A DNA stretch of 64,000 nt from positions 1-64,000 of the forward strand of contig JAKFWO010000033.1 of assembly GCA_021731815.1 (NCBI GenBank), written 5' to 3'. The DNA comes from Hyphomonadaceae bacterium. Lineage in GTDB: Bacteria; Pseudomonadota; Alphaproteobacteria; Caulobacterales; Aquidulcibacteraceae. The notes beneath the pieces are model-generated. The model had not been told where the DNA came from, searched no databases, and worked only from the letters and a program-made list of their open reading frames with translations. Of this stretch, positions 1 through 64,000 are shown piece by piece. The first letter of the stretch is position 1, and each line of letters starts with the position of its first letter. Position numbers and translations under genes: made by a program.

Positions 1-229
1 GGCCGGGTCGGGATCAAACCGGACCCGAAGCCCTGGTTTTGGAAACTTGTCCACTTTACGGAATATAATCCAGATTATAGCCAATGTATAGGAAAAATTT
101 CCTTTTTTTGTGTGCACTGCATGCTGTAGCTGCGGGCGATATGGCCGGCTCATAATCACCCGAAAGGGCCGATGAATGGCCTTGCCCTTGCACCTGAATG
201 GCGCTAATCGCTTGGGCGTGTAAGCAGTC
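1..229. other. Non-coding lead-in to tRNA-Thr
   Basis: No convincing gene. A TATAAT hexamer lies at 64-69 without a well-spaced -35. An AT-rich palindrome at 90-103 runs into seven T (103-109) and could terminate a transcript entering from outside the window. The rest shows nothing recognisable. Confidence 0.4.
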
Positions 230-305
230 GCCGCTTTAGCTCAGCCGGTAGAGCATCGCATTCGTAATGCGGGGGTCGCGTGTTCGAGTCACGCAAGCGG
301 CACCA
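230..305 (+). tRNA. tRNA-Thr (anticodon CGT)
   Basis: A 76-nt cloverleaf with encoded CCA. The acceptor arms GCCGCTT (230-236) and AAGCGGC (295-301) pair perfectly. The D arm has GCTC/GAGC, the anticodon stem TCGCA/TGCGG holds the loop TTCGTAA, and the T arm is GCGTG/CACGC with TTCGAGT. Anticodon CGT reads ACG, so the tRNA carries threonine. Its 3' end is a typical integration target, and the block behind it looks atypical, but I see no second copy of the 3' end that would mark an att repeat. Confidence 0.95.
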
Positions 306-797
306 TTTTCAACAAATAAATCAATTCGTTAGGGACGATCCACAAGGGCGAGCGCGCACCGCTCGTCGATCGTGCTACCACTGTGCTACCAACTGAAGGG
401 CTAGCTAAGCCGACCAGCGGCAACGCAGGCTCCGCTACGGCCAGCGCCCAGCGAGGTCGCCAAACCGCAAGTTCGATCGGAAAGCCACGGGTGACGAAAC
501 GCACGATGGCGTGACGGTCGGCAGGCGGTGGTAAGACTGACCGCGAATGGAGAGTTTCGAGTTCAGGACGAGGCTGAAGCAAAGTTTCGGGGTTGCGGCA
601 ATGCTATCCATTGGAACAGCGGGCGCGTTCAATTGCTTCAACATGTGATCGGCTTAAATGTCGGCGCGGTTCACAGCGGACTTTCATCCGACCCGATTCC
701 GCGATCACCAAGCACGATCCAAAGCAATGCAAGGTCTATTGATCGCTGTAGCCTCTGGTTGAGAGGGCGAGGCCTGAAGTGGCGACTCGCGGCCCAA
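306..797. other. Gene-free stretch behind tRNA-Thr
   Basis: About 490 bases without a supportable gene. Short open frames exist on both strands, but none has a good ribosome binding site or a recognisable product. It could be decayed island DNA; no integrase motif is visible. Confidence 0.4.
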
Positions 798-835
798 TTG
801 ACAGACAATAGGAGACCCGTTAGTCTCCTATTCCA
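798..835 (+). promoter_or_regulatory. Promoter with overlapping palindromic operator
   Basis: TTGACA at 798-803 is followed, after 17 bp, by TAGTCT at 821-826, a weak -10. A perfect 10-bp inverted repeat (AATAGGAGAC at 807-816, GTCTCCTATT at 823-832, 6-bp spacer) covers the spacer and the -10. The start codon of the ArsR-type gene is at 836. A dimeric ArsR repressor bound here would block RNA polymerase, so autorepression is likely. Transcription would start near 833, giving a leaderless or nearly leaderless mRNA. The promoter and operator roles are inferred; the symmetry is seen. Confidence 0.65.
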
Positions 836-1642
836 ATGGCGGTCGCATTTTCTTCAAAGGAATCCGATGAGCAGCAGTCGGTTTGGCTAGCCCTGTCCGA
901 CCCGACGCGGCGCGTCATGCTGGACCGCCTGGCGCACGGCCCAATGGCGGTAACGCAAATGACCGTAGGCTTTGCCATGACCCGGTTTGGCGTCGCCAAG
1001 CATCTCTCGGTTCTCGAAGGCGCGGGGCTTGTCAGCTCTCGCAAGCATGGTCGATCGCGTCTGTACCATCTCAATGCGGCGCGGATCGAGCAACTGAGTC
1101 GCTGGATGTCGCCGCGCGCCATCGCTTGGGCAACTGGAGCCAAGGCATTTGCGAACTCAATGGAGGAACTCAGCATGAGCGATCCGCTACCGGTGCACCG
1201 TTTGGGTTCTGTCGATATCGCGCTTGATTGGACGCTTCGCGTCCCGCAAGCGCGCGCCTGGGATCATTTCTTTTCCGCGCCACAAAGCTGGTGGCCATCA
1301 GAGTCTCGCGTGTTTGGGAACGCAACCAAGATGAGTTTCGAAGCGCAGATCGGCGGTCAATTGATTGAGCGGAATGAATTTGGCGCGGCTGTCACATGGT
1401 ACACGATCTTTGCACTTCAACCTCACCAATGTGTCGACCTGCAGGGCCAGTTGGCGACCCGTTATGGCGGCCCTGCGCAGACATTGCTGCATATCGAGTT
1501 CATCGATCTTGGCAAAGACACGTGTTCGATAAAGCTCACTGACTCGGTGTTTGGCCGCTTAGGCCCAGAGATCGCTACGTCCATCACGTCAGGATGGAAC
1601 GCGATTATCGGCGACGGTTTCGTCGCGAGCTTGGCTCGCTAG
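836..1642 (+). CDS. ArsR-type regulator fused to SRPBCC (AHSA1-like) domain
   Basis: A 268-residue protein. Residues 10-100 are a winged helix of the ArsR type, including a stretch reading VAKHLSVLEGAGLVSSRKHG that fits the recognition helix and wing. Residues 125-265 resemble an SRPBCC/AHSA1 ligand-binding domain (a 'SWWPSE' motif and an amphipathic C-terminal helix). In many bacteria these are two adjacent genes; here they form one frame. A GGAGGA motif at 1162-1167 lies 7 nt before an in-frame ATG at 1175, so the SRPBCC half could also be made alone. The start at 836 directly follows the operator and has no usable Shine-Dalgarno. The ligand is unknown. No metal-binding cysteine pair of classical ArsR proteins is seen. 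Confidence 0.8.
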   Translation: MAVAFSSKESDEQQSVWLALSDPTRRVMLDRLAHGPMAVTQMTVGFAMTRFGVAKHLSVLEGAGLVSSRKHGRSRLYHLNAARIEQLSRWMSPRAIAWATGAKAFANSMEELSMSDPLPVHRLGSVDIALDWTLRVPQARAWDHFFSAPQSWWPSESRVFGNATKMSFEAQIGGQLIERNEFGAAVTWYTIFALQPHQCVDLQGQLATRYGGPAQTLLHIEFIDLGKDTCSIKLTDSVFGRLGPEIATSITSGWNAIIGDGFVASLAR

Positions 1643-1698
1643 AGCGAAAATGCGGCAGAGATTTGAGCCTTTCGACTCAAACAAGCGTGTGAATTTTT

Positions 1699-2712
1699 CT
1701 ACTTGCGGCGCATCCGCCACACATCGTTGGAGTAGATAAAACGCGTCTCTCCGAGGTGTTCGACAGAGTATTTACCTCCTGTCATGTACAAAAACTGACC
1801 ATGCACCCAAGCCGCCACTCCGCCCCGCGGCGACCATGGCGCAGCAGCCGGACGCCATGTCTTACCGTCATCGCTGACGAGCATTTCGCTCTTGAATGCG
1901 CCAGAGCGGTTGGCGCCGACAAGCCAAAGCTGATCGTCGAAAACAATGGGCGTAAAACCCACAGGCGCCTCCGGCGCAATCATGCTGGTTTCTAGGGACC
2001 ATGTGATCCCATCCGCACTCGACCAGACATCGTTTGCGGTGGCGCCATCAAGAACGCCTCCGCCGATCAGAAAAATCCGACCCTTAAAAACGATGGCTTT
2101 GGCGCCGGAGCGCGCGCCCCATGGCGCAACGTCCACCGCCTTGATCCAATCCAAGCCGTTGGTCGAACGCCAGACTGAGCCGCTATCGCTGCGCCCATCA
2201 TAGCCGCCAAGAATCCAAAGCGCTCCCTGGAAACTGGTAGAAGCGCTAAAGACGACATGTGGGAATGTCTCTGACCGGCCGACTGTTTCCCATGTGCTGT
2301 AATCGCGCGTCCGCAAGATCAGCGGATCAATCTCAAATTTCTCGTAGCTTCCGATGTGCCGCCCTAAGGCCCATGCGCCGCCATCATGGAACACATAGTT
2401 CATGTACGCTGAATTCAATACGGCCGCCGGAAGCGGCGAGGACGTCCATTCTGCACCGTCTCGCGACCGCCATGTTCCTTTGGGATGGAGCGCGACGAAG
2501 ACGCCGTCTTCGCTGACATGGACCGGAAAATTGTAGCTTGCGGGAAAGGCCGCAGTCTCTACAAGGCGTTCCCATTCATACGTCGCGACCCCGTCCGTCG
2601 ACATTGTCGCTTGCCGCGCACTCTGCGGGGTACACGCAAACAGCGCAAAAAGAAGAACCCATCCTTTCACGGCGAACAATGGAAAATCCTTTTGAGGGCG
2701 CTGGGTCCGCAT
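1699..2712 (-). CDS. Kelch/Asp-box-like beta-propeller lipoprotein
   Basis: A 337-residue protein from the ATG at 2712, chosen because the next ATG upstream would overlap the preceding gene. A hydrophobic leader ends in a lipobox-like LFAC, so it is probably an envelope lipoprotein. The body repeats a pattern of about 50 residues: a DG-x-x-W turn (S.DG..W, as in Asp-box repeats) followed by a hydrophobic strand and GG, as in kelch blades ('ALWILGGYDG', 'RIFLIGGG', 'LYMTGG'). This predicts a six- or seven-bladed propeller. It lies 4 bp behind a tiny lipoprotein gene, and the two may be co-transcribed. Substrate or partner is unknown; galactose-oxidase-type copper ligands cannot be assigned. 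Confidence 0.7.
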   Translation of the reverse strand: MRTQRPQKDFPLFAVKGWVLLFALFACTPQSARQATMSTDGVATYEWERLVETAAFPASYNFPVHVSEDGVFVALHPKGTWRSRDGAEWTSSPLPAAVLNSAYMNYVFHDGGAWALGRHIGSYEKFEIDPLILRTRDYSTWETVGRSETFPHVVFSASTSFQGALWILGGYDGRSDSGSVWRSTNGLDWIKAVDVAPWGARSGAKAIVFKGRIFLIGGGVLDGATANDVWSSADGITWSLETSMIAPEAPVGFTPIVFDDQLWLVGANRSGAFKSEMLVSDDGKTWRPAAAPWSPRGGVAAWVHGQFLYMTGGKYSVEHLGETRFIYSNDVWRMRRK

Positions 2713-2716
2713 GCGG

Positions 2717-2887
2717 CTAACCGCACCGCCCGAAATAAAGGGATCCAAACACGATGTCCCAACCGCTCTCGTATTCTCGGCTCAGCGGGGGCTGCGGCTC
2801 ACGAGGCGAACCGGGTTGGGTGGCGCATCCCGAAAACAGGAGCGCAAGAACAATCGCCAGCGTTTTGGCGCGATTGGCAAAGTGCAT
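2717..2887 (-). CDS. Small lipoprotein (56 aa)
   Basis: The frame from ATG 2887 encodes 56 residues: a basic start, a hydrophobic run (AIVLALLFSG) and lipobox FSGC, then about 35 residues rich in Pro, Glu and Arg with a C-terminal aromatic patch (YFGRCG). It starts 13 bp after the stop of the GMC oxidoreductase gene and ends 4 bp before the kelch-like lipoprotein, so it fits an operon. A longer frame starting upstream would overlap the oxidoreductase and is unlikely. Function unknown; it is small enough to be a subunit or anchor for its neighbour. Confidence 0.6.
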   Translation of the reverse strand: MHFANRAKTLAIVLALLFSGCATQPGSPREPQPPLSREYESGWDIVFGSLYFGRCG

Positions 2888-2900
2888 GGATTTTCTGCGT

Positions 2901-4556
2901 TCAGTGTCCCGAAAGCCGCGCGGCGACATGCTCGCCCACCCGCATGGCATTGGCGACGATGGTGAGCGTGGGATTGACCGCGGCACTCGTCACAAACACT
3001 CCGGAATCGACAACATAGAGATTGTCGAGGTCATGGGCCTTGCACATGGGATCAACGACCGAACGCGCCTTGTCGGCACCCATCCGCACGGTGCCTGCCT
3101 GATGGGCGGTCCCATAAAGCGGCAAAAGCTCGTCCATGCTGAATTTGTGCTGATGCAGGCAATGGCACATCATGCCGGCTTTTTCGAGCTGCCGGCGCAA
3201 TTTCAGCCGCAACCTTTCATGCCCGGCAAGGTTATTGTGGCGGTATTCCAGCACGATCTGCCCCTTTTTGTTGAGGCGTGCGCGGTTGGCCGGATCGGGC
3301 AGATCCTCGGAAATGGTCAGAAATGCCATCATGCGCCGCGCGATCGCACCAGCGGCAAAATCGGGCACGAGCCAGGCCGGCATCTTGTTGGCGATCTGGC
3401 CCTTGATGGTTTCCCCGCTCATATATTCGAGCAATTGCACATGGCCCATCGGGAAGTCGAAACCTCCCTCCACATCCTTCCAGTAGAAATCATTCAGCCC
3501 GAGCGTCTTGGGGAATTGCGCCTCGACCCTGGCCGCCGTCATCGACACCGTGGCGGTGAGATTGTGGAACATGTAATTCCTCCCCACCTGGTCCGAGGAA
3601 TTGGCGAGGCCGTTTTCATGCGCGCCGGTGCCGGTCGCCGAGCGCAATAGAACCACCGCCGAATTCACCGCACCCGCGGCCAGCACCACGAGATCGCCGC
3701 GGAAGATTTCCTCGCCGCCCGCGGTCTCGCACACCACCGCCCTGACCTGACGGCCCGCGGCATCGGTCTCGAGCTTTTTTACCTTGCGCCCGGTCAGCAA
3801 GGTGACATTGGGCCTCGCCTCGACCTCGTTGACGATCAGTCGCGCGTCGGATTTCGCCATGCGCAGACAAGGATGCCCGCCGCAGGTCGTGCAGCGGATG
3901 CAATCGGAGGCCCAGGGCCGCGCATCCTCGCGGCGCACGCCGAGCGGAAGGGGAAAGGGTTTCCAGCCGCGGCGCTCGAACAGGCCCTTGAGCGCTGTCA
4001 CACTGGGCTCATGGGTGAGCGGCCCATGGGCATATTGCGGGGCGTCATGGTCTTCGGAGGGGTCGGCGCGGCGATCGCCATGCACGTTCCAGACGCGCTC
4101 GGCCTCGTCGTAAAAGGGGGCGAGGTCACCATAACCGATCGGCCAGGCCGGGGATATTCCGCCGGCATGCGGGGTCTCGGAAAAATCCCCCTTGCGCAGG
4201 CGCATGAGTGCCGCGCCATAGAAGATCGTGTTGCCGCCCACCCAATAATGGGTATTGGGCCGGAACGGCCGGCCCTTGCGATCGATCCAGCTTTCATTGG
4301 CGCGATATTTGCGCTGCAGCCACACCGCATTGGCCGACCAATTATCGGGCTCGATCGGCAGATGCTCGCCGCGCTCCAGCATGAGCACGGATTTGCCGGT
4401 CGCGGCGACCTTCTGGGCAAAAGTGGCCCCGCCCGCACCCGAGCCGATGACGATCACGTCGTAATGCTTGCCCGCCATGGCGGCACTGGTGGCCTCGGGC
4501 GCGGCGACCGTGGCAAGCGGCGCGGAGGCGGCGGGGGCCGGAACGGGATCACTCAT
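2901..4556 (-). CDS. GMC family FAD oxidoreductase
   Basis: A 551-residue flavoprotein. After a Pro/Ala-rich segment of about 29 residues comes the FAD-binding GSGAGG (38-43), then 'HYWVGGNT' and 'FYGAALMRL' of the GMC fold. The C-terminal signature reads 'AVNPTLTIVANAMR', with a His-containing 'GTAHQAGTVRMG' before it, close to the catalytic region of alcohol and sugar oxidoreductases. Cysteines 219, 222, 225 and 230 form a tight C-x2-C-x2-C-x4-C cluster in the substrate domain. No signal peptide or Tat motif is obvious. Its start overlaps the stop of the SDR gene by 8 bp, so the two are translationally coupled. Substrate is unknown; an alcohol, sterol or sugar is possible. Confidence 0.85.
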   Translation of the reverse strand: MSDPVPAPAASAPLATVAAPEATSAAMAGKHYDVIVIGSGAGGATFAQKVAATGKSVLMLERGEHLPIEPDNWSANAVWLQRKYRANESWIDRKGRPFRPNTHYWVGGNTIFYGAALMRLRKGDFSETPHAGGISPAWPIGYGDLAPFYDEAERVWNVHGDRRADPSEDHDAPQYAHGPLTHEPSVTALKGLFERRGWKPFPLPLGVRREDARPWASDCIRCTTCGGHPCLRMAKSDARLIVNEVEARPNVTLLTGRKVKKLETDAAGRQVRAVVCETAGGEEIFRGDLVVLAAGAVNSAVVLLRSATGTGAHENGLANSSDQVGRNYMFHNLTATVSMTAARVEAQFPKTLGLNDFYWKDVEGGFDFPMGHVQLLEYMSGETIKGQIANKMPAWLVPDFAAGAIARRMMAFLTISEDLPDPANRARLNKKGQIVLEYRHNNLAGHERLRLKLRRQLEKAGMMCHCLHQHKFSMDELLPLYGTAHQAGTVRMGADKARSVVDPMCKAHDLDNLYVVDSGVFVTSAAVNPTLTIVANAMRVGEHVAARLSGH

Positions 4557-5346
4557 TTTGCTTCTCCACCATTTTGCGGATGAGGGGCGTGGTCAGGAAT
4601 TCCGGTGCGTAACGCAAAACCCCGACGCCGATTTTGTTGCCAAGCCCCGTGACGATCACTTCATGCCCGCGTTCATTGCGCGCCAGTGCCTCGGCGACCA
4701 CGTCTTCGGCGGTCTGGACCGGGCCGGGGGGCGGTTTAGCGCCCGTAATGGCGAGCCCATTGGCGGCCTGGAACTCGGTTGCCGTGCTGCCCGGGCACAG
4801 GGCACTCACCTTGACGCCTGAGGGCCCCAGTTCCGCTGCGAGCGACCGCGACATTTTGAGCACGAAGGATTTGACGGCGGGATAGAGCGTGTGGCCGGCC
4901 GCGCCATTCGAGAATGCGACGACCGAGGCGACATTGATGATACGACCCCATTTCTGCGCCACCATGAAGGGTGCCAGGCGATGGCAGAACGCGGCGGGTG
5001 CGGTTGCGAGTGTGGCGATGAATTCGGCCTGCGCCTGCCAGTCTGTCGCGAGAAAACGCTGCTTCAGACTATAGCCGGCATTATTGATCAGGATATCGAC
5101 CCCCGCCCGGCCGGAATCCTTCAGGGCGGCGGCGGCAAGGTCGATGGCGTCGGCGCGCGCGAGGTCGGCCTCGATGACGATGATCCCGACCCCGTGCTGC
5201 GACCGGATTTCCGTCGCGAGCGCCTCCAGACGGTCGCGGCGGCGGGCCAGCAGCGCGACATCGTGTCCCGATGCCGCAAGCCTCCGGGCGAAAGCCGCGC
5301 CAAGTCCCGCAGACGCGCCGGTCACCAGCGCCAGTCTTCGCGTCAT
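4549..5346 (-). CDS. Short-chain dehydrogenase/reductase
   Basis: A 265-residue classical SDR. The NAD(P)-binding TGASAGLG is at 9-16, NNAG at 88-91, and the catalytic triad is Ser141, Tyr155 and Lys159 (YPAVK). A cluster of arginines after the second strand (LLARRRDRL) suggests NADP preference. It is the first gene of a minus-strand group with the GMC oxidoreductase, whose ATG overlaps its stop. The pair could oxidise or reduce the same alcohol at two positions, but this is inference. Substrate cannot be read from the sequence. Confidence 0.88.
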   Translation of the reverse strand: MTRRLALVTGASAGLGAAFARRLAASGHDVALLARRRDRLEALATEIRSQHGVGIIVIEADLARADAIDLAAAALKDSGRAGVDILINNAGYSLKQRFLATDWQAQAEFIATLATAPAAFCHRLAPFMVAQKWGRIINVASVVAFSNGAAGHTLYPAVKSFVLKMSRSLAAELGPSGVKVSALCPGSTATEFQAANGLAITGAKPPPGPVQTAEDVVAEALARNERGHEVIVTGLGNKIGVGVLRYAPEFLTTPLIRKMVEKQNE

Positions 5347-5444
5347 CGCAGCCCCTCATGCCGGTCTCAACGGCCGTGACCATAGCCCCGTGCCCATCAA
5401 AGCGCAATTGACCGCCCGGTGCGGTCCGATGACGGCACACCACT

Positions 5445-5510
5445 GGTCTTCGGGGCCGGTCTTCGGGGCCGGTCTTCACCGCTTGTCTTCACCGCTTGTC
5501 TTCACCGGCC
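5445..5510. repeat. 13-bp tandem repeat, five units
   Basis: Units start at 5445, 5458, 5471, 5484 and 5497. The first two read GGTCTTCGGGGCC; the last three are variants on GTCTTCACCGCT. It lies in the divergent spacer between the SDR gene and gatB, about 100 bp upstream of the SDR start codon. It is one of many short tandem duplications in this window. Confidence 0.9.
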
Positions 5511-5527
5511 AAATCCGCCACATCTTG

Positions 5528-5600
5528 CCAGCGGTTCGATTCCGACATTTGCATCCCATTGTTACGTCCCGGCGAGCAAATGTCGGAATTGAACCGCTGG
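5528..5600. repeat. 25-bp inverted repeat (palindromic element 1)
   Basis: Arms 5528-5552 and 5576-5600 match at 24 of 25 positions and flank a 23-nt loop. The arm begins CCAGCGGTTCGATTCC. As RNA it would form a very stable hairpin, but no T-run follows, so it is not a classical terminator. A second, related palindrome starts 14 bp further on. The layout recalls REP/BIME-type intergenic palindromes. Confidence 0.85.
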
Positions 5601-5614
5601 TAAATTATTGATTG

Positions 5615-5692
5615 CAGTGGATTTTTTTGAATTTGACCCTTGCTTGCGCGCCTGATGTCGAGTGGGGTGCAAAGGTCAAATTCGATCCACTG
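5615..5692. repeat. Inverted repeat (palindromic element 2)
   Basis: Left arm 5615-5641 (begins CAGTGGATTTTTTT) and right arm 5671-5692 (begins AAGGTCAAATTC after one A) pair with one small bulge around a loop of about 29 nt. Its outer part (CCAGTGGAT) resembles that of element 1 (CCAGCGGTT), so the two may be copies of one family. It ends 41 bp before the gatB start codon and would lie in the gatB leader if transcription begins upstream. Confidence 0.75.
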
Positions 5693-5733
5693 GGACCGCC
5701 TGCACGCAAAGACTGCTCCCGGAACCTGTTGCC

Positions 5734-7242
5734 ATGCCCAATAAAGCCCCGCTGACCACCCGCAAGGCCCGCCCCGATCAATGGATGAGCGGCGACACCG
5801 GCCAATGGGAAATCGTGATCGGACTCGAGGTCCACGCGCAGGTGCTGTCCAATGCGAAATTATTTTCGGGGGCGTCCGCCGCTTATGGAGGCGAACCCAA
5901 TTCCCATGTCTCCCTGGTCGATGCGGCGTTTCCCGGCATGTTGCCGGTGATCAACCGCCATTGCGTCGAACAGGCCATCCGCACCGGGCTCGGGCTCAAT
6001 GCGGGGATCAATCTCTTTTCCCGTTTCGACCGGAAGAATTACTTTTATCCCGACCTGCCCCAGGGCTATCAGATCAGCCAGTTCCAGCACCCGATCGTGG
6101 GCGAGGGCGCAATCGAGGTCGAACCAGATTCCGGGGCCGATGCCGATTCCCGCTTCACGGTGCGCATCGAGCGCCTGCATCTCGAACAGGATGCCGGCAA
6201 ATCCGTCCATGACATGGATCCCGATTCCACCTTTGTCGATCTCAACCGGGCCGGGGTGGCGCTGATGGAGATCGTCTCCAGACCCGACATCCGCTCGGGC
6301 GAGGAAGCCGCGGCCTATGTGAAAAAGCTGCGCGCCATCCTGCGTTATCTCGGCACCTGTGACGGCAATATGGATGAGGGATCGATGCGCGCGGATGTCA
6401 ATGTCTCGGTGCGGCCGGCGCAATCGAGTGCGCTCGGGACACGCTGCGAGATCAAGAATGTCAATTCCATGCGCTTCATCGTGCAGGCGGTCGAATACGA
6501 AGCCCGCCGCCAGATCGGGATCCTCGAAGCCGGCGGCGCGATCATTCAGGAAACCCGGTTATTCGACGCGAAATCGGGCGTGACGCGGTCCATGCGCTCC
6601 AAGGAGGAGGCGATGGATTACCGTTATTTCCCCGATCCCGATCTGCCGCCGCTCGAAATCGACCCCGCTTTGATCCGGCGGATCCATGATTCCATGCCCG
6701 AATTACCGGATGCGAAAAAGAAGCGCTTCATGCGCGAACTGGGTCTGTCGGCCTATGACGCGGATGTGCTGACCGCCGAGCGCGAGCGCGCCGAATATTT
6801 CGAGACCGTGGCCAATGGGCGCGATCCCAAGCTCGCCGCCAATTGGGTGAGCCAGGAATTGTTCGGCGCGCTCAACAAGGCCGGGCTCGATCTCGCGCAA
6901 AGCCCGGTCACGGCCGAAAAACTGGGCGGGCTGGTCGATCTCATTTCCGGGGGGGCGATTTCGGGGCGCATCGCCAAGGATGTGTTCGCCAAAATGCTGG
7001 AGACCGGCGAGGAAGCCGACGCCATCGTCATGCGCGATGGGCTGCGCCAGATTTCCGATTCCGGGGCGATCGAGGCGATGCTCGACACCCTGATCGCCGC
7101 CCATCCCGACAAGGTGGCCGAGGTGAAGGCCAAGCCCAAATTATTCGGCTGGTGGGTGGGTCAGGCCATGGCCGCGACGGAGGGCAAGGCCAATCCGGCG
7201 CTGGTCAATGCGCTGTTGAAGCGCAAGCTCGATATCGAATGA
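5734..7242 (+). CDS. gatB: Asp/Glu-tRNA(Asn/Gln) amidotransferase subunit B
   Basis: The 502-residue tRNA-binding and kinase-like subunit of GatCAB, which converts misacylated Glu-tRNA(Gln), and Asp-tRNA(Asn) where needed, to the amide form. '[13 protein letters not shown]' near residue 30 and '[14 protein letters not shown]' near 110 are GatB signatures, and the C-terminal YqeY-like tail ('[14 protein letters not shown]') is complete. The ATG at 5734 gives the family length; the longer frame from 5662 runs through the palindrome. gatC and gatA are not in the window. The MFS gene overlaps its stop by ATGA. Confidence 0.97.
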
Positions 7243-8525
7243 TCGATTCCGACACCCGACACAGCGTTCCGGGCGGGCTGCACCCGGCATGGCGGGTCGG
7301 GATCACGATGTCGCTGCTGTTTTCCGCGATCGGCATCTCGCTGCCTTATCTCCCGGTCTGGTACGAAACGATCCGCAATTTGTCGGGCGGGCAGATCTCG
7401 CTGCTGCTGGCCGGCGGCATGCTGGTGCGGATCGTCACCGGGCCGCTGCTGGCGGCGGCGTCCGAAAGCTTTTCCGATCGCCGCATCCCATTGGCTCTGA
7501 CGGCGCTGGCGGCGGGGGGGCTGTGGCTGACCTTTCCGCTCGCGCCGGATTTTGCCAGCCTGTTCGCGCTGACCATCACGGCGCAGACCCTGTTCTCGCT
7601 CGGCCCGCCTTTGCTGGAGGCGGCCGCCGCCCAAACGACCATTGGCCAAACGACCATTGGCCAGGCGGTGGGTGGCCAAACGACCATTGGCCAGGCGGTG
7701 GGTGGCCAGAAGGTGCTTGGCGGATTTCCGGTGCGCGGCCCCTCTTACGGGCTCATCCGGGGCATGGCGAGCCTTGCCTTCGTCACCGCCAATGTCCTTG
7801 GCGGCCTGCTGGTGAAACGTTTCGGCCCGGAAATCATCCTGTGGCTGATGGCGGGGCTGGTATTTGCTGCGGCCATCGCCGCGCTCGGCCTCGCGCCCGA
7901 TCCCAATCCGCCGGAGCGCCGGAGCGCGTCCTTTCGCTCGCGCATGCGGGCGGCGCTCGCGTTACTGCGCACACCGCATTTCGGGGCCTTTTTGCTGGCC
8001 ACGGGATTGATCCAGGCCGCGCACGCGTTTCTCTACACTTTCTCGACCCTGATCTGGCAGAGAAACGGCCATGCGCCCGATGTGATCGGTGCCCTATGGG
8101 CGACCGGGGTCGCCGCCGAGATCCTGTTCCTCGCGCTTTCGGGCTGGGTGATCGCACGCGTGAAGCCGGAAATCATCATCCTGGCCGGCGGGTGCCTTGC
8201 GGTCCTGCGCTGGATCGGGATGGGCTTCGACCCGCCATTGGCGATCGCGTTCCTGTTCCAGATCCTGCATGCGGGGTCCTTTGCCATGACCCATGTGGGT
8301 GCGGTCAAATTCATCGCCGAGCGGCTGCCGGCCCGCGACGGCCCCATGGCCCAGACCATGATGGGCGGGCTTGGCGGCGGGCTGATCATCGGCATTCTGA
8401 CGCTGGTTTCGGGCCCGCTTTATGAAAATGCCGGCGCGCGCGGCTATTGGATCATGGCCGTGGTGGCGCTGACCGGCACGCTGATCGCCCTGCGGGGCCT
8501 GCGTGGCCCGGCTGCCGGCAGTTAA
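7239..8525 (+). CDS. MFS transporter (3-phenylpropionate/LacY-like)
   Basis: A 428-residue carrier with about 12 membrane segments, of the MFS_1-like group. '[11 protein letters not shown]' in the first segment and '[27 protein letters not shown]' (split here as [12 protein letters not shown] then [12 protein letters not shown]) around the fifth are typical. Its ATG lies inside the gatB stop codon (ATGA). Residues 132-161 are an insertion of six five-residue repeats ([10 protein letters not shown] and variants) in the loop before YGLIRG; this is unusual for the family. Substrate unknown. The gene ends 11 bp from the convergent rpoH. Confidence 0.85.
7632..7721 (+). repeat. 15-bp in-frame tandem repeat, six units
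   Basis: Six 15-bp units: CAAACGACCATTGGC at 7632, 7647 and 7677; CAGGCGGTGGGTGGC at 7662 and 7692; a diverged last unit at 7707. Units A and B alternate after the first A, as though a 30-bp AB unit had been duplicated. The frame is kept, adding 30 residues to a loop of the MFS carrier. Confidence 0.92.
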
Positions 8526-8536
8526 TCCGGGATGCG

Positions 8537-9427
8537 CTACACGACGCCCAGACCACGCTCGCGCGCAATGCGCTTCATCGCTTTTTGCAGCTTCTCAAAG
8601 GCGCGGACCTCGATCTGGCGAATGCGCTCGCGTGAGACATTATAGGATTGCGACAGGTCCTCGAGCGTCGCCGGCTCTTCCTTGAGGCGGCGTTGCTGGA
8701 TGATATCGCGCTCGCGCGTGTTGAGTTCGCCCATGGCTTCCTGGAGCAATTCCATGCGCAGGCCGAATTCTTCCGAACTCGCCATCTCGCTTTCGACGCC
8801 AGAAGTGTCATCGGCCAGCCAATCCTGCCATTCGGCGTCCGAATCCCCGCCGATCGGGACATTGAGCGAGGCATCCGGCGCGGTGAGCCGGCGATTCATG
8901 TTCACCACCTCTTCCTCGGAAACATCGAGTTTCGTCGCGATATGGGTGACATGTTCGGGGCGCAGATCCCCTTCCTCGAGCGCCTGGATTTCCCCCTTCA
9001 TGCGGCGCAGATTGAAGAACAGCTTTTTCTGGGCGGCAGTGGTGCCCATTTTCACGAGGCTCCAGGAGCGCAGGATATATTCCTGGATGGCCGCGCGGAT
9101 CCACCACATGGCATAGGTCGCGAGCCGGAAGCCCTTGTCGGGGTCGAATTTCTTGACGGCCTGCATCAGGCCGACATTGCCTTCGGAGATCACTTCCCCG
9201 ATCGGCAGGCCATAGCCGCGATAGCCCATGGCGATCTTGGCCACCAGCCGCAAATGCGAGGTGACCAGCTTGTGGGCGGCCCGTGAATCCTCATGCTCGC
9301 GCCACGCTTTGGCGAGCATGAATTCCTGGTCCTTCTCCAACATCGGGAATTTGCGGATTTCGCCGAGATAGCGGGTGAGCCCCGCTTCCGGTGAAACGGC
9401 AATGGTCATGGTGCGCGTATTCGACAT
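8537..9427 (-). CDS. rpoH: RNA polymerase sigma-32 (heat shock sigma factor)
   Basis: A 296-residue group 3 sigma factor directing transcription of chaperone and protease genes. The RpoH box is visible as QKKLFFNLR around residue 125-133. Region 2 reads 'GYRGYGLPIGEVISEGNVGL' and 'FRLATYAMWWIRAAIQE', and region 4.2 'SQSYNVSRERIRQIEVRAFEKL'. The ATG at 9427 gives the family length; a longer frame adds a basic, non-conserved extension. It is divergent from ptsN. Its level is probably set by DnaK and FtsH at the protein level as in relatives, which the sequence does not show. Confidence 0.95.
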   Translation of the reverse strand: MSNTRTMTIAVSPEAGLTRYLGEIRKFPMLEKDQEFMLAKAWREHEDSRAAHKLVTSHLRLVAKIAMGYRGYGLPIGEVISEGNVGLMQAVKKFDPDKGFRLATYAMWWIRAAIQEYILRSWSLVKMGTTAAQKKLFFNLRRMKGEIQALEEGDLRPEHVTHIATKLDVSEEEVVNMNRRLTAPDASLNVPIGGDSDAEWQDWLADDTSGVESEMASSEEFGLRMELLQEAMGELNTRERDIIQQRRLKEEPATLEDLSQSYNVSRERIRQIEVRAFEKLQKAMKRIARERGLGVV

Positions 9428-9796
9428 GAATTGTGTCCCCGCCTTCGTGCTGGGCATACCGCATCTTGCGGCCGCCCGATCCCTCTTACCCTGTCGGCAC
9501 AGGATTGCAGGTAAGTTCATCTAATTTGTGTCGTCCCGGCCCATCCGAAAAGGGGCACGGTGTCAAAAGCCTTGCCATGACCCATACAAAATGTTTCGCG
9601 CAGGCTACAGATCCTTCACGCCTGCACGATTGTCCGGGCCTCTTTCGTGTGCTGACCGACCCCTTGCACATTTTCGAGAGCCACCGATATTGCCGCTGGG
9701 CACCTCCGATCCGGTCGGATAGGGTGCCCACGGGCCGGGCCTTTTTACCACGCCCCTGGAAGTGCGCCGGGGTCGGGGTTTATGTGAGAAAAACCG
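9428..9796. other. Divergent spacer rpoH / ptsN
   Basis: No gene. A stem formed by GGGCACC (9698-9704) and GGTGCCC (9723-9729) encloses a second stem TCCGATC/GGTCGGA. It is followed by GGGCCGGGCC and five T (9742-9746), 51 bp before the ptsN start. It could be an attenuator-like leader element. Further upstream a TTGACA on the minus strand faces rpoH, without a clear -10. Confidence 0.45.
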
Positions 9797-10261
9797 ATGC
9801 CATTCCTCGCCGATCAGGTTGTGCCGGGCGCAGCAATCCTTCCTCTCAAAGCCCAAAGCAAACGGCAGGCGATTGAGATCATGGTGCAGGCGATGACGCC
9901 CGCTGCCGGGATTGACGCGCAGATGATCAGTGAATTCGTGCTGGCGCGCGAGGCGTTGGGTCCGACCGGATTGGGCGAAGGGGTGGCGCTTCCCCATGCC
10001 CGGGTTCCGGGCTTGCAGCGGGTGATGTTTGCGCCGGCTGTGCTGGAAATGCCGCTGGATTTCGGCGGGCCGGATGGACGACCCTCGGATATTCTGGTGA
10101 TGCTGCTGTCGCCGCCAGAGGCCTCTGGCGACCATTTGCGCAGCCTTGCGCGGCTGGCGCGCTTGCTCAGTGATGCGAAGGCCCGTGCAGCCATTCGTGC
10201 GTCGCGCTCGGCGGAGATGTTGCTGGGCCATTTCGGTTACCGTCTGACGGAAGCCGCCTGA
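9797..10261 (+). CDS. ptsN: PTS IIA-like nitrogen regulatory protein
   Basis: A 154-residue EIIA(Ntr) domain, terminal phosphoacceptor of the regulatory PTS branch that links nitrogen and carbon state to potassium transport and stress control. The phosphorylated histidine is His67 in 'GVALPHAR'; 'GRPSDILVMLLSPP' and 'HLRSLARLARLL' are family motifs. In many alphaproteobacteria ptsN follows rpoN and a hibernation factor; here it stands alone, three bases before phzF. The ATG at 9797 gives normal length. Confidence 0.93.
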   Translation: MPFLADQVVPGAAILPLKAQSKRQAIEIMVQAMTPAAGIDAQMISEFVLAREALGPTGLGEGVALPHARVPGLQRVMFAPAVLEMPLDFGGPDGRPSDILVMLLSPPEASGDHLRSLARLARLLSDAKARAAIRASRSAEMLLGHFGYRLTEAA

Positions 10262-10264
10262 GCC

Positions 10265-11089
10265 ATGCGACTGCGCTATTTTCAGGTCGATGCCTTTGCT
10301 GACCGGCCTTTGACCGGTGGCCCGGCGGGGGTGATCCCGCTCGACGACTTCCTGCCCGATTCGCTGATGCAGGCCATCGCCGGCGAGCAAAACCTTGCCG
10401 AAACCGCCTTCATCGTTCCCACCGGCAGCGCTGGTGAATATCGGTTGCGCTGGTTCACGCCGACGACAGAGGTTCCGATCTGCGGTCATGCGACGCTTGC
10501 GGCCGGGGCGGTGGTGCTCGGTCATCTCGCCCCCGAACATCAGGCCGTGCGCTTCCTGACGGCCTCGGGGACGTTGAGCGTCGCGCGCAATCCCGATCGC
10601 GGTCATTCATTCGAGATGAGCCTGCCCGCCAGCCACGCTACGGCGATCCCGGCGGCCGGTTTCGCAGCGGATCCGGGGCTCGAGGTGCTGGCGGTCCATG
10701 AATCCGATTACGCTTTGGTGCTGGTCAGGAATGTGGAAGCCCTGCGCGCCCTGCCGCGCGAAACCGGTGTGCGGGCCGCGGAACGGGCCGGACGCCGGCC
10801 CGGCCATCTCATCGTCGCGGCACGCATGGAGGCTGGCAGTAATGCCGATGTGATTTATCGGTTCTTCGCCCCGGGTTCGGGTATTGCCGAGGACCCGGCG
10901 ACCGGCTCGGCCGTATGCTTGCTTGCCACGGTCTTTGCGCAGGAATTTCCCGAGGCATGGATTCGCCTTGAACAGGCGTTTCCGGGGCGCGGTGCCAATA
11001 TAATCGCGAAATGGGACCGGGCGGGTGACCGTGTTGTGATGCGGGGGGGCGCATTGATCGTGCTGGAGGGCCGACTTCTGGTCGGCTGA
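10265..11089 (+). CDS. PhzF-type epimerase/isomerase
   Basis: A 274-residue protein with the diaminopimelate-epimerase-like double fold of the PhzF family. The start 'YFQVDAFADRPLTGGPAGV' and the catalytic Glu in 'NLAETAFI' (near residue 45) are typical, as are 'WFTPTTEVPICGHATLA' and 'FAPGSGIAEDPATGSA'. Members isomerise small hydroxy- or amino-acid-like compounds; most chromosomal ones have no known substrate. It starts 3 bp after ptsN, so it is likely co-transcribed. No phenazine genes are near. Confidence 0.9.
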   Translation: MRLRYFQVDAFADRPLTGGPAGVIPLDDFLPDSLMQAIAGEQNLAETAFIVPTGSAGEYRLRWFTPTTEVPICGHATLAAGAVVLGHLAPEHQAVRFLTASGTLSVARNPDRGHSFEMSLPASHATAIPAAGFAADPGLEVLAVHESDYALVLVRNVEALRALPRETGVRAAERAGRRPGHLIVAARMEAGSNADVIYRFFAPGSGIAEDPATGSAVCLLATVFAQEFPEAWIRLEQAFPGRGANIIAKWDRAGDRVVMRGGALIVLEGRLLVG

Positions 11090-11262
11090 TCGGGCACCGG
11101 CTCTGTAAAAGCTGCGAATGCACGAAAGGTCCGGGGTCTGAAACGGCGGGACTTGCGCCATGCCGAGGAAAGGCATACAGGGGCGCACCTTTTTATACGG
11201 CACTTTCGCGGGGATCGTTCTCCGCGACTTCCGCCCCTCGTTTTCCGGTCCCTGGCGATCTG

Positions 11263-11694
11263 ATGCCCCGCAAAGCCTTTTCCACGCCGCCATCGGGCGG
11301 ACCCAGCCAGCGCCAATTGCGGGCGGGCGAACTGGTGCGCCATGCGCTGGTGGAAATCCTCGCGCGCGAAGACATTCGCGATCCGGACCTTGCGGGTGCA
11401 TTTGTGACGATCGCCGAAGTCCGCATCAGCCCCGACCTCAAACATGCGACGGTGTTTGCTTCCCTCCTGGGGGCGGCGGATTCCGCGCCGGCGATCGTGG
11501 CGCTCAACCGCGCGCAAGCCTTTCTGCGCGGACAATTGGCCCGGCGGATCGAGCTGAAATTCACGCCCGATCTGCATTTCCGGCTTGACGAAAGCCTCGA
11601 GGAAGCCGCGCGGATCGACCGTCTGCTCGATATGCCCCATGTGCGTCAGGATCTGGCGTCTGAGGCGCGGAATTCCGGAGCGGAAGACGATTGA
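11263..11694 (+). CDS. rbfA: 30S ribosome-binding factor A
   Basis: A 143-residue KH-like protein that helps late 30S maturation and 16S 5'-end processing. The core 'RQLRAGELVRHALVEIL', 'VTIAEVRISPDLKHATVF' and 'LRGQLARRIELKFTPDLHF' follows the family closely. It opens the rbfA-truB-rpsO-pnp group. In most proteobacteria infB precedes it; here the gene upstream is phzF. Confidence 0.96.
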   Translation: MPRKAFSTPPSGGPSQRQLRAGELVRHALVEILAREDIRDPDLAGAFVTIAEVRISPDLKHATVFASLLGAADSAPAIVALNRAQAFLRGQLARRIELKFTPDLHFRLDESLEEAARIDRLLDMPHVRQDLASEARNSGAEDD

Positions 11695-11775
11695 TCGCTC
11701 CGCCCGATCGGCCCTCGGGCGCAGGAAGCGGATTCGCCACAGACCGGTCGGCGGCCGAACGCAATCCAGACTTTC

Positions 11776-11806
11776 AACCGAACCGGAACCGGACCGGATA
11801 CCGGAC
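11776..11806. repeat. 6-bp-based repeat between rbfA and truB
   Basis: AACCG is followed by two AACCGG units and two diverged copies (ACCGG, ATACCGG). It lies in the spacer just upstream of the truB ribosome binding site. This fits the many short tandem duplications of this chromosome. Confidence 0.6.
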
Positions 11807-11822
11807 AGGAATTGGAGTTTCG

Positions 11823-12785
11823 ATGGCGCGCAAGCCCAAGGGTGATCCCGTAAGTGGCTGGGTAGCCCTCGACAAACCGTTGGAAATGACCTCCACCGAA
11901 GCGGTCGCGCGCGTCAAGCGCCTGTTCAACGCGCAAAAGGCGGGCCATGCCGGCACGCTCGATCCGTTGGCGACCGGAATTCTGCCCATCGCGCTGGGCG
12001 AGGCCACCAAGACCGTCGCCTTTCTGATGGAGGCCGACAAGGCCTATCGCTTCACGCTGCGCTGGGGCGTGTCGACCGACAGCCAGGACCTCGAGGGCCG
12101 GGTCATTGCGCGCTCGGACATTCGCCCCGGGGCGGAGGCGATCGCCACTGCGCTGGCCCGCTTCGTGGGCGAGATCGATCAGGTGCCGCCGCAATTTTCG
12201 GCGATCCGGGTCGAGGGCGAGCGCGCTTATGACCTCGCGCGCGGCGGGGTGAGCGTGGAACTCGCCCCGCGGCGGGTCCGGCTTCATGCGGCGCGGCTGC
12301 TCGAGATCACGGATCCCGACATGGCGACCTTCGAATTGCGCTCGGGCAAGGGCTTCTATGTCCGGGCGCTGGTGCGCGATCTTGCCGCCGCTTTGGGGGC
12401 AGAGGCGGTCGTCACCGATCTGCGGCGCACCATGGTTGGCCAATTCACCGGGGATGTGTCGATTTCGCTCGACTCTTTGGCCGGGATCGAAGATAAGGCG
12501 CGGCTACGCGAAAGGCTCCTGCCGATCGAGACCGCGCTGGACGACATCCCGGCGCTCGCGATCAATGCGGAGGACGCGTCGAAACTCAGGCAAGGCCGGG
12601 CGCTCGTGCTTCTTCCCCACCAGATGGAGGAGATTCGGCCGCATTTCCGCCCCCGCCAAGCGGCCGATTGGGACGCGACGCGTGCGGTGCTGGCAATGTG
12701 GCGGGGCCAGGCCATTGCTCTGGGCGAGGCGCGTGCAGGAAAATTCTCCCCCGTTCGCGTGTTTCACATCGAAGAGGAGATTTGA
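11823..12785 (+). CDS. truB: tRNA pseudouridine-55 synthase
   Basis: A 320-residue enzyme forming pseudouridine 55 in the T loop of tRNAs. The catalytic Asp47 is in '[12 protein letters not shown]'; '[21 protein letters not shown]' and '[16 protein letters not shown]' are further signatures. The ATG at 11823 is chosen because GGAG lies 6 nt upstream (TTGGAGTTTCG) and the family begins there; an upstream ATG overlapping rbfA would add a repeat-coded, non-conserved leader. rpsO starts 2 bp behind it. Confidence 0.95.
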
Positions 12786-12787
12786 CG

Positions 12788-13057
12788 ATGTCGGTGACCG
12801 CCGAACGAAAAACCGAACTGATCAAGGACAATGCCCGCTCGGGCAATGACACCGGATCGCCCGAAGTGCAGGTCGCGATCCTGTCGGAGCGCATCAATAA
12901 TCTGACCGGGCATTTCAAGACCCACAAAAAGGACAATCATTCCCGACGTGGCCTGTTGAAGATGGTGGCCCAGCGCCGCAGCCTGCTCGATTTCCTGAAA
13001 TCGCGCGACGAAAGCCGCTATAAGGCCATCGTCGAAAAGCTTGGCCTGCGCCGGTAA
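12788..13057 (+). CDS. rpsO: 30S ribosomal protein S15
   Basis: The complete 89-residue S15, which binds the central domain of 16S rRNA early in assembly. '[19 protein letters not shown]' and '[19 protein letters not shown]' are diagnostic. AGGAG lies 10 bp before the ATG, at the very end of truB. It is followed by a structured spacer and pnp, the classical rpsO-pnp pair, where translation and decay are often autoregulated. Confidence 0.98.
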
Positions 13058-13067
13058 GGTCCTTGCC

Positions 13068-13207
13068 GACCGGATCTCTTTCCGGTCCGGATCCGAACGA
13101 CATCCTGAAGGGCATGGGGCCCTTCGGTTCGGCGCGAAAATCGCGCCAGCTCCAGGCCGGGAACGCCCGGTCTGGTTAACATGAGCGGCGAAAAGGAGGG
13201 CCTTTTC
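13068..13207 (+). promoter_or_regulatory. String of five hairpins between rpsO and pnp
   Basis: Five stems follow one another: 13068-13087 (GACCGGA/TCCGGTC), 13107-13125 (GAAGGGC/GCCCTTC), 13131-13147 (GGCGCGA/TCGCGCC, AAA loop), 13152-13175 (10 bp with one G-T pair, AACG loop) and 13190-13207 (GAAAAGG/CCTTTTC). None is followed by a T-run. In enterobacteria the rpsO-pnp spacer is cut by RNase III and then degraded by PNPase, which represses pnp; this string is a good candidate for an equivalent. The pairings are seen; the role is inferred. Confidence 0.7.
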
Positions 13208-13226
13208 GGGCGCCCGGAGACCGCAA

Positions 13227-15368
13227 ATGTTCAATATTCACACCGTTTCACTCGAATGGGCCGGGCGCACACTGACGCTCGAAACCGGCCGCATGGCGCG
13301 CCAGGCGGATGCCGCCGTGCTCGCCACCTATGGCGATACCCAGGTGCTTGCCACCTTCGTCGCCGCACGCACACAGAAGGAGGGCGTGGATTTCTTCCCG
13401 CTCACGGTCAATTACCAGGAAAAATTCTACGCGGCCGGCCGGATTCCTGGCGGCTATTTCAAACGCGAAGGCCGGCCAACCGAACGCGAAACCCTGATCT
13501 CGCGCCTGATCGATCGCCCGATGCGCCCTTTATTCGTTGAGGGATTCCGCAACGAGACGCAGATCATCGTCAACACCCTGTCCTATGATCTCGAAAATGA
13601 TCCCGATGTCGTTGCGCTGATCGCGGCCTCGGCAGCCGCCACCTTGTCCGGTGCGCCTTTTCTCGGGCCGATCGCCGGCGCACGGGTGGGGCTGATCGAT
13701 GGCGAACTGGTGCTCAACCCGGCGGTCGCCGATATGGCGCGTTCCGAGCTTGACCTGATCATCGCCGGCACGGTCGATGCGGTGATGATGGTGGAAAGCG
13801 AAGCCAAAGAGCTTTCGGAAGCGCGGATGCTGGCTGCGGTCATGCATGGCCATCGCGGCATGCAGCCCGTGATCGAGGCGATCATAAGGCTGGCGGAGAA
13901 GGCGGCGGGCGAGCCATGGGATTTCACCCCGCCCGACAATTCCGGGGTTATCGCGGCCATCCGTTCGGAAGTCGGCGGGGCGCTCAAGGCAGCCTATCAG
14001 ATCGTCACCAAGCAGGAACGCCATGCGGCGGTCGATGCCGCCCGCAGCACGGCCAAGGAAAAGCTCCTGAAATCCGAAGCCAATCCGCAAGGATACGACG
14101 CCCTGCGTTTCAAGGAAGCGTTCAAGGCGCTCGAGGCGGAGACCGTTCGCGGCTCGATCCTCGAGACCGGAATGCGGATCGATGGCCGCAAGACCGATCA
14201 GGTGCGCAGCATTCGCTCCGAAACCGGCATTCTGCCGCGCACCCATGGATCCTCGCTGTTCACCCGGGGCGAGACCCAGGCCCTGTGCATCGCGACTTTG
14301 GGCACGGGCGAGGACGAACAATATATCGACAGCCTTGAAGGCACGCATAAGGAGCGCTTCATGCTCCATTACAATTTCCCGCCCTTTTCGGTCGGGGAAA
14401 CCGGACGCATGGGCGGCCCGGGGCGCCGCGAAATCGGCCATGGCAAGCTCGCCTGGCGCGCGCTTCAGGCCGTTCTGCCGAGCCGTGAGGAATTTCCCTA
14501 TACCATTCGCGTGGTGTCGGAAATTCTGGAATCCAATGGCTCGTCGTCAATGGCGACCGTGTGCGGCTCATCGCTTGCGCTGATGGATGCCGGCGTGCCG
14601 ATCAAGCGACCGGTCAGCGGGATTGCCATGGGGCTCATTCTGGAACCCACCGGCTTTGCGGTGCTGTCGGACATTCTGGGCGACGAGGATCATCTCGGCG
14701 ACATGGATTTCAAGGTTGCGGGCACCGAAAAGGGGGTGACCTCGCTGCAAATGGATATCAAGATCGCCGGGATCACGGAAGAGATCATGCACAAGGCGCT
14801 GGCCCAGGCCGAAGGCGGGCGCCGGCACATTCTTGCCGAGATGAACAAGGCGCTTGGCACCTCGCGCGGGCAGGTGGCGGCGACCGCGCCCAAAATGGTG
14901 GCCTTCACGATCCCGACCGACAAGATCCGCGAAGTGATCGGCTCGGGCGGCAAGGTGATCCGCGAGATCGTCGAAAAAACCGGGGCCAAGATCGATATCG
15001 AGGACGATGGTTCGATCCGGATTTCCGCCGTGGCCCAGGAATCCATCGACGCCGCGGTCAAATGGGTGAAATCCATCGCCACCGAACCGGAAATCGGCCA
15101 GATCTATGAAGGCAAGGTCGTCAAGATCATGGAATTCGGGGCCTTTGTGAATTTCTTTGGCAACAAGGACGGGCTCGTCCATGTCTCGCAACTCGCGGCC
15201 CAAAAGGTGCGTCAGGTGTCGGACGTGGTCAAGGAAGGCGATATGGTCAAGGTGAAGCTGCTGGGCGTTGACGATCGTGGCAAGGTCCGCCTGTCGATGC
15301 GGGTGGTCGACCAGATGACCGGCGAGGACATCGAAGCCAGGCTGAAACAGGCCGAAGGGGCCGAATAG
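13227..15368 (+). CDS. pnp: Polyribonucleotide nucleotidyltransferase
   Basis: A 713-residue PNPase, the phosphorolytic 3'-5' exonuclease of the degradosome. Two RNase PH domains (about 10-145 and 310-440), with an alpha-helical domain between, are followed by a KH domain ('[20 protein letters not shown]', about 565-585) and an S1 domain ('[20 protein letters not shown]', from about 620). Start motif '[16 protein letters not shown]' fits the family, with GGAG 10 nt before the ATG. A strong terminator follows. The leader suggests autocontrol. Confidence 0.98.
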
Positions 15369-15414
15369 GCGATCGACCGCGCAATTTTCCACATTGACAG
15401 AGGCCGGGGACAGA

Positions 15415-15444
15415 GGCCGGGCGTGACCAACGCCCGGCCTTTTT
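15415..15444 (+). terminator. Intrinsic terminator of pnp
   Basis: A perfect 10-bp stem GGCCGGGCGT/ACGCCCGGCC with a 5-nt loop is followed by TTTTTG. It lies 46 bp behind the pnp stop. Its left arm overlaps the second copy of a 13-bp duplication (15398-15410 and 15411-15421, CAGAGGCCGGG). Confidence 0.92.
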
Positions 15445-15763
15445 GTCGTTATCGGCCGCCTGATTTACCCGAATGGCCCGCGAGGGCTGGCCGGGTTGGT
15501 GAACCACCGACCTTTTCTTTTTGGTGAGAATGGTTTCTAATAAATTCATCAGGATTTACAAATGATCCTGTGGTACGCTAAAGTTTAAGTTTGCACAAAG
15601 TTTCATTAATCGGGAATAATTACTGTTCTCATAAAGTAAATTTGCAGTGCAAAAGGCGTGTTTTTTCGTAAATACCTGAAGCGTTAACCTGAAGGTTGGA
15701 ATTTGGAGGTGATAAGGCCCGCGATGACATTTTCGGGGGCGCATCCCCATAGGAGCTGCGAAT
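15445..15763. other. AT-rich spacer before the chemoreceptor gene
   Basis: About 320 bp, clearly more AT-rich than the surroundings (for example 15580-15670). No gene. AGGAGC at 15751-15756 is the ribosome binding site of the next gene. The AT-rich part probably holds its promoter; I cannot point to a definite sigma-70 or sigma-28 box. Confidence 0.5.
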
Positions 15764-17560
15764 ATGACCACTCTTGCCCTGGGCAAATATGCTCCCGCAA
15801 TCAAGGCGATACGGGCCGGAAATTCGCCCGGATTTCTGAGCAATATCGTTGAACGGTTTTCGGCCCTCACCCGGCTGAATGACTGGCCGCTCATCACCAA
15901 GCTCGCGGCTCCGGGTGTGGTGCTGGGATGCGTGGCGGGCCTCATTGCCACCACCGGCTCCATGGCGCTGGGTGCCAATGCGCGCCAGACCGAGGCCCTG
16001 ATCGAAAAGGCGATCACCCGCACCCTGATCATTGAGCAGGTCGCGGCCGATGTTCGCGACATCAATGTCTCGCTTTATCAATATGTCAGCCAGCAGGGGG
16101 TCGTGCGGATCTCCGACGGTTCGGCCAGCGCCCGGGTCAATGAGCTGGTCGGCAAGATGGATAATATCAAGACCCAATTGGCAGAATTTTCCGCCGATTT
16201 GCCAGACGATCAAAAGACCAGGGCCGATGCGATTACGGCACAAATGGTAAAATTCAAGGAAACCGCAGGCTTTGTCGGCAATATGATGGAAGTTGATTAC
16301 GGCTCGGCCGTGACCTTCCTGCAACCAAATGAGGAAGCCTATCGCTCGATGATTGCCACGCTCGATGAGCTGGTAAAATACGCGGCGGATGCCACAAGGG
16401 CGACGACCGCAATGGCACGCACGCAGGCCTCGGTTGCGAGCCGCAAGATTGTGACCGGTGCGGTGTTTGGGATCGGAATCGGTCTCGTGCTGGCGGTTCT
16501 GATCGCACTCGCCGTGCGTCGCTCGGTCAAGGATATAGCCGACGCGACCGAAACATTGGCCGGGGGTGACCAGAGCGTCGATCTCGGTGCGCTGCGCCGC
16601 AAGGACGAATTGCAGGCCATGGTCGATGCGCTGGAAACCTTCAAGGGGAATATGGTCGAGCGCGACCGGCTGGTCGAGGCCGAACGCCGCGCGGCGGCCG
16701 AGCGCCACAGACGCAGCGCCGACATCGAATCCACGGTTCAGGCCTTTGAACAGGATGCCCGCCAGATCGTGCAATTGGTCGGGGCCGCCGCTACCGAACT
16801 CGAGGCCACCGCCCAAAGCATGACCCAGACCGCCGAGCGCACCCAGACCCGTTCGACCGAAGCCAATCGGGCGCTCGATATCACCTCGGGCAATGTCCGC
16901 ACCGTTGCAGCGGCCTCGGAAGAACTCAACGCCTCGATCTCCGGCATCGGGGATCGCGCCCGCAATTCGGTGGCGATCGCCGACAGCGCCGTGCGCCAGT
17001 CCGCCGAGGCCCGCCAGACCATGCAGACGCTGCAAACTGCGGCCGCCAAGATCGGCGAAGTGGTGGGGCTGATTACCGAAATCGCCGAAAAAACCAATCT
17101 GCTCGCGCTCAATGCCACGATCGAGGCGGCGCGGGCGGGGGAAGCGGGCCGCGGCTTTGCGGTGGTCGCCACCGAAGTCAAGGCCCTCGCCACCCAGACC
17201 GCAACCGCCACCAATGAAATCCGGGCCCGTGTGCAGGAAATGCAACGCATCACCCAGGCCACCGGTGCCGCGATCGACGGGGTTTCGGGAACCATCGGGC
17301 AGATGAGTTCATTTTCGCAGGACATCGCGAATTCGGTGAATGAGCAGACCGCCGCGACCTCGGAAATCGCGCGCAATGTCGCAGAAGCTTCGGAAGGCGC
17401 TTCCCAGGTGGCGGGCACGATGCATGAATTGCGCGAGGCCGCAGGCGAAACCGGTTCGGCCGCCGACCAGGTGCTGCATGCGGCGCGCGAATTGGCGACG
17501 CAATCCAATTCGATGAAAACCCGGGTGGATCAATTCCTCAACCGGATCCGCGCGACCTGA
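15764..17560 (+). CDS. Methyl-accepting chemotaxis protein
   Basis: A 598-residue chemoreceptor. A cytoplasmic start of about 45 residues precedes TM1 (about 47-69); a mostly helical periplasmic domain of about 160 residues follows, then TM2 (about 229-251), HAMP (252-305) and the signalling coiled coil. The hairpin tip '[19 protein letters not shown]' that contacts CheA and CheW is intact. The tail ends NRIRAT and lacks a CheR-tethering pentapeptide. AGGAG stands 8 nt before the ATG. No che genes are nearby, so it works with a distant cluster. Ligand unknown. Confidence 0.94.
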
Positions 17561-17600
17561 GCCGGACCCCGGTAATCGGCGCTACGGTCCATGATACAAG

Positions 17601-17635
17601 ACAGGCCCCTGAAGCTTCAGGGGCCTGTTGTTTTT
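17601..17635 (+). terminator. Intrinsic terminator of the chemoreceptor gene
   Basis: A perfect 28-bp palindrome (17601-17628, arms ACAGGCCCCTGAAG / CTTCAGGGGCCTGT) is followed by TGTTTTTG. The T-run is on the plus-strand side only, so it serves the chemoreceptor gene rather than the convergent carD. Confidence 0.9.
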
Positions 17636-17743
17636 GTGATCATTCCCGGGCGGCTCGATGAAGAAGCCACCAGGATGACGGAATCAGCACGAAGACGTAT
17701 CGGGGCGTAATCCCCGCCGCCAAACCTGAATCCCGCGATCCCG

Positions 17744-18274
17744 TCAGGCGGCCGCGACGGCCTTGGTCTTCAGCGAGGCCGATAATTTCTTCATCGCCGC
17801 TTCCCGGTCGCAATTTTCCAGCGCCGCTAATTCGCGGGCCATCCGGTCGAGCGCGGCTTCGTAAAGCTGGCGCTCGGAATAGGATTGCTCGGGCTGATCG
17901 CCGACGCGGTGGAGATCGCGCACGACCTCTGCAATCGAAATCAGATTGCCGGAATTGATCTTGGCTTCATATTCCTGCGCGCGGCGGGCCCACATCACGC
18001 GCTTGATGCGCGCGCGACCGCCCAATGTCCGCAGGGCGTCTTCCATGAGCTTGCCCGAGGACAAGGGCCGCATGCCGCAGGTCGCGGCTTTCGCCGTGGG
18101 AACCCGCAGGGTCATCTTGTCCTGTTCAAAGGAGACGACAAAGACCTCGAGGCTGTAGCCGGCAACCGTCTGGGTTTCGAGCCCGATGATCCGCCCCACG
18201 CCATGGGCCGGATACACTATGTGGTCGTCCACCTGATAGGTGTTGTTATCGTCTTCCGCCGCACGTTTGGCCAT
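17744..18274 (-). CDS. CarD family transcriptional regulator
   Basis: A 176-residue CarD/CdnL-type factor that binds the RNA polymerase beta subunit and stabilises open complexes, mainly at rRNA and growth genes. The Tudor-like domain begins 'VDDHIVYPAHGVGRI' (about 14-28), and the helical C-terminal domain contains 'KRVMWARRAQEYEAKINSG'. The ATG at 18274 gives the alphaproteobacterial length. The carD/fdxA neighbourhood is widespread in the class, although here they are 625 bp apart. A TTGACA on the minus strand (18310-18315) may be its -35. Confidence 0.93.
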   Translation of the reverse strand: MAKRAAEDDNNTYQVDDHIVYPAHGVGRIIGLETQTVAGYSLEVFVVSFEQDKMTLRVPTAKAATCGMRPLSSGKLMEDALRTLGGRARIKRVMWARRAQEYEAKINSGNLISIAEVVRDLHRVGDQPEQSYSERQLYEAALDRMARELAALENCDREAAMKKLSASLKTKAVAAA

Positions 18275-18899
18275 CAACTGACACTCCACGTTTTTTATGC
18301 GTCGATCTTTGTCAACGCTCTGGAACACTAACCCCACCCACGCCCGAACAGATCACCGCTGATGCGACAAATGTCGCGCGATCACTGGAACATATCAAAT
18401 CAAACCCGACGGTTTCCCACCTTATTCATCAGATGCGCCGGGCAAATGAAACCAGGCACATCGACCGCGGAACAGGACAAAAACTACCCTGGTCATATTC
18501 GGGGGTCATATTCGGGGCACCCTGCCCTTACCCGAATAGAAAGGTGATGATCCGACCACACCGGTCGCATCACAAATCGCCGACACGACTCTTTCTTGTT
18601 TGCTCCCGCCACAACCACCACGGCCCGACAGGACCGCGCGCAAGGCGACGCCACAGAAAATCCATTTCCTGAGGCCTGAACCGGACTATCCCCTCCGATG
18701 GCAAGCCGACATTGCGCAACACCATACGTGGCGGCGCAGGATCGATCTATTCCCGGAGGCTATCACACTTCATTTATGTAATAAAGGATTTATTCCGCGG
18801 CACCCGATCAATAATGCGGAAATCCTGTGCCTGATCCGCGATGGCACAGGATTTGACCCGAATTCGTACCCGTTTCTGATGGGCGTGGCCTTGGGCGAA
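18275..18899. other. Spacer carD / fdxA with repeat
   Basis: No supportable gene in 625 bp. It holds a 13-bp perfect direct duplication (GGTCATATTCGGG at 18491-18503 and 18504-18516), the likely carD promoter near 18310, and a 12-bp hairpin behind fdxA (18820-18854). The rest is featureless. Confidence 0.6.
18820..18854 (-). terminator. Long hairpin behind fdxA
   Basis: Perfect 12-bp arms AAATCCTGTGCC and GGCACAGGATTT flank an 11-nt loop, 45 bp behind the fdxA stop. No T-run follows on the minus strand, so it may act with Rho, protect the 3' end, or belong to a dispersed palindrome family. Its arm matches the hairpin at 21239-21280 except for one compensated base pair. Confidence 0.6.
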
Positions 18900-19241
18900 T
18901 TACGTTCCCGGACCGGGATTCTCGCTGAAATATTTTTCGAATTTGTCCGTCTGCCCCGCGAAGGAATCGGCATCGGCCGGCGGTTCGCCCTTGCGGGTAA
19001 TATTCGGCCAAATGAGCGCATATTGGGTATTGACCCGAAGCCATTTGCCGTCCGGTGCGTCTTCGGTATCGGCCTTGATCGCATCCACCGGGCATTCGGG
19101 TTCACAAACGCCGCAATCGATACATTCATCGGGATGAATTACCAGGAAGTTTTCGCCTTCGTAAAAACAATCTACCGGGCACACTTCGACGCAATCCATA
19201 TATTTGCACTTCACGCATGCGTCGGTAACAATATAGGTCAT
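18900..19241 (-). CDS. fdxA: 7Fe ferredoxin (FdxA type)
   Basis: A 113-residue ferredoxin with one [3Fe-4S] and one [4Fe-4S] cluster, like Azotobacter FdI. Cysteines at 9, 17, 21 and 50 fit the 3Fe cluster, and 25, 40, 43 and 46 the 4Fe cluster; Cys12 is the extra cysteine also present in FdI. The start '[20 protein letters not shown]' is nearly invariant, so the ATG at 19241 is safe. It is a low-potential electron carrier; the partner is not visible. The S4-domain gene often found upstream of fdxA is absent. Confidence 0.95.
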
Positions 19242-19506
19242 TCCGTCCTCGGTCGCCTCATCAATGGGCGCGCGCGCCGCGCGCAGCATGTCGGGCCAGC
19301 AGATGGCCTTCGCGGCCCGTGCTGTCAATCCACGCTCACGGTTTTGTGCTGCAATGCGGCGGGGACGGTGAAGCCCGCCATCGGGCACCGAAACCGTCCC
19401 GTTCGCGCCCGTTCGCGCGAAGCCCTTGCCTTTAGAGCAAAATCTGGTTCTAATCCTGCGTAAGTGATTCCAGTCGAGTTCAGATCAATCAGTCAGGAGC
19501 GCCATA

Positions 19507-19914
19507 ATGGGCTACAGCATCAGTACGATCGAAGGGATCGGGAAAGTATTCGCCGAAAAACTCATTGCCGCGGGTGTAAAAAAGACCAGTGATTTGTTGA
19601 GCATGGCCGCCAGCGCCAAAGGGCGCAAGGAACTGGCAAAGACATCCGGGCTCGATGAAAAGCAGATCCTCAAATGGGTCAATATGGCGGATCTGATGCG
19701 GGTCAAAGGCGTCGCTGAAGAATATTCCGAATTGCTGGAAGCCGCTGGCGTCGATACGGTCAAGGAATTGAAAACCCGCAAGGCCGACAAGCTCACCGAG
19801 AAAATGGCCGAGGTGAACGAAACGAAAAAGCTCGTGCGCCGCAATCCGACCCTGTCGGAAGTGCAGCGCTGGATCGATCACGCCAAAACGCTGGACGCCG
19901 TCGTCACGCATTGA
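19507..19914 (+). CDS. DUF4332 helix-hairpin-helix protein
   Basis: A 135-residue cytoplasmic protein with two helix-hairpin-helix units: 'IEGIGKVFAEKLIAAGV' (about 8-24) and 'VKGVAEEYSELLEAAGV' (about 65-81). Each is followed by a helix rich in Lys. The layout matches DUF4332 proteins, thought to bind nucleic acid without sequence specificity; no catalytic motif is seen. AGGAG precedes the ATG by 8 nt. It is divergent from fdxA and convergent with ald. Role unknown. Confidence 0.85.
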   Translation: MGYSISTIEGIGKVFAEKLIAAGVKKTSDLLSMAASAKGRKELAKTSGLDEKQILKWVNMADLMRVKGVAEEYSELLEAAGVDTVKELKTRKADKLTEKMAEVNETKKLVRRNPTLSEVQRWIDHAKTLDAVVTH

Positions 19915-19962
19915 CGCAGGTCGCTGCGGAATTGTCGGTTCCGTCGCCCCGATGGCTATCTG

Positions 19963-21078
19963 TCAGGCCGGGAGCCAGTCCGGCCGGCGGAAGGGCAAGG
20001 CAAGGTCATCAGCCACGGCGCGATAGGCGATTGCCCCTTCGGCGACATTCAGGCCCTCCGCGAGAAAGGGATCGTCCTGCAACGCCTTGCGGGTGCCTTT
20101 GGCGGCCAGTGCCAGGGTAAAGGGCAAGGTGGCATTGTTGAGCGCGAAAGCCGAAGTGCGCGCCACAGCCCCCGGCATATTGGCCACGCAATAATGGACG
20201 ATATCGTCGATCACAAAGACCGGTTCGTCATGGGTGGTGGGGCGTGAGGTCTCGAAACACCCCCCCTGATCGATGGAAATATCCACCAGCACCGCGCCTG
20301 GCCGCATGGTTTTGAGCATCTCGCGGGTGATCATGCGTGGTGCCGCCGCCCCGGGGATGAGCACGGCACCGATGACGAGATCGGCCTCGCGCACCGCCTC
20401 ATTGACCGCCTGGCGGGTGGAATAGACGGTCTCCAGCCGGCCGTTGAATTCGCGGTCGAGTTCCTCAAGCCGTTCGGCATTCTTGTCAAACACCGTGACA
20501 CGCGCGCGCATGCCCACCGCGATCTGCGCGGCATTATAGCCCGCCACCCCCGCCCCCAGAATGACCACATCGGCCGGGCGCACGCCTGGAACGCCACCCA
20601 GCAATACGCCGCGCCCGCCATGGGCCTTTTCGAGGTAGAACGCCCCGACCTGGACGCTCATGCGCCCGGCGACCTCTGACATCGGCTTGAGCAGCGGCAG
20701 CCGCCCGGCCCGGTCGGTGACCGTTTCATAGGCAATGCAGATCGCGCCCGAAGCCATCAGGCCCTCGGCCTGGGGCTTGTCGGCGGCGAGATGCAGATAG
20801 GTGAACAGGGTATGGTGGGGGCGGAGCAGCGCGATCTCGCTGGCCTGCGGTTCCTTCACCTTGACGATCAGTTCGGCCGCAGCGAACACGGCGGCGGCAT
20901 CGGGCGCGATGGTGGCACCAAGCTGCGTATAACGCGCATCTTCGGCCCCCACGCCAAGCCCGGCCCCGGTCTCGACAATGACCTCATGCCCGGCCCGGAT
21001 CAGCTCGCTCACGCTTTCAGGCGTCAGGCCGACACGATATTCCCGGGTCTTGATCTCTTTTGGGGCACCGATACGCAT
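19963..21078 (-). CDS. ald: Alanine dehydrogenase
   Basis: The 371-residue NAD-dependent L-alanine dehydrogenase (alanine to pyruvate and ammonia). 'MRIGAPKEIKTREYRVGLTP' opens the protein; 'VKVKEPQ' carries the catalytic lysine, 'TYLHLAAD' the catalytic histidine, and 'VVILGAGVAGYNAAQIA' the NAD site. The C-terminal 'GNVAEGAIAYRAVA' region is also intact (here LNVAEG). The ATG at 21078 gives the usual length. It lies between the convergent DUF4332 gene and nrdA. Confidence 0.95.
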   Translation of the reverse strand: MRIGAPKEIKTREYRVGLTPESVSELIRAGHEVIVETGAGLGVGAEDARYTQLGATIAPDAAAVFAAAELIVKVKEPQASEIALLRPHHTLFTYLHLAADKPQAEGLMASGAICIAYETVTDRAGRLPLLKPMSEVAGRMSVQVGAFYLEKAHGGRGVLLGGVPGVRPADVVILGAGVAGYNAAQIAVGMRARVTVFDKNAERLEELDREFNGRLETVYSTRQAVNEAVREADLVIGAVLIPGAAAPRMITREMLKTMRPGAVLVDISIDQGGCFETSRPTTHDEPVFVIDDIVHYCVANMPGAVARTSAFALNNATLPFTLALAAKGTRKALQDDPFLAEGLNVAEGAIAYRAVADDLALPFRRPDWLPA

Positions 21079-21238
21079 ATTCTGCCTCGCCACGGGCGCG
21101 CGTGCCGGAAGCCGACGCGCCGAAAAAACCGAACCGGCAGCATGAGCCTAAGCCCTCGGTGGCGCAAGTTTCTTTCGAAAAACGGCGGCTTTGCGGAGAA
21201 TCAGCTCGCCGGACTTCGCCTCAGCGCCTGCGCCCGGC

Positions 21239-21280
21239 GATCCTGTCCCTGAATTGCTTTCATTGAGCAGGGACAGGATC
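21239..21280 (-). repeat. 13-bp hairpin between nrdA and ald
   Basis: Perfect arms GATCCTGTCCCTG and CAGGGACAGGATC surround a 16-nt loop, 18 bp behind the nrdA stop. No T-run on either side. It shares its arm sequence with the hairpin behind fdxA, with a C/G to G/C exchange present on both arms. Confidence 0.8.
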
Positions 21281-21298
21281 AAAAGCGATGGCCCTGCC

Positions 21299-23182
21299 TC
21301 ACTGGCAGGCGAGACACTCGTCATAATCCTTGCGTTCGGGCGCATCAAAGCCCGGGGCGATTTCTGCCCTGTCGCCGCTGCCGGCGAATTGCGCGCGCTG
21401 AACGGATTTCGACCGGCAATAATAGAGCGATTTCACGCCCTTCTCCCATGCCGACCAATGCAGCATATGGAGGTCCCATTTATCGATATCGCCCGGCAGA
21501 AACAGATTGAGCGATTGGGACTGGCAGATGAAGGGCGTGCGATCGGCCGCATGTTCGATCACCCAACGCTGATCAAGTTCAAAGGCCGTCTTGAACACCG
21601 CCTTTTCGTCATCCGTCAGGATATCGAGATGCAGCACCGAGCCATCATGTTCGAGGATCGAATTCCACACTTGCGGATTATTGGCCCCCTTGGAATCCAG
21701 TAATTTCTCCAGCCAGGGATTTTTCACCGCAAAAGTCCCCGACAGGGTTTTGTGGGAATAGACATTGGCCGGAATGGGTTCAATCCCCGCCGAGGTTCCG
21801 CCACAAATGATCGAGATCGAGGCGGTGGGTGCGATTGCGATCTTGTGGGAAAAGCGCGCCATGATGCCGGCATCGGCAGCATCCGGACAGGGCCCGCGCT
21901 CGGTGGCGAGCTTGACGCCTGCGGCATCGGCCGCGCGCCGCATATGCTTGAAAATGGTCTTGTTCCACGCCTTGGCGGCGGCACTTTCAAAGGGGACATT
22001 GCGCGCTTGCAGGAAGGAATGGAACCCCATGAGCCCGAGCCCGACCGAACGTTCGCGTTCGGCCGAATAGACCGCATGCGCCATTTCCTCGGGCGCGCGT
22101 TCGATGAAATCCTGCAACACATTGTCGAGGAAGCGGAACACGTCTTCGATGAAGCGCTCGTCATCCTTCCATTCGAGCCAGGTCTCCGCATTGAGCGAGG
22201 ACAGGCAGCACACGGCGGTGCGCTCATGGCCGTGATGGTCGCGCCCGGTATGGAGCATGATTTCCGAGCACAGATTGGACTGACGCACCTTGAGGCCCAG
22301 CATGCGCTGGTGCAGCGCCAATTGCGCATTCACCGTGTCGGAGAAGATGAGATAGGGCTCGCCGGTCTGGAGCCGCAGATCGAGGATCTTCTGCCATAAT
22401 TTGCGGGCGCTGACTTCGCGCACCGGTGAATTGTCCTTGGGGCTGCGCAGGCTGAACAGCCGGTCATCGCGCACGCATTCCATGAACTCATCGGTGATAT
22501 TGAGCCCGTGATGGAGATTGAGGCTCTTGCGGTTGAAATCGCCCGCCGCCTTGCGGATCTCGAGAAATTCCTCGATCTCGGGATGGTGAACATCAAGATA
22601 GACCGCCGCCGAACCACGCCGCAACGATCCCTGGCTGATTGCCAGCGTCAGACTGTCCATGACGCGGATGAAGGGGATGATGCCGCTGGTCTTGCCGTTC
22701 TGGCCGACCTTTTCACCGATCGAGCGCACCCCGCCCCAATAGGTGCCGATGCCGCCGCCATTGGAGGCGAGCCAGACATTCTCGTTCCAGACATCGACGA
22801 TGCCATCGAGGCTGTCGCCCACCGCATTGAGGAAGCAGGAAATCGGCAGGCCGCGCTCGGCCCCGCCATTGGACAATACCGGGGTCGCCGGCATGAACCA
22901 CAGCCGCGACATATAATCATAGAGCCTTTGGGCGTGGTCGAGATCATCGGCATAGGCCGTGGCGACGCGGGCGAACATGCCCTGGACCGATTCGCCGGCC
23001 AGCAGATAGCGGTCCTCGAGCGTCGTGCGCCCGAAATCGGTCAGCAGGCCATCGCGGGAATGGTCGAGCCGCACGCCTTCCACCACCCGCAATTGCGGCC
23101 TGAGTGGCTTTGGCTTGCCGCGGTGATGGCTGCGAATCTTGACGGTCGGTCCCTTGGGGCCCACGGCTTCTTCACGCGACAT
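21299..23182 (-). CDS. nrdA: Class I ribonucleotide reductase, large subunit
   Basis: A 627-residue alpha subunit that reduces ribonucleotides to deoxyribonucleotides. Active-site motifs are 'PISCFLNAVGDSLDGI', 'QSNLCSEIMLHT' and 'AVCCLSSLN', and the flexible tail ends DECLACQ, giving the C-x2-C pair that is re-reduced by thioredoxin. It starts directly in the ten-strand region and lacks the roughly 90-residue ATP cone of E. coli NrdA, so dATP control at this site is missing or located elsewhere. GGGAG precedes the ATG at 23182; longer frames are not conserved. nrdB is not adjacent. NrdR-like boxes lie upstream. Confidence 0.95.
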   Translation of the reverse strand: MSREEAVGPKGPTVKIRSHHRGKPKPLRPQLRVVEGVRLDHSRDGLLTDFGRTTLEDRYLLAGESVQGMFARVATAYADDLDHAQRLYDYMSRLWFMPATPVLSNGGAERGLPISCFLNAVGDSLDGIVDVWNENVWLASNGGGIGTYWGGVRSIGEKVGQNGKTSGIIPFIRVMDSLTLAISQGSLRRGSAAVYLDVHHPEIEEFLEIRKAAGDFNRKSLNLHHGLNITDEFMECVRDDRLFSLRSPKDNSPVREVSARKLWQKILDLRLQTGEPYLIFSDTVNAQLALHQRMLGLKVRQSNLCSEIMLHTGRDHHGHERTAVCCLSSLNAETWLEWKDDERFIEDVFRFLDNVLQDFIERAPEEMAHAVYSAERERSVGLGLMGFHSFLQARNVPFESAAAKAWNKTIFKHMRRAADAAGVKLATERGPCPDAADAGIMARFSHKIAIAPTASISIICGGTSAGIEPIPANVYSHKTLSGTFAVKNPWLEKLLDSKGANNPQVWNSILEHDGSVLHLDILTDDEKAVFKTAFELDQRWVIEHAADRTPFICQSQSLNLFLPGDIDKWDLHMLHWSAWEKGVKSLYYCRSKSVQRAQFAGSGDRAEIAPGFDAPERKDYDECLACQ

Positions 23183-23273
23183 TCCACTTGCTCCCTGCAA
23201 CGCCGGACGGTGCGGACCCATGCCCGCTCTTGCCCGCCCCTGTCCGCTCATTGGACCGAAAATTGGTTACCGT

Positions 23274-23321
23274 ACCCTTTATATAGTGGCAGGCGATCCA
23301 ATTTCCTCCCAGATATAGTGG
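23274..23321 (-). promoter_or_regulatory. Tandem NrdR-like boxes upstream of nrdA
   Basis: On the minus strand, CCACTATATAAAGGGT (23274-23289) and CCACTATATCTGGGAG (23306-23321) match the NrdR consensus ACACWATATATWGTGT at 13 and 10 of 16 positions. Both begin with CCACTATAT exactly 32 bp apart, about three helical turns, the usual spacing of NrdR box pairs. They lie about 90-140 bp before the nrdA start codon. NrdR would repress nrdA when dATP is plentiful. Sites are seen; function is inferred. Confidence 0.7.
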
Positions 23322-23412
23322 AGGCAGAAGTTCCATGGCGTCAATCTGCTGAAAGCGGCCCAGTGGCGAGATTCATTTGAATAACCCCTTGATCGCATCC
23401 GAATCGCTGGAT

Positions 23413-24078
23413 TCATCCGGCCGGCGGGGTGGCAAGCGTCGGAGGGCCACGCAATTGCTTCGCAAGGATGACAAAGACCAGATCGTCCCGCCGCGGAATG
23501 CCAAAACGCGGGTCATGCGACGGGAAGGGGGCCCGGCTACCCGTGTCGCGATAATTCCTGCGTTCATAAAACGCAATGAGTTCCGGGCGTTGGGCGATAA
23601 CGCTCATGGTCATGGTTTGCGCATCGTAATGGCGCATCGCAAAGGCTTCCGCTGCCGCCACCAGTTGTTTGCCGAGCCCCGCGGCCTGACACAGGGGATC
23701 CACCGCGAGCATCCCAAGTCCCGCCACTGGCGCGGGCAGCCCGGAATCATCGTCGAGGCCACGGGGCCCTGCCCGCGACACGCGCACACAGCCGATCAGT
23801 CCGCCGCCTCGCCCTGGCCCCGCGCCATCGGCCGCCAAATCGGCGCGCAGGCCAGCGCACAGAATTGCTTCATTGTCGCGATCATCGAGAATCGCCTGAA
23901 GACCCTCGCGGTCCACACGCTGCCCGCCCAGCAAATCGGCCTCATGCGTCCAGCCGGCTTTGGCACTCTCGCCGCGAAAAGCGCGCGCAACCAATTCATG
24001 GAGGGCGGGCAGATCCGAAGCGATCGCACGGCGAATGGCCATTGGTGCCGTGTGGATTGCACTCTGCTCACTTGTCAT
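23413..24078 (-). CDS. GNAT family N-acetyltransferase
   Basis: A 221-residue acetyl-CoA-dependent transferase. Motif A reads 'LGMLAVDPLCQAAGLGKQLVAAAEAFA' in two parts (strand LGMLAVDP, then the acetyl-CoA loop QAAGLGKQL), and motif B 'MTMSVIAQRPELIAFYERRNY'. The ATG at 24078 is preferred over a GTG two codons upstream because GGGAA is better spaced. An insertion rich in Gly and Arg lies near residue 90-115. Substrate unknown. It is transcribed toward nrdA but ends before the nrdA regulatory region. Confidence 0.85.
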   Translation of the reverse strand: MTSEQSAIHTAPMAIRRAIASDLPALHELVARAFRGESAKAGWTHEADLLGGQRVDREGLQAILDDRDNEAILCAGLRADLAADGAGPGRGGGLIGCVRVSRAGPRGLDDDSGLPAPVAGLGMLAVDPLCQAAGLGKQLVAAAEAFAMRHYDAQTMTMSVIAQRPELIAFYERRNYRDTGSRAPFPSHDPRFGIPRRDDLVFVILAKQLRGPPTLATPPAG

Positions 24079-24173
24079 CGACACTCATTTCCCGCATTTC
24101 CCGAAATCAGGGCCCCGAAATCAGGAACCTGAAAACGGAAACCTGACAAAGTTTCGCCTTGTGTGCCTTTTAC

Positions 24174-24836
24174 ATGGATTCCATGTCCGCCTGTCGACTC
24201 TATCTCATCACGCCGCCTGCCATTCCCGATCCCGAGGCCTTTGCCGATCTGCTGGCCGATGCGATTGCGGGCGCGGATCTCGCCGTGCTGCAAATCCGGC
24301 TGAAAGACATCAGCGATGCCGAGCTCCGTCGCATCGCCCGCCGCATCATCCCGATCGGACATCAGGCTGGGGCGGCCGTGCTCATCAATGACCGGCCCGA
24401 TCTCGCGGCGGAACTTGGAGCCGATGGCGTCCATATCGGGCAAAGCGATGCCTCCTGTGCGCAGGCCCGCTCCATCCTCGGGCCTGACCGGGTGATCGGG
24501 GTCACCTGCCATGACAGCCGGCATCTGGCGATGGAAGCCGGCGAGGCGGGGGCCGATTATGTCGCCTTCGGGGCCTTCTTCCCGACTGCGACCAAAACCG
24601 CCGCTACCACCGCCAGCCCGGAATTGCTGGGCTGGTGGTCGGAATTGTTCGAAATTCCCTGCGTGGCGATCGGTGGCATCACCATCGACACCTGTGCGGA
24701 ACTCGCCCGCGCCGGTGCGGATTTCGTGGCAGTCTCGGCCGGCATCTGGTCCCATCCGCTCGGGCCGAAAGCAGCCATCGCCGCCTTCAATGCACGGCTT
24801 GCCGAAGTGGAAAAAGAAAGCACCCCGGCCCGATGA
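24174..24836 (+). CDS. thiE: Thiamine-phosphate synthase-like protein
   Basis: A 220-residue TIM barrel that joins HMP-pyrophosphate and HET-phosphate to thiamine phosphate. 'VLQIRLKD', '[20 protein letters not shown]', '[16 protein letters not shown]' and 'CVAIGGI' follow ThiE. The usual 'GPIFPT' phosphate loop is altered to 'GAFFPT'. Starts at 24174 and 24183 are both possible. No other thi gene is nearby, so it could be the main ThiE or a TenI-like paralogue. The next gene overlaps its stop by ATGA. Confidence 0.82.
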
Positions 24837-25816
24837 CCCCCTTCTTGCGCTCCCTGTTTCCGATCCTCGCTTTGTTCTGGCTCGCCGGAGGCCCGGTTTT
24901 TGCCCAGACCTCGGCCGCGCCCGGTGCCTTGCGCGCGCGCGCGGTCGAGGCCTTTCAGGCCGGACGCCATGCCGAGGCGCTCGGTTTCGCCAAAGCCGCC
25001 GCGCGCGAAAACGATGCGGATTCGGCGGCCCTTGCCGGGCATATCCTGCTGGTCAGCCCGCGGGTCCCGCGCGATCCGGGCGAGGCCGCCAAATGGCTGC
25101 GCATGGCCGCGGCCGCGGGTCAGACCGATGCGCTGATGGAGCTCGCCCAATTGGCGCGTGCCGAACAAGGCGGCGTCAAGCGCGCGGAAGCGCGCGGTTT
25201 TTACGAGGCGGCGATCACCCGCGGCCGGGCCGATGCGGCCTTTGCGCTTGGCGACGCGCTGGCGCGGGGTGAATTGGGACCGGCCGACCGTGCGGCGGCG
25301 GCCGCGGCCTTTGAGCGGGCCGCCGGCCTCGGCGATGCGCAGGGGGCCTATCTCGCCGCACTGATCTATTCGGAATCGGAATCCTTTTCTTCCGAAGCCG
25401 CCAAGGCACGGCGCCTGATGCAGCTCGCCGCCGAACGCGGCGTGGTGGAAGCGGCCGGTGATTATGCATTGATGCTGCTCAATGGGCAGGGCGGGGCGGT
25501 GGATGCGCGCGAAGCGCTGAAATGGCTGCGTGCGGGTGCCGACCAGGACGACGCGACCGCGCAATTTTTGCTGGCGGCGGCATTGGCCAGCGGCAAGGAG
25601 CCCGGCCTTGCCGAGCCTGCCGCCTTCCGCGAGGCCTATTCCTTCGTTTTGCGCTCGCTGGCGCACAGCCTGCCCGAGGACAGCCCGATCAAATCAGCCC
25701 GCCTCGAACTCCGGGCGGCGCTCGAACAGCGCCTCGCCCCGGAGGTTCAGACCGCCATCCGCACGGAAGTGGCGCGCGCGATTCCTCGAGCAACGGCCCC
25801 GAACCGCCCGAAATAG
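24833..25816 (+). CDS. Secreted Sel1-repeat protein
   Basis: A 327-residue protein. A signal peptide (about 1-24, ending PVFAQ) is followed by five or six Sel1/TPR-like repeats of about 36 residues, such as '[20 protein letters not shown]' and '[20 protein letters not shown]'. Such solenoids are periplasmic scaffolds for protein contacts. Its ATG overlaps the thiE stop (ATGA), which suggests co-translation but not a common pathway. Partner unknown. Confidence 0.85.
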
Positions 25817-25835
25817 CGGCCAGCCCCCCCTGCGG

Positions 25836-27143
25836 TCACAAAATGAAGCGGCTGAGATCGGTATTCTGGACCAGCGGGCGCAATTGGGCGCGGACATAAT
25901 CGACATCGATCGTCACGGTCTCGCCGGCGCGATCCGGGGCCGAAAAGCTGATGTCATCCAGCAGGCGTTCGAGCATGGTATGCAGGCGCCGTGCCCCAAT
26001 ATTTTCGACCGCCTCATTAACCTCGGCGGCAAGGGCCGCGATCTCGTCCACCGCTGCGTCCGTGAAAACCAGCGTCACGCCTTCGGCTCCCAGCAAGGCG
26101 ATATATTGCCGGATGAGATTGGCCTCGGGCTCGACCAGGATGCGGCGGAAATCGTCCCGCGTCAGGGCCTTGAGTTCGACCCGGATCGGCAGGCGGCCCT
26201 GCAATTCGGGCAGGAGGTCCGAGGGTTTCGCCACCTGGAACGCGCCCGAAGCGATGAACAGGATATGGTCGGTCTTGACCATGCCATATTTGGTGGCGAC
26301 ATTGGCCCCTTCGAGCAAGGGCAGGAGGTCGCGCTGCACGCCTTCGCGCGAGACATCGGCCCCGCCGCGCTCCTGCCGGCTGGCGATCTTGTCGATCTCG
26401 TCGATGAACACGATCCCGTCGCTTTCTGCGAGCGTGAGCGCTTCCTTGTGCAGGACCTCGGGGTCCAGCAATTTCTCGCTTTCCTCGGCGATCAGCGGCG
26501 CACGCGCTTCGCTGACGCGCATCCGCACCCGTTTGGCCGGCCGCGGCATGGCCTTTGACAGCAATTCCGAGAGATTGAACACGCCCATGGAGCCGGGCGG
26601 CGCATTGGGCAACTCAAAGGGATTGCCGGAAGGGCCCGGCTGGGCGAGTTCGACTTCGACTTCCTTGTCCTCCATGCTGCCCTCGCGCAGGCGGCGGCGA
26701 AATTCTGCGCGGGTGGCCTCGGAAGATTTCTCCCCGACCAGCGCCGAAATCAGCCGCTCCTCGGCAAGGATTTCCGCCCGCGCCCGCATTTCGCGCCGCC
26801 GGTGCTCGCGCACCAGCCCGACCGCCACTTCCACCAGATCGCGCACGATCTGTTCGACATCGCGCCCGACATAGCCGACTTCGGTGAAGCGGGTGGCCTC
26901 GACCTTGAGAAAGGGAGCCTGGGCGAGCCGCGCGAGGCGGCGGGAGATTTCGGTCTTGCCCACCCCCGTCGGCCCGATCATCAGGATGTTTTTGGGCGTT
27001 ACCTCGTCGCGCAAGTTTTCGGGCAGGCGCTTGCGCCGCCAGCGATTGCGCAAGGCAATGGCCACGGCACGCTTGGCGTCGGTCTGGCCAACGATGAAAC
27101 GATCGAGTTCGGAAACAATTTCACGGGGAGAAAAATCGGTCAT
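25836..27143 (-). CDS. hslU: ATP-dependent protease ATPase subunit HslU
   Basis: The 435-residue AAA+ unfoldase of the HslUV protease. Walker A GPTGVGKT lies near residue 57, Walker B is 'GIVFIDEID', the intermediate I domain spans about 110-230, and the C-terminal 'DLSRFIL' that inserts into HslV is intact. In most proteobacteria hslV sits just upstream; here the upstream gene is parC and no hslV is in the window. RpoH control would be expected, but I see no clear heat-shock promoter. Confidence 0.96.
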
Positions 27144-27206
27144 TCCGGAAAGATATTCATTTCACAGGGCCAGTGAAATAGCGCATATGCACCGATTTCC
27201 CGGCCC

Positions 27207-29465
27207 TCACGCCGGTCGTGCATCGAACCTGCCATTCCGCGAAAAGCCCTTGGGCGCAGGTTTTCCGGCCCCCGCGCGCTTGCCTTCGAAATCGCGCCAA
27301 TCCTCGACCACCCGGTTGCGGCCCGCCGAATCCACCCAATAGAGCCCGGTTCCGGATGAAAACACCAGCGCATCGGCCAGTCCGCCATCGCGCAGGGTCT
27401 GGAGTTTGACGCCCTGCCCGCGTTCCATTTCCGGAAGCTCGGCGCGGTCGAAAACCAGTAATTTGCGGTTCTCGCCGATCAATGCGACGCGGTCGCCCGC
27501 AGCTTCCCGGCACAGGATCATTCGCGTCCCCGTGGACAGGTTCATTACCTGCTTTCCGGCTTTTTTCGCGGACAGAAGCTGATCCTCGGCCACGATGAAT
27601 CCCTTGCCATCGCTGGTGGCGACCAGTCGCTGGCGACCTGGCACATGGAAGAACAGGCCAATGGCCTCGGCACCGTCATCCATGTCGACCATCAGGCGAA
27701 GCGGCTCGCCAAATCCTCGCCCGGTCGGCAATTTATCGGGAGCGAGCGCATAAAACCGCCCGTCACTCGCCGCGAGAATGAGACGGGTGGTGGTTTCCCC
27801 GCGCGCCACGAAAGCCAGCGCATCGCCTTCCTTGAACTTCACGCCGTCAAGATCGTCGAGATGGCCCTTGAGGGCCCGGACCCAGCCCTTTTGGGACAGC
27901 AGGATCGTGACATCCTCGCGCGCCACCAGCGCATCCGCCACGAGGGCACGCGCCTCCATCGGCCCGGTGATCACCGTGCGCCGCCGCCCCAGCGCGGTGT
28001 CCGGGCCGAAAGCCTTGCGGGTATTGGCGAGTTCGCCGGAAATGCGCTGCCATTGCGCGACCTCGCTGCCCAACAGCGCTTCGATCTGCTGCAATTCAGC
28101 CCGCAGGGCCGCATCTTCGCCTTTGATCTCCATCTCCTCCAGCCGGCGCAGGCTGCGCAGACGGGTGTTGAGAATGCTTTCGGCCTGAACATCGGTGATC
28201 CGGAAGCGTTCGATGAGGGCGGGTTTGGGTTCGTCCTCCTCCCGGATGATGCGGATGACCTCATCGAGATTGAGAAAAGCGATCAACAGGCCGGCAAGGA
28301 CCTCCAGCCGCTCGGCGATCTTGCGCTGGCGGCGCGAGGACCGGCGGAGCAGCACATCGCGGCGGTGATCGAGAAACGCGCGCAGGATTTCCCTGAGGCC
28401 CATCACGCGGGGTGCGCCTTTCGCATCGAGCGCTGTCATGTTGATCGATAGCCGCGTCTCGAGCGGCGAGAGCCGGAACAGGCTCTCCATCAGCATTTCG
28501 GGCGCGACATTGCGGCTTTTGGGTTCGAGCACGAGGCGAATGGTCTCGGCGCTTTCATCGCGCACATCGCCCAGCAAAGGGACCTTTTTGTCCTCCAGCA
28601 GATCGGCGATCGCGGTGATCAGTTTCGCCTTTTCGACCTGAAACGGAATTTCCTCGACAATGATCCGCCATTGGCCGCGCTCATATTCCTCGATCTGCCA
28701 GCGGGCGCGCAGGCGCAACCCGCCTTTGCCGGTCTCGTAGATCTCGCGCAATTGGGCGGGATCGGCGGCTATCACGCCCCCGGTCGGCAGATCGGGGCCC
28801 CTGACAATGGCGAGGAGGTCGTCGATCCCCGCTTCGGGCCGCGCGATGAGCAGGCGCGCGGCATCGATCAGCTCGGCCGCATTATGGGGCGGGATATTGG
28901 TTGCCATGCCAACCGCGATGCCGGTGGCACCATTGGCGAGCAGATTGGGAAACGCTGCCGGCAGAACGGTGGGTTCCTCGCTCTGGCCGTCATAGGTCGG
29001 GCGGAAATCCACCGCTTCCTCGCCGAGCCCTTCGAGCAGAAGCGCCGCCGCCGCAGTGAGCCGGCTTTCGGTATAGCGCATGGCGGCGGGATTATCCCCG
29101 TCAATATTCCCGAAATTGCCCTGGCCATCGACCAATGGATAACGCACGGCGAAATCCTGGGCGAGGCGGGCCATCGCGTCATAGATCGCCTGATCGCCAT
29201 GGGGATGGTAATTGCCCATCACCTCACCCACCACCTTGGCAGATTTCTTGAAGCCCTGTCCGGGATCGAGCCGCATCTCGCGCATGGCGTAAAGGATGCG
29301 GCGATGCACCGGCTTCAGGCCGTCGCGCACATCGGGCAAAGCGCGCGCGGTGATGGTGGACAGCGCATAAGCGAGATAGCGCCGCGACAGGGCATCCTCA
29401 AAGGCCTCATCGACGATCTGGCCGCCATCGCCCCGCCCGCCGCCGATCACATCCACGACACCCAT
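27207..29465 (-). CDS. parC: DNA topoisomerase IV subunit A
   Basis: The 752-residue breakage-rejoining subunit that decatenates daughter chromosomes with ParE. The active tyrosine is Tyr131 in '[10 protein letters not shown]'; '[19 protein letters not shown]' opens the winged-helix domain. The C-terminal beta-pinwheel carries degenerate repeats. The short tail and lack of a full GyrA box favour ParC over GyrA. In the quinolone-determining loop '[11 protein letters not shown]', Gln92 replaces the serine of E. coli position 80. GAGGGG stands 7 nt before the chosen ATG at 29465. Confidence 0.94.
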
Positions 29466-29661
29466 GGCCTGCCCCTCTTGATTCTGAAGCCAACAGGAAT
29501 GGAGGCGATTCGTGCGTACTGGCAAGCTCTGGCAGGGAATGGAACCTCATGAGGCGGCGAGAGCTTGCAATTTTCCGGTAGCCCCTTCATGCCCGCGGAC
29601 GCAATTGCGCGCCCGGAGCGTTGTTCAGCGCAGAGGTGCCCGACAGGTGAAAGAAACAACC

Positions 29662-30138
29662 ATGCGCGGATTTTTCGGGATCGGGGCCGAGGAAATCTCG
29701 AAACCCATGAATTTGGGGGCCCTGTTCCGCACGGCGCATGCATTTGGGGCGAGCTTCGTGTTCACCGTCAATGCGGCGGCGAAAATCCGCGAAATCAATC
29801 GGGCCGACACCTCCAAAACATCCGACCATGTGCCGTGGTTTGCCTGGGACAATGTCTCGGCAATGGATTTGCCCGTGGGCTGCGTGTTGGTGGGGGTCGA
29901 GATCACCGACGACGCGATCGAATTGCCGCGTTTTCGCCATCCGCATTCGGCGGCCTATGTTCTGGGGCGGGAAAAGGGCTCGCTGTCGCCCGCCATGCTG
30001 GCGCGCTGCGCGTATGTCGTGAAGATCCCGACGAAATTCTCGCTCAATGTCGGGCTGGCCGGCGCGCTCGTCATGTATGACCGCCTGCTGACACTTGGCG
30101 GCTATGGCGAGCGCCCGACGAGCCTGCTTCAGCAATAG
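29662..30138 (+). CDS. TrmH/SpoU family RNA methyltransferase
   Basis: A 158-residue SPOUT-fold enzyme that methylates 2'-O of ribose in RNA. 'NLGALFRTAHAFGASFVFTV' (about 17-36), 'AAYVLGREKGSLSP' and 'IPTKFSLNVGLAGALVMYDR' are the three SpoU motifs that form the AdoMet knot. There is no N-terminal RNA-binding extension, so it is the compact version. The ATG at 29662 starts at the conserved region. It is divergent from parC. The target nucleotide is unknown. Confidence 0.88.
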   Translation: MRGFFGIGAEEISKPMNLGALFRTAHAFGASFVFTVNAAAKIREINRADTSKTSDHVPWFAWDNVSAMDLPVGCVLVGVEITDDAIELPRFRHPHSAAYVLGREKGSLSPAMLARCAYVVKIPTKFSLNVGLAGALVMYDRLLTLGGYGERPTSLLQQ

Positions 30139-30352
30139 GCACGCTGCGGCATATTTCAGCCGTCAGGCAAAACAGTCCCGGAAAATCGTGAGCGAGCCCC
30201 GTCTGAACGGGGAATCCGTCGCAGGAGAACAAGAAAGCGGGGCAGTGATTTCCGAGCTCTGACGCACATACATGCCCGGCCCGGCGGCCATTGGCCGTTC
30301 CCGGGTCTTTCCGGATTAACGCGAGGTCTGGCGGGCATTGAAAAGGACCGGG

Positions 30353-31660
30353 TCAGGCTTCCGGGGGCAGGTCCCCAGCCGCCTGGACGGTTTCCGTGAG
30401 GGCTTCCGCCGGACTTCTTCCTCCTGTTTCGGCGTCATTCGCGCGCGAAGCGGATTCGGCTGGCAGAGTTTCCGCCCCCCCCTTCACCCGCGCCACCTGC
30501 AGGATGCGAATCTGGCAGCCGACCAAGGTCAGCGCGATCTCGCCGCGTTTCAGGCGCAGGGCCTGCTCGCCAAAAGCCTCGCGCCGCCAGCCCTGAAGGG
30601 CCGGGATATCGGCCTCGTCATCGGCGGCGAGCTTGTCGAGATCCTCACCGGTCGCGATCAGCCGAGGGGCAACGCCCTTTCTCTCGGCGGCCAGTTTCAG
30701 CAGCACTTTCAGCAATTCCGTGACCGGGCCGATAAAGGCCGGCGGGGGCTCGGGCCGGACGATTTCAGGTGCCGCGAGCTCCGGATTGGCGAGAGCTTCC
30801 CCGATCGCCTCGATCAGGCTAGTGCCCATGCGGCTCGCGCCGAAGCCGCGGGGCGTCGCGCGCAATTCGCTGAAATCCTCGGGCACACGGGGTTTGCGAT
30901 CGACGATTTCGTAGATCGCATCGTCCTTCAGGATGCGTCCCCGGGGCTGGTCGCGGTTCTGGGCCTCGCGCTCGCGCCAGGCGGCCACCGCCTTGAGGAC
31001 CGCCAGATATTCTGTCTTGTAGCGCCGGATGCGCAACCGCTTCCACGCGCGGTCGGGGCTCGTATCGTAGAGTTCCGGATTGAGCAGCGATTTCAGCTCT
31101 TCCTGCGCCCAATCTTCCCGGCCGGTACTGCGCAATTTATCGAGCAATTTCGGAAAAAGCGCGCGCAGATGCACGACATCGGCCAGCGCATAGGCCTGCT
31201 GGGCGAGCGACAGGGGACGGCGCGCCCAATCGGTGAAGCGCGATGATTTATCGACGGATTCGTCCAGAATCGCGCCGACCAGATTCTCATAGGAAATCGA
31301 ATCGCCATAGCCCGCCGCCATGGCCCCGATCTGGGTATCGAAGACGTTGACCGGCAATGCGCCCATCAGCCGCACAAAGATCTCGAGATCCTGGCGCGCG
31401 GCATGAAACACCTTGGTGATGTCCGGCCGCGCAAGCAGATCGAGCAAGGGCGCAAGATCGAGCCCCCCGACCAGCGGATCGATCAGAACCTCCTCGCCGG
31501 GAAACGCCGCCTGAATGAGGCATAATTTCGGCCAATAGGTGGTCTCGCGCATGAATTCGGTGTCGAGCGCGATGAATGGATGCGCCATGGCTCGGGCGCA
31601 AAAACCCGCCAGTTCATCGGTCCGGGTAAGGGTGGTGATGGATTCAGAAGGAGTGAGCAC
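30353..31660 (-). CDS. rnd: Ribonuclease D
   Basis: A 435-residue DEDDy 3'-5' exonuclease that trims tRNA and other stable RNA ends. Exo I is 'FIALDTEFMRETTYWP', Exo II 'VFHAARQDLEIF' and Exo III 'YALADVVHL' (Y-x3-D), followed by two HRDC-like helical domains and a C-terminal tail rich in Glu and Ala. A GTG at 31660 with AGGA 6 nt upstream is the best start; a longer frame reads through a 19-bp duplication and lacks conservation. The methyltransferase gene lies 128 bp upstream on the same strand. Confidence 0.92.
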   Translation of the reverse strand: MLTPSESITTLTRTDELAGFCARAMAHPFIALDTEFMRETTYWPKLCLIQAAFPGEEVLIDPLVGGLDLAPLLDLLARPDITKVFHAARQDLEIFVRLMGALPVNVFDTQIGAMAAGYGDSISYENLVGAILDESVDKSSRFTDWARRPLSLAQQAYALADVVHLRALFPKLLDKLRSTGREDWAQEELKSLLNPELYDTSPDRAWKRLRIRRYKTEYLAVLKAVAAWREREAQNRDQPRGRILKDDAIYEIVDRKPRVPEDFSELRATPRGFGASRMGTSLIEAIGEALANPELAAPEIVRPEPPPAFIGPVTELLKVLLKLAAERKGVAPRLIATGEDLDKLAADDEADIPALQGWRREAFGEQALRLKRGEIALTLVGCQIRILQVARVKGGAETLPAESASRANDAETGGRSPAEALTETVQAAGDLPPEA

Positions 31661-31666
31661 AGAATT

Positions 31667-31704
31667 CCTGAATTGAGAGAACAGGCCTGAATTGAGAGAA
31701 CAGG
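31667..31704. repeat. 19-bp tandem duplication before rnd
   Basis: CCTGAATTGAGAGAACAGG occurs twice head to tail (31667-31685 and 31686-31704). The copy next to rnd supplies part of its ribosome binding site on the minus strand. The unit ends are complementary (CCTG/CAGG), so each copy can form a small hairpin. Confidence 0.9.
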
Positions 31705-31788
31705 GACGAGCGGTATCCCGGTCAAAGCCGTAAAGCCGCGAGGGAGCAGGGAAACGGCAAATACCAGGGGCCCCGGGAATATTTCCTG

Positions 31789-32670
31789 TCAAACCCGCCG
31801 GCAAATCCACAAATCCTGCCCGCCATTGGCAACCGGAGAATCCGGTTCGTGCAACAAAATATTAAACTCTTCAAGCAGCACTTCGCGAATGAAATGTTCA
31901 GAATGATAGGTGGCAAACAGGCGCGAGCCATTGGCCGCGCCCTTGCGCTCGATGATTCCAGCGGCTGCAAGTTCGGCCTGTTCCCGCCCACCAAGTGCCG
32001 CGCGCGCACGGGTGCCATGCAGGCTGAGCGCCAGAATTCCGCCGGGCCGGAGGATTCGCCGCAATTCCCTGATCCAGACCCGCTGCCAGGCGACAGGAAT
32101 ATGGGTGAAGACCGAGATGGTGTAGATCGCGGCAAAGCGTTCCCCGGCAAAGGGCAAGGGCGGACGCAGGCCGGTTCGCACCACCGAAAGCGCAGGCATT
32201 TTCCGGCTGATCCAGCGAATGGCCGCGGAATTGGGCTCGGCCCCCATTGCCTGCCATTGAGGCGCAAATTCCGGAAGCCAGCGCAATACGCGCCCCGCAC
32301 CCGCCCCCCAATCGAGGATTTCGGAATCCGGTTCGGAGTCCTGTTCGGAGTCCGGTTCGGAGTCCGGTGCGGATTCCGGTTCGGGAACCAGCGGACCCAG
32401 CCGCTCGACCAGAGCCGCCGCCGCGACCCGTCCGGTCGCAAGCCAGGTCGAGACTTGCGCATGGCCCTGGGTTTCGAATACCAGCTCCGCAGGTGGCAGG
32501 GTGAGATCCGGGTTGGCTTCCGCCAATTCCCGGTTTTCGCGCGCGGCCATGGCGACGGCCGCTTTGCGCAGGGCCCATTCCGCGACCGGGGCCAGCCCCA
32601 GATCCCGCAAGGCCGGCAGGAAAGCCGCCGATCGGGTCCGCCAGCGCGCTATGATCGGGGCCCCGCTCAC
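31789..32670 (-). CDS. Class I SAM-dependent methyltransferase with Asp-Ser-Glu-Pro repeat
   Basis: A 293-residue protein. The AdoMet-binding motif 'EILDWGAGAGRVLRWLPE' begins near residue 117; 'FAAIYTISVFTHIPVAWQ' and 'LRRILRPGGILALSLHG' are the post-I and post-II motifs. Directly before motif I sits an acidic low-complexity stretch made of four or five PDSE-type repeats, encoded by 12-bp DNA units. The N-terminal 100 residues are helical and not assigned. Substrate unknown. Divergent from aspS. Confidence 0.82.
   Translation of the reverse strand: MSGAPIIARWRTRSAAFLPALRDLGLAPVAEWALRKAAVAMAARENRELAEANPDLTLPPAELVFETQGHAQVSTWLATGRVAAAALVERLGPLVPEPESAPDSEPDSEQDSEPDSEILDWGAGAGRVLRWLPEFAPQWQAMGAEPNSAAIRWISRKMPALSVVRTGLRPPLPFAGERFAAIYTISVFTHIPVAWQRVWIRELRRILRPGGILALSLHGTRARAALGGREQAELAAAGIIERKGAANGSRLFATYHSEHFIREVLLEEFNILLHEPDSPVANGGQDLWICRRV
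32321..32380 (-). repeat. 12-bp in-frame tandem repeat, five units
   Basis: On the plus strand the units start at 32321, 32333, 32345, 32357 and 32369, with TCGGAGTCCGGT as the commonest form. They encode the acidic PDSE repeats of the methyltransferase. Confidence 0.9.
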
Positions 32671-32805
32671 GCGCCTGGCGCGGAGGTTGTGGTTCCTTCT
32701 GTTCCGGGCCCGGAAGTTTCAGGTATCGCGGCTTGACAAGCGCTGATGCGCGGGTCGTTTAGCGCGCAACCATTTCGGTTGTTTCCGGACTCAGGCGAAA
32801 TCACG

Positions 32806-34596
32806 ATGCATCCTTATCGGTCTCATACATGCGGCGCGCTTCGAAAGGCCGATATTGGCGCGCAAGTGCGCCTGTCGGGCTGGATCCATCGCAAGCGCGA
32901 CCATGGCGGGCTGGTCTTTGTCGATCTACGCGACCATTACGGCATAACACAATTGGTGATGGAGCAAAATTCTGCCGCTCTTGCAGTGCTTGCGAAGCTG
33001 CGGGCGGAATCCGTGGTGCGGGTGGAAGGCGAAGTAGTGGGCCGCAGTGCCGACACGATGAATTCGGATCTCACCACCGGAGAGGTCGAAGTGATCGCCA
33101 GCCGGATCGACGTGCTGTCAGAGGCCCAGGAATTGCCGCTGCCGGTCTTCGCCGAGCCCGATTATCCGGAGGAAATCCGGCTGAAATATCGTTTTCTCGA
33201 CTTGCGGCGCGAGTCCCTGCATCGCAAGATCACCTTGCGGTCGGGGGTCATCTCCTCTTTGCGGCGACGGATGATCGAGGCCGGCTTCACCGAATTCCAG
33301 ACCCCGATCCTGACCGCATCGAGCCCCGAGGGGGCCCGCGATTTTCTTGTCCCCTCGCGCCTCCATCCCGGGAAATTCTACGCGCTTCCCCAGGCCCCGC
33401 AGCAATTCAAGCAATTGCTGATGGTGGCCGGCTTCGACCGCTATTTCCAGATCGCGCCCTGTTTCCGCGACGAGGATGCCCGCGCCGATCGCAGCCCCGG
33501 CGAGTTCTACCAGCTCGATTTCGAGATGAGCTTCGTCACCCAGGACGATGTCTTCGCCGCCATCGAACCCGTTTTGCACGGCGTATTCACCGAATTCGGC
33601 GAGGGAAAGCGGGTAACCGATTTTCCCTTTCCGCGCATCCCCTTCCGCGACAGCATTCGCAAATATGGCTCGGACAAGCCCGATCTGCGCAATCCCATCG
33701 AGATGCAGGCGGTAACGGGGCATTTCCGGGGCTCGGGCTTCAAGGTCTTTGCCGCGATGATCGACAAGGACCCGCTGGTTGAGGTATGGGCGATTCCGGC
33801 GCGAACCGGCGGATCCCGCGCCTTTTGCGACCGGATGAATGCCTGGGCGCAGTCCGAGGGCCAGCCCGGGCTCGGCTATATCTTCTGGCGCGAAGGTGAA
33901 GGCGAGGACGCCGCCGCCGGCCCGATCGCCCGCAATATCGGGGTCGACCGCGCCGAGGCCATCCGCACGCAATTGGGCTTAAACACGGGGGATAGTGCGT
34001 TTTTCGTGGCCGGCCGGCCGGAGGTGTTTTACAAATTCGCCGGTCTCGCCCGCAACCGGGTGGGCGCAGAACTTGGCCTTGTCGACGAAAAACAATTCAA
34101 ATTCTGCTGGATCGTCGATTTCCCGATGTATGAATGGAACGAGGAAACCAGGAAGATCGATTTCTCCCACAACCCGTTCTCCATGCCCCAGGGCGAGATG
34201 GAGGCGCTTGAGACGCAGGACCCGCTCGATATTCTCGCTTTTCAATATGATATCGTGTGCAATGGCATCGAATTGTCCTCGGGTGCGATCCGCAATCACC
34301 GGCCCGAAATCATGCTCAAGGCCTTTGAAATCGCGGGCTATGGTGCGGATGTGGTCGAGGAGCGCTTTGGCGGCATGTTGAACGCCTTCCGTTATGGCGC
34401 GCCCCCCCATGGCGGCTCGGCACCGGGAATCGACCGGATCGTCATGCTGCTGGCAGGTGCCGAAAATATCCGCGAAGTCATCGCGTTTCCGCTCAATCAG
34501 CGGGCCGAGGATCTGATGATGAATGCGCCATCGGAGGTCAGTGACAAGCAATTGCGGGAGCTTTCGATCCGCCATTTGCCGCTGCCAAAGGGCTGA
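32806..34596 (+). CDS. aspS: Aspartyl-tRNA synthetase
   Basis: A 596-residue bacterial class IIb synthetase. The N-terminal OB fold binds the anticodon ('[20 protein letters not shown]'); class II motif 2 is '[20 protein letters not shown]' and motif 3 '[15 protein letters not shown]', with the bacterial GAD insertion between. With GatB in the same genome, the synthetase may be non-discriminating (charging tRNA-Asn too), but this cannot be decided here. It starts at ATG 32806, and its stop abuts the convergent ATP12 gene. Confidence 0.97.
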
Positions 34597-35349
34597 TCAC
34601 GCAGCATTCAGCGCCGTGAGCACCGGAGCAAAGACCAGCACTTCCGCTTTCAGGGCGGCGACGCGCGCGGCGGCTTCAAAATCTTCGCCCCAGATTTCAG
34701 CCTGATAATCCTCGTCGAGCCGGCTGAGCCGAAACGCCTCCGCCGCAGGGAGCCGGCCGCGCGCCACCGCCAGCGCCAAAAGCGCCGAGCCGAAAAGCCC
34801 GGCCAGTTTGCCCATGGCCCCCTGGGTGAGCGGGCGCTGCGCGGACAGGATCCGGCCGAGTGCGGTGAGAAATTCCGGGTCCTGCGCGGCGAATCGCAGG
34901 CCTGTCGCGCGATTGATCTTCGTGCCCAGAATGTCCTCGGCCCAGAGCAGAATGGGCTGCCAGTGCGCATCGCAGCGCGCAACAAGGCGGGGATCACCCT
35001 CGGGCCAGTAACAGATCAGATCGCTTGCCGCAAAACGCGCCCATTCGGCTTGCGCCCAGATTGCGAGCCCGGCCGGATCATCATGTGCAGCGAACAGCAA
35101 ATGGGTCAGGATCAGGGTTTCGCGAATGATGACCGCCCCTTGCGCGCGCCATTCGTCGGCGCAGATCGTGGCCAGATCCGCATCGGGTGCCCGAAATATT
35201 GCCCCCTCCGGCGTGCGGAGCGGTTTGCCGTCGAGCAGGAGTTTGTATCCCCCCGCATCCGGAAGCGGCGCAACCTCCACCTGCGAATAAAAGCGCCGGG
35301 CGCGCGGTGCCCCTTTCGCCGCATGATCGGGGGGCGCAGGCTCGCTCAT
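34597..35349 (-). CDS. ATP12-type F1-ATPase assembly chaperone
   Basis: A 250-residue homologue of mitochondrial ATP12, which guards the F1 alpha subunit before hexamer assembly. 'RARRFYSQVEVAP', 'YKLLLDGKPLRTP' and 'DEWRAQGAVI' match its beta domain, and 'DLICYWPEGDPRLVARCDAHW' matches the helical domain (with the family's 'D-x-x-x-Y' core). Proteins of this kind occur in alphaproteobacteria and mitochondria. The gene follows HAD and Rlu genes, a grouping common in the class; its ATG overlaps the HAD stop (ATGA). Confidence 0.92.
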   Translation of the reverse strand: MSEPAPPDHAAKGAPRARRFYSQVEVAPLPDAGGYKLLLDGKPLRTPEGAIFRAPDADLATICADEWRAQGAVIIRETLILTHLLFAAHDDPAGLAIWAQAEWARFAASDLICYWPEGDPRLVARCDAHWQPILLWAEDILGTKINRATGLRFAAQDPEFLTALGRILSAQRPLTQGAMGKLAGLFGSALLALAVARGRLPAAEAFRLSRLDEDYQAEIWGEDFEAAARVAALKAEVLVFAPVLTALNAA

Positions 35350-36035
35350 GCGTCTTCCGGCCGCAAAGGGCTTCCGGAGGCAAATGCCATGAGGCCGCGC
35401 CGCAGGCTTGCAAAATCATGATGGATTTCAGCGGGGTCGGCGGCGGCGATTTCCCCGCTACGGTGAAAGCCCCAGCTCACCCCCAAAGCCGTCACACCAG
35501 CCGCTTTGGCCATGGTCACATCCCAATGGGTGTCGCCGATCAGGATCGCGCGCCCGGGCTCCACCGACAATTCCGTAAGTACCTTGTGCACCATGGCCGG
35601 ATGGGGCTTGCCCGGCCCGTCATCGGCACAGCCCACGGCATCAAAGAATGGATGAAGGTCCTTGCGGGCGAACAAATGGGCGACCCCCTCGCGGGTCTTG
35701 CCGGTCGCTGCCGCGATCGACCAGCCGAGGTCACGCAGGTCTTCCAGCAATTCCCGCGCACCGTCATAAAGCGGCTCAAGGAAATCGGGTGAATCTTTCA
35801 TTCGGACAAAGGCCTGGCGATACCCGTCCGCCACAGCCGCAAGACGCTCGGGCGGGCAATCGGCACCCAGAAGCTCGGCGCAGGCATCCATCAGCGACAG
35901 GCCGACAATGCGACGCGTCGTCTCGAAACCGGGTGGCGGCAGGCCGGCCGCGTCAAAGGCCTGATCCATCGCCCGGGCGATGATCTGCCGGCTGTCGACC
36001 AGGGTCCCGTCAAGGTCAAAAATCGCCAGTCGCAT
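35346..36035 (-). CDS. HAD family phosphatase (phosphoglycolate-phosphatase-like)
   Basis: A 229-residue HAD hydrolase. Motif I 'FDLDGTLVDS' starts at residue 5 with the nucleophile Asp; motif II lies in 'SIAAATGKTR', the conserved lysine in 'GKPHPAMV', and the metal-binding 'ILIGDTHWDVTMAKAAG' is motif IV. The cap is of the helical C1 type. Substrate is likely a small phosphate ester; a role in removing phosphoglycolate is possible. It lies 34 bp behind the pseudouridine synthase gene and overlaps the ATP12 gene. Confidence 0.9.
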   Translation of the reverse strand: MRLAIFDLDGTLVDSRQIIARAMDQAFDAAGLPPPGFETTRRIVGLSLMDACAELLGADCPPERLAAVADGYRQAFVRMKDSPDFLEPLYDGARELLEDLRDLGWSIAAATGKTREGVAHLFARKDLHPFFDAVGCADDGPGKPHPAMVHKVLTELSVEPGRAILIGDTHWDVTMAKAAGVTALGVSWGFHRSGEIAAADPAEIHHDFASLRRGLMAFASGSPLRPEDA

Positions 36036-36069
36036 CGGGGCGCTCCGAATAATGTTTCTCACGGCCTTC

Positions 36070-37140
36070 CTATTCCCGCGCCAGCGCCGCAAACGGGTTT
36101 TTGGCGTCGCCCGTCTCAAAGCCCAGCAGCTCGAAGGCATGGGCCATATGGGGCGACAAAGGGGCGATGAAGCGCAATTTCCTGCCATCCGGCCGGCGCA
36201 GTTCAAGCCCGCGCGCATGCAGATGCAGAAGTGGCGCGAGACCGCCGGGAGCCTCGCGCAGATGCTCGCCGCGGCTGGCATGATGCCCATATTTCGGATC
36301 GCCCACGATCGGCGAACCGATCAGCGCCATGTGAAACCGCAATTGATGGGTGCGCCCGGTCACCGGCCGCATCGCGACCCAGGCGGCCTTGCCGCTGGCA
36401 TGGGCGATGACGGTGTAATCGGTGATGGCAAAGCGCCCGTCCGGATCGCCATGGGCGGCGGTCACCATCATTTCGCGATCGCCATCGACCGGCCCTGCCG
36501 CCTTTTTCATGAAACCGCGGATCTCGCCATCCAGCGGATGGGGCGCGCCGATCGTCACCGCCCAATAGATCTTGTCCACGCCCCGCGTGCGAAACGCCTG
36601 GGTGATCCATGCGGCCGAATGCGCGGTTTTGGCGACCACGAGCACGCCTGACGTGTCGCGGTCGAGCCGGTGGACGAGCTTTGGCTTGCCCTCCCCATTA
36701 TCAAAGGCCGCGAGCAGCCCGTCGACATGGCGTAGCGTTTTCGTACCGCCCTGCACTGCCAGCCCATGCGGCTTGTTGAGGGCAATGAGGTCGGCATCCT
36801 CATAGATCACCGCATCGCGGATGAGGTTGATCTCCGCCTGGCTGAGCCGCGGGCCGGCTTCCGGTCCCGGGCGCGGGGCGAAGATGGCGGCCTTGAGCGG
36901 TGGCAGGCGCAGCTCCTGCCCGGCTTTCAGCCGGTCGGAGGATTTCGCGCGTCCGCCATCCACCCGGATTTCACCCGAGCGCAGCCATTTTTCGATCTGG
37001 CCCTGGGTGAGGCCGGGAAATTCGCGCTTCAAGAACCGGTCGAGCCGCACGCCCTCGCCCGTCTCATCGACTTTGCGCAGGCTCACGCCCTGCACCAATT
37101 TGTCGGCAGAGGCAGGAGAGGCAGGAACGCGGAACGTCAT
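36070..37140 (-). CDS. RluC/RluD-type pseudouridine synthase
   Basis: A 356-residue enzyme with an N-terminal S4 domain (about 30-85, 'RLDRFLKREFPGLTQGQIEK') and a pseudouridine synthase core. The catalytic Asp is in 'LVHRLDRDTSGVLVV'; 'RPVTGRTHQLRFHMALIG' follows. The order S4-Rlu, HAD, ATP12 favours an RluC-like enzyme for 23S rRNA, which is inference. The ATG at 37140 gives usual length; upstream frames run through repeats. Confidence 0.93.
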   Translation of the reverse strand: MTFRVPASPASADKLVQGVSLRKVDETGEGVRLDRFLKREFPGLTQGQIEKWLRSGEIRVDGGRAKSSDRLKAGQELRLPPLKAAIFAPRPGPEAGPRLSQAEINLIRDAVIYEDADLIALNKPHGLAVQGGTKTLRHVDGLLAAFDNGEGKPKLVHRLDRDTSGVLVVAKTAHSAAWITQAFRTRGVDKIYWAVTIGAPHPLDGEIRGFMKKAAGPVDGDREMMVTAAHGDPDGRFAITDYTVIAHASGKAAWVAMRPVTGRTHQLRFHMALIGSPIVGDPKYGHHASRGEHLREAPGGLAPLLHLHARGLELRRPDGRKLRFIAPLSPHMAHAFELLGFETGDAKNPFAALARE

Positions 37141-37226
37141 GGCAGGCCTTGAAAGGGTCGCCGGAACGGCGACCAGTGAGTGAACCCGCGAACAGGTCCA
37201 TGAACGAGAAGGAGCCGGAAACGGGA

Positions 37227-37260
37227 AGGAGCCGGAAACGGTTTTCCGCCCCCGGCTCCT
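37227..37260 (-). terminator. Hairpin behind hppA
   Basis: AGGAGCCGG (37227-37235) pairs perfectly with CCGGCTCCT (37252-37260), with an inner CGG/CCG step. It lies 37 bp behind the hppA stop. The minus strand shows only short T-runs, so the terminator is imperfect. The left arm is part of a 17-bp direct duplication (AAGGAGCCGGAAACGG at 37209 and 37226). Confidence 0.6.
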
Positions 37261-37297
37261 CGTGTTGCAGCATGCCTCGGGCGGAATTCCCCGGGCG

Positions 37298-39424
37298 TCA
37301 GTGACTGTTATGGGCAAGCACCGCCAGCAGCAAAAGCGCCACGACATTGGCGATCTTGATCATCGGATTCACGGCAGGGCCAGCGGTGTCCTTGTAGGGA
37401 TCGCCGACCGTGTCGCCGGTCACGGCCGCCTTGTGGGCGTCCGATCCCTTGCCGCCATAATTGCCTTCCTCGATATATTTCTTGGCATTGTCCCAGGCAC
37501 CGCCGCCCGAGGTCATCGAGATGGCCACGAACAAGCCGGTGATGATGACCCCGACCAGCATCGCACCGAGCGACGCAAAGGCCTCGGATTTATTCCCCGA
37601 GACGCCCCAGATCACGAAAAACAGCACAATCGGCGACAGCACCGGCAGAAGCGATGGAACCACCATCTCCCTGATCGCGGCCTTGGTCAGGATATCGACC
37701 GCGCGGCCGTAATCGGGCTTGGCCTTGTATTCCATGATCCCCGGGATCTCGCGGAACTGGCGTCGCACTTCTTCGACCACGGCCTGCGCCGCCCGCCCCA
37801 CCGCGGTCATCGACCAGCCGCCGAACAGATAAGGCAATAGCCCGCCCACGAACAGGCCGACGATTACATAAGGATTGGCGAGCGAGAAGGAGGGATCGAC
37901 CCCGGCAAAGAAGGTGTATTCACCGGAATTGGCCGCGTAATATTTGAGGTCTTCGGAGAAAGCCGCAAACAGCACCAGCGCGCCAAGCCCCGCCGATCCG
38001 ATGGCATAGCCCTTGGTCACGGCCTTTGTGGTGTTGCCGACGGCGTCCAGCGCGTCGGTGGTGACCCGCACATCCTTGGGCAGATCCGCCATTTCGGCGA
38101 TGCCGCCGGCATTATCGGTAACCGGACCGAAGGCGTCGAGCGCCACGATCATCCCCGCCAGCGCCAGCATGGTGGTCGTGGCCACCGCCACCCCGAACAG
38201 GCCGCCCAGCAGATTGGTCAGGATGATCCCGGCAACGATCACGAGGGCCGGCAATGCCGTCGATTCCATGGAAACGGCGAGGCCCTGGATCACATTGGTG
38301 CCATGGCCCGACACCGAGGCCTTGGCCACCGAGCGCACCGGGTTGAATTGCGTGCCGGTGTAATATTCGGTGATCCACACAATGGCCGCGGTGACGCCAA
38401 GCCCCACCAGCCCGCACAGAAACAATTCGGTGCCCGTGATACCGAGCCCGATTTCGGCGTTCCAGTCGCCGAACAGAAAGCCGATCACGCCGGCCAGCGC
38501 CGCAATCGACAGCACGCCCGTCGCGATCAGGCCTTTATACAGCGCGCCCATGATCGAATTGGACTTGTCGAGTTTCACAAACCACGCCCCGATGATAGAG
38601 GCCGGAATGCAGGCCCCGCCGATCGCCAGCGGCAGGATCATCAGGGAATTGACCAGGCCATTGCCCGCAAACAGGATCGAGGCGAGCACCATGGTCGCCA
38701 CCGCACTCACGGCATAGGTCTCGAACAAATCGGCGGCCATGCCGGCACAATCGCCGACATTGTCGCCCACATTGTCGGCAATCGTCGCCGGATTGCGGGG
38801 ATCATCTTCGGGGATCCCGGCTTCAACCTTGCCCACCATATCGCCGCCGACATCGGCACCCTTGGTGAAAATGCCGCCGCCAAGACGCGCGAAGATCGAA
38901 ATCAGCGAGGCCCCGAAGCCGAGCGCCACGAGACTGTCCACCACCCGCCGGCTGGTGGGCTCGAGACCGAGCGCCTGGGTCAGCAAATAAAAATAGAAGG
39001 TTACGCCGAGCAGAGCGAGGCCCACCACCAGCATGCCGGTGACGGCACCCGCCTTGAATGCCATGTCGAGGCCCTGTTGCAGGCCCTTGGTGGCCGCCTG
39101 GGCGGTGCGCACATTGGCCTTCACCGAAACCCGCATGCCGATGATCCCGGCGGCTCCCGACAGGACCGCGCCAATCAGAAAGCCTGCCGGTTGGGTCCAG
39201 TCGCGAAACAGGATGAACAGCAGCACGAAAATCGCAGCACCCACCATCGCGATGGTGCGATATTGGCGGTTGAGATAGGCGCTCGCGCCCTCCTCGATCG
39301 CAGCAGCGATTTCCTGCATGCGGGCGCTGCCCGCATCGGCCTTGTTGATGATCTGGATCTGCCAGAAGCCATACAGGATTGCCAGCAATCCCGCGGCACT
39401 GACGAGAAGAAGCGTGGTGCTCAT
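37298..39424 (-). CDS. hppA: Proton-translocating pyrophosphatase
   Basis: A 708-residue membrane pyrophosphatase with about 16 transmembrane helices that couples PPi hydrolysis to H+ export. Acidic motifs '[38 protein letters not shown]' (from [12 protein letters not shown] to DNVGDNVGD) and '[14 protein letters not shown]' bind Mg-PPi. '[10 protein letters not shown]' has lysine where potassium-dependent enzymes carry alanine, so this is the K+-independent H+ type. The ATG at 39424 is followed directly by TM1. It saves ATP during low-energy growth. Confidence 0.96.
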
Positions 39425-39765
39425 CGTGCGTCCTGTGGTGAAAAGGCGGCGCGCGCCGCGTGTGAGACAGGGGGAAAGAAGTTCGCGGAAATGTCCGGAT
39501 TCCGGAAAACCCCGGATTTTCCCGCCTCCGCCGCCATGAAACGTGACCTCTGCCAAAACACGCGACAAAGCGCAAGGAATAGAGCGACTTTGGTTGTAGG
39601 CTTTCGTCAGCATAAGGGAGCGGCACCACAGTTCGCGCCTCGATCCCCGCGTCTTCCAGAAAATTTCCGACGCTGCCGCGCAGCGATGGACAATCCTTCA
39701 TATTGCCTTAATTTGCTGTCCGGTGTGGCGGGCGGGCGAAATGCGGGCGCAAGGCTGACGATTGC
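39425..39765. other. Divergent spacer hppA / membrane protein
   Basis: No gene, strong hairpin or repeat seen. It must hold the promoters of both divergent genes; no clear -35/-10 pair stands out. Confidence 0.4.
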
Positions 39766-40686
39766 ATGCGGTTTGATTTTTCCCCCTCGGAAGCGAGTTT
39801 CGCCGGGCTGCGCTGGATTTTGCACCGCCCTGTGCGGTCTCTGGCCATTGCCGCCATTTATTCACTGCTCAATCTCGCGGCGACATTGTGCGTGGTGCGA
39901 ATCACCGGCCCGATCATGGCCGATATGCAGCTTGCGGCGCAAAACGAGGACTGGCAGGCCATGCGCGTGGTGATCGGTCACCCGATCGCCGGAATGAAAC
40001 TCGGCCTGGCATTCCTGGTCAGCCTGCTGCCGGCCATTTTCGCGATGGCGGCCGCCCTGCGCGCGATGTTGGGTGTAACAGCGCCCGGCTTCCTCGGATT
40101 CAGCTTCGGGCGAAACGAGGGAATGCTGTTTCTCGGCACCCTGCTGACCTCCGCGCTCGCCTTCCTCGCGATATTGGTGGTGACAATTGCCGCATTAACA
40201 ATCCGAAATTACGCAAACCTTCCGCCTCAGCTCGCAGCCATTTCCGGGATCATCACCGAATTTTCGGGCCTCATTCTCGCCTTATGGCTGGCCATCCGGA
40301 TGAGCGTACTTTTCCCCGCCCTTGTCGAGCGGGGATGGGCAGGGTTTGGGTCCGCTTTCAGCTTGACACGCGGCCGTTACTGGAAATTGCTGGGGGCGTG
40401 GATCCTCGCGGTCTTTGTTTTCATCGTATTGATGACACTTGCCTTTCTCGTTGGGTCGCTGATCGCGCTTCCCATGGTCGGGTTTTCGGGGCTCGGCGCA
40501 ATTGTCAATCCAAGCCTCGCGGATTTCTCCGATTTCGCGCGCTTTCCGTATCTGGTCTATCTGTTTGTGACGGGAACCATTAGCGGGGCGGGCCTGATCG
40601 GATTCAGCGGGCTCCTGGCGCATGTCTATCTGGCGGCGACCGGGCGCGATCCCGAAACGGGCGAAGCCCTGCCGGTGGAGGCCTGA
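39766..40686 (+). CDS. Polytopic membrane protein of unknown function
   Basis: A 306-residue protein with six or seven predicted membrane segments (for example 23-45, 77-98, 124-147, 162-184, 215-240 and 263-285). A cytoplasmic loop 'FSLTRGRYWKLLGAWILAV' resembles the repeat of membrane domains found with glycerophosphodiester phosphodiesterases and similar DUF families. No enzymatic motif is visible. Ribosome binding site weak. It is flanked by divergent hppA and convergent purC, which gives no clue. Confidence 0.75.
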   Translation: MRFDFSPSEASFAGLRWILHRPVRSLAIAAIYSLLNLAATLCVVRITGPIMADMQLAAQNEDWQAMRVVIGHPIAGMKLGLAFLVSLLPAIFAMAAALRAMLGVTAPGFLGFSFGRNEGMLFLGTLLTSALAFLAILVVTIAALTIRNYANLPPQLAAISGIITEFSGLILALWLAIRMSVLFPALVERGWAGFGSAFSLTRGRYWKLLGAWILAVFVFIVLMTLAFLVGSLIALPMVGFSGLGAIVNPSLADFSDFARFPYLVYLFVTGTISGAGLIGFSGLLAHVYLAATGRDPETGEALPVEA

Positions 40687-40761
40687 GCCAAATTTCGGGC
40701 CGATCCCGGCCCAATAAATGGCGGTGATGGAAACTGACCGGATTTGACCGCCCGACGCCCC

Positions 40762-41523
40762 CTATGCGCCCTCATTCTGGGCCGCGACGAGGCGGTGGTC
40801 CTTGACGATCCCGAGGCGCCGCGCGACTTCGGTATAGGCCTCGCCGATCATGCCGCGATCCTGGCGGAAGCGGTCCTTGTCCAGCCGGTTATTGTTGTCG
40901 AGCACGTCCCACAAGCGGCAGCTATCGGGGCTGATTTCATCGGCGAGTACCGTGCGCGCCATGTCATTTTCGTAGAGCCGCCCGTATTCGACCCTGAAAT
41001 CGACCAGCCTTATGCCCACCGCCGAGAACATGCCGTAGAGGAAATCATTCACCCGCAGAGTGAGTGCGATGATGTCATCGATCTCCTGGGTCGATGCCCA
41101 GTTGAAGGCGGTCACATGTTCTTCCGAGACGAGGGTGACATTCCCCTGCTCTGTCTTGAAATAGAATTCGACGATCGAGCGCGGCAATATCTGGCCCTCG
41201 GGCAGGCCAAGCCGCTCACAAAAGGAACCCGCGGCCACATTGCGGCACTTGATCTCGAGCGGAATGACCTCGACCTCGCGGATCAATTGCTCGCGCATAT
41301 TGATCCGGCGAATGAAATGGGTCGGCACCCCGATCGCATTCAAATTCGTCATCACGAATTCGGAAATGCGGTTATTGATGACCCCCTTGCCCTCGATGAT
41401 TTCCTGTTTCTGGGTATTCAGGGCGATCCCGTCATCCTTGAAATGCTGGATCAGCGTGCCCGGTTCGGGTCCTTCATACAGAATCTTGGCGGCACCTTCA
41501 TAAATCTTCTTGCGGCGGGACAT
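40762..41523 (-). CDS. purC: SAICAR synthetase
   Basis: The 253-residue phosphoribosylaminoimidazole-succinocarboxamide synthase of purine synthesis. It begins '[18 protein letters not shown]'; '[19 protein letters not shown]' and '[11 protein letters not shown]' (usual form LVDFKLEFG), followed by '[14 protein letters not shown]', are diagnostic. The ATG at 41523 fits the family; a longer frame is not conserved. purS/Q/L, its common neighbours, are absent. Confidence 0.96.
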
Positions 41524-41679
41524 GGCGCTACTCCAATCACCCGATTTCGCCTCGCGGCTGAATATATGCGCGTTGGCACCGGACGGTCGAATCCCGATCA
41601 TAGCCGAGCCGCGGCCCCGCTACAATGCTGCGGCGCAACCAAATGGTTAAATCCGGGACCTTTACCACGGCAATGCCGT

Positions 41680-42186
41680 TCATCCATTGCAGGCCAGAAT
41701 GCCGCCGACGGGGGTGAGCGAGCTCCAGCCTTGTTCATTGACCAATTCGATGGTACCGGCCTCGGCGAGCACCCCCGCATTGAGATTGTCCCGCACATCG
41801 AAGATGAGGTCGATCCGGAGCTTCAACCCGCCGCCCTCATAGACCGCGCGCGGGGAAAAGCCGAAAGCGGGCTCCCCCTCCTGATCGGTTTGCAGGAGAT
41901 CGATCTTCTTGCCTTCGATGCGGATGGTCGCCCGGTTGGGATTGTTGAGCGCGGCAAATACCCGACGCGGCGGCTGGGATTTCGACCACAGGACCAAAGC
42001 GCATTCGCCTTTTTCGAACTTGATCGCCGGCGCTTCCTCAAGCGGGGGCGGGGTCTTGATTCCGGCCAGCGCCGGCACCGGCGGCGGAACCGTGATCGTG
42101 CCGGCCGACCCGCCAGACCCATTCTGGCACGCTGCGGACACGAGGCAGAGCAACAGCGCCAGAAATCCGGTCGCAATCCGGACCAT
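41680..42186 (-). CDS. Lipoprotein closing the T2SS operon
   Basis: A 168-residue protein from ATG 42186 with GGAAGGA about 9 nt upstream. The signal peptide ends in lipobox SAAC; a Pro-rich linker follows, then a compact domain of about 125 residues, mostly beta. It contains 'ECALVLWSKSQPPRRVF' and ends 'VGGILACNG'; the two cysteines may form a disulfide. It lies 25 bp behind gspN on the same strand. It resembles neither the helical GspS pilotin nor AspS. A role in secretin placement or as a secretion accessory is inference from position only. Confidence 0.72.
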   Translation of the reverse strand: MVRIATGFLALLLCLVSAACQNGSGGSAGTITVPPPVPALAGIKTPPPLEEAPAIKFEKGECALVLWSKSQPPRRVFAALNNPNRATIRIEGKKIDLLQTDQEGEPAFGFSPRAVYEGGGLKLRIDLIFDVRDNLNAGVLAEAGTIELVNEQGWSSLTPVGGILACNG

Positions 42187-42211
42187 CGGATAATTCCTTC
42201 CCTGGTGATGA

Positions 42212-42994
42212 TTATTTCGGGGCATCGGGGGCTGCATTTGGTGCGGCATTCGTGGGGGCAATGATCGCATTGAAAAGCCTGCCTTCCTCAACCCGGGAAT
42301 ATCCCTCCGGTGTCTGTGTAAAACCCGCGGCACCCAGAATTGGCCCGACCACCGGATCGGCCGTCAGAACGAATGTCGTCACGCGCACTACGCCATCGCC
42401 TTGCACGCGCAGCACGGAAGTGACTGCGCCAATGTCGCTGTTCCCGCGCAAGGGAGCTTCCGCAGCACCCGAGACGCAGGCAAAATTGCCCTTGAGAACC
42501 GGCGCGCGCCAATTCCAGCTTGCCCCGAGTTTCTCGAGAATATCGGTCTCAACACCACCAGAGGCCTTGCGGCACGCCCCACGCAGAAAATCCATGGATA
42601 TATCGGCAAAGCGCAATTCCCCGTTCCGGATCGCCTGGAAATTCAGGTTCTTCACGTCGAGCCGCCCCTGGCGCAGCCGCAAGGACGCGCCCTGCGTTCC
42701 CAGTGCGACATTGCCATCGCCGGCGATATCGCCACCGGCCAGGCGAAACCCGATTTGCGGACGTCCGGACAGAAGACTGAGCGGTTGAAGGGTCATTCCC
42801 GCATCACCGAGAAACACATTGGCCAGTCGCGCATCTGTCACCCGCCCGTTCCAGATCGTGCCGCTCGCCATGCCGGCGGAAAACCCGACCCGTTCGGGTT
42901 TGGCCCAGCGCAAGGCCAGCGACAAGGGCAGAAAGGCGACCAGCGCGATGGGCAGCGCAATCAGGAAGATCAGGACAAGCAGGGTCTTTTTCAT
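42212..42994 (-). CDS. gspN: Type II secretion protein N
   Basis: A 260-residue inner-membrane protein with one N-terminal helix (about 5-28) and a periplasmic beta-rich domain typical of GspN ('RVGFSAGMASGTIWNGRVTDARL'). GspN is present in only some T2SS and has no fixed role. A Cys pair (Cys141 and Cys168 region) may form a disulfide. The tail is an Ala/Pro/Asn-rich degenerate repeat. Its ATG overlaps the gspM stop (ATGA). Confidence 0.85.
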   Translation of the reverse strand: MKKTLLVLIFLIALPIALVAFLPLSLALRWAKPERVGFSAGMASGTIWNGRVTDARLANVFLGDAGMTLQPLSLLSGRPQIGFRLAGGDIAGDGNVALGTQGASLRLRQGRLDVKNLNFQAIRNGELRFADISMDFLRGACRKASGGVETDILEKLGASWNWRAPVLKGNFACVSGAAEAPLRGNSDIGAVTSVLRVQGDGVVRVTTFVLTADPVVGPILGAAGFTQTPEGYSRVEEGRLFNAIIAPTNAAPNAAPDAPK

Positions 42995-43473
42995 GATTTT
43001 CTTTCGATCAGGCTCGCCTGAAGCGTCACCAATCCGGTCGAGGAGGGTTCCATGGTCAACCGGCGGATCTTGAGGCCATCATTCCGTTCGAGCATGGCCA
43101 ACCATTGCAATGCTGCGGCCGACTGGACATTCTCAATGGTGATCGCCGCGCCGCCATCGGCCTCCGGCTCATAGCGTGCGAGCTGCAGGGCCGCGGCCGC
43201 GGCCGATCGCGCAAGCCGGACATTGAGCGCCTCATTCTGACCGTTGGTCGCCGCCGGAACGGATCGTGACAGCGATGACACCAATTGTCGTATCTGGGTC
43301 CCGGTCTGCTGCACCATGGTCAATCGCTCGATCGCCCGGTCACGGAAGTGCATGGAGGGAAACAGCGCCAGACAGACATATCCCAAAACCAGCAAAACAA
43401 TGCCGAGCCCGCCCAGCATCACCCGCTCGCGCGGGCTGCGGGCCACCCACATCTCATGCAATGATTGCATCAT
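42991..43473 (-). CDS. gspM: Type II secretion protein M
   Basis: A 160-residue assembly-platform protein: short cytoplasmic start, one membrane helix (about 18-40), then a ferredoxin-like periplasmic domain that pairs with GspL. 'WVARSPRERVMLGGLGIVLL' opens as in other GspM proteins. It overlaps both gspL (upstream) and gspN (downstream) by 4 bp. Confidence 0.88.
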   Translation of the reverse strand: MMQSLHEMWVARSPRERVMLGGLGIVLLVLGYVCLALFPSMHFRDRAIERLTMVQQTGTQIRQLVSSLSRSVPAATNGQNEALNVRLARSAAAAALQLARYEPEADGGAAITIENVQSAAALQWLAMLERNDGLKIRRLTMEPSSTGLVTLQASLIERKS

Positions 43474-44639
43474 CGTGCGGCTCTCAGATCAAGCGCGGTG
43501 GTCAAGATGACAGTACCGGCAGTGTCCAGCCTGCCGGTCTCTCCGGGAATTGCCTCGATCCCGCGTGAAGTCAATTGCTGTTGCAGATCGGTCAGATCCT
43601 GGGCGCTGGCATGGCGCAGCCGCACGCGCAGCAGGGTGACGCTTTCGGGCGGTGCCCCCGGTGCCGCGCTTTCGAGGCTGAGGCTTTCAAGCGAAACGGA
43701 GCTCGCCCCTTCCAACACTTCGAACAGGCTCCCCGCCAGTCGCCCATAGCCGCCCGCAAGTTCGGCGCGCAATGCACCGACCCGTTCCTGGACCGCGCGC
43801 AGCGATCCCCGGGCACCGCTTTGCGCGCCGGGACCGATTCCCGCGGTCAGTTTGGCGATGGCGGATTCGGCGCGCCTTGCAGCCAGTTCCGCCCGCAATC
43901 CGGTAACGATGGGTGCCGCCAGCCCCAGAATCCCGGCCCCGATCACCAGCGCCGCCGCGAGCGCCCAGGGGCGGTCCGCATGCGTGGAGGTCCCCTTCGG
44001 CGCAAAGGGGCCCTGCAAGAGATCGACCGCGAGATCCGCACCGCCCCGCACGACCAGGCGTTCAGCTTCCCATTCATCCTCGAACACTTTCCAGTTCCGG
44101 CCTTCGAGCAAGGTGGCGGCCAGCTCCGGCTCGCAGGAAAAGGCGAGCCGGTGGCCGCGCACCGCGAGCAGCCCGCCAAAACGCACGGCAAGCACCGCAT
44201 CGGGCTGCGAAGGCTCGGGCAACAGCAGGCAATCGGGCGTGATGGCATCGGGCGTCACGCCATAGGCGGCGGCCAGCGTCAGCCATTCGCGCATGCGGTC
44301 GGAATCGACCGCCACCACCAGCCGCTCATCGCCCTCGCCACGCGCACCAAGCGCGATATGGGTGCGGTCGCGCTGACCGCCGATCTCTTCCTCCAGCATC
44401 AGGGCTGCTGCCGCGCGGGCCTGCGCCTCCGTCCGGGCGGGGATGTCGAGCCAGCGGGCCAGCACCGCCGCACCGGGCGCCACAAACACTGTGCGCTCTT
44501 CAGTCTTGGTTCCCGGGGACTTCGCGGCCGGCGCGCCATGTGGGATCACGCCGTGATCAACGACTTCACCCGCCGCGTTGATCGACAGAAAATGGGCCGG
44601 GTCGCCATGGCGTTCCGGAGCCAGCACCAAACGCACCAT
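43470..44639 (-). CDS. gspL: Type II secretion protein L
   Basis: A 389-residue platform protein linking the GspE ATPase to GspM. The cytoplasmic actin-like domain covers about 1-230, one membrane helix lies near 242-262 ('ALAAALVIGAGILGLAAPIV'), and a periplasmic ferredoxin-like domain follows. It starts 82 bp behind gspK, the only notable gap in this half of the operon; the ATG at 44639 fits. Confidence 0.88.
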   Translation of the reverse strand: MVRLVLAPERHGDPAHFLSINAAGEVVDHGVIPHGAPAAKSPGTKTEERTVFVAPGAAVLARWLDIPARTEAQARAAAALMLEEEIGGQRDRTHIALGARGEGDERLVVAVDSDRMREWLTLAAAYGVTPDAITPDCLLLPEPSQPDAVLAVRFGGLLAVRGHRLAFSCEPELAATLLEGRNWKVFEDEWEAERLVVRGGADLAVDLLQGPFAPKGTSTHADRPWALAAALVIGAGILGLAAPIVTGLRAELAARRAESAIAKLTAGIGPGAQSGARGSLRAVQERVGALRAELAGGYGRLAGSLFEVLEGASSVSLESLSLESAAPGAPPESVTLLRVRLRHASAQDLTDLQQQLTSRGIEAIPGETGRLDTAGTVILTTALDLRAAR

Positions 44640-44721
44640 GTTGTTCGCTGTCCTGTCCTGTTAAAACCGAATTTCCGATCCCCGGGCAGATCCGGGCGCC
44701 CGTTTTGCCGATCACTGCACC

Positions 44722-45747
44722 CTATTCATCCACCGTCCAGCGCCGCGCCCGCAAGATCAGCGCCCCTTGCGGATTGCTTTCAAACAGCGCCGAAGCCGCG
44801 ATATCAACTTCTCTATAGGCGATCGTGACGTCAAAAGCGAAGAACCGGGTGACAAGGCGCGTCGTCTCGAGCGCTGCGGGGCCCGGTGCCGCCGCCGAAA
44901 GCAGGGGATTGCTCCAGAATTCCACCAGCGAGGCAAAGCCCGCCGCCGGCCGGGCGGCGATCACCTGACGCGCGGCTTCCAGCCGCGTGCGGCCCTCGGT
45001 CAGCATCACCAGCAGGGGAGCCTGCGCCTCGGTCAGGGTGTTGACATTGATCGGTGCGGCCTCGACGGTCGGCAACGCACAGACAAAAGGCCGCAATTTG
45101 CGGTAATATTCGGCGCTTACGCCTTCGATCGCCCGCATCTCGCTGGCTTCCGCAAGCAGGGTGCTCCCGGTCCGGTAGCCGGTCGCGGCGCGCAGATAGA
45201 CATCGTCCTCCGCACCGTCGCCCTCGCGCAATTGATTGGAATCGATCCAGTCGACAAGGGCATCAAAGATGCGGGTGGCGTCGCTGGATTTGATCTCGAG
45301 CACCTTGGCCAGCGCAAGGAATTGCGGTGCATAGGTCTCGCGCCGAACGAGCTGGTCCTCATCCGCCATCACCACGCTGTTGAGATTGAAGCAATTTCCG
45401 CCATCGCGCAGGGTCGCGCTGATCAGCCCGCCATCGATGGGAAAGGTCTGGGGCACGCCTTGCCATTGTGCGGAATTGGCCGTCTGAACCGGGTTGCGAC
45501 GGATGATATCGGTGATGCGCGTGCGCGCCAGCGCTTCGGCACCAAGCGCATACCAGCGCGCCTGTGCGATCAGCGCACCATTGGCCGCGCGTGCGCGCGA
45601 GAAGCGGATGTCGTCGAGAATCCCGACCGCGATGGTCGACAGGACCGCGACCAGCAACAGGACCGCCAGCAGGGCCACGCCCGTTTCACGGCCTTTTTCG
45701 CGCGCGGGCGGCGGTGGCTTTGCGGCGGGTGGCGATCCGGACCTCAT
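44722..45747 (-). CDS. gspK: Type II secretion minor pseudopilin K
   Basis: A 341-residue minor pseudopilin that caps the pseudopilus tip with I and J. The leader ends at Gly before VALLAVLLLVAVLST; as usual in GspK, glutamate is absent at position 5. The large alpha domain with 'DALVDWIDSNQ' and the acidic calcium-binding loops 'LREGDGAEDDVYL' is typical, and 'INVNTLTEAQAPLL' forms the helix-hairpin-helix part. Its ATG overlaps the gspJ stop. Confidence 0.93.
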   Translation of the reverse strand: MRSGSPPAAKPPPPAREKGRETGVALLAVLLLVAVLSTIAVGILDDIRFSRARAANGALIAQARWYALGAEALARTRITDIIRRNPVQTANSAQWQGVPQTFPIDGGLISATLRDGGNCFNLNSVVMADEDQLVRRETYAPQFLALAKVLEIKSSDATRIFDALVDWIDSNQLREGDGAEDDVYLRAATGYRTGSTLLAEASEMRAIEGVSAEYYRKLRPFVCALPTVEAAPINVNTLTEAQAPLLVMLTEGRTRLEAARQVIAARPAAGFASLVEFWSNPLLSAAAPGPAALETTRLVTRFFAFDVTIAYREVDIAASALFESNPQGALILRARRWTVDE

Positions 45748-46493
45748 GTCTGGGCCGCCGATGTAAGAAAAATCTGGCTGATGGGATCGGCAAAGCCCCG
45801 CAGCACGAAGGCCACCCTGATGGCTGGCGGCAGATTGGCGTTCGGCGTGGACTGGAAACTGCCGATCCAGCGCTCGCCGGCGCGGAATTGCACCTGCAAC
45901 GCTTCGACCTCATCGAGGAGAATTTGCGCGGGCCCCATGGGCGCGCCATCGACCATCGGCCGCGCCCGCCGTTCGAGCCGCCCGTCAATGATCGAATATT
46001 GTACGAATTGCAGCGAAGCCCGGGGGGAATCGTCGTAATTCTCCCAGCCCCGGCGCACGAACTGGAAGACCAGCCGCTCGCGCGGCGGGGCGGTGCCAAG
46101 GGTCGGCGCGACATTGCGGCGACGCACGGGGCGACCCTCGCGATCGGTCTCGGGCGGCAGAACCCGGGGCCCCGAGGGCGGGGTCGTCGACAGGCCGGGA
46201 TCGACGCCGAGAAAAGCCCCCTGCCGCGCATCGCCACGATGGTCGCGCGCGATCCGCCCCACCAATTGGGCGAAATCGGCGGCCATCAGGGCATTGGCCC
46301 GCTCGATCTGCGCAATGCGGGCGGCGCGCGCACCGGTCGCAGCCTGGGAATCCACCGCAAACCGCAGCACCGCAATCCCCGCCAGCGACAGCAAGGCGAA
46401 AATGGCCAGCGAGACCAGCATCTCCACAAGGGTGAAGCCGGCGGTGCGAATGAATCGGGATCGCGGCCCGGCGCGCGGAGATGGCGGGGTCAC
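45744..46493 (-). CDS. gspJ: Type II secretion minor pseudopilin J
   Basis: A 249-residue minor pseudopilin. The prepilin motif is 'GFTLVEMLVSLAIFALLSLA', with the conserved Glu5. The middle is longer than usual (an Arg- and Pro-rich loop around 110-145). It begins with GTG at 46493, which overlaps the gspI stop (GTGA). Confidence 0.92.
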   Translation of the reverse strand: MTPPSPRAGPRSRFIRTAGFTLVEMLVSLAIFALLSLAGIAVLRFAVDSQAATGARAARIAQIERANALMAADFAQLVGRIARDHRGDARQGAFLGVDPGLSTTPPSGPRVLPPETDREGRPVRRRNVAPTLGTAPPRERLVFQFVRRGWENYDDSPRASLQFVQYSIIDGRLERRARPMVDGAPMGPAQILLDEVEALQVQFRAGERWIGSFQSTPNANLPPAIRVAFVLRGFADPISQIFLTSAAQT

Positions 46494-46852
46494 AGGCGCT
46501 CCCGAAACAAGGTGATTTCGGCCAGCACCTGCGGGCTGTCGGCGCTGCGCACCGCGACGAGGACCCGCAGGATTTTCGGATCAGGCGTGGGGGAAACCGT
46601 GCGCACCCACACGAAGCGGACCCCGCCCTGGTTTTCTTCGCCGCCCGCGCGGGGATCGAGCCGCCCGACCACCAGCAAGGCGGCTTCGGCGGCCTGGTTC
46701 TGCGCGACGATCCGGGCCAGCACCCGTTCCTGGACAATGCCGATACTGCGGCTGTTCTGTCCCGACAGATTGAGCAGCGCCAGAGCCGCCAGCCCGAACA
46801 CTGCCAGCGCCACCAGCAATTCCAGCAAGGTGAAGCCGCAAGCGGAATCCAT
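46490..46852 (-). CDS. gspI: Type II secretion minor pseudopilin I
   Basis: A 120-residue minor pseudopilin with a very short leader (MDSACG) and 'FTLLELLVALAVFGLAALAL' with Glu5. The rest is the compact GspI domain that forms the I-J-K tip. The ATG at 46852 is chosen for the short leader; longer frames overlap gspH. It lies 49 bp behind gspH. Confidence 0.9.
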   Translation of the reverse strand: MDSACGFTLLELLVALAVFGLAALALLNLSGQNSRSIGIVQERVLARIVAQNQAAEAALLVVGRLDPRAGGEENQGGVRFVWVRTVSPTPDPKILRVLVAVRSADSPQVLAEITLFRERL

Positions 46853-46901
46853 GTTTCCGGACTGATTCGTACCGGACCCCGAAATCCCCGGAAGTTGCGT
46901 T

Positions 46902-47375
46902 TCAGGAAGGATCGAGCGCATGGATCGATGCCTTTCCCGATGCGTCGAGATCAATGGCAAGCAAGGTTCCTCCGCGCGCGAGCACGAGATAGGCAGGCGA
47001 GGTCTGGCCGGTATTGTCGAACACCACCGACACCACTCCTTCTTTGCCGACGCGGGCCTCAACATCCGGCGCAAACAGCCCGCGCGGAAATCCGACCCCT
47101 GCCAGCGATTGCCAGGCGCCGGGGCGACGGATCTCGAAGGAATAGCCATTGCGATCCACGCGCACGGCAATCGCCCGATTGCCCAGAACGGCGGCTTCTT
47201 GCGCACGCTGAAAGGCGCGGTGAAGCTTTGCTGCTTCGTCGCGGGCATCGGCCGGACGCAATCCGCCGGTCGACAGCGCCACCGCGCCCGCGAGCAGGCC
47301 GATCAGCGTGATCACCACCAAAAGCTCGACAAGGGTGAAGCCCTGTTGTCCGACCCGTGTGCCCGGCTGGCGCAT
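46902..47375 (-). CDS. gspH: Type II secretion minor pseudopilin H
   Basis: A 157-residue pseudopilin with leader MRQPGTRVGQQG and 'FTLVELLVVITLIGLLAGAV'. The globular domain has the GspH strand pattern ('RAIAVRVDRNGYSFEIRR'). It starts 10 bp behind gspG. Longer upstream frames overlap gspG and lack a prepilin leader, so 47375 is preferred. Confidence 0.9.
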   Translation of the reverse strand: MRQPGTRVGQQGFTLVELLVVITLIGLLAGAVALSTGGLRPADARDEAAKLHRAFQRAQEAAVLGNRAIAVRVDRNGYSFEIRRPGAWQSLAGVGFPRGLFAPDVEARVGKEGVVSVVFDNTGQTSPAYLVLARGGTLLAIDLDASGKASIHALDPS

Positions 47376-47385
47376 CGATGCGGTC

Positions 47386-47850
47386 CTAGCCCTGCCAATT
47401 GCCGATATCGGCATTGGCACCCTCGCCGCCCGTCTGCCCATCGGCCCCGAAGGAGAAAACGTCATAGAGTCCGCGCGCCCCGGGCTGGAGATATTGATAG
47501 GGATTGCCCCAGGGGTCATTGGGCAGACGCCGTATGTACCCACCTTCGCGATAGAATTCGGGCCGGCGGAGCGAGGCGGGCCGCTCGGTCAGCGCCTTCA
47601 GCCCTTCATCCTTCGTGGGAAAGACGAAATTGTCGATCTTGTAGGATTCGATGGCCTGTTCGAGCGTCGCAATATCGGCGCGGGCTTTTTCGAGCTGCGC
47701 ACGTCCCTGGGCGGGCAGCACATTGATCGCCACCACCGTCGCCAGCAGGCCGAGAATGACCACCACGACCAACAATTCGACCAAAGTAAAACCACTTTCG
47801 GCCGGATTTCTCCGGGCCGCGCGGGGGGTGAGCGTCAGGGTTCCGTTCAT
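47386..47850 (-). CDS. gspG: Type II secretion major pseudopilin G
   Basis: The 154-residue main subunit of the pseudopilus. The leader is cut before 'FTLVELLVVVVILGLLATVV'; 'LRRPEFYREGGYIRRLPNDPWGNPY' (family form YL..LP.DPWG.PY) and the calcium loop 'FSFGADGQTGGEGANADIGNW' (begins FSFGADGQTGGEG) are intact. The ATG at 47850 gives an 18-residue leader. Cleavage needs GspO, which is not in this operon. Confidence 0.95.
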   Translation of the reverse strand: MNGTLTLTPRAARRNPAESGFTLVELLVVVVILGLLATVVAINVLPAQGRAQLEKARADIATLEQAIESYKIDNFVFPTKDEGLKALTERPASLRRPEFYREGGYIRRLPNDPWGNPYQYLQPGARGLYDVFSFGADGQTGGEGANADIGNWQG

Positions 47851-47915
47851 ATCTCTGGCCTTTCCCAAATCTTTGCCGGTGGACCGGATCGTGCCTCTTT
47901 CCACGCGGCGCGCAT

Positions 47916-49133
47916 TCAGCGCAGCACCGCCGTATTGATCTGCAGGATCGGCAGCAGGACTGCGAGCACGATCGCCGCCACCACGAGCCCCATCACCACG
48001 ATGATCACTGGCTCCAGCAGGCTCAGCGCCACCGCCGTAAACGTATTGAATTCGCGTTCGAGATATTCGGCCGCCCGCTCGAGCATGAGATCGAGCCGGC
48101 CGCTATTCTCGCCGCTTGCCGCCATATAGATCAAAATCGCGGGAAAAACCTCTGTCCTGCGCATGGCGGCCGACAGGGATCCCCCCTCACGGATGGAAAT
48201 CGCCACATTTTCAACCGCCGCCCGCAGGACCCGGTTCTGGACGGTGCGCGCGGCAATGGTCAGCCCCTCGAGCAGGGGCAATCCGCTCGACACCATGGTC
48301 GCGAGCGTCCGCGACAGGAGAGCGGCGTTGAGATCGCGCAGCAATTTGCCGATCAGCGGCAGGGTCAGAACCCGGCGGTCGAAACGGGTCCGAAATCCCT
48401 CATCCCGCAAGGCGCGCGCGAATATTATTCCGCCGATGACCAGGGCCAAAAGAACCATCCAGCCAAATTGCTGAACCAGATTGGAAATCACGATGACGAT
48501 CCGCGTCAACAAGGGCAGGCTCTGGCCAAGCCCCTCGAATTGCTCGACGATTTTGGGCACGACAAAGCCCATCAGGGCGGCCACCACCAGAATGGCCGTC
48601 ACGCTCAGCATCGCCGGATAGACAAGCGCCGAGACGACTTTGCCCGAAATCTCCTGCTGGCGTTCCTGCAAATCGGCGAGGCGCTCGAGAATGCCCGGCA
48701 ATGCGCCCGAGCTTTCGCCCGCCGCCACCATGGCCCGGTAAAGGGGCGGAAAGCTGCGCGCCTCGCGCCCCATGGCATCGGACAGGCGGAAGCCCTCCAG
48801 CACCGCCCCATGCACCCGAAACAGCACTTCGCGCACGCGTTTCTGGTCGGCCTGGGAGGCAATGGTGCGCAGGGCTTCCTCGAGCGGCGTGACCGAGATC
48901 AGCGTCGCCAATTGGCGCGTCACCAACGTCAATTCCTTGCCCGACAAACGGCCGGCCGCCATCTTTCCGCCGCCCGCACGGGATTTCTGGCCAAGCGCAG
49001 GGGCGATCTTCACCGGCGTCAAAGCGCGTCTGGCGAGTTCCTGACGCGCCTCGCGCTCGGTCCCGGCCGCCAATGCGCCTTTCTTTGTCCGCCCGCGAAT
49101 ATCCATCGCGACATAGTCGAATTCGGGCATCAT
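47916..49133 (-). CDS. gspF: Type II secretion inner-membrane protein F
   Basis: A 405-residue platform protein with two homologous cytoplasmic helical domains (about 70-190 and 272-390) and three membrane helices. 'EALRTIASQADQKRVREVLF' and 'GESSGALPGILERLADLQE' are in the first domain, and 'SGENSGRLDLMLERAAEYLE' in the second. GspF couples GspE to pseudopilus growth. It sits 54 bp behind gspE. Confidence 0.95.
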   Translation of the reverse strand: MMPEFDYVAMDIRGRTKKGALAAGTEREARQELARRALTPVKIAPALGQKSRAGGGKMAAGRLSGKELTLVTRQLATLISVTPLEEALRTIASQADQKRVREVLFRVHGAVLEGFRLSDAMGREARSFPPLYRAMVAAGESSGALPGILERLADLQERQQEISGKVVSALVYPAMLSVTAILVVAALMGFVVPKIVEQFEGLGQSLPLLTRIVIVISNLVQQFGWMVLLALVIGGIIFARALRDEGFRTRFDRRVLTLPLIGKLLRDLNAALLSRTLATMVSSGLPLLEGLTIAARTVQNRVLRAAVENVAISIREGGSLSAAMRRTEVFPAILIYMAASGENSGRLDLMLERAAEYLEREFNTFTAVALSLLEPVIIVVMGLVVAAIVLAVLLPILQINTAVLR

Positions 49134-49187
49134 TCGCCTCGGAACAGGTCAGTTTGCCGCCGGGATCCGGCTCCGGCAGGCATTTGA

Positions 49188-50681
49188 TCACACATTGGCC
49201 GCGGTTTCCGCTTCCTGGCGCGTCACACGGAAGGCTTCCTCGACCGTGGTGATCCCCTCCGCGACATAGGCCCGCGCCGCCGCCGCGAGATTGGGGCCGA
49301 CCGCCAGCGCACTGGCCGCAATCAGCGCTTCATCGGCATTGTCGGCGATCATTTTCCGGATCTTTTCATCCACCCGCACCGCTTCATAGACCCCGAGCCG
49401 GCCGAGATAGCCCGTATTTCCGCATTCGGCGCAGCCTTTGGCGCGATAAATGGTGGTGCCCGGCGCGAGGCCGACCGAGCGGGCCGCGGCTTCGTCCGCT
49501 TTCTCCGCCTGACGGCAATGGGGACACAGCCGCCGCACCAGGCGCTGGGCCATGATCAATCGCAAGGTCGAAGCCAGCAGAAAGGGCTCGACCCCCATAT
49601 CGCGCAGCCGCGTGATCGCGCCGGGCGCATCATTGGTATGGACGGTCGACAGCACGAGATGTCCGGTCAGGCTGGCCTGAACCGCGATCCGCGCGGTTTC
49701 CACGTCACGGATTTCGCCCACCATCACCACATCCGGATCCTGGCGCAGCACTGCACGCAGGCCGGCGGCAAAGGTCATGCCGACCTTGGTATTGACCTGG
49801 GTCTGACCGACCCCGTCAATCGCATATTCGACCGGATCCTCGATGGTGAGGATATTGCGCGTCTGGTCATTGAGCGCCGAAAGCCCGGCATAGAGCGTCG
49901 TGGTCTTGCCCGAGCCGGTCGGTCCGGTCACGAGGATGATTCCATTGGGCTCGTTCAGCGCCGCGCGAAACAAAGCCAGCACGCCCGGAGGCATGCCCAA
50001 TTGCTCCATCGCAAGATTGGCCTGTTCGCGGTCGAGGATCCGCATCACCACCCGTTCGCCGGCCCGCGCCGGCAGGGTCGAGACCCGGACATCGAGCGTG
50101 CGCCCGCCCAGAGCCACCGAGATGCGTCCGTCCTGGGGGATCCGCTTTTCGGCGATGTCGAGCCGCGCCATCACTTTTACCCGCGAGACGAGCAGAGGCG
50201 TCAGGCGTTGGGGCAGGCGCAGCACTTCCTTGAGCACGCCATCCACCCGCATGCGGATGACAAGGCCGCTCTCAAATGGCTCGATGTGAATGTCGGAAGC
50301 CCCGCGCCGCACGGAATCGGCAAGCACCGCATTGATCAGCCGAATGATCGGCGCATCGTCCTGGGTGTCGAGCAGGTCGGCCGCCGCGGGCAAATCCTCG
50401 ACAAGGCTGTTGAGGTCGCCGGCTTTTTCGAGGCTTTCGGCACCGGTCGCCCCGACAAGGCCCTCGCCGCCATAGAGTTCCTGCAATTTCCGGTCAAAGG
50501 CCGAGGCTGAAATCCGCTCCACCGCCAGCGGTTTTCCGGCAACCCGACGCACTTCTGCAAGCCCCGCGGGCTCCGCCCCCTCGCGCATCGCGACATGTGC
50601 GATTTCGTCCACCGAAAGGATGACGATGCCCCGCGATTTCGCGAATCCATAAGCCAGAACGGGCGTTGAAGGCGAGGCCAT
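49188..50681 (-). CDS. gspE: Type II secretion ATPase E
   Basis: A 497-residue hexameric ATPase driving pseudopilus assembly. Walker A GPTGSGKTTTLY lies near residue 255-266, the Asp box is 'DIHIEPFESG', Walker B 'VVMVGEIRDVETA', and a zinc-binding four-cysteine domain contains 'CPHC' and 'CAEC' (about 395-440). The N-terminal domain that binds GspL is present but short. Confidence 0.96.
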   Translation of the reverse strand: MASPSTPVLAYGFAKSRGIVILSVDEIAHVAMREGAEPAGLAEVRRVAGKPLAVERISASAFDRKLQELYGGEGLVGATGAESLEKAGDLNSLVEDLPAAADLLDTQDDAPIIRLINAVLADSVRRGASDIHIEPFESGLVIRMRVDGVLKEVLRLPQRLTPLLVSRVKVMARLDIAEKRIPQDGRISVALGGRTLDVRVSTLPARAGERVVMRILDREQANLAMEQLGMPPGVLALFRAALNEPNGIILVTGPTGSGKTTTLYAGLSALNDQTRNILTIEDPVEYAIDGVGQTQVNTKVGMTFAAGLRAVLRQDPDVVMVGEIRDVETARIAVQASLTGHLVLSTVHTNDAPGAITRLRDMGVEPFLLASTLRLIMAQRLVRRLCPHCRQAEKADEAAARSVGLAPGTTIYRAKGCAECGNTGYLGRLGVYEAVRVDEKIRKMIADNADEALIAASALAVGPNLAAAARAYVAEGITTVEEAFRVTRQEAETAANV

Positions 50682-50708
50682 TCTCGGGTCAATCCTCCGG
50701 GCGAACGC

Positions 50709-53207
50709 TCATTCCTCAGGGCCAAAAGCAGGCGGCACCGGCACGACACCGGCACGGATCTCGCGCGCCTGCGAAGGATAGTCTACCCGGAGCCGGGTTG
50801 AAAGCCCGACCGGCGGCGAAAACGCCGCAGGCATCGGCCGGAGGTTGTCGGCTTCGCGCACGGATCCGGCGGAGGTCCAGGAAGCAAAGCCCGAAACCGC
50901 AGCGTCAAAGCCCTCGGAATCGAAACCCGCCGGAATCTGGACCGGGCGGGCGCCGGGCGCGGGCAACAATGCCGGCGCGTCCCGCCGGGCGGCCGATTTT
51001 TCTCCGCGTGGCGGGGCCCCGGCATTCGGGAGAGCGGGATTTGGGGGAGCGGGATTCGCGGCAGGCGCTGCACCGGCCGGCGGGGGGACCGGCAACGCTC
51101 CGTCAAGCGGCGATGTCGGCGGCAATGGCTGGGGGTTGATCCGGCGCACCGGACCTTCTTCACCCGGAGGAATCGTCCCGAGATAATCGCGAACCACTTC
51201 CTCGATCGGGCTGACGCCCGTATCGCCGCGGCTGACCTGGGCATCGCGAATGGTGCGGTAGCGGGGTGCCGTGACTTTCTGGGCGTCCTCGCGGCTGCGG
51301 ATGATGCGCGGACGCAGAAAGATCATCAGATTGGTCTGATCCCGCGATTTGATATTGTTACGGAACAGATTTCCCAGAAAAGGAATGTCGCCAAGGATCG
51401 GCACCCGTTCCTCGGTCCGGGTCTGTGACTGGCTGAGCAACCCGCCCAGCACCACGATGTCACCATCATCGGCGAGGATCGTCGTTTCCAGTTCGCGGGT
51501 ATTGAACACGAGTTCCGGAATGGCGGGATCGGCCACGCCCTCGACGGTCGAGACCTCCTGGCGGATGCGCAGGGTGATCGCCCCACCGGCATTGATCTGG
51601 GGCCGCACGGCGAGCTGGATGCCGACATCGCGCCGCTCGATCGTGCGGAAGGGATTGGTATTGTCGGCCCCCAGCGCTTCCCCGGTCGACACCGGCACTT
51701 CCTGGCCGACAAGGAAGGTCGCTTCCTCATTGTCGAGCGCCAGGATCGACGGGGTCGACAGGATATTGGATGCGGCGTCATTCTTCACCGCATTGATGAT
51801 GACACCGAAAATGGCATTGCTGTTGATCTGCCCGCCAAAGCCCGCCAGCGAACCGAACGGCCCGAGCAGCGAAGAGATCGCCGTCGCCCGCAATTGGTCG
51901 ACCGTTTCGCTGTCCAATGCGTCCGTATTGAGCAATGCACCGGTCAAGGCCAGAATATTGGGCGCGTTGTTGGAAAAATTGCTCGAAGCGAAGGGCACAC
52001 CGCTCGAGCCATTTCCGCCCACCAGAAATTGCACGCCCAATTGACGGGCGACATTGTCGGAGACCTCGACCACGATCGCCTCGACCAGCACCTGGCTGCG
52101 GCGGACATCCAATTGACGGATGACCTCGGCCAGGGTCTTCTGGGTTTCGGTATCGGCGCTGATCACCAGTGCATTGGCGTCGGCATAGCGCGCGATCCGG
52201 GCCCGCCCGATCGCGCCGCTGATCGATCCGCCCTCGCCCCCGCCATTGGAGGCTGCAACAGGCGCACCGGCACCACCGGCGGGAATATTGCTCTGGCCCG
52301 GGCGGCGGCCGGCGGGGCCGCTATCGGCCGGACCAAAGGGCGAGGCCTGGCCGGTCAGTTCCTGCAACACCGGCAGCAATTGCTCGGCATCGGCATGCTG
52401 GAGGCGGATCACCCTGATGTCGGAATTGGATTCCGCGCGATTGTCGAGATCGGCGATCATTTCCGCATAACGGCGCACGGCATCGGGCTCGCCGCGCAAA
52501 ATGATGGTGTTGGAGCTTTCGACCGGCACGATCGAAATGGCCCCGCCGCGCGCGCCCGCGGCATTGTCGTCGCCACCGCTGCTGCCAAAGATCTGGCGCA
52601 CCGCTTCAGCGATTTCGCGCGCCTGGCTGTTGACCAGCGCAACGGTTTTCAGCTCGGACTGGTCGCGATCGATCTGGGCAACGATCCCACGCAGGCGCTT
52701 GAGATTATCCGCGTAATCGGCCACCACCACGGTATTCGAGCGGCGATTGGCGATGATCTGGCCCTGGCGGGACAAAAACGGCCGCAGCGTTTCGATGACG
52801 GAAGCGCTGTCCTGATTGGAAAAGCGGAACACTTCGGTGACATAACGCGTCGCCACGCCGGCGGTGCCCGGAAGCTGGGACAGGCCTTCCTCGAGCGTCA
52901 CCACCAGCGACCCCGATGGCCCCGGAACCGCCACCAGCCCATTGGCGCGCAGGGTGGCGAGGAAGATCTCGAACATCTCCGAATCATTGAGTGCACGATC
53001 GGAGAAAACGGTGACCGACCCCTTGACCCGCGGATCGACGATCACCGTCCGCCCGGTCTGGCGCGCAACATCGGCGATGAAGGCGCGGATATCGGCGTCC
53101 TGGGCGGTCAGCACCTGTTGCTGGGCATAGAGGGCCGGGCCGGGAGCGAGCAATGCGCCCAGCGCGCTGAGCACAAACAGACGCGAAGCCTTGTTGGGTG
53201 ATTTCAT
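50709..53207 (-). CDS. gspD: Type II secretion secretin D
   Basis: An 832-residue outer-membrane secretin. Signal peptide about 1-28, N0 and N1-N3 domains to about residue 370, then the secretin barrel ('VPLLGDIPFLGNLF'-type motif, here VPILGDIPFLGNLF, and 'LMIFLRPRII'). After the barrel comes an unusual tail of about 170 residues: a Pro/Ala/Asn-rich stretch with a 15-bp DNA repeat (51032-51061), then a conserved-looking end. The tail may be a docking site for a pilotin or the cell wall. A 340-bp gap separates it from gspC. Confidence 0.95.
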   Translation of the reverse strand: MKSPNKASRLFVLSALGALLAPGPALYAQQQVLTAQDADIRAFIADVARQTGRTVIVDPRVKGSVTVFSDRALNDSEMFEIFLATLRANGLVAVPGPSGSLVVTLEEGLSQLPGTAGVATRYVTEVFRFSNQDSASVIETLRPFLSRQGQIIANRRSNTVVVADYADNLKRLRGIVAQIDRDQSELKTVALVNSQAREIAEAVRQIFGSSGGDDNAAGARGGAISIVPVESSNTIILRGEPDAVRRYAEMIADLDNRAESNSDIRVIRLQHADAEQLLPVLQELTGQASPFGPADSGPAGRRPGQSNIPAGGAGAPVAASNGGGEGGSISGAIGRARIARYADANALVISADTETQKTLAEVIRQLDVRRSQVLVEAIVVEVSDNVARQLGVQFLVGGNGSSGVPFASSNFSNNAPNILALTGALLNTDALDSETVDQLRATAISSLLGPFGSLAGFGGQINSNAIFGVIINAVKNDAASNILSTPSILALDNEEATFLVGQEVPVSTGEALGADNTNPFRTIERRDVGIQLAVRPQINAGGAITLRIRQEVSTVEGVADPAIPELVFNTRELETTILADDGDIVVLGGLLSQSQTRTEERVPILGDIPFLGNLFRNNIKSRDQTNLMIFLRPRIIRSREDAQKVTAPRYRTIRDAQVSRGDTGVSPIEEVVRDYLGTIPPGEEGPVRRINPQPLPPTSPLDGALPVPPPAGAAPAANPAPPNPALPNAGAPPRGEKSAARRDAPALLPAPGARPVQIPAGFDSEGFDAAVSGFASWTSAGSVREADNLRPMPAAFSPPVGLSTRLRVDYPSQAREIRAGVVPVPPAFGPEE

Positions 53208-53547
53208 CGGCTGATCCGTCCCTGTTTACGCATCCTTGTGGTCATCTTCGGTTGTCCCTGGCGCATTTGGCCATCAAGCGCCCGGGATCCGCTGAAAACC
53301 CCGCCCGGTACCCCGAATTTTCATTTCAGCCCTCTCGCCCGAAAGCAAGCGACATGCCCCGAAAGGTCCTGATTGGCTGCACACACCTGCCGATCGTCGC
53401 ATGTTTGCAACGAGTCGAGGGAAAAAAGCCGCCAGAAATTTCACATCAGCGTCATATAGCCGCTCAATGCGACAGATTTATTCCACAGCGCAAGGAGGCA
53501 AAACGGAGACCGGCCCCAACCCATTTTCAAACGATCGCGTGCTTGAG
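53208..53547. other. Spacer gspC / gspD
   Basis: A 340-bp gap inside an otherwise tight operon. No gene, clear terminator or repeat. The middle is AT-richer (53440-53480), so a second promoter for gspD is possible, though no consensus boxes stand out. Confidence 0.45.
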
Positions 53548-54435
53548 CTAACGACCTTTTAGAGCGGCACCCTTCACCCTGACGGTCCTGACGGCTCCCC
53601 CGCGCTCGAAGCGCAGCGTGATTTCCCCGCCTTGCGCCAGAATTCCCGGCAATTCCTCGATAGGCTCGGCGCTCGACAGCGGCGCGCCATTCAGCTCGGT
53701 CAGGATGTCGCCGGCCTTGAGGCCGATCTTTTCCACTTCCGGGGCGGCACCCGCGGTTTCGATGCGATAGCCGGTGACGGCATTGCCGACCCGCCGCGGA
53801 ATGAGGCTCGCTTCCGTCAGAAAGCGGGCAAAATTGGCCTCCACCGCAGTGCCGGATGGCGGCGCGGGATTGGCCTCCGCAACCGGAACCGCCGGTGCCC
53901 TCGCGCCCTGAACCGGCCCCGCCCCGAACGCATTGCCCGCCTGCGGCGCGGCCGCGAGGGCCGATGCGGTATTGCGGGGTGGAAAGCCAAGCTTGAGGCG
54001 CGCGCCGCCGCGATCGAGAATCACATGGTCGGCAAAGACTTCGCGTAACACCAGGCCGGGAGCCGGGCTTTCCCCGACCCGAAAGGCGATCTGGGGACCA
54101 TTATTGGCAGAGATGATGGCCGTTCCCTGTTCGGGACGCCCACCTCCGCGCAGCCCATAAAGACGCAGGCCGAGCGATTCCGCCGACAGGGTCTGGGCAG
54201 TCGCAAAGGCCTGGGCGCGATAAAACGGATCGTAACGTTGCAGGACCGCGAAATCCGGCTGCGGGGTGAGCAACGCCGCCGCAGCCGGCGGGGATCCCAC
54301 CGGCCCGAGCGGCGCAAGGCCGGCCCAGACGAGCGACGCGATCACCCCGGCCAAGGCCGCTGCGCCAATTCCCTCAACAAGAGAAAATGCCGTGATTCCA
54401 CGATCGGAAAAAAATGCACCGGGCTGTAACCGCAA
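53548..54435 (-). CDS. gspC: Type II secretion protein C
   Basis: A 295-residue inner-membrane protein that links the platform to the secretin. One membrane helix (about 20-45), a Pro-rich linker, the HR domain ('LGLRLYGLRGGGRPEQGTAI', binds GspD N0) and a C-terminal PDZ domain ('IGLKAGDILTELNGAPLSS'). The apparent start is TTG at 54435 with AAGGGA upstream; no ATG fits before the membrane helix. It is the first gene of the operon. Confidence 0.9.
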   Translation of the reverse strand: MRLQPGAFFSDRGITAFSLVEGIGAAALAGVIASLVWAGLAPLGPVGSPPAAAALLTPQPDFAVLQRYDPFYRAQAFATAQTLSAESLGLRLYGLRGGGRPEQGTAIISANNGPQIAFRVGESPAPGLVLREVFADHVILDRGGARLKLGFPPRNTASALAAAPQAGNAFGAGPVQGARAPAVPVAEANPAPPSGTAVEANFARFLTEASLIPRRVGNAVTGYRIETAGAAPEVEKIGLKAGDILTELNGAPLSSAEPIEELPGILAQGGEITLRFERGGAVRTVRVKGAALKGR

Positions 54436-54853
54436 ACCTGATCCCTTTCACTTCACCCGATAAAGGTCTTTCCGGTGATATCGTGACCCGCTGACATGGT
54501 GGAAAGCCTGTCTGCGCAAGAATGCTTCGATGAGAACAATGGCTTGAACCGCCCGACCGGCGATAATTCACGGCGCGACAGAGCCCGACCTGTCGCGCAA
54601 TCGCCGATAATCCGTCGAGCCATGACATCTAGGCCACCGATATGACAATAGCATGACGCAGAAACATGACACACGAACATAACACAGAATCCGGAACCTC
54701 GCCGCCAGTGCCGAATGCAGTGCGCGGCCAATCTGTCACGGGGCACGACGCCGTAGCGAACCCTTGCTATCGACGGGCGGAATGTTAATCAGGCGCGCCT
54801 GCCAGCCCTCTCGTCCCTCTCTCCAAACGCCCCTCCCCGCACAGGATCGCCGC
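54436..54853. other. Divergent spacer gspC / sucC
   Basis: 418 bp without a gene. It must carry the promoters of the T2SS operon and of sucC. The middle part holds four copies of GTCAT on the minus strand. A weak ribosome binding site (AGGA) precedes sucC. Confidence 0.55.
54622..54670 (-). promoter_or_regulatory. Four GTCAT direct repeats
   Basis: On the minus strand GTCAT occurs at 54670-54666, 54657-54653, 54646-54642 and 54626-54622, at steps of 13, 11 and 20 bp. The 11-bp step (GTCAT-N6-GTCAT) is that of OmpR/PhoB-type dimer sites, and a Pho box is built on CTGTCAT repeats. They lie about 190-235 bp upstream of gspC. This may be a response-regulator site for the T2SS or sucC. The binding protein is not known. 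Confidence 0.4.
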
Positions 54854-56050
54854 ATGAATATCCACGAACATCAGGCCAAGACGCTGCTTGCTTCCTTCGG
54901 TGCGCCGGTCGGGCGCGGATTTGCCGCCTTCAGCCCCGAGCAGGCGGAAGAGATCGCCGGCCAATTGCCGGGTCCGGTCTATGTCATCAAGGCGCAGATC
55001 CATGCCGGCGGACGCGGCAAGGGCCGCTTCATCGAGCCCGAAGCCGGCGAGAAAGGCGGCGTGCGCATTGCCAAATCAGTGGCGGAAGTCGGCGAATTTG
55101 CCCGCCAGATGCTCGGCCACACGCTTGTCACCAAACAGACCGGCCCGGCCGGCCGCGTGGTGCGGCGGCTTTATGTCGAGGAAGGCGCGCGCATCGCGCG
55201 GGAATATTATCTGTCCGTGCTCGTCGATCGCGAGAGCGGAAAAGTCGCCTTTGTCGGTTCTGCCGAAGGCGGGATGGATATCGAGGAAGTCGCCCACCAC
55301 CATCCGGAAAAGATCATCACCCGCATCATCGATCCGGCATCGGGCCCGCTTCCGGCGGACATGGCGGCGATGGCGCATGAGCTAGGGCTTGCCGACGATC
55401 TCGGGACCCAATTCGTGGCGCTGGCCGAAATCCTCTATCGCGCCTTCACCCGATCCGACATGAACATGCTCGAACTCAATCCGCTGATGGTCTCGGATGA
55501 GGGCAAGCTGGTATGCCTCGATGCCAAGATCAGTTTCGATCCCAATGCCGCTTTCCGCCATCCCGAATGGGCCGCCTTGCGCGACCATACCGAGGAGGAT
55601 GAGAAGGAGATCGAGGCCTCGAAATACGACCTTGCCTATATTGCGCTCGATGGCGAGATCGGGTGCATGGTCAATGGGGCGGGCCTGGCCATGGCCACCA
55701 TGGATATCATCAAGCTCTATGGCATGGAACCGGCCAATTTCCTCGATGTCGGCGGCGGTGCCAGTCGCGAAAAAGTCACCGCGGCCTTCAAGATCATTAC
55801 GGCCGATCCAAAAGTGAAGGGCATCCTCGTCAATATTTTTGGCGGGATCATGCGCTGTGACGTGATTGCCGAAGGCGTGATCGCGGCGGTCCGGGATGTC
55901 GGGCTCAAGGTTCCGCTGGTCGTGCGGCTCGAGGGCACCAATGTCGCCGAAGGCAAGGCGATCCTTGGCCAATCCGGGCTCGCCATCATCCCGGCCGATG
56001 ACCTTGCCGACGCGGCGCAAAAGATCGTGGCGGCGGTGAGAGCTGGCTGA
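54854..56050 (+). CDS. sucC: Succinyl-CoA ligase, beta subunit
   Basis: A 398-residue ATP-grasp subunit of the TCA-cycle enzyme that makes ATP or GTP from succinyl-CoA. '[22 protein letters not shown]' opens the protein; '[14 protein letters not shown]' and '[21 protein letters not shown]' lie in the nucleotide domain, and '[16 protein letters not shown]' in the ligase domain. sucD, nearly always next in line, is missing: a tRNA-Leu gene starts 15 bp behind. A malate-CoA ligase beta subunit is a less likely alternative. Confidence 0.93.
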
Positions 56051-56065
56051 GCAGACAATGAGGAC

Positions 56066-56151
56066 GCGGACGTGGCGAAACCGGTAGACGCACCAGACTT
56101 AAAATCTGGCGTCTTTTAGACATGCGGGTTCGAGTCCCGCCGTCCGCACCA
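56066..56151 (+). tRNA. tRNA-Leu (anticodon TAA)
   Basis: An 86-nt class II tRNA with encoded CCA. Acceptor arms GCGGACG (56066-56072) and CGTCCGC (56141-56147); anticodon stem CCAGA/TCTGG with loop CTTAAAA, anticodon TAA (56099-56101). The long variable arm 'CGTCTTTTAGACAT' is typical of leucine. It reads TTA codons, rare in this GC-rich genome. It lies 15 bp behind sucC and may be co-transcribed with it. Confidence 0.95.
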
Positions 56152-56620
56152 CCCCAGGAGCAAGAGCGGCCAAAAATGGCTCCAAAAGCTCCGGCGATCA
56201 CCGGGACAACAAACCCGATGGACAATTCCTTCGGGGGATCGGCCGCTGCGTGCTCTCGCGAAGGGAAAGTGAGCCAGTCCCCGGATCCGGTCCGTTTATC
56301 TGGTAACTCCGTTCGCCTTTCTTTCTGGTTGGGGGGTAGTGGCCAAGGCCCTCGGAGCGGAGCTCTTGCGTAGCTCAGGCGAAGCGGGCCGGGCGCGCGG
56401 GGATCAAGTCGATTCACAGGCGCGACGAATGTGCGGAGCGTCCGGCTTCGCTCATGGTGCCCCTGTGCCGGAAATATGGCCGGAAAGATGCGCGCAGGAA
56501 TTCCCCGCTTTGACCATGCTTTCGCGCCGGGGAAATGACCTTGGCTCCCGCAATGGTCATTTTTTGATTGGCGCGGCGACAAAGTCCGGCTAGGCTCTAT
56601 CACAGGCAGGGAGATGAGAA
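56152..56620. other. Gene-free stretch behind tRNA-Leu
   Basis: 470 bp with no supportable gene. The open frame that begins in the tRNA is an artefact of tRNA sequence. No copy of the tRNA 3' end and no integrase remnant are seen. Confidence 0.45.
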
Positions 56621-58129
56621 ATGCAAAAACCAGAGGGAACACGCATGGGTCGGCTGGGTCTGATCGGGATGGTGGCGGTGGTTTTGCTGCCGACTCTGGC
56701 GGCTGCGCAAGGCAGTGCCCAGGCCGGAGGCAGTGCCCAGGCCGGAGGCAGCGCCCCGGCCGGAGGCAGCGAACGTCTGGCCATCACGATCTATAATGAA
56801 AATCGCGCACTGGTCGAGGACACGCGCCGGATCGACCTCAAAAATGGTCGCCAAAGGGTGGAATTTCCCAATGTCTCGGCGCGCATTGAATCGGAAACCG
56901 TGGTCCTGACCGGCCGCGCTTTCGGCATTGTCGAGCAGAATTTCGATTTCGACCTCCTCACCCCCTCGAAAATGATGGAAAAGGCGGTCGGATCAACCGT
57001 AAAACTGGTGCGGACCAATCCCGCCACCGGCAAGGAATTGATCGAAAGTGCCGAAATCCTGTCCGTGGTCGAAGGCGTGGTGCTGCGGATCGGCGACCGG
57101 ATCGAAGTGCTGCGCGACGACGGATTGCCGGTGCGGGTGTTGTTCGACCGCATTCCCGAAAATCTGCGTGCGCGACCGACCTTGTCGGTGACGCTGGATT
57201 CGACAGAAGCGGGGGCGCGCCCGCTGACCTTGCGTTATCTGACGGGTGGATTGTCCTGGGCGGCCGATTACGTGGCATTGTTCGACGAAAAGGCCGGCAA
57301 GCTCGACCTCCAGGGCTGGGTGACGCTGACCAATCAGTCGGGCGCGTCCTATCGGAACGCACTGACCCAATTGGTGGCCGGCAAAGTGGGCGAGGAAAGC
57401 AATGTGGTCGAGGAAAGCAGGCCGTTATGGTGGAATAATTGGCGTCGCGGGAGCAATCGCAAAATCGCCGGCGTAAAGGAAGCGGGAACCGGCGGCGAAC
57501 CCGAAGGCACCGAATTTCAGGATTACAGGCTCTATACCCTGCCCGAAGCCACCAATATTGCCGAAAACCAGACCAAGCAGGTCAGCCTGATCGATGCCAA
57601 GGGGGCCGGGGCCGAGAAGATCTACCGGATCGAGCGCGCCAATTTCCAGAATGACAACAATCCCCAAAGCGCCAGTGTCAAGATCGGCTTCACCAATTCG
57701 AAAACCGCCGGGCTCGGCGTGTCTTTGCCTGCGGGCGTGGTTCGTTTTTACGCCAGTGACAAGGATGGCAGGGCGCAATTCATCGGCGAGAACCGGATCG
57801 GACACACGCCGCAGGGCTCGGATGTGGAACTCGAAATCGGGGCGGCCTTTGATGTGACGGTCCAGAGCGCGGTGGTCAGCCAGGAATCGATCACCGAAGG
57901 CGTGAGCCGGACCTCGATGCGCTATGTGTTTCGCAATGCCCGGGGCGAGGCCGCCAATGTGCAGCTCATCCAGACGGGATTGAACGGCGCGCGTGAATTT
58001 GAAGCCGCCAGCATCAAGCCGGAAAGAATCGACGCCTACACCGAAATGTTCAAGGTTTCCGTGCCGGCGCGTGGCGAGACCGTGCTGAGTTTTCAGGTGA
58101 AAGAAGGCCGCCCGCGGAAGGGCAAGTGA
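56621..58129 (+). CDS. Exported DUF4139 protein 1
   Basis: A 502-residue protein. A signal peptide (about 1-29, ending AAAQ) is followed by three six-residue repeats (GSAQAG/GSAPAG), encoded by 18-bp DNA units. The rest is the DUF4139 fold: an N-terminal part that starts 'LAITIYNENRALVED' and the core 'LTLRYLTGGLSWAADYVALF', which recurs in the neighbouring gene. No catalytic motif is known. GGGAG precedes the ATG. It forms a pair with the next gene (GTGA overlap), so both are made together in the envelope. Confidence 0.85.
   Translation: MQKPEGTRMGRLGLIGMVAVVLLPTLAAAQGSAQAGGSAQAGGSAPAGGSERLAITIYNENRALVEDTRRIDLKNGRQRVEFPNVSARIESETVVLTGRAFGIVEQNFDFDLLTPSKMMEKAVGSTVKLVRTNPATGKELIESAEILSVVEGVVLRIGDRIEVLRDDGLPVRVLFDRIPENLRARPTLSVTLDSTEAGARPLTLRYLTGGLSWAADYVALFDEKAGKLDLQGWVTLTNQSGASYRNALTQLVAGKVGEESNVVEESRPLWWNNWRRGSNRKIAGVKEAGTGGEPEGTEFQDYRLYTLPEATNIAENQTKQVSLIDAKGAGAEKIYRIERANFQNDNNPQSASVKIGFTNSKTAGLGVSLPAGVVRFYASDKDGRAQFIGENRIGHTPQGSDVELEIGAAFDVTVQSAVVSQESITEGVSRTSMRYVFRNARGEAANVQLIQTGLNGAREFEAASIKPERIDAYTEMFKVSVPARGETVLSFQVKEGRPRKGK
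56711..56764 (+). repeat. 18-bp in-frame tandem repeat, three units
   Basis: GGCAGTGCCCAGGCCGGA at 56711 and 56729, and a two-base variant at 56747. They encode a Gly/Ala/Gln-rich linker directly behind the signal peptide of the first DUF4139 protein. Confidence 0.92.
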
Positions 58130-59823
58130 CCGGGCGCGCCCCCCGAATGGCCGGGTCTGCCCCTCGTATTTCGGTATCGCCCCCGGCAGTTGCGGCACCG
58201 GCAGTCGTCTTGCTGGCAATGGCTGTGCTGGGGGCACTTTGTCTGAGTACCCCGGCCGGGGCTGCCGAGGCACCGCCGGTCGCGGTTCTGCGCTCGGCCG
58301 CGCCCGACGATATTGCCGTCACCATTTATCGCGATGATTTCGCGCTTGTCACCGAACGGCGGGTGGTCGATCTGCCGGGCGGCGCGGTCAGGCTGGAATT
58401 CGAGGGCGTGCTCGACACCGCCTTGCCACAATCGGCGGTGCTGTCGGGTCTCGGCGGCGAGGAACGGGAACGCAATTTCGATTTCGATGCTTTGAGCGCC
58501 TCCAGCCTGCTCCAGCGTTCGATCGGCGAGACGGTGACCCTTGTCACCACGGCACCGAAAAAGGGACGCGAAACCGGGGAACAGGCCGTCCTCGCCTCCG
58601 CCGGCAACGGGGTGGTGCTGCGCTTTGCCGACCGGGTGGAGGCACTGGGCTGCGACGGCGCGCCCCAGAGGCTGATCTTTCCACGCCTGCCGGAAAATCT
58701 GCGCGCCCGCCCCACGCTCTCGACACAGCTCGAGCCCGATGCCCCGGCCGGCCGGCGGGTCTTGCTCTTGTCCTATCTTGCCGGTGCGATGTCGTGGAAA
58801 GCCGATTATGTGGTGAGCCTCGACGAAAAGGACGAGACCGCCAATATCCAGGCGTGGATCACGCTGGAGAACCGGAACCGGGAAGGCTTTCAGGCGGCGA
58901 GCCTCGGCCTTGCGGCCGGCGAATTGTCGCGGGTCATCGGGGTGGCGGCACCGCAAGCGCCAGATGAATTCGCCGGCCGCGCCTGCTGGCCGCAGGGCTC
59001 CACCGCCACCGGCATTCCCGCGCCGATCTATAATCGCATCCGCCGCGATCAGGAAATCCGGGTCACGGGCGCGCGCTTGGGGGATTCCGCGGTGGAGGCG
59101 AGGGTCTTCAAGCTCTTTGCACCCACGTCGCCTCCGCCGCCGCCACCAGTTGCAGCCGCCAAATTGGCGGCGCGGGAGGAAGTGGGCGATTTTCAGCTCT
59201 ATCGCCTGCCGGAAAAGACCGCCCTCAACGCCCAAAGTCGGAAACAGGCGGCGTTTCTCGCCAAATCCCGGGCCAATTACCAACGGCTTCACCGCTTTCA
59301 GCTTGATGGAGTTCAGCTCGAACGGCGATTTGACGCTTCCGACCCACGCGCCGCAGAAATTATCCTGCGTTTCTTCAATGCGGAAAAGGATGGCCTCGGC
59401 GATCCGCTACCCGAAGGCATTGCGCGGGTTTTTGCTCCGGCGCCCCTCGGAAACACGCATTTTGCCGGTGCGCACGATGTCCGCGACAGCCCGGTCGGCG
59501 TGAAATGGGAGATCAGGCTGGGCGAAAGCACCCAAATCGCCATGCAGGCGCGGGTGGTCGAGGAAAGCCGCGCGACTTTGCCCGACAAACGCCAGCGCAC
59601 CAGCCGAGTGGTCGAGATCAAGCTGACCAATGCCCGCAAGGATGCGGCCATCGCCGAACTCCGCCAGGGGCCCGTCGATTACGCCTTTCGCCTGACCGGA
59701 GCGAATGAGCGCGACTGGGTCCGCGAAGATGGTGACTGGACGCAAAGAGTGAAACTTGCACCCAATTCAGAAAAACTGGTGCGCTTCAGCTATCGTTTCG
59801 AGGATGGGCCCGAAGTCAATTAA
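58126..59823 (+). CDS. Exported DUF4139 protein 2
   Basis: A 565-residue paralogue of the gene before it, starting with GTG at 58126 inside the upstream stop. It has a signal-like hydrophobic segment (about 22-47, ending GAAEA), 'IAVTIYRDDFALVTERRVVD', and 'LLLSYLAGAMSWKADYVVSL' matching the paralogue. Between the two halves lies an extra segment with 'QEIRVTGARLGDS' and a run of six prolines; the former resembles the EIVVTGSR motif of TonB-dependent receptors. Function unknown; the pair may form a heteromeric envelope complex. Confidence 0.82.
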   Translation: MTGRAPRMAGSAPRISVSPPAVAAPAVVLLAMAVLGALCLSTPAGAAEAPPVAVLRSAAPDDIAVTIYRDDFALVTERRVVDLPGGAVRLEFEGVLDTALPQSAVLSGLGGEERERNFDFDALSASSLLQRSIGETVTLVTTAPKKGRETGEQAVLASAGNGVVLRFADRVEALGCDGAPQRLIFPRLPENLRARPTLSTQLEPDAPAGRRVLLLSYLAGAMSWKADYVVSLDEKDETANIQAWITLENRNREGFQAASLGLAAGELSRVIGVAAPQAPDEFAGRACWPQGSTATGIPAPIYNRIRRDQEIRVTGARLGDSAVEARVFKLFAPTSPPPPPPVAAAKLAAREEVGDFQLYRLPEKTALNAQSRKQAAFLAKSRANYQRLHRFQLDGVQLERRFDASDPRAAEIILRFFNAEKDGLGDPLPEGIARVFAPAPLGNTHFAGAHDVRDSPVGVKWEIRLGESTQIAMQARVVEESRATLPDKRQRTSRVVEIKLTNARKDAAIAELRQGPVDYAFRLTGANERDWVREDGDWTQRVKLAPNSEKLVRFSYRFEDGPEVN

Positions 59824-60277
59824 GGCCGCCCGATTTTGGGGAATGAATCGGGGGGAATGAATCGGGGACCCGACGCTCCACGCCCCTCCCGGGCTTCACG
59901 CCCAATCGGATGACCGGATTTGATCGGGCCGATTCGGACCCGGCAATGCCCATTTGCTATGCCGCAACAGATTGTTCGCGATTGCGCGACACGTGGATCA
60001 TCCGCGCATAGTCATCTTCCGTCCGGCGAACGGAGCAATTCATTGTTCTCACGGAAATATTTTGCGCAGGACGGGATCCCGCCAAGACCGGCCCCATGCG
60101 CCGCCGCGGAGCGGCCCCGGCATTGACCTGCTCCAGGCTTGTTTTTATTTCATCATGAAAACAAATTGTTACCGTAAAAATGTTGCAAGCAGGCGCGCCT
60201 GCTTGCAACAACGGGAAAGCTTTCTGCAGTAAGTTCAATGATTTGCTTGGCAGGGAACATCCCGTCGCGACAGAATT
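59824..60277. other. Spacer behind the DUF4139 pair
   Basis: 454 bp without a gene. It holds a 14-bp direct duplication (GGGGAATGAATCGG at 59838-59851 and 59852-59865) and the ompA-type terminator (60176-60210). The AT-rich middle (60030-60180) shows nothing else. Confidence 0.6.
60176..60210 (-). terminator. Intrinsic terminator of the OmpA-type gene
   Basis: A perfect 30-bp palindrome (60181-60210, arms TGTTGCAAGCAGGCG / CGCCTGCTTGCAACA) is followed on the minus strand by TTTTT. It lies 67 bp behind the lipoprotein gene. Confidence 0.92.
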
Positions 60278-60961
60278 CTATTTCTGCTCGATCGCCGACA
60301 ATTTGATGTCGACGCGCCGGTTGCGCGCACGGCCATCCTCGGTCGTGTTGTCGGCAACCGGCTGGCTTTCACCAAAGCCATTGATGGCAAAGCGTTGCGG
60401 CTTGGTGCCCCGGTTGATCAGATAAGCGGCAACCGCCTCGGCCCGGCGCTGGGACAGGGCCAGATTATACGAATCCGTGCCTTGTGAATCGGTGTGGCCG
60501 TAGATCTCGACAATGGTCTTGTCGTATTCCTTCAGCACGTCGGTGATGGAATCGAGGGTCGGATAGATCGAGGCATTGACGTCCGACGCATTGGACGCGA
60601 ACAGGATATTGCCGGGTGCCACCAGCGTGATCTCATCCCCCTGACGCGACACACCCACACCCGTGCCCTGAAGCTTCTCGCGCAGCTTCTTTTCCTGATT
60701 GTCCATGTAAATGCCGATCGCGCCGCCGGCGATCGCGCCGATCCCGGCACCGATCGCGGCGTTTTTGGCGGTTTCCTTGCCTTTCGAGGTATTGGTGAGC
60801 GCGCCGATCCCGGCCCCGATCACCGCCCCGATGCCCGCGCCCTTGACGGTGTTGGAGGTCTTGCGCTCCCCCGTAAATGCATCGGTCGTGCAGGCCGCGA
60901 GTCCCAACGACAAAATTGCCGCGCTGGCGACGGCAAGCGTCATGAATTTCGTCCGAACCAT
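60278..60961 (-). CDS. OmpA family lipoprotein with glycine zipper
   Basis: A 227-residue outer-membrane lipoprotein: lipobox LAAC with Cys24, glycine-zipper segments 'GAGIGAVIGAGIGAL' and 'AAIGAGIGAIAGGAIG' (about 42-83), and a C-terminal OmpA domain ('YGHTDSQGTDSYNLALSQRR', about 155-175) that grips peptidoglycan. Of the YiaD/Pal-like type. AGGGGAA lies 6 nt before the ATG. Structural role between outer membrane and wall is likely. Confidence 0.93.
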   Translation of the reverse strand: MVRTKFMTLAVASAAILSLGLAACTTDAFTGERKTSNTVKGAGIGAVIGAGIGALTNTSKGKETAKNAAIGAGIGAIAGGAIGIYMDNQEKKLREKLQGTGVGVSRQGDEITLVAPGNILFASNASDVNASIYPTLDSITDVLKEYDKTIVEIYGHTDSQGTDSYNLALSQRRAEAVAAYLINRGTKPQRFAINGFGESQPVADNTTEDGRARNRRVDIKLSAIEQK

Positions 60962-61070
60962 GAAGTTCCCCTGTTTCCGTAGCTGATCTGGCGAACCTGT
61001 CCGACGACGGTTCCATGCCCCCTTGTGCTATAGGCGTCCTTGCCCGCAAGGCAAGGGGAAATCAGGAATG

Positions 61071-62231
61071 TCATGATCCTGGCGGCGCGATAGACAGGTC
61101 AGGGCGCGGGAGAAATCCTGCCGCCGGGCGAAACCGGCGGTCGATTCCGATGGCATCGGAGAGACGCGTAAAACCATCCGCCCGCAGCCGCGCCGCGAGA
61201 TCCCTGAGGATCGCGGGAATGATCGCCGGCCCTACATAGACCAATGCCGTGTAGATTTGCAGCGCACTGGCTCCGGCGCGGATGCGGGCCCAGGCCTCCG
61301 CCCCGCTGTCGATGCCGCCGGCGGCGATGATCGGCAGCCGGCCTTCAAGTGCCGCATCCATTTCCATCAGCGCCTCGCGCGCGCGCAGCCGGAGCGGCGG
61401 GCCCGACAGCCCCCCCGCCTCCCCCCGCCGGGCGCTGCGCAGGCCTTCCGGCCGGTCGAGCGTGGTATTGGTGAGGATGAGCCCGTCAATCAGTGAATCG
61501 GCACCCGCGCGCAAAAGCGGCGTTACAATCCCGGCGCGGGCCGAATCCGTGAGATCGGGCGAGAATTTGAGAAAGACCGGCCGCCTGCCATGAATCCTGG
61601 CCAGTTCCGCCTGAACGGGCCCCATTCGCGCGAAAAATTCCTGTAGGCCTTCGCCACTTTCCAGTGCGCGCAGGCCAGGCGTGTTGGGCGAGGAGATGTT
61701 GAGGGTCAGAAAATCGGCGATCGGCCAAAAAATCTCCAATCCGGCCAGATAATCGGCAATCCGCTCGGCTGATTCCTTGTTGGCACCGAGATTGACCCCG
61801 ATTTTTCCCGGAAAGGGCCTGTGGATCCGCGCCAATCTTTCGGCGATCCGGCGCGCGCCGTCATTGTTAAAGCCCATGCGGTTGATGATCGCTCGGTCCG
61901 CAGCCAACCGGAACAGGCGGGGGCGGGGATTGCCCGGCTGCGGCAGTGGCGTCACGCCGCCGATTTCAACACTGGAAAAGCCGAGCCCGAGCAGCGCTGC
62001 CGGGGTCACGCAATTCTTGTCGAAGCCCCCGGCCAGCCCGAGCGGATGGGCAAGGCGGAGGCCACCGATTTCGGTGCCGAGCAGAGCGCGATCCGCGTCG
62101 GGAAGCGCCGGCCCTGGCGATATAAAGCCGAGCTTCAATGCCATCAGCGCCAGATGATGGGCGCGTTCGGGCGGCAGCAGATGAAGGGCGGCAAGGCCCA
62201 TCCGGGCCGGCAAGGACGGCGCAGCCATCAT
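61071..62231 (-). CDS. pyrD: Dihydroorotate dehydrogenase (quinone), class 2
   Basis: A 386-residue membrane-associated FMN enzyme that oxidises dihydroorotate to orotate with quinone. The N-terminal helix typical of class 2 is present ('LLPPERAHHLALMALKLG'); 'HPLGLAGGFDKNC' opens the barrel, 'LNISSPNTPGLR' carries the catalytic serine loop, and 'IIAAGGIDSG' binds FMN. ATG at 62231 with a second ATG directly after; length is normal plus a short basic tail. Confidence 0.95.
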   Translation of the reverse strand: MMAAPSLPARMGLAALHLLPPERAHHLALMALKLGFISPGPALPDADRALLGTEIGGLRLAHPLGLAGGFDKNCVTPAALLGLGFSSVEIGGVTPLPQPGNPRPRLFRLAADRAIINRMGFNNDGARRIAERLARIHRPFPGKIGVNLGANKESAERIADYLAGLEIFWPIADFLTLNISSPNTPGLRALESGEGLQEFFARMGPVQAELARIHGRRPVFLKFSPDLTDSARAGIVTPLLRAGADSLIDGLILTNTTLDRPEGLRSARRGEAGGLSGPPLRLRAREALMEMDAALEGRLPIIAAGGIDSGAEAWARIRAGASALQIYTALVYVGPAIIPAILRDLAARLRADGFTRLSDAIGIDRRFRPAAGFLPRPDLSIAPPGS

Positions 62232-62240
62232 TCACCGTTC

Positions 62241-62293
62241 AGAAAAAACAAAAGGGATCGGGATCATGCATTCATGTACATGACCCGGATCCC
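62241..62293 (-). terminator. Terminator of the edge chemoreceptor gene
   Basis: On the minus strand a stem of about 15 bp with a few mismatches (GGGATCCGGGTCATG against CATGATCCCGATCCC, 62254-62293) is followed by TTTTGTTTTTTC (62242-62253). It lies about 55 bp behind the chemoreceptor stop and just upstream of pyrD. Confidence 0.85.
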
Positions 62294-62347
62294 GTTCTTC
62301 AAGTCCGCGCTCCGCTGTGGCCCAATCCGCCTGTTTTGCCGGACGGA

Positions 62348-64000
62348 TCAGAATTCCGACCAGTCGTCATCGGCCAGGATGTCCTGCTTTACCGCCTTTT
62401 GCGCGCTGCCGCGGCCGGCGGCCCTGGCCGGTGCCGGCTTCGGCGCGCTCGCCCGCAGGGGTGCCGCGCCGAGCGCCTGGCTCAGGCGTGCATTGAGGGT
62501 GCGGGCATCCCCCGTGACGGCCCTTGCGATCGCCGCACGCTGCGGTCTTCCACTGGCGGCTTCCGTACCCGTCCGGAAGCGGGCGACGAGGGTGGTGAGG
62601 CGGTCCGCTTCTTCCGACATGCCCCGCGCTGCCCCCGCACTTTGTTCGGCGAGCGAGGAATTATGCTGCGTGATCTGGTCGAGATGGGCAACGGCCGAGG
62701 AAATCTGGCCGGCGGCTTCCGCCTGTTCGCGGGAGGCCGTGGAGATCCCCGAAATCATGCCGGCAGCCTTGCGGGCCGAGGCCACGATTTCATCGAGCAT
62801 TTCCCCCGCCGAATGGACGAGCCTCGCACCACCCGCCACTTCGGTCTGCGAGGTCTGGATCAGGGATTTCACATCCTTGGCTGCGTCACTGGCGCGTTGG
62901 GCGAGGGTGCGGACTTCGGCGGCCACCACCGCAAAGCCCTTGCCCGCCTCTCCGGCCCGTACCGCTTCCACCGCGGCATTGAGGGCAAGCAGATTGGTCT
63001 GGAAGGCAATGCCCTCGATCAGGCCGATAATATCGGCGATACGCTTGGCGCTGTCCTCGATCCGCGCCATGGCATCCACCGCGTCGCGGGCGATCTTGCC
63101 GCCGGTCTCGGCGCGGCGGGAGGCCTCCTCGGCAGAACGTGCGGCATCGACCGAATTCTCCGCATTCTGCTTGACGGAGGCGGTCATTTGCTCGAGCGCT
63201 GCCGCCGTTTCCTCGAGATTGGCCGCCTGTTGTTCGGCGCGCCCCGACAAATCGTCGGCGGCCTGGCGGATCTCGCGACTGGCATTATTGGCCCCTTCGG
63301 CGGCCTCGCGCACCTCTGACACGGTTCCCGCAAGCGCAGCCCCCGCCTGATTGAGATTATCCGCGACCACCGCGAATTTGCCCTCGAACCGCGAGGCGAT
63401 AGTGAAAGTCAGATCGCCTTCGGCCAGCGCAGAGGCTGCGCGATCCACTTCCTCGAGAAAGCTCTCGGCAGAGATGCATACCGCATTGAGCCCGCGCGCA
63501 ATTTCCACGAGCCCACCCAGTTCCGCGCTTTCGGGCGCGCGCAGGCTGAAATCCCCGCGCCGGGCGGCGTCGACCACCGCACCAAAGCCCTGACGCAAAT
63601 CGGTCTCAAGTTTCATGCGATCGGCTTCGGCCTTGGCCTCGGCGGCTTTCCGGGCTGTTTCCAGATGCCGCATCTCGATCAGATTCTCGCGGAACACAGC
63701 CACCGCGCGGGCGATTTCGCCCATCTCATTGCGGTCTTCACCATGGGGAATTCCGCCCTCGGTGTCGCCCGCCGCAAGGCCGTTCATCCGTGTGACCAGC
63801 CGGCCGACTGCGCCGGTCAGTTCCCGCGCAATCAGGAACATCAGGCCGCCGGCCAGCAGGATCAGGATCCCGACGATGGAAAATGTCGCGAACAGGGCGC
63901 TTTCGAGCTGATGCACCCGCCGGTCGAGCATGATTCCCAATTGCGCCGACCCGCCGCGCCAGGCGGTCGACAGCTCGGCCAGTACTTCGGACTTTGCCGT
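62348..64000 (-). CDS. Methyl-accepting chemotaxis protein (5' end outside window)
   Basis: The frame is open to the window edge, so the N-terminus is missing; 550 residues are visible. Periplasmic remnants are followed by a membrane helix ('FATFSIVGILILLAGGLMFL'), HAMP, a second HAMP-like unit, and the signalling domain with the tip '[20 protein letters not shown]'. It ends DDDWSEF: the last five residues (DWSEF) fit the aromatic CheR/CheB-tethering pentapeptide. A start at the ATG/TTG near 63931-63940 would lose most of the sensor and is not believed. Ligand unknown. Confidence 0.92.
   Translation of the reverse strand, partial: TAKSEVLAELSTAWRGGSAQLGIMLDRRVHQLESALFATFSIVGILILLAGGLMFLIARELTGAVGRLVTRMNGLAAGDTEGGIPHGEDRNEMGEIARAVAVFRENLIEMRHLETARKAAEAKAEADRMKLETDLRQGFGAVVDAARRGDFSLRAPESAELGGLVEIARGLNAVCISAESFLEEVDRAASALAEGDLTFTIASRFEGKFAVVADNLNQAGAALAGTVSEVREAAEGANNASREIRQAADDLSGRAEQQAANLEETAAALEQMTASVKQNAENSVDAARSAEEASRRAETGGKIARDAVDAMARIEDSAKRIADIIGLIEGIAFQTNLLALNAAVEAVRAGEAGKGFAVVAAEVRTLAQRASDAAKDVKSLIQTSQTEVAGGARLVHSAGEMLDEIVASARKAAGMISGISTASREQAEAAGQISSAVAHLDQITQHNSSLAEQSAGAARGMSEEADRLTTLVARFRTGTEAASGRPQRAAIARAVTGDARTLNARLSQALGAAPLRASAPKPAPARAAGRGSAQKAVKQDILADDDWSEF

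What the first reader, a model, noticed from the sequence alone, without database searches (positions are those of the whole stretch)
41680..42186. Unrecognised lipoprotein at the end of the T2SS operon
The gene has its own good ribosome binding site 25 bp behind gspN. The protein has a lipobox, a Pro-rich tether and a beta-rich domain with a likely disulfide, unlike known pilotins. The secretin has an extra C-terminal tail of about 170 residues that needs a partner. It may be a new type of pilotin or secretin lipoprotein.
Basis: inference. Interest (0 to 1): 0.55.

Follow-up and report, generated by a model that had tools for sequence, protein, structure and literature searches.

The report
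New accessory protein of type II secretion
A small envelope protein that matches no known family sits at the end of a bacterial protein-export operon; its relatives are always found with that export machine, so it is very probably an unrecognised part of it, although what it does there is untested.

Summary
The gene is real: 41680-42186 (-), 168 aa, 25 bp behind gspN, with its own ribosome-binding site. It matches no Pfam, NCBIfam or PDB sequence family. I call it LipX.

[quoted passage not shown] It occurs once in each of 165 of 299 genomes of the window's order, all with T2SS genes. In 119 of 123 placed pairs it directly follows gspN. In nine genomes with a split T2SS it stays with gspC-gspD-gspN, away from gspE-M.

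AlphaFold predicts a confident eight-stranded beta-barrel with two cysteines invariant in 76 of 76 sequences. This fold differs from those of the two known T2SS pilotin families.

The pilotin reading is only partly supported. The long secretin tail is peculiar to the window and a few relatives and does not track LipX. The secretin S-domain looks similar with and without LipX. The lipid anchor is usual (96 of 110) but absent in 12 members from four families.

Best reading: a new outer-membrane-side T2SS accessory protein that helps the GspC/GspD(/GspN) complex assemble or stay stable. A GspN-linked lipoprotein-handling role is the main rival. No function has been tested.

The parts
41680..42186 (-). 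lipX (name used here): 168-aa predicted outer-membrane lipoprotein, last gene of the T2SS operon
   Evidence: ORF; conserved family and synteny
42195..42202 (-). ribosome-binding site GGGAAGGA, about nine bases before the ATG
   Evidence: sequence
42127..42186 (-). signal peptide, residues 1-19, and lipobox Cys20
   Evidence: sequence; lipobox in 96 of 110 relatives
42016..42126 (-). Gly/Ser- then Pro-rich tether, residues 21-57
   Evidence: sequence; mostly lower pLDDT
41683..42015 (-). eight-stranded beta-barrel domain, residues 58-168
   Evidence: AlphaFold2, (domain alone: pLDDT 93, pTM 0.85)
42001..42003 (-). Cys62, first strand, invariant
   Evidence: 76 of 76 sequences
41689..41691 (-). 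Cys166, last strand, invariant; probable disulfide with Cys62 closing the barrel (inferred)
   Evidence: 76 of 76 sequences
42212..42994 (-). gspN (PF01203)
   Evidence: E 9.1e-17, over cut-off
42991..43473 (-). gspM (PF04612)
43470..44639 (-). gspL (TIGR01709)
44722..45747 (-). gspK (NF037980)
45744..46493 (-). gspJ (TIGR01711)
46490..46852 (-). gspI (start inferred)
   Evidence: ORF and position; not scanned against a library
46902..47543 (-). gspH (TIGR01708, below cut-off; start uncertain)
47386..47904 (-). gspG (TIGR01710)
47916..49133 (-). gspF (TIGR02120)
49188..50681 (-). gspE (TIGR02533)
50709..53207 (-). gspD secretin (TIGR02517)
50712..51269 (-). GspD residues 647-832: S-domain-like part plus a long Pro/Ala-rich tail, lineage-specific
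53548..54435 (-). gspC (PF11356, with a weak C-terminal PDZ match)

Best explanation
LipX is a dedicated accessory component of the T2SS of one alphaproteobacterial order (Caulobacterales-like, Hyphomonas relatives) and a few neighbours. [quoted passage not shown] There a flexible Pro-rich tether holds a small disulfide-closed eight-stranded beta-barrel in the periplasm. The barrel most likely binds the outer-membrane/periplasmic half of the machine (GspD with GspC, near GspN) and helps the secretin assemble or stay stable, doing work like a pilotin's without belonging to either known pilotin family. Shown by computation: gene, signal, fold prediction, invariant cysteines, exclusive linkage to the T2SS, grouping with gspC-D-N where the operon is split. 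Inferred: sorting to the outer membrane, the disulfide, the partner and the function.
For: Exclusive T2SS linkage: 165 of 299 genomes carry LipX, one match each; 159 have a strong GspK and the other 6 have gsp genes beside LipX. Of 56 genome-contig loci, 53 have gsp genes beside LipX, 2 start at a contig end and 1 is a spurious partial match. Position: 119 of 123 placed pairs lie directly downstream of gspN on the same strand. Natural split: in genera g24 and g39, 9 of 10 genomes have a compact C-D-N-LipX operon with E-M elsewhere, matching the division into outer-membrane complex versus assembly platform and endopilus (PMC10128026, passages). LipX persists after gspM in 8 loci without an adjacent gspN, so GspN is not its only partner. 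No PulS/OutS or AspS model matches the window's genome. A confident barrel with two invariant Cys and conserved hydrophobic residues on both faces of strands 1 and 2 suits a binding module.
Against: Twelve of 110 family members lack a lipobox and 2 are ambiguous, so an anchor-dependent mechanism is not universal. S-domains look alike with and without LipX. The pilotin signature Hyd-X-Ala-Phe (PMC6532946, passages) is absent from the window's GspD and present in 8 of 71 distinct LipX+ tails against 0 of 15 LipX- tails. Forty of the 199 T2SS+ genomes lack a LipX match, so it is dispensable for a T2SS as such. One excision of the E-M block would leave C-D-N-LipX together by default, and g24 and g39 may be one event. 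Distance-correlation tests did not single out a partner.
Confidence: 0.45

Rival explanations
1. LipX works with GspN in moving lipoprotein cargo to the cell surface, for example as a periplasmic hand-off chaperone whose barrel holds acyl chains or the cargo's N-terminus.
For: GspN is needed for T2SS export of lipoproteins in A. baumannii, and a further soluble factor is suggested there (PMC12802150: abstract, sections 5 and 13, part 1 of section 10). LipX directly follows gspN in 119 of 123 placed pairs. Among 199 T2SS+ genomes LipX and GspN associate: 143 both, 16 LipX only, 22 GspN only, 18 neither, Fisher p about 2e-6 without correction for shared ancestry. Barrel folds in the comparison lists include lipid and ligand binders.
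Against: LipX remains without an adjacent gspN in 8 loci, and GspN remains without a LipX match in 22 T2SS+ genomes. A lipid-holding cavity was not shown; the inward pattern looks like an ordinary packed hydrophobic core.
Confidence: 0.25
2. LipX is itself a T2SS cargo, a surface or secreted lipoprotein encoded beside its exporter.
For: The window's residues after Cys20 (QNGSGGS) are Gly/Ser-rich, like the GspN-dependent sorting motif of A. baumannii (PMC12802150). In Caulobacter the unrelated lipoprotein ElpS is encoded beside the T2SS (PMC2996285, abstract and passages).
Against: By eye only about 3 of 96 lipobox members have such a Gly/Ser-rich start. One copy per genome at a fixed place in the operon in several families, and its place in the split C-D-N-LipX operon, suit a machine part better.
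Confidence: 0.12
3. LipX locally inhibits or guides peptidoglycan enzymes so the machine can cross the wall; its small barrel works like MliC/ACP/PhiA-type lysozyme inhibitors.
For: Small bacterial barrels of this kind, ACP (5my7, Z 6.7, rmsd 3.5, 84 aligned) and PhiA (7dpy, Z 6.4, rmsd 2.9, 76 aligned), are in the list. Their role as lysozyme inhibitors is recalled.
Against: These Z-scores are within what common arrangements give, unrelated barrels rank higher, and no PDB sequence match was found.
Confidence: 0.1
4. A hitchhiking lipoprotein with no role in secretion.
For: Forty of 199 T2SS+ genomes lack a LipX match.
Against: No LipX genome without gsp genes among 299 (and loci read); linkage kept through operon splitting and gspN loss.
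Confidence: 0.04

Closest known systems
PulS/OutS pilotins (Pfam PF09691)
   Same: Small lipoprotein that goes with a T2SS
   Different: No LipX scanned matches PF09691; LipX is predicted all-beta, PulS/OutS a four-helix bundle (PMC3542185, passages); the lipid anchor is not universal in LipX; the window's GspD lacks the Hyd-X-Ala-Phe signature
AspS/GspS-beta pilotins (Pfam PF16549)
   Same: Lipoprotein, can lie in the T2SS operon, a conserved disulfide
   Different: AspS has five strands flanked by four helices (PMC3542185, passages); LipX is a predicted eight-stranded barrel with no match to the model
GspN (PF01203)
   Same: Accessory T2SS gene, adjacent and usually co-occurring
   Different: GspN is an AsmA-like protein (PMC12802150, abstract); LipX is a separate, unrelated protein and each occurs without the other
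ElpS of Caulobacter crescentus
   Same: Lipoprotein encoded beside a Caulobacterales T2SS
   Different: ElpS is about 50 kDa, upstream of gspC, made under phosphate starvation and released (PMC2996285); LipX is 168 aa and last in the operon
MliC/PhiA/ACP small barrels
   Same: Small barrel-type bacterial envelope proteins
   Different: No sequence relationship found; only middling structural scores

Membership tests
PulS/OutS pilotin family (PF09691) | Sequence match to the family model | tested here: not met
   No Pfam family for the window protein at E<=5, and PF09691 not among those matched by any of 29 members at E<=1
PulS/OutS pilotin family (PF09691) | Four-helix bundle | tested here: not met
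   Predicted all-beta, eight strands, pLDDT 93
AspS/GspS-beta pilotin family (PF16549) | Sequence match to the family model | tested here: not met
   the model also finds nothing in the whole genome
AspS/GspS-beta pilotin family (PF16549) | Five-stranded sheet flanked by four helices | tested here: not met
   No helix of four or more residues in the domain; AspS fold from PMC3542185 passages
T2SS pilotin (functional class) | Outer-membrane lipoprotein | tested here: inconclusive
   Lipobox in the window protein and in 96 of 110 relatives, none in 12, ambiguous in 2; location not testable
T2SS pilotin (functional class) | Partner secretin carries Hyd-X-Ala-Phe in its S-domain | tested here: not met
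   Absent from the window's GspD; 8 of 71 distinct LipX+ tails and 0 of 15 LipX- tails
T2SS pilotin (functional class) | Needed for secretin assembly or targeting; binds the S-domain | not testable with these tools
   Needs a mutant and binding assays
T2SS accessory component (broad) | Genetic linkage and co-occurrence with gsp genes | tested here: met
GspN-dependent T2SS lipoprotein cargo | GGG or ND(N/D), or Gly/Ser-rich residues, right after the lipobox Cys | tested here: inconclusive
   Window protein Gly/Ser-rich (QNGSGGS), but by eye about 3 of 96 lipobox relatives; rule derived in A. baumannii
MliC/PhiA/ACP lysozyme-inhibitor barrels | Shared fold and sequence signature | tested here: inconclusive
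   Z 6.4-6.7 among many unrelated barrels; no PDB sequence match

The most novel reading that the evidence does not exclude
LipX is the first member of a third, structurally unrelated class of T2SS secretin-assembly factor: a disulfide-closed beta-barrel acting on the GspC-GspD-GspN outer-membrane module of Alphaproteobacteria, which in several lineages has given up its lipid anchor and so works by a route other than lipoprotein piloting.
Probability: 0.3. Interest if true: 0.7.

Novelty: new variant of a known kind. Interest (0 to 1): 0.5.

Why it matters
I found no pilotin for alphaproteobacterial T2SSs in the listings and passages I saw, although the system is common there (PMC10128026, passages). 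LipX is a conserved, T2SS-exclusive gene with a predicted fold and natural variants: with and without anchor, with and without gspN, and in a split operon. That makes the question of how these secretins reach and stay in the outer membrane, and what GspN works with, directly testable in culturable Hyphomonas-type laboratory strains.

Tried and rejected
Secretin tail as LipX's partner: rejected. Tails after the RP.I anchor are as short in LipX+ loci (median 62, range 47-208, 72 loci) as in LipX- loci (median 64.5, 57-73, 16 loci). The window's 202 is matched in length only by some members of its own family (L162, L163; L164 is intermediate).

GspD turned lipidated where LipX lost its anchor: by eye, no lipobox-type replacement was seen in the GspD starts printed for anchorless loci.

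DUF6491 (PF20101): matched by 3 of 29 members at E up to 1. The one match that I placed, L041, E 0.015, covers only residues 3-31, the signal region; dropped.

GspN-LipX natural fusion in G211 (L044): both lie in one open frame without a stop between. A signal-peptide-like segment with lipobox sits at the junction, so internal initiation or loss of the gspN stop is likelier than a working fusion. One genome only; not used as evidence.

Distance-correlation test on 21 loci: partial r 0.30 with GspD, 0.29 with GspF, 0.35 with GspK, 0.02 with GspN, -0.04 with GspC. It does not point to one partner.

Fold comparisons: Foldseek gave no hit at E<=0.001 in PDB or BFVD. VIA-align best Z 9.3 (6d0t, de novo barrel; rmsd 2.5, 83 aligned), then 7a0t 8.9, 2ich (AttH) 8.4, NspA 8.2, rhizavidin 8.2: a common barrel arrangement, no family assignment. 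Pilotin folds were not among the rows shown.

Hand corrections: two automatic signal calls (L106, L168) were moved by eye to 'ambiguous', three (L086, L102, L114) to lipobox; the seven printed as 'nocore' all have a lipobox; L150 is cut off and left out. This gives 96 / 12 / 2 of 110.

Weak hits dropped: the last four rows (E 7.7e-4 to 0.0056), L105, the second G256 row. G292's LipX hit (E 6.9e-5) has no gsp genes around it (L180) and is counted as the exception of 10. Two early notes of mine miscount: GspN lies beside LipX in 13 of the 14 strong family loci, and 53, not 55, of 56 loci have gsp genes beside LipX.

Full report
1. The observation. The gene at 41680-42186 (-) is a complete ORF of 168 codons with an ATG start, a GGGAAGGA ribosome-binding site and a 25-bp gap to gspN. 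It encodes a signal peptide with a lipobox Cys20, a Gly/Ser- then Pro-rich linker, and a C-terminal domain. Upstream on the same strand lie gspC, D, E, F, G, H, I, J, K, L, M and N; all but gspI were scanned against profile libraries. Downstream on the same strand is a gene that I recognise as purC (recalled; ORF). No terminator-like site was found in 41400-43100. The protein matches no Pfam or NCBIfam model and no PDB sequence, and profiles of 29 and 76 relatives find nothing in the PDB either.

2. Is it a T2SS gene? In the window's family, 18 of 60 genomes gave matches at E<=0.01, 15 of them strong, the window included. In 13 of the 14 other strong loci GspN is found beside it by tblastn. 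In the order, 165 of 299 genomes have LipX, each with one match, and 174 have GspN: 149 have both, 16 LipX only, 25 GspN only, 109 neither. These counts are not corrected for shared ancestry. Of 123 placed LipX rows whose genome had a placed GspN row, 119 lie directly downstream on the same strand, with gaps between profile matches of 15-319 bases. Of the four exceptions, G139 and G258 have a GspN beside LipX when read directly (L155, L109), G234 is broken over contigs, and G067 has GspN on another contig. GspK over its cut-off occurs in 200 of 299; 159 of 165 LipX genomes are among the 199 that I transcribed, and the other six (G010, G026, G052, G053, G245, G289) have gsp genes next to LipX.

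3. Wider distribution. A genome-contig scan gave 56 loci. In 53, gsp genes lie beside LipX; in 2 LipX lies at a contig start; 1 (L105) is a spurious partial match. Titles include Hyphomonas, Henriciella, Ponticaulis, Robiginitomaculum, Kordiimonas, Rhodothalassium and one Caulobacter. Across the class, only 4 of 385 genomes matched LipX at E<=0.01 and 4 of 385 had GspN over cut-off; three are the same genomes (G000, G060, G447). The family is therefore narrow: mainly one order plus a few neighbours.

4. Two natural experiments. (a) In eight loci (L146-L149, L151, L153, L154, L156) LipX follows gspM with no gspN between, so LipX can outlive an adjacent gspN. In 22 of 199 T2SS+ genomes GspN is present without a LipX match, and in 18 neither is present. 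In 19 loci fetched around such GspN genes (L126-L144) no ORF matched the LipX profile, and the ORFs downstream looked unrelated. One of the 22, G082, does have a weak LipX, in a C-D-N-LipX locus. (b) In genera g24 and g39, 10 genomes have GspK far from LipX. In 9 of these 10 the LipX locus reads gspC-gspD-gspN-lipX, and in all 10 gspE to gspL or gspM lie elsewhere. The tenth, G292, has only a weak LipX hit without gsp genes around. The split follows the accepted division of the machine into an outer-membrane complex joined by GspC, and the assembly platform with endopilus (PMC10128026, passages). A single excision of the E-M block would give this arrangement by default, so it supports but does not prove a link to C-D-N.

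5. Anatomy. AlphaFold2 gives a confident domain: residues 58-168 with pLDDT mostly above 90, and the domain alone with 76 sequences reaches pLDDT 93.2 and pTM 0.85, with eight strands and no helix of four or more residues. The strand order and the barrel matches fit an up-and-down barrel. Only Cys62 and Cys166 are invariant in 76 of 76 sequences. They sit at the start of strand 1 and the end of strand 8, which are neighbours in such a barrel, so a disulfide closing it is likely (inferred; coordinates were not inspected). Trp67, Gly138, Gly153, Pro159 and Gly162 are nearly invariant. Most strands alternate hydrophobic and polar residues, as in a soluble barrel, but strand 1 (G-L-F-L-W) and strand 2 are hydrophobic on both faces across the family. 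The outer face may bind a partner or be covered by the protein's own N-terminal arm.

6. Fold relatives. No Foldseek match at E<=0.001. VIA-align lists many eight-stranded barrels: a de novo barrel (Z 9.3), lipocalin-like domains (kievitone hydratase 8.9, AttH 8.4), avidins (to 8.2), NspA (8.2), and the small bacterial proteins ACP (6.7) and PhiA (6.4). This is a general resemblance and assigns no function.

7. Anchor. Of 110 distinct LipX sequences with a readable start, 96 have a lipobox, 12 have none and 2 are ambiguous (corrected by eye as told under Tried and rejected). The 12 without come from four families: f1 (6), f3 including the named Caulobacter (3), f2 genus g35 (2) and f4 (1), by the handles. 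That the named Caulobacter belongs with f3 is inferred. A lipid-anchored state is thus usual, and loss appears in separate lineages. A mechanism that needs the Lol pathway cannot be universal for the family.

8. The secretin. The window's GspD has 186 residues after the TIGR02517 match. Most of this is a Pro/Ala-rich tail found at such length only in the window and a few family members (L162, L163). LipX+ and LipX- secretins have equally short ends with a similar 'sLD.fv..vl' segment; L115 (LipX+) and L130 (LipX-), both genus g29, are nearly identical there. The reported signature of pilotin-dependent secretins, Hyd-X-Ala-Phe in the S-domain (PMC6532946, passages), is absent from the window's GspD and present in 8 of 71 distinct LipX+ tails and 0 of 15 LipX- tails. 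PulS/OutS and AspS models find nothing in the window's genome, so no known pilotin was detected, though such families diverge fast.

9. Most likely working. I commit to an accessory protein on the outer-membrane side of the T2SS, most likely helping GspD (with GspC) assemble or stay stable. The main rival is a role with GspN in lipoprotein export. That has become concrete since GspN was shown to be needed for surface lipoproteins in A. baumannii, with a possible additional chaperone discussed (PMC12802150: abstract, sections 5 and 13, part 1 of section 10). LipX could be that kind of factor in this order, but it outlives an adjacent gspN in several loci. That LipX is itself cargo is less likely, though the window's copy happens to begin with a Gly/Ser-rich stretch like the A. 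baumannii sorting motif.

10. Print. I found no description of this family in seven searches of the paper library, of which I saw listings and, for seven papers, abstracts or passages; subscription papers and preprints are not held. The Caulobacter crescentus T2SS paper reports gspO, in the opposite orientation, downstream of gspN, and describes the unrelated ElpS upstream (PMC2996285, abstract and passages).

11. Verdict. Observation confirmed; interpretation partly supported. A new accessory family of a known machine: interesting to secretion specialists and easy to test, with the function open.

Noticed in passing
L173-L179, L181, L182 with L183-L192: In two genera the T2SS is split into a C-D-N-LipX operon and an E-M operon; in one single-contig genome (G145) they lie about 0.55 Mb apart.
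   Followed up: yes
L044 and L161 (G211:C1:1328500-1347500): gspN and lipX share one open frame without a stop between them in a single-contig genome; possibly a fusion, more likely a lost stop with internal start.
   Followed up: partly
window 50712-51269: GspD carries a long Pro/Ala-rich C-terminal tail after the S-domain-like part, matched in length only by a few relatives and with little likeness in sequence.
   Followed up: partly
L169 and L170: Several T2SS genes (among D, E, G, K, L, N) appear in frame-broken pieces in genomes G052 and G053, from assembly errors or decay.
   Followed up: no
L058, L059, L069: Contigs titled Candidatus Sulfopaludibacter or Acidobacteria carry LipX 50-53% identical to the Hyphomonadaceae-type query within the same kind of operon; probably mislabelled or contaminated metagenome bins.
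   Followed up: no
window 56621-58129: Predicted exported protein with a short Gly/Ser/Ala/Gln repeat (GGSAQA/GGSAPA) just after its signal peptide.
   Followed up: no
L124 (G121:C38:14900-31900): Several kilobases separate gspE from gspF in an otherwise ordered T2SS cluster, suggesting an insertion.
   Followed up: no
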